Assembly (NCBI GenBank): GCA_030632405.1
Contig: DAOVUU010000020.1
Span: forward strand, 1 to 13,074
Reading direction: 5' to 3'
From: Desulfobulbaceae bacterium
GTDB lineage: Bacteria; Desulfobacterota; Desulfobulbia; Desulfobulbales; Desulfocapsaceae
DNA: 13,074 bases
Below the pieces are notes generated by a model. The model did not search any database. It worked only from the letters and a program-made list of their open reading frames with translations, and was not told the DNA's origin. Shown piece after piece: positions 1 to 13,074 of the stretch. The position numbers and the translations under genes are program-made. Every line of letters begins with the position of its first letter. Within the stretch, counting starts at the first letter, position 1.

Positions 1-636
1 AAGGCAAGAAGGGAAGCAGAAAAACGTACCAATGAGAAGAAAATATTTCTTGCTAACATCACGGATGAGGCAGATCGACTTCTTGAGTTGCACGATATGT
101 GTGTTAAAAATGGGGCCAATGCGCTTATGGTCAACGCAATGACTGTAGGACTGAGCTCTATCCGTATGCTTTCCCGGCATACAGAGGTTCCTCTGGTTTC
201 CCACTTTGATATGATTGCCCCCTTCACCAGGGTTCCATATTACGGAATTCATTCAAATGTAATTATCAAATTACAGCGAATGGTGGGTTTTGATTCAATA
301 ATATTTCCCGGTTTAGGGACAAGAATGAGAACCTCCGACGAAGAGGTTTTGGCAAACGTGGAAGAATGCTTGAAACCTTTAGGGAAGTTAAAACCCTGTC
401 TGCCTGTCCCTGCCGGGAGTCAGTGGGCTGGAACAACCCTGGATATTCATAAAAAACTGAAAACTATTGATTTCGGTATAGTTCCGGGGCGGGGTGTTTT
501 TGAACATCCCATGGGGCCCAAAGGCGGTGCCGCAAGTCTCAGGCAGGCCTGGGATGCCTTCCAGAAAGGTGCGACGCTTGAGGAGCACGGTGAAACCCAT
601 ATTGAGTTGAAAAAAGCCATAGAGACCTTTGGATAA
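1..636 (+). CDS. RuBisCO-like protein (form IV), C-terminal part, 5'-truncated by window edge
   Basis: The frame is open from base 1 to the TAA at 634-636, giving 211 visible residues of a family usually about 400-430 aa, so the N-terminal domain and first part of the barrel lie outside the window. The barrel C-terminus is clear: GIH in the region of RuBisCO His327, then PGLGTRM where RuBisCO loop 6 has GTVVGKL, and the phosphate-binding end GRGVFEHPMGPKGGAASLRQ. The loop-6 lysine needed for CO2 fixation is replaced by Arg/Thr, so this is a RuBisCO-like protein and not a carboxylase. Family knowledge: such proteins include the 3-oxo-isoapionate-4-phosphate decarboxylase (OiaX) and transcarboxylase/hydrolase (OiaT), as well as methionine-salvage enolases. 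The adjacent erythrulose-phosphate-isomerase-like gene favours OiaX by inference. The carbamylated lysine and its metal ligands are not visible, so the exact reaction stays open. Confidence 0.9.
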   Translation, partial: KARREAEKRTNEKKIFLANITDEADRLLELHDMCVKNGANALMVNAMTVGLSSIRMLSRHTEVPLVSHFDMIAPFTRVPYYGIHSNVIIKLQRMVGFDSIIFPGLGTRMRTSDEEVLANVEECLKPLGKLKPCLPVPAGSQWAGTTLDIHKKLKTIDFGIVPGRGVFEHPMGPKGGAASLRQAWDAFQKGATLEEHGETHIELKKAIETFG

Positions 637-678
637 GTTTAATCCATTTCATATAAATTTTGAGGAAGAGGAAATATA

Positions 679-1122
679 ATGAATATTGCTATTGGCGGTG
701 ATCCTAATGCCGCCGGCCTGAAAATGGTGGTTATCGATCACCTGGAACAATTGGGACACACCTGTCTGGATTACGGCAGTGATGATGTTATCTACGCTAA
801 TGTGGCTATCGCGGTTGCCGAAGCGGTAGCTGCCCGGAAGCACGACCGCGGGATATTAATATGCGGCACCGGAATTGGCATGTGCATTGCGGCAAATAAG
901 GTGCCGGGTGCGTATGCAGCCCTCTGCCAGGACCCGTACTCCACAGAGCGGTCCATTAAAAGCAACAATGCCAACATTATGACTCTCGGTGCCTTTGTGG
1001 TGGGGCATGAGTTGGCCAAGAGCCTGGTAACCACCTGGATGGATGCCGAATATATTCCCGGAGGAAGTTCGGAACCTAAGGTTCAGCGTATTATTGAATA
1101 CAGTCTGTCACATGCCAAATAA
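679..1122 (+). CDS. rpiB: RpiB/LacA/LacB-family sugar-phosphate isomerase, probably D-erythrulose-4-phosphate isomerase-like
   Basis: This is a full-length 147-aa member of the RpiB/LacAB aldose-ketose isomerase family. It has an N-terminal Rossmann strand with D8 and the diagnostic ICGTGIGMCIAANK segment, with active-site Cys62. In E. coli RpiB a His follows the phosphate/substrate region (SRQHNDTN), while this protein reads SIKSNNAN. The SNNA form is how I recall the erythrulose-4-phosphate isomerase branch (EryI/DerI), rather than classical ribose-5-phosphate isomerase B. I infer interconversion of D-erythrulose 4-phosphate and D-erythrose 4-phosphate, downstream of the RuBisCO-like gene 42 bases upstream. 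Tandem purine Shine-Dalgarno sequences (gaggaagagg) end 7 bases before the ATG and support this start. The family call is firm and the substrate is inferred. Plain RpiB activity is the alternative. Confidence 0.9.
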   Translation: MNIAIGGDPNAAGLKMVVIDHLEQLGHTCLDYGSDDVIYANVAIAVAEAVAARKHDRGILICGTGIGMCIAANKVPGAYAALCQDPYSTERSIKSNNANIMTLGAFVVGHELAKSLVTTWMDAEYIPGGSSEPKVQRIIEYSLSHAK

Positions 1123-1125
1123 AAA

Positions 1126-1152
1126 TTGCAGCGAGAGAATCTCTCTTTGCAA
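1126..1152 (+). other. Imperfect 13-bp hairpin between isomerase and MFS genes
   Basis: Arms ttgcagcgagaga and tctctctttgcaa pair with two mismatches around a single central A. The hairpin begins 3 bases after the isomerase stop and has no T-tract, so it is not a clear rho-independent terminator. It may be a 3'-end-stabilising stem, or it may lower expression of the MFS gene, whose start lacks a visible Shine-Dalgarno sequence. Confidence 0.4.
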
Positions 1153-1176
1153 CTGCATTCTCCAACCATCACATAG

Positions 1177-2403
1177 ATGAATCATTCAAAGAATTCTCTT
1201 AAAGATTCCCAGGCGGTGGTGGCCCCGTATCAACGGCCGTATCGGTGGCTGATTCTGGCACTTCTCTGGCTGCTCTATTTTTCTTTCGGGGTGGTTACCA
1301 GGTCTCCTTCGCCCCTGGTGACACCGATTATTCGTGACCTTGAAATGTCTTTTGGTCAGATGGGATTTGTCCTGGGATCCTGGCAGATGACCTATATCGT
1401 CTCTGCAATCGCCGCAGGGGTGATCATGGATCGCTGGGGAATACGGCGTGCTATATTTTTTGGTGCTCTGGTCATTGCTCTATCGGCTGTTCTGCGGTCA
1501 ATGTCTACCGGTTTTTATTCCTTTTTATTTTTTGTTGCCCTGTTTGGTGTCGGAGGCCCGATGATTTCCATCGGTTGCCCGAAAGCTATCTCTACATGGT
1601 TTAAAGGAAAAGAGCGGGTAACGGCAGTTGGGCTCTATACCACCGGACCCTGGATTGGAGGCATGGTTTCGCTGGCTGCAACTAACAGCGTTGTCATGCC
1701 GCTGACCGATTACAGCTGGCGAATGACCTTTGTCTGGTATGGGGTGATGACCTTTGTCTTTGCCCTGCTCTGGTGGGGATTGACCAGAGAAACCGAAGCC
1801 GACGCCAATACCGGAAGCTTCAATGTAGTGACCATGCTTTCGGATCTGTTTAAACTTCGTAATGTACGGCTTATTCTGTTGTCCGGGCTCCTCTCTTTTG
1901 CCATTATGCATGGCTATTTCTCCTGGCTTCCCAAAATTCTGGAAAATGGTGGTATGTCTCCCGCAAGAGCAGGTGTAGCCTCCGCACTTCCATTTCTGAC
2001 CAGCATTCCCGCTGTGTTGATTTTCCCTAGATTGGTAACGCCTCGGAATCGAGGCTGGCTCATCGGTTTGATGGCCTTTTTGGCAGGATTTTCCATATTT
2101 TGGGTGATGATCCTGAAATGGCCGGTGATTCCAGGGTTACTGCTTTTTGGCATGTCCGGTCCCTGTCTTATGCCGCTTTTGGTCCTGGGCTTAATGGAGG
2201 CACCGGAGGTCCCCTCAAAATACCTGGGATCGGCTACCGGCGTGTTTTTTTGTGTGGCCGAGGTTGGCGGCTTCCTGGGGCCATTTGTAGTAGGCTATTT
2301 AGTCGATATCTTCGGAACTTTTGCCTCTGGAGGATTGTTTCTTTCCGGCCTTGGGGTTGCGATTGTCTGGCTCATGTATCTGTTTCAAAATCAATCAAAC
2401 TAA
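1177..2403 (+). CDS. Major facilitator superfamily transporter, unknown substrate
   Basis: This 408-aa protein has about 12 hydrophobic segments starting near residue 23, the usual size and layout of a single-unit MFS secondary transporter in the inner membrane. The loop between helices 2 and 3 carries motif A (GVIMDRWGIRR, residues 81-91). The general look resembles the CynX/NimT-type anion and organic-acid porters, but nothing fixes the substrate. It follows the RuBisCO-like and isomerase genes on the same strand, 54 bases after the isomerase stop, so uptake of the sugar acid consumed by that pathway is a reasonable inference. There is no convincing Shine-Dalgarno sequence before the ATG at 1177. 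The start was chosen because it leaves a short cytoplasmic tail before helix 1. The family assignment is secure and the role is tentative. Confidence 0.9.
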   Translation: MNHSKNSLKDSQAVVAPYQRPYRWLILALLWLLYFSFGVVTRSPSPLVTPIIRDLEMSFGQMGFVLGSWQMTYIVSAIAAGVIMDRWGIRRAIFFGALVIALSAVLRSMSTGFYSFLFFVALFGVGGPMISIGCPKAISTWFKGKERVTAVGLYTTGPWIGGMVSLAATNSVVMPLTDYSWRMTFVWYGVMTFVFALLWWGLTRETEADANTGSFNVVTMLSDLFKLRNVRLILLSGLLSFAIMHGYFSWLPKILENGGMSPARAGVASALPFLTSIPAVLIFPRLVTPRNRGWLIGLMAFLAGFSIFWVMILKWPVIPGLLLFGMSGPCLMPLLVLGLMEAPEVPSKYLGSATGVFFCVAEVGGFLGPFVVGYLVDIFGTFASGGLFLSGLGVAIVWLMYLFQNQSN

Positions 2404-2404
2404 G

Positions 2405-2419
2405 GCGGGCTTTGCCCGC
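2405..2419 (+). terminator. GC-rich hairpin directly after MFS stop (terminator-like, no T-tract)
   Basis: A perfect 6-bp stem, gcgggc and gcccgc with a ttt loop, starts two bases after the MFS stop codon. It is followed by aaccg rather than a run of T, so intrinsic termination would be weak. It may mark the 3' end of the upstream transcript before the separately regulated birA operon. Confidence 0.4.
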
Positions 2420-2521
2420 AACCGAAAACTGATAACTCAAACCATTGCCATATATATATAGGTGATACGGTAAACGATTTCCTTGTTTTTCTGCCAGAAA
2501 TGAGACTGGAATAATATAGGT

Positions 2522-2550
2522 TTGACTTTTTGATTGAATGTTGTTAACCA
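2522..2550 (+). promoter_or_regulatory. Candidate birA-operon promoter
   Basis: TTGACT at 2522-2527 is a good -35 element. A 17-base spacing places the -10 at 2545-2550, inside the left arm of the BirA operator, where the hexamer (taacca) is poor. The geometry would let bound repressor exclude RNA polymerase. The -35 is visible, but the -10 is weak and the promoter is unproven. Confidence 0.4.
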
Positions 2551-2575
2551 TGGCAAAAATAAAGGTTAACAACAT
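2538..2575. promoter_or_regulatory. BirA (biotin repressor) operator
   Basis: This is a perfect 12-bp inverted repeat, ATGTTGTTAACC, a 14-base spacer, then GGTTAACAACAT. The core TTGTTAACC-N14-GGTTAACAA matches the known BirA operator architecture of two 9-bp half-sites about 14-15 bases apart. Its right arm runs into the birA ATG at 2574 and covers the AAAGG ribosome-binding site at 2561-2565. Biotin-loaded BirA bound here should repress its own operon and, by read-through, bioYMN. The downstream repressor gene carries a DNA-binding domain, which supports the call. Confidence 0.93.
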
Positions 2576-3500
2576 GAGCCAAAAAGAAAAAATCTACAAC
2601 ATTCTTAAAGAAGCGGAAGATATTCTTTCCGGTGAGAAAATCAGCATTATGCTGGGAATAAGCAGGGTCTCAGTCTGGAAGCATGTCAAGGGAATGGTCC
2701 ATTCCGGCATTCCTGTCGTTACATCCCCGCAAGGTTATCGTTTGACTCCGGATCCTGACAGTCTGAATCCCTGGGAGTTTGGAGAATGGCAGGATCGTAT
2801 GCATTATTTCCAGGAAATATCCTCCACAATGGATGAAGCAACAGAGCTGGCACGACAAGACTGCCCCGATTTCACCGTGGTTGTGGCTGAAAGGCAGACC
2901 CAGGGGCGAGGTCGAATGAAAAGAGTCTGGTTTTCAGGTGATGGCGGGCTTTATTTTACTGTGGTTGTTCGCCCGGACATTCCTGTCATGCTGGCCAGTC
3001 TTGTCAATCTGGCAGCGGCAGTTGAAATGGCTGCTCTTTTACGATCATCCTATGGTATTTATGCCAGTTTGAAATGGCCGAATGACATTTTGATAGATAG
3101 GGCCAAAATTTGCGGTATTCTGTCTCAGATGGAAACTGAAGGTGACCGGATAAGTCATTTAAGAATCGGAGTTGGCCTTAACGTAAATAACAGCCCCGAG
3201 CTTGACGAACCGGGAGCTGTTTCTCTGAAAACTCTTTCGGGTCACCCCGTGTCCAGAAGGGAAATTCTTGTTGCTTTTTTGAACAGGTTTGAAGAACGGC
3301 TGACCGGTTTTGATCCTGAAACCCTGATTGCCGACTGGAGATCAAATAACACTACCATCGGTCGTCACGTGAGTATCTCCACCGTAAAGAAAACGGTGCA
3401 GGGAACCGCCGTGGATATAGATTCCCACGGAGGACTGATTTTGAAAATGGCCGATGGAAGTCACGAGACAGCTATACACGGTGATTGTTTTCATACTTGA
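2574..3500 (+). CDS. birA: Bifunctional biotin-[acetyl-CoA-carboxylase] ligase / biotin operon repressor
   Basis: BirA adenylates biotin, transfers it to carboxylase carrier proteins in the cytoplasm, and with bound biotinyl-AMP represses biotin genes. From the ATG at 2574 it is 308 aa, close to the E. coli protein. Residues about 4-57 form a winged helix-turn-helix (ISRVSVWKHV recognition region), so it belongs to the repressor class. The catalytic domain has GRGR at 111-114, the biotinyl-AMP loop, and KWPND at 167-171 with catalytic Lys, followed by a C-terminal SH3-like domain. An in-frame ATG at 2538 would add 12 residues, but it lies in the left operator arm. The 2574 start is preceded by AAAGG 8 bases upstream and is preferred. 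The operator predicts autoregulation. The stop codon is the first three bases of a repeat element. Confidence 0.96.
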   Translation: MSQKEKIYNILKEAEDILSGEKISIMLGISRVSVWKHVKGMVHSGIPVVTSPQGYRLTPDPDSLNPWEFGEWQDRMHYFQEISSTMDEATELARQDCPDFTVVVAERQTQGRGRMKRVWFSGDGGLYFTVVVRPDIPVMLASLVNLAAAVEMAALLRSSYGIYASLKWPNDILIDRAKICGILSQMETEGDRISHLRIGVGLNVNNSPELDEPGAVSLKTLSGHPVSRREILVAFLNRFEERLTGFDPETLIADWRSNNTTIGRHVSISTVKKTVQGTAVDIDSHGGLILKMADGSHETAIHGDCFHT

Positions 3501-3682
3501 TGGCGTCGTAAAAAGTCCGATCTCCTTCGTTGTAGGTTTTTATCAGAACCTCAGCATACCACATGTATAGCTGAGGGCCTGATAAAAACACTACGCCTCG
3601 TATATCGAACTTTTTAACTTAGCCACCTGAAGCTTCAATTGACCTTTTAACGAGTTTGTCATACGTGATGGCGTCGTAAAAA
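3498..3682. repeat. Dispersed-type intergenic repeat with 17-bp direct repeats, birA-bioY gap
   Basis: The 17-mer tgatggcgtcgtaaaaa occurs exactly at 3498-3514 and 3666-3682. The first copy leads into a long imperfect hairpin and contains the birA TGA. The second copy is followed by unrelated sequence and looks like a truncated end. From memory, similar tggcgtcgtaaaaa-start elements are scattered between genes in Desulfobacterota genomes, but no search was possible. There is no ORF in it, so it would be a non-coding REP or MITE-like element. The gap shows nothing else strong except a weak TTGACC (3639-3644) that might serve as an internal -35 for bioY. Confidence 0.7.
3510..3615. repeat. Long imperfect inverted repeat (hairpin) inside the intergenic repeat
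   Basis: Nested pairings are visible. The inner stem is cctcagcatac (3549-3559) with gtat-a-gctgagg (3565-3576). After a 2-nt internal mismatch come gtttttatcag (3536-3546) and ctgataaaaac (3579-3589), a perfect 11-bp stem. A degenerate middle part follows, then outer arms aaaaagtccgat (3510-3521) and atcgaacttttt (3604-3615) with one mismatch. The RNA could fold into a single long hairpin between birA and bioY. It may moderate read-through or stabilise message ends. Confidence 0.8.
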
Positions 3683-3714
3683 CTCTGAGTGGTAGCAAAA
3701 CTAGAAAAGCGGAT

Positions 3715-4275
3715 ATGGATACATCTACAAAACAATTAAAACTGATGGTATATGCAACAATGATGGCAACCTTGACAGCCGTGGGTGCCTATATTGCAAT
3801 CCCCATTGGCCCCGTGCCAATTGTATTGCAAAATCTTTTTGTCATGATGGCAGGCCTCCTTTTAGGAGGTCGCTGGGGTCTTACAAGTGTAGGAGTCTAT
3901 TTACTGGCGGGAGCCATCGGCCTGCCTGTTTTTGCAGGCGGTACCGGGGGGATAGGTAAGTTCGTGGGACCAACAGGTGGCTATCTGCTGGGCTTTGCAG
4001 CCGCTGCCTATGTGATTGGTATGATCAGTCAGAGAGGTAAGGGGAGTGTGGCCGTTGATGTTTTTGCCATGATTGTCGGTACGTTCATTATCTACTTTTT
4101 TGGTGTTTCATGGCTGAAGATTGTCACAGGTATGAGTATTTCCAAGGCAGTAGCGGTTGGCATGCTTCCGTTTCTGATCGGTGATGTGTTGAAAATTGCT
4201 GCCGCCATTCCCATTGTCAAATCTCTGAGACCGATAATAGCAGGAAATATAGATGTCCATCGCACCGGAGCATAA
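3715..4275 (+). CDS. bioY: Biotin transporter substrate-binding subunit (ECF S component)
   Basis: BioY is the membrane S component that captures biotin for an energy-coupling-factor transporter. The 186-aa length is typical, with about six hydrophobic segments. The family signature is present: PIGPVPIVLQN near residues 30-40, then LLLGGRWGLTSVGVYLLAG and the glycine-rich GLPVFAGGTGGIGKFVGPTGGYLLGF-type stretch at about 69-94, split here by a short loop. The ATG at 3715 has only a weak purine-rich leader (agaaaagcgg). The 214-bp gap from birA holds a repeat, but strand and function point to one biotin-controlled transcription unit. bioM overlaps its 3' end by 23 bases, which indicates translational coupling. 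Some BioY proteins work alone, but here the ATPase and T component are present. Confidence 0.96.
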   Translation: MDTSTKQLKLMVYATMMATLTAVGAYIAIPIGPVPIVLQNLFVMMAGLLLGGRWGLTSVGVYLLAGAIGLPVFAGGTGGIGKFVGPTGGYLLGFAAAAYVIGMISQRGKGSVAVDVFAMIVGTFIIYFFGVSWLKIVTGMSISKAVAVGMLPFLIGDVLKIAAAIPIVKSLRPIIAGNIDVHRTGA

Positions 4276-5029
4276 ACCTGTGTCTATCATTGAAACCTCC
4301 AATCTCTGTCATTGTTTCTCGGACGGAACGAAGAGTCTCAGTGATATATCTCTTACTTTTAATACAGGAGAGTTCACCGTTATTGCGGGTGCCAATGGTT
4401 CGGGAAAAACAACCTTACTGCGGCACTTCAACGGCCTTCTTTTTCCAGAATCCGGTACCGTTTCTGTCAGTGGCAAATCAGTGAAAAAGGATCCGATGGC
4501 AGCCCGCAAACAGGTTGGCATGGTTTTTCAGGATGCCGAGAGCCAGATTGTTGGTGATACTGTCTATGATGACGTAGCGTTTGGGCCGGAGAACCTGCGA
4601 CTGCAACGGGCTCAGATTGACCGGCGGGTGAGCCAGGCTCTGTCCGATGTCAATCTTACCGGATTTGAAGAACGATGCCCGCATCATCTTTCCGGAGGCG
4701 AAAAGCGTCGACTTGCCATTGCCGGAGTGTTGGCGATGACCCCACGGGTACTGTTGATGGATGAGCCGTTTTCCAATTTGGATTATCCCTCAACGTGCAC
4801 GGTGTTGAGCCAGGTCGTCAAGCTGCATGAGGAAGGTCATACTATTATTATCACTACCCATGACCTGGAAAAGGTAATTGCCCATGCCCAGCGGCTTGTG
4901 GTGATGGAGAAAGGATGTGTTGTCAGAGACGGGCTGCCTGAGGAGGTTATTGTTGGTATCGAACAATTCGGAATTCGGCCGCCATGCTCGGTTCAGCTCG
5001 GAAAGGGTATTCAACCATGGGTGAACTGA
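4253..5029 (+). CDS. bioM: Biotin transport ATP-binding protein (ECF A component)
   Basis: BioM is the cytoplasmic ATPase that powers biotin uptake with BioN and BioY. All ABC motifs are intact in its 258 residues: Walker A GANGSGKT (46-53), Q-loop Gln93, signature LSGGE (146-150), Walker B VLLMDEP (166-172) with catalytic Glu171, D-loop SNLD (174-177) and H-loop His203. The QDAESQIVGDTVYDDVAFGPENL stretch after the Q-loop (about 93-115) is characteristic of CbiO/EcfA-type ATPases. The ATG at 4253 sits 23 bases inside bioY with aggaa just upstream. One ATPase gene is present, so a BioM homodimer is expected. Cobalt or nickel CbiO is an alternative from sequence alone, but the BioY and BirA neighbours settle the role. 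Confidence 0.95.
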   Translation: MSIAPEHKPVSIIETSNLCHCFSDGTKSLSDISLTFNTGEFTVIAGANGSGKTTLLRHFNGLLFPESGTVSVSGKSVKKDPMAARKQVGMVFQDAESQIVGDTVYDDVAFGPENLRLQRAQIDRRVSQALSDVNLTGFEERCPHHLSGGEKRRLAIAGVLAMTPRVLLMDEPFSNLDYPSTCTVLSQVVKLHEEGHTIIITTHDLEKVIAHAQRLVVMEKGCVVRDGLPEEVIVGIEQFGIRPPCSVQLGKGIQPWVN

Positions 5030-5751
5030 CCGCTATCGGTTTTAAACCTGGCAGTTCACCGCTTCACCGGTTAGATCCTCGTACCAAGCAGCTGGTACTT
5101 ATGGCATTGAGTGTAACGACTCTGTGGGCAGATGTTCCCTTTCTAGTTGTCAATTCGATGGTAATGATGGTGTTGTTTCACTCGGCTCATCTGCACGCTC
5201 GCAGACTTTTTCTGGAGATCCGGTATTTTCTGTTCTTTCTTTTTTTTGTATTTGTTGTTCGGGCTGTAAGCTTCAGTGATCAGATGTTTCCTGTCATAAC
5301 TCCGAACGAGGCTGCAGAGGCCCTTACTGTCTGCTGGCGGTTGCTGTTGATCGTATTCATGGGTGTGTTGTTGATGTCTACAACTCGAACGGCCGACATA
5401 CGTGCCGCTCTTATCTGGGGCATGAAGCCGCTGCCTTTTGTCAATGAGAGAATGGCGGCCACAATGGTAGGCCTTGTAGTCAGATTTTTACCGCTGATTC
5501 TTTTTCAGGCAAATGAGATAGGGGATGCCATGCGTGCCCGTGGTATTGAGAGACGAAGGAATCCGTTGATTCGCCTTATAAAATTCACCACCACACTTTT
5601 TCGCCGTGTTTTTTTGCGGGCGGATGAACTGGTTGATACCATGCAGGCCCGATGTTATAGTGAGCATCGAACCCTTCCTGAGTTATCTTTTTCCAGGAAT
5701 GACATTATTGCTATAGGAGTTGGAATACTCGTATTATTGAGTGCGTGCTGA
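5017..5751 (+). CDS. bioN: Biotin transport transmembrane coupling protein (ECF T component)
   Basis: BioN is the T component linking ATP hydrolysis by BioM to BioY. From the ATG at 5017 it is 244 aa, with an N-terminal SPLHRLDPRTKQ motif typical of EcfT/CbiQ proteins, several hydrophobic helices, and the two coupling-helix Ala-Arg-X motifs that grip the ATPases: ARG at 174-176 and ARC at 211-213. An in-frame ATG at 4984 is possible, but 5017 is preferred because GGAAAGGG (5000-5007) lies at good spacing and alignable sequence begins there. The gene overlaps the end of bioM by 13 bases. The second coupling motif ends in Cys rather than the more usual Gly or Ser. The family is certain and biotin specificity rests on the operon. 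Confidence 0.93.
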   Translation: MGELTAIGFKPGSSPLHRLDPRTKQLVLMALSVTTLWADVPFLVVNSMVMMVLFHSAHLHARRLFLEIRYFLFFLFFVFVVRAVSFSDQMFPVITPNEAAEALTVCWRLLLIVFMGVLLMSTTRTADIRAALIWGMKPLPFVNERMAATMVGLVVRFLPLILFQANEIGDAMRARGIERRRNPLIRLIKFTTTLFRRVFLRADELVDTMQARCYSEHRTLPELSFSRNDIIAIGVGILVLLSAC

Positions 5752-5820
5752 CGGTTGTATGACAACCTTGAAAAATCAGTAATACGGGCGGAGATCAATG
5801 AAAAACCGGAGGAAAAAATC

Positions 5821-7626
5821 ATGGCTAAAATGAGAGCAATTGAAGCTGTTGTTCATATCCTGAAGAAAGAGGGTATTGATAGTGCCTTTGGTGTCCCCGG
5901 TGCCGCAATAAACCCTCTCTATGCCGCAATGAAGAAAATCGGCGGTATTCACCATTATCTTGCCCGCCATGTTGAAGGTGCGTCCCATATGGCAGAAGGA
6001 TACACCCGCGCCGTAGCTGGCAATATCGGTGTTTGCATTGGTACTTCAGGGCCTGCTGGAACAGACATGGTTACCGGCCTATATTCTGCCGCTGCAGACT
6101 CGATTCCTATTCTCTGTATTACGGGTCAGGCGCCACGAAACAAATTGCATAAAGAGGATTTCCAGGCGGTAGATATTGAATCTATCTCAAAACCATTAAC
6201 CAAGATGTCTATAACGGTTTTGGAGCCGGGCCAACTACCCGGTATTCTGCAAAAAGCCTTCTATCTTATGCGCTCAGACCGTCCGGGCCCCGTCCTGATT
6301 GATCTGCCTATCGATGTGCAAATGGCAGAGATCGATTTTGACCCTGAGACCTATGTATCACTTAAGCCGAGTAAACCTGCTGCTACGCGTTTACAGGCGG
6401 AGAAAGCTTTAGAGATGCTCAATACAGCGGAACGGCCATTGATTGTCGCGGGAGGTGGTATCCTGAACGCTGATGCTGCAGATTTACTGGTGAAATTTGC
6501 TGAGCTGACAGGTGTGCCTGTTATTCCAACATTGATGGGCTGGGGCACGATCCCTGATGATCATCCGCTTATGCAGGGCAAGGTCGGTTTACAGACAAGT
6601 GATCGTTTTGGAAATGCCACTTTCATGAGATCTGATTTTGTATTTGGGATTGGTAACCGTTGGGCGAACCGTCATACAGGTTCCATCGATAACTACACGG
6701 ATGGTCGCAGGTTTATCCACGTTGATATTGAGCCGACACAAATTGGCCGCATCTTTTCTCCTGATTTAGGCATTGTTTCCGACGCCGGATCGGCCCTGGA
6801 AATCTTCATTGAAGTTGCCGATGAGCTCAAGGCCGCAGGTCAACTTCCTGAGCGGGCAGACTGGCTTGCTGAATGTGAGCATCGTAAACAAAACATGCTG
6901 CGCAAAACGGATTATGATCAGGTTCCGATGAAACCGCAGCGCGTTTATCAGGGGATGAATGAACTGCTTGATCGCGACACCTGCTATGTTACAACCATCG
7001 GCTTATCTCAGATCGCGGGTGCTCAATTTTTAAAGGTTTACAACCCGAGGAACTGGATTAACGCTGCCCAGGCAGGGCCATTGGGCTGGACCATGCCGGC
7101 TGCACTTGGAGTCCGTGCAGCCCTGCCGGAGAAAAAAATCGTTGCACTATCTGGAGATTACGATTTTCAATTCCTCGTTGAGGAACTGGCGGTCGGAGCA
7201 CAGCATAAACTCCCCTATCTGCACGTTCTGGTGAATAACGCATACCTTGGCCTGATTCGACAGTCACAGCGCGGTTTTGATATGGAATTTGAGGTAAGCC
7301 TGGCATTTGACAATATTAATATTTCCGATGAAGATGATGCCATAGCCAGCTATGGCGTTGATCATGTTGCCCTGGTAGAAGCACTGGGCTGCAAGGCAAT
7401 TCGTGTCCATAAGCCTGAAGATTTCCCCGCGGCATTTGCTAAAGCGGAACAATTGATGGAGGAATATCAGGTACCTGTGGTTGTGGAATGCATTCTTGAA
7501 CCAGTCACCAATATATCCATGGGCCTGGAACTTAATTGTATCAATGAATTTGAAGATATTCTCTGTCTTGACAGGAACCTTACAGCTGAAACCGAATGGG
7601 TTTCTGACTCAAAAGACTCTCAATGA
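5821..7626 (+). CDS. gcl: Glyoxylate carboligase (tartronate-semialdehyde synthase)
   Basis: Gcl is a ThDP-, FAD- and Mg-dependent enzyme that condenses two glyoxylates to tartronate semialdehyde and CO2, feeding the glycerate pathway. The 601 residues follow remembered E. coli Gcl nearly end to end. The start MAKMRA is conserved, and the N-terminal [14 protein letters not shown] carries Val51 where other ThDP enzymes have the proton-relay Glu, which is diagnostic for Gcl against acetolactate synthase. The ThDP/Mg site is GDYDF at 445-449 with NNAYLG from 472. A frame-open extension upstream exists, but CGGAGG (5807-5812) lies 8 bases before the ATG at 5821 and fixes the start. The last ~15 residues diverge from E. 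coli. No hyi, glxR or glycerate kinase lies nearby. It follows bioN by 69 bases without a recognisable promoter or terminator. Confidence 0.97.
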
Positions 7627-7707
7627 CAAACCAGAATTATTATTGAAGGGATTTCTATGGCCGATTTCCGGTAAGGAGTTATAGCCAGTTCATCGGGCAG
7701 CATTCGA

Positions 7708-8511
7708 GTGCGAAAAGTTCCCTTTATGCAAGACTTACTTCAAATTATCTCACTTGAATCGTCCGGTCTGAGTGTCGTAGAATTATCAGCACTGTCCTCT
7801 ATTATCCTTGTCGGTTCGATAATTCGCGGTTATGCGGGGTTTGGTTTCTCTGCCATCGTGGTGGCTGGAGCCTCACTGTTTTTACCGACACGTGAAGTGG
7901 TGCCCCTGGTGTTGTTTCTGGAAGTTGTGGCCAGCCTGCAAATGGCAGCGCAGGTGCGACGACATGTGAGCTGGAAGATTGTTTTGTCTATCCTGGCAGG
8001 ATCGGTACTGTTTGTCCCAATTGGCCAGTATGTATTGTTATGGGTGGCAGTTGAACCGATGAGAGTCATCGCGGCTGTCCTGCTGCTCATTTCGGTAACA
8101 TTGATTGCAGCAGGAAAATCGCTCCCCTTCAGGAATGAACCCAGGGGATGGTTTCTCATCGGAACGTTGTCGGGTTTTATGAATGGACTGCTGGCAATGG
8201 GCGGTATCTGGATAATGATCTTTCTGCTCGGTTCCGGGATCAAAGTAGTGACTTTGCGTGCTTCTCTTGTGGCACTGTTTTTTATAACCGATTGTTATGC
8301 AATATTGGCAGGATCCGGACAGGGGTTGGTTACCAGTCCCATTTTGGTTCGTTTCGTCTGGGTGCTCCCCGCCTTATTTCTCGGGGTATGGATAGGATCC
8401 CGCAAGTTTGAAGGCAGCAAACCGGATGTCTATAAAAAAGTAGTATTAGTGATACTGGCTACGCTGGCGGTATTGCTGTTACTTAAGGCAATTTACACCA
8501 CTGTTTTGTAG
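7708..8511 (+). CDS. TSUP (TauE/SafE-like) membrane permease
   Basis: This 267-aa hydrophobic protein has about eight membrane segments and the two glycine-rich half-repeats of the TSUP family: GYAGFGFSAIV near residue 41 and GFMNGLLAMGGIWIM near 155. Family members move sulfite, sulfonates, sulfoacetate or organic acids across the inner membrane. Placement 81 bases after gcl suggests movement of a C2 or C3 acid such as glycolate or glyoxylate, but this is inference only. The start is uncertain. GTG at 7708 and ATG at 7726 are both in frame and neither has a well-spaced ribosome-binding site, although AAGGAG occurs at 7673-7678, about 30 bases upstream. The family call is solid and substrate and start are open. 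Confidence 0.85.
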   Translation: MRKVPFMQDLLQIISLESSGLSVVELSALSSIILVGSIIRGYAGFGFSAIVVAGASLFLPTREVVPLVLFLEVVASLQMAAQVRRHVSWKIVLSILAGSVLFVPIGQYVLLWVAVEPMRVIAAVLLLISVTLIAAGKSLPFRNEPRGWFLIGTLSGFMNGLLAMGGIWIMIFLLGSGIKVVTLRASLVALFFITDCYAILAGSGQGLVTSPILVRFVWVLPALFLGVWIGSRKFEGSKPDVYKKVVLVILATLAVLLLLKAIYTTVL

Positions 8512-8574
8512 TTTGTAGCAGATATCAGTCTTTAGCCCGCACTTCTTATGAACTGTTTTAGGCTACCCTGAAAA

Positions 8575-8605
8575 TTGCCTTTCCATACAACATCAGCATT
8601 ATATT
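8575..8605 (+). promoter_or_regulatory. Weak candidate promoter for the 8685 gene
   Basis: TTGCCT (8575-8580) and TATATT (8600-8605) resemble -35 and -10 hexamers, with a long 19-base spacing (18 if TTATAT is used). It lies in the 173-bp gap after the TSUP gene, whose base composition turns AT-rich. No terminator hairpin was seen in this gap. Confidence 0.22.
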
Positions 8606-8684
8606 CCAGAATTTGTGTAAAAAAAATTTCAACTGTGATTAAATAGATGGAGAAATATTATTGGAGGGGTTGAAATAATCTGCG

Positions 8685-9587
8685 ATGCTGAACAGGAATA
8701 ATTTATTTAAACAGAATGCTATAAAATCATGTGCCGGGATATTGATATCTGCTCTGTTATTTTTTTCTGCCGGGGTCCAGATTCCCGTTCTGGACACGAA
8801 GGCAGACGCCTATTTTAATGAAGCAATAACTAAAGCCGGAGTATCCTATGCCACATGCAGGGTGATTAACGCCACTGTATCAATAATAAAAGAATCGAGA
8901 TTAGAACTGGAACCTGCTGGAGTAGGATTGTCGTTGGCTGTTGGACAGATATTAGATCCGATTAACGACATGACGGAACGTCTATCAGATGTACTTGTGA
9001 TGGCGATTACTTCACTCGGTGTTCAAGAGTTGACATATGAGCTCAGTTTAACCCTAGCACCACCTGTTTTTGCATTTTTCCTCTTTGTTATGTCTATCCT
9101 TTTATGGTTTCAAAACGATAGAATAATCAGACTTCAGAAAGCGACCATGAGCATTCTCTTATTTGTCGGAATTGCCCGCTTCTGTCTTCCCATATCATCT
9201 ATTGCAAATGAGTTTCTCCATGACAATTTCTTTTCTGATCAGATTGCAGATGCAAATAATGAATTAGCCCTGGGAGTTGCTGATCTGGATAAGCTGAAAG
9301 ACATTTCCCTGCCGGAGTATGATGGGTTTATGGAGGCAATTGAGAACAGTGCATCATTTCTCAAACAAAAATCAATACACTTCAAAGATGCTATCGCTGT
9401 CACTGTCAGCAATAGAGGCACTATCATAGAGAATCTCCTAAGGCTTACATTTTTGTATGTCGGTGTATTTTTGATTCAGGTGATCATACTGCCTCTGTTT
9501 ATTTTCTGGCTCCTTTTAAAAACGATAAATTCGCTCTTTTATACAAAGATACCCATAACTGTTGTCCATTCACGAGAACATGAGTAG
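8685..9587 (+). CDS. Unrecognised membrane protein with extracytoplasmic loops
   Basis: I do not recognise this 300-aa protein. It has an N-terminal hydrophobic signal or anchor at about residues 15-34. A long, mostly soluble segment follows to about 122, including ESRLELEPAGVGLSLAVGQ and a Met/Leu-rich helix. Two closely spaced hydrophobic helices lie at about 124-143 and 152-172, then a charged helical loop of about 85 residues rich in Asp, Glu and Lys, and finally a strong hydrophobic segment at about 256-288 with a short basic tail. A strong GGAGGGG (8663-8669) lies 15 bases before the ATG, which is far, but an in-frame stop just upstream rules out a longer product. It is the only ORF on its strand between the TSUP gene and the convergent cluster, ending 36 bases from it. 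Function is unknown. Confidence 0.8.
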   Translation: MLNRNNLFKQNAIKSCAGILISALLFFSAGVQIPVLDTKADAYFNEAITKAGVSYATCRVINATVSIIKESRLELEPAGVGLSLAVGQILDPINDMTERLSDVLVMAITSLGVQELTYELSLTLAPPVFAFFLFVMSILLWFQNDRIIRLQKATMSILLFVGIARFCLPISSIANEFLHDNFFSDQIADANNELALGVADLDKLKDISLPEYDGFMEAIENSASFLKQKSIHFKDAIAVTVSNRGTIIENLLRLTFLYVGVFLIQVIILPLFIFWLLLKTINSLFYTKIPITVVHSREHE

Positions 9588-9623
9588 AGCGTACTTATAT
9601 TTCTGGACTTCGTTAAATCCCCA

Positions 9624-10766
9624 TCAATACACCTTGACCACACTCCTGAGTCTACTGTTATCTATGGTGTTGATAAATATTGGTCTTTCCGCCTTCCCTT
9701 GCGCATCAATACTGATTTTTCCCAATAAGCCCACAAAGTCCCTGGTACTGCGAAGTTTTTGATTGATGCATGATCTGTCACTCTGCTCCGGGCATCTATT
9801 GATTGCCGATAGTATGATTGAGGTACCCTCGGCACCCTGTGCGGCCAGGACAGTACCTTGCGTGCTGAACGATTGCTGGAACTGGCGTTGGATTTCTCTG
9901 CCGTAACCAGTCTGTGGAGTGGAGGAACTGTATGGGTCGGTTGCAAGCATGCCATTCACCAGGTGGAGATCCTCGGGATATTGCAGGAGTATCATTGCCT
10001 GCAGTCCGTCACTGCCGATCATTACCGGGTGGTAGTCCAGTTTTTCGAGTGACTGAGCGATGGTTATGACATGTTTTGCCACCAGGGGGACATACAGAAA
10101 GTTGATACCTTGAATCTGCAGAGATTCCAGTCCGGCCAGTAATTGTTTATTCCCGTTATTGACAGTGAGTTCTGTACAGGTTCCACCAGCAGAAGTGAAT
10201 TTGTTGATAAACTGGTTTGCCAGATATTCAGAATGCGGGTTATTGTCGTCAACAACTACTCCTACTCGCTCTGCAAGGAGTTCATCTCTGACATATAAGG
10301 AAGCAACCGAGGCCTGAAAATGATCATCAAAAAGCAGCTGACTGATATAGCTGTTGTCTTTCGTTATGTCCGGGTGCGTTGATGTTAGGGCTAGTATGGG
10401 GGTTCTGAGCTTTTCGGCTAAGTCCACAAGAGCTAATACCACCTCAGAGTTTGATATTATGACAACAGCAGAAACAGCATCGTCTTCAATCAGTTTAAGC
10501 AGTGCCTTCCGGGCCAGTATTGGTTGATTCTGGTCATCCTCAACAACAATTTCAATCGGGCTGCCATTGTCAAGCGTGGGTTGAAGCTTCAGTGCTGTTT
10601 TGATACCCTCCAGGCAGCTTTGCCCCAACTCCTCATCCAATCCGCTCATTGGACCGATGACACCAATTTTTATCGAGTCTCCTGTGGCAGGTGTTTTCCG
10701 AGTTTTTTCACAGCCAGTTGTAATCAGGACAACACAAATAATGAACAGTAGAGAGTATGTTTTCAT
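9624..10766 (-). CDS. Orphan lipoprotein of the Peripla_BP_6 (branched-chain amino-acid) binding family
   Basis: This 380-aa protein begins with a basic, hydrophobic signal peptide ending TTGC (Cys19), a slightly atypical lipobox, so it is probably a membrane-anchored lipoprotein. Residues about 32-360 match the type I periplasmic ligand-binding fold of LivJ-like proteins. IKIGVIGPMSG (32-42) is the classic first strand, followed by a LGQSCLEGIKTAL helix, an ALVDLAEKLRTPILA hinge region, and VMIGSDG in the second lobe. Such proteins bind amino acids, amides or other small ligands. No permease or ATPase gene is next to it. It starts only 4 bases after the stop of the DUF389 fusion gene, without a Shine-Dalgarno sequence, so reinitiation is likely. 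A sensory or accessory role for that membrane protein is inferred. Confidence 0.85.
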   Translation of the reverse strand: MKTYSLLFIICVVLITTGCEKTRKTPATGDSIKIGVIGPMSGLDEELGQSCLEGIKTALKLQPTLDNGSPIEIVVEDDQNQPILARKALLKLIEDDAVSAVVIISNSEVVLALVDLAEKLRTPILALTSTHPDITKDNSYISQLLFDDHFQASVASLYVRDELLAERVGVVVDDNNPHSEYLANQFINKFTSAGGTCTELTVNNGNKQLLAGLESLQIQGINFLYVPLVAKHVITIAQSLEKLDYHPVMIGSDGLQAMILLQYPEDLHLVNGMLATDPYSSSTPQTGYGREIQRQFQQSFSTQGTVLAAQGAEGTSIILSAINRCPEQSDRSCINQKLRSTRDFVGLLGKISIDAQGKAERPIFINTIDNSRLRSVVKVY

Positions 10767-10770
10767 GATA

Positions 10771-12666
10771 TCAGGGGATGTATGTTAATTTTGCTCTGAT
10801 AACCAGATCGTCTGAGAAATTTTTCATCACTTTGCGTTTAAATTCATTCAAGTCGCTCCTGCCCAATTGCTCACGGGCAAGTATTTCGACCGTTAAAACT
10901 TTTTTTCGGCCTGTTTTAACTAGGTCGGCATTCTGGACAATGAGATACTTGCCGTTTACATAGAAACGCTCTATCCGCCAGGCTTTTTCAAAGGCAGCTT
11001 TTTCGGTGATGCCCTGATAGGCCATAAACAGCGGAATCGAGACGGCGATTAAAAAAATGCAGACGATGGACAGGCCTCGTTTATCTCTCACCACTCCGGA
11101 GAATCCTAAAATCCGAAAGGTAAGGGTGGCAGCCAGAACGATACCGATGAAATTGGTCAGAAAAAGCAGAAAGGCATGGCTGAAAAAATAAAAATCCAAT
11201 CGACCGATACCTATCCAGGCAGTTGCAAGGGGAGGAACAAGAGCCACGGCAATAGCCACCCCGGCAAGACTTTGAAGAATCTCTTTGTACGATTTAGTAT
11301 ATGCTCCTGCTATCCCGGCGACGATTGCTACGATAAGGTCAAGAACAGTCGGGTTCAGTCGGCCCTGCATCTCATTTGTCAGCGGCTGGTAGGGTGACAA
11401 CAGTGTCATGATAGCTGCGGTGGCCAGGGCTAAAACCACTCCGGTGAAGATTTTCCACAGGGATTGTCTGAACATGTTCCTGTCCATACGGAGAATCCCC
11501 ATGGCCAGAGCAATAATAGGAGCCATAAGGGGAGCCAGCAGCATTGCACCTATGATGACCGAAGAACTGTTCATGGCGAGACCTACAGTGGCCAGCATAG
11601 TACTCAAAACCATCAGCACCAGATAAATTGAGCTCGGGCGAGCATCATCTCTCAGGGCAACAAACAGATCTTTAAAGCGATCCTCAGATGCGTAGGTAAA
11701 AAATGGGATTCGTTTATTTTTTGCCTTGAGGAGTTCTTTGCCAAGGGGAAGAGACTTCGTTATAAATTTCTCACTGCCGGGTGTACTGCGCTGGTTCTCC
11801 AACGCCAGGTCTTTACCATGGTTAATCTTTATTGCCTCAGGTATGACACGGCAATCGACTGGTGTTTTACCTTCTTTTTCGCCATCGATATAGACATTGA
11901 GTTCATTTTCTGATTCCAGATTAATGTGGGGGCTTTTAATAAAACCGATTGAATCAGGAATAGTGGATGATATCTTTACTGTCAATATGCGAAACATGAG
12001 ACGAAAATAGTCAATAATCGACATGGGTGCGATGACAACCATGGACAGCAGACCGTCAGTAAACGAACTATCATGGGCTATCAGGCGAGATGCAAAACTG
12101 TGTTCAGGATTCGCAAACAGTAGACAGCCGCAGGCAGCTGTTGAAAGCTCTGTGTTGTTTTTCCCCGAGGTCTTAATGGTAAATGGTAGAAGGTGTATAG
12201 AAAACAGCTGTTTCATACCATTGACAAACAGCTTTATTTTACTTGTTTTTTCGAGACTATCTACCAGTGTAAAGAGACCTATTTTTGCTTTAAAGAGTAA
12301 TATTTGATCGTTGCACAGGACTATATCAAGATTTTTGGGATCACTTCGAAGAGAGAGAGAGACTGCCTCTTTAAAATCCTTTGGCAGACCATAGGTGCTG
12401 ATGAGGGATAGTTGAGATGGCAGGGGAATAAAGCCTATACTAAACTGATACTCCATCGCCAGGCGCATGACTTTTTTGATAACATGGATCGGACCACAGA
12501 CAACAACGTGGAGACAATTCTGCAGGTACTCTTTTTCTGAAGCCAGGACAATTTCAATTGGTACCGATGTTATATCGGCGCCGTGAAGGTTTTGCTCAAT
12601 TTTGGTGACATAGTCCTGCCCCTCCTTAGAGTAGATAAAGAGTGCAGATGGTACATGATCGGCCAT
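10771..12666 (-). CDS. Fusion of degenerate diacylglycerol-kinase-like domain to DUF389 membrane domain
   Basis: This 631-aa protein has two parts. Residues about 5-282 show the diacylglycerol/lipid kinase fold. DSSFTDGLLSMVVI (199-212) and YIDGEKEGKTPVDCRVIP (259-276) match the conserved C-terminal lobe of DgkB/YegS proteins. The nucleotide-binding GGDGT is replaced by CGPIH (57-61), and the P-L-G-T-x-N segment reads PLPSQLS (81-87), so catalysis is unlikely. Residues about 342-525 form the TIGR00341/DUF389 hydrophobic domain, with several helices including SSVIIGAMLLAPLMAPI and VALVPPLATAWIGIG. Another helix (533-550) precedes a soluble C-terminal domain. DUF389 proteins have no established reaction known to me. 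It lies between an unknown partial gene (24-base gap) and the lipoprotein gene (4-base gap), forming an apparent minus-strand operon. Confidence 0.88.
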   Translation of the reverse strand: MADHVPSALFIYSKEGQDYVTKIEQNLHGADITSVPIEIVLASEKEYLQNCLHVVVCGPIHVIKKVMRLAMEYQFSIGFIPLPSQLSLISTYGLPKDFKEAVSLSLRSDPKNLDIVLCNDQILLFKAKIGLFTLVDSLEKTSKIKLFVNGMKQLFSIHLLPFTIKTSGKNNTELSTAACGCLLFANPEHSFASRLIAHDSSFTDGLLSMVVIAPMSIIDYFRLMFRILTVKISSTIPDSIGFIKSPHINLESENELNVYIDGEKEGKTPVDCRVIPEAIKINHGKDLALENQRSTPGSEKFITKSLPLGKELLKAKNKRIPFFTYASEDRFKDLFVALRDDARPSSIYLVLMVLSTMLATVGLAMNSSSVIIGAMLLAPLMAPIIALAMGILRMDRNMFRQSLWKIFTGVVLALATAAIMTLLSPYQPLTNEMQGRLNPTVLDLIVAIVAGIAGAYTKSYKEILQSLAGVAIAVALVPPLATAWIGIGRLDFYFFSHAFLLFLTNFIGIVLAATLTFRILGFSGVVRDKRGLSIVCIFLIAVSIPLFMAYQGITEKAAFEKAWRIERFYVNGKYLIVQNADLVKTGRKKVLTVEILAREQLGRSDLNEFKRKVMKNFSDDLVIRAKLTYIP

Positions 12667-12690
12667 GATTATTCTCTATGCTTCGGTAGA

Positions 12691-13074
12691 TTAAAACATT
12701 ATACCACTAATAGAGTCAAAGTTTGGAAACTTATCAAAGCTGATAGTCTGGCGGGTATGAAGATCATATACAAGACCTCCTTTTTCAGTCAGGCCAATAA
12801 GATAGACCCGTTTTTTGCCATCAGCAGGTATTGCACCCCATGATTTTTCATGTTGGGCTGTAATCATGCCTATCAGTACAGAACTCCGGACATTGTACCG
12901 TTGAGCAACAGAGAAATTGGCAACATTGGATGCCAGAGTGGCAAAGGTTTCATCGTATGCAGGTGGATATTTCTGCTTAAGGTTGAGTTCCGGGACCTGA
13001 AGAGCAATGAAGTCTTCTGTCCATTTTATCACATCACGGAACCATTTCTCTGTAATAAAAAGATATTGACGATC
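12691..13074 (-). CDS. Unrecognised protein, C-terminal part (5' end beyond window)
   Basis: The reading frame is open from the window's right edge to the TAA at 12691-12693, showing 127 residues. A GTG at 13032 could be read as a start, but the 14 codons before it are also open with plausible protein sequence (YLFITEKWFRDV), so the gene most likely continues outside the window. The visible part is soluble with no membrane segment. It has a YPPAYDETFATLA helix, a hydrophobic strand VLIGMIT, and a C-terminal RVYLIGLTEKGGLVYDLHT region that looks like alternating strands. I do not recognise a family. It precedes the DUF389 fusion gene by 24 bases on the same strand and is probably co-transcribed with it. 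Confidence 0.7.
   Translation of the reverse strand, partial: DRQYLFITEKWFRDVIKWTEDFIALQVPELNLKQKYPPAYDETFATLASNVANFSVAQRYNVRSSVLIGMITAQHEKSWGAIPADGKKRVYLIGLTEKGGLVYDLHTRQTISFDKFPNFDSISGIMF

Follow-up and report, generated by a model that had tools for sequence, protein, structure and literature searches.

Comparative sequence analysis indicates that the gene at positions 10771..12666 (minus strand) of the window, by which we mean the whole 13,074-nt stretch of Desulfobulbaceae DNA that was analysed, belongs to a strictly paired two-gene unit, in which a pseudo-lipid-kinase fused to a DUF389 membrane domain is accompanied by a solute-binding lipoprotein. The pairing and the dead kinase together suggest an undescribed membrane sensor or transporter. 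The reading that we favour, with somewhat less than even confidence, is that the two proteins form an inner-membrane module in which the lipoprotein would dock on the DUF389 fusion for uptake (or sensing) and the dead kinase would regulate from the inside.

Architecture and distribution of the fusion

The fusion gene has an ATG start and encodes 631 residues. A preliminary description of this DNA had placed a lipid-kinase fold fused to DUF389 here, and this is confirmed by the minus-strand open reading frame and by two Pfam matches, YegS_C at residues 151-281 (E 3e-10, 40.5 bits against a cut-off of 27) and DUF389 (PF04087) at residues 375-511 (E 7e-38, 130.2 bits against a cut-off of 23.9, model positions 1-137 of 137). 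Three parts can be delimited, all on the minus strand: a pseudo-lipid-kinase domain (residues 1-285, 11812..12666), assigned to the YegS/DAGK fold by profile evidence and predicted to be cytoplasmic; DUF389 with its flanking helices (residues 346-552, 11011..11631), which has about seven hydrophobic segments; and a C-terminal domain (residues 553-631, 10774..11010), marked out by conservation and predicted from hydropathy and charge to be periplasmic. The full 137-position match, well over the Pfam cut-off, is what the protein shares with other DUF389 proteins, which were found in 5 of 14 control genomes, among bacteria as well as archaea. It differs from them in scoring under both NCBIfam cut-offs (88.0 bits against 94.75 for TIGR00341 and 127.8 against 146.5 for TIGR00271) and in having a dead lipid kinase and a binding protein, whereas 44 other loci matched in the membrane part only. 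Usp-DUF389 fusions (L062, and L027 with a Usp match under the cut-off) likewise carry a soluble domain in front of DUF389, but theirs is a universal-stress domain rather than a lipid-kinase fold, and no binding protein was found in their available flanks.

The distribution of the fusion is patchy among the genomes searched. Within the class it occurs in 24 of 257 genomes: 23 hold members of what we call the main clade, in the case of G111 only a remnant, and one, G185, holds a member of a distant clade. A set of 395 genomes drawn evenly from the phylum, searched with a cut-off of E 1e-30, adds six main-clade genomes (G268, G305, G336, G419, G465, and G486) and three of the distant clade (G569, G586, and G589). 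Class-wide searches around G465 (22 genomes) and G586 (194 genomes) at E 1e-60 gave four and two genomes, respectively, none of them additional, and a contig scan with patterns from one protein recovered only the closest relative. Among plasmid records there was no full-length relative of the fusion (nine records, all partial matches), and none of the five DUF389 loci on viral contigs matched before residue 304. The main clade thus amounts to 31 loci, spread over several families and 29 genomes. Alignment A1 holds 20 full-length or nearly full-length fusion sequences (the partial L020, L021, L023, L024, and L047 were left out, as was L003, which shares a contig with L002), and its members are 47-87% identical to the window's protein, the closest named relative being that of Desulfobulbaceae bacterium UBA2775 (Desulfobulbales) with 87% identity over residues 1-591.

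The window comes from a draft genome of 421 contigs. Four of the 31 main-clade copies are broken or remnants (L097, L098, L099, and L112, in G107, G062 with two, and G111), so that either the module is dispensable or these assemblies are faulty; draft-assembly errors and real loss are indistinguishable in these four. The distant relative in G589 (L111, 6982-9296, plus strand) is split into two overlapping frames, and an open reading frame that weakly matches VTT_dom, under the cut-off, lies directly upstream of it.

The N-terminal pseudo-lipid-kinase domain

Sequence profiles bear out the lipid-kinase fold that had been read in the N-terminal half. Against PDB sequences, the diacylglycerol kinase 4wer is matched by the single fusion protein at E 2.6e-10 and by the family profile at E 1.8e-13, and the profile also reaches DgkB 2qv7 (E 6.9e-8) and YegS 2p1r (E 1.1e-5). 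In an hhalign comparison of the N-terminal 290 residues with 12 intact DAGKs drawn from the same taxonomic family, 261 columns covering both lobes in order were aligned with 98.9% probability (E 2.7e-17), against 0.1% for the DUF389 part and 1.3% for the binding protein as controls. NCBIfam lipid-kinase models span residues 57-290, all of them far under their cut-offs (best E 4e-17, 62 bits against 313). These comparisons argue that the N-terminal half is a two-lobed, colinear YegS/DAGK lipid-kinase fold. In three relatives scanned with Pfam, YegS_C was absent (L048 and L022) or under the cut-off (L055, 19.2 bits), so for them the fold rests on the family alignment. AlphaFold models built with two input sequences had low confidence (mean pLDDT 36.3 over the whole protein and 38.4 over residues 1-290) and lend the fold no support. 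A Foldseek search with the latter model returned nothing at E <=0.001; the top match was Argonaute (E 0.011) and the second NAD kinase 1u0r (E 0.015, TM 0.21), an enzyme of the same superfamily as the lipid kinases. We attach no weight to this result.

The fusion family shares with the YegS/DgkB/BmrU-type lipid kinases (PF00781 and PF19279; 4wer, 2qv7, 2p1r) the two-lobed fold, the C-terminal beta-sandwich lobe and three acidic residues, Asp114 (12325..12327), Asp204 (12055..12057), and Asp261 (11884..11886, all minus strand), which are kept in 27 of 27, 28 of 28, and 28 of 28 main-clade rows with letters there. Together with Glu263, kept in 20 of 28 rows, they presumably are the counterparts of the metal-site residues of DgkB. 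The family differs from these kinases in its attached membrane domain and in the loss of both nucleotide motifs. Alignments with 4wer, DgkB 2qv7, and the 12 intact DAGKs put GPIHV (residues 58-62, 12481..12495, minus strand) in the place of the GGDGT nucleotide loop and PLPSQLS (residues 81-87, 12406..12426, minus strand), which includes Gln85, in that of PxGTxND. The preliminary description had located PLPSQLS correctly and had recognized the loss of the loop, although its CGPIH lies one residue off. Neither GGDGT nor PxGTxND was found in any row covering the site, be it of the main clade (0 of 28) or of the distant clade (0 of 4), so that the suggested retention of the fold without its nucleotide loop proves common to the family. 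The column of the loop's Asp is occupied in the main clade by L (20 rows), I (5), M (2), or V (1), whereas the distant clade keeps this Asp in all four members while most of the loop is lost (LGDRE, LSDED, LGDED, and IPDEA in L100, L109, L110, and L111). The main-clade member L103 reads SGDLT, one column off the place of GGDGT. Given the Asp of the distant clade and the SGDLT of L103, the ATP loop seems to have been lost in steps, of which the main clade has gone through the most, and because they keep this Asp the distant-clade proteins may bind a nucleotide.

These residues are also the basis for supposing that the protein is still an active kinase, or another phosphotransferase, with a changed nucleotide site that uses the three retained Asp. 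Their conservation in every main-clade row with letters there, the loop's Asp in the distant clade and the displaced SGDLT would all fit such an enzyme, but we consider it improbable because Asp is missing at the loop column throughout the main clade, GGDGT and PxGTxND occur in no row, Glu263 is kept incompletely, and Pfam reported no DAGK_cat (PF00781) match in the fusion protein even at a limit of E 10. The sole find of a genome search for DAGK_cat was a separate gene (G000:C86).

The N-terminal domain is nevertheless constrained. In the one pair compared, the window against L002, dN/dS was 0.158 for the N-terminal domain and 0.041 for the membrane part. His53 and Lys64 are newly conserved in the fusion family and nearly invariant in A1, and Gln85 (27 of 28 main-clade rows) is likewise the family's own conserved residue. 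With low dN/dS, conserved residues and a lost loop, the domain is maintained for some role, most probably not the usual phosphorylation with ATP, and we regard it as a conserved pseudo-lipid-kinase that is evidently under purifying selection. A decayed fusion with a functionless N-terminal half, or a chance assembly, might be argued from the 4 of 31 main-clade copies that are frame-broken or remnants. As a general explanation, decay is refuted by the conservation of the fusion family, with the spread of its main clade over several families (31 loci, 29 genomes), its 47-87% identity in A1 and its N-terminal dN/dS of 0.158, and we give it next to no credence. Nor is the window's protein a lone decayed copy, because the loss of the motifs is common to the whole conserved family.

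Pairing with a solute-binding lipoprotein

The second gene of the unit (9624..10766, minus strand), which the preliminary description had overlooked, lies 4 nt downstream of the fusion gene and encodes a 380-residue solute-binding protein of the Peripla_BP_6 family (Pfam E 2.2e-33). Its predicted lipobox cysteine, Cys19 (10710..10712, minus strand), is aligned with a Cys in 25 of 25 binding proteins, 17 of which fit the strict lipobox pattern. The closest PDB entry to the family profile is 3td9, a named branched-chain-amino-acid binder (E 3.4e-61). In the 24-row alignment A4, which holds all of the 25 binding proteins except L088 (near-identical to L087), Ser105 and Asp253 are invariant, and these are places that we take to be amino-acid-binding in LivJ, so the solute is most likely amino-acid-like. 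The lipoprotein shares its fold and overall alignment with the Leu/Ile/Val-type ABC binding proteins (Peripla_BP_6; 3td9, 1usg), from which it differs in being paired with DUF389.

In all 29 main-clade loci that have downstream sequence, this binding protein directly follows the fusion on the same strand. This count includes G121, where the fusion is split over two contigs and the binding protein is beside the last piece, together with the four broken or remnant copies; G033 and G305, whose contigs end inside the fusion gene, are outside it. The gaps between the two genes are -4 to +30 nt, except for 166 nt in G106 and one deletion remnant, and at six loci the genes overlap by 4 nt. Seen from the other gene, this binding protein is present with at least 200 bits in 22 of the 257 class genomes (cut-off E 1e-50, up to seven candidates scored per genome), and every one of the 22 carries the fusion too, although G111 has both genes only as remnants. 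The full-length proteins score 493 bits or more, and the next family follows from 191 bits downwards (five more genomes, and another match in G031), and the only main-clade fusion genome of the class outside these 22 is G033. The distance matrices of the two proteins are correlated, with r 0.796 over 25 pairs where the best of 2000 permutations reached 0.313, a co-variation that joint inheritance alone would also explain. In contrast, no such binding protein was found at any of 44 loci with other DUF389 architectures, 31 of which have at least 300 nt downstream, nor beside the fusion of the distant relatives in G185, G569, G586, and G589 (901 nt downstream in G589). Since four distant relatives have none, the DUF389 core presumably works without a binding protein in the distant clade. 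On a bolder reading, which we hold to be less likely than not, this clade, with its retained Asp and no binding protein, would be a relic of a stage before the death of the kinase and the recruitment of the binding protein.

These gene arrangements argue that fusion and binding protein are a strictly paired two-gene unit. The lone lipid sensor without a partner that was first considered is rejected on account of this conserved pair, and because the fusion gene is half of a two-gene unit its likely role moves to a binding-protein-coupled membrane module.

Membrane core, topology and periplasmic tail

On hydropathy and positive charge alone, the N terminus of the fusion protein is predicted to lie in the cytoplasm, followed by about seven membrane segments and, in the periplasm, by a tail of some 80 residues. 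Asp443 and Asn505 of the membrane core are invariant in A1. Many transporters contain an internal repeat, but the one sought in DUF389 fell short of significance (probability 5%). The tail carries a conserved motif of the type WxxERFxVNxKYLI at residues 563-576 (10939..10980, minus strand), which we propose as the docking site for the binding protein. The mean identity of the tail is 52% within the main clade and 14% to the distant relatives without a binding protein (26% kept), compared with 67% and 50% for the membrane part (73% kept) and 41% and 18% for the kinase N-lobe (43% kept), the distant clade being represented in these comparisons by four members only. The sharpest stretch, residues 558-577, has 70% identity within the clade linked to the binding protein against 16% to the clade that lacks it. 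A docking surface tied to the binding protein would be expected to show such a pattern, although tail divergence is not the sole difference between the clades, because the kinase half has strongly diverged too.

The main rival to our proposal draws on the same pairing and the same tail data. It holds that the unit is a receptor without transport: an amino-acid-like solute is sensed by the binding protein and the signal relayed by DUF389, while the dead lipid kinase serves as the output domain through its binding to a lipid, to a nucleotide or to a partner, for instance the other DAGK-type enzyme of this genome. Signalling output would be a fitting role for a dead enzyme domain on the cytoplasmic face, and a separate DAGK_cat gene is indeed present in the same genome. 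We nevertheless think such a receptor unlikely, if to be taken seriously, as no third gene family that could be a regulator is widely recurrent beside the pair, and DUF389 is also joined to other soluble domains, such as Usp, that seem rather to feed into a membrane activity common to them.

Neighbouring genes

Neighbours were compared by clustering at 35 loci, with Pfam or NCBIfam annotation for some of them only (Pfam for two members of the AsmA cluster, one of the PLD-like cluster and one of the Exo_endo_phos cluster). The binding protein is present at 28 loci and the next family, AsmA-like, at 8, and no other family is widely recurrent. No third gene family exceeds 8 of these partly annotated loci, which makes a widely recurrent ABC permease or ATPase beside the pair, or a TRAP or TTT membrane partner, appear improbable. 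The AsmA-cluster gene adjoins the pair in L084, L086, L090, L092, L095, L097, L102, and L103. In seven of these it is upstream of the fusion on the same strand with gaps of -4 to 345 nt, five of them under 25 nt, including one 4-nt overlap, and in L103 it follows the binding protein after 60 nt. A phospholipase-D-like (PLD-like) gene is near the pair in L084, L086, L090, and L112.

The AsmA-like and PLD-like neighbours hint at a lipid theme, and AsmA-like proteins are reported to have a part in phospholipid transport (PMC8593681, PMC8912898). The fusion and the lipoprotein could accordingly be an envelope-lipid module that controls phospholipid traffic, or takes part in it, with these neighbours, the dead kinase reading diacylglycerol or phosphatidate. 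The dead domain is a lipid-handling fold by ancestry, and the 8 loci with an adjoining AsmA-cluster gene span four genera and three families, to which the PLD-like cluster adds 4 loci and the Exo_endo_phos cluster 3 of the 35. Such neighbours are, however, absent from most loci, including the window as far as its sequence reaches (the contig ends 408 nt upstream of the fusion), and the binding protein resembles amino-acid binders (3td9) rather than lipid binders, so that we consider an envelope-lipid role doubtful, more so than a receptor.

In the window, the gene upstream of the fusion (12691-13074, minus strand) is cut by the contig end. Its 113-residue open reading frame has no Pfam match; in L086 a relative is encoded at 15176-15781, some 6.4 kb upstream of the fusion. 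A gene for a 300-residue protein (8685-9587, plus strand) lies tail to tail with that of the binding protein; its product looks membrane-like by eye and has no Pfam match at E 0.1 and no NCBIfam match at 1e-10. The remaining genes noted are on the plus strand. A RuBisCO-like C-terminal part (nearest model OiaX, under the cut-off), an RpiB-type sugar-phosphate isomerase (over the cut-off) and an MFS transporter stand in a row at 88-2403, perhaps a sugar-acid breakdown operon. At 2538-5751, the biotin ligase BirA is followed by a BioY-like protein (recognized by eye, with no NCBIfam match) and by ECF ATPase and T components (under their cut-offs), which is probably a biotin uptake cluster, and at 5755-8511 a glyoxylate carboligase (1067 bits, over the cut-off) is beside a TauE/SafE-type exporter.

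Proposed mechanism and significance

We put forward the following hypothetical mechanism for the two-gene module. The lipoprotein, of Peripla_BP_6 fold and anchored in the periplasm, would capture a small solute, most likely amino-acid-like, and would dock on the fusion protein at its periplasmic C-terminal tail. The DUF389 helices would form the membrane pathway, so that the solute is passed to DUF389 or a signal is sent through it. On the cytoplasmic side the lipid-kinase fold, which would no longer hold ATP in the usual way, may act as a non-catalytic ligand-binding regulator of this pathway. A channel, a scramblase and a receptor are equally open as readings of DUF389. Two considerations make us prefer uptake to sensing alone. 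The DUF389 core is found widely in the company of other soluble partners and lacking a binding protein, and for the coupling of binding proteins, at the level of translation, to a membrane protein of an unconventional kind there is a published precedent in transport, the TAXI-GltS system of Bordetella pertussis (PMC12344293). There, too, a lipoprotein binding protein is coupled through translation to a membrane protein for which no such partner had been known. The likeness is one that we propose; the families of both partners are different, and the ligand of TAXI-GltS, glutamate, was measured.

A lipid-kinase fold, DUF389 and binding proteins are each of a known kind, and in the accessible portions of the open-licence literature their combination is found in no paper. 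Within those portions, the papers that mention DUF389 do so in passing (PMC10672838, PMC6563660, PMC7674036, PMC11888242), and no function, lipid-kinase fusion or binding-protein partner was found in them. In PMC3702460, PMC12419801, PMC7768417, and PMC8987031 the string is part of DUF3892 or DUF3893, and TIGR00271 is named in PMC11237643. As far as titles and the openings of abstracts go, no bacterial pseudo-lipid-kinase of this kind is apparent in that literature. The pairing offers a handle on the function of DUF389, as the ligand of the lipoprotein is measurable and would point to the role of the membrane domain. If the proposed module is real, it would give binding proteins a further unconventional membrane partner besides that of TAXI-GltS, and would be a case in which a lipid-kinase fold serves as a regulator rather than as an enzyme.
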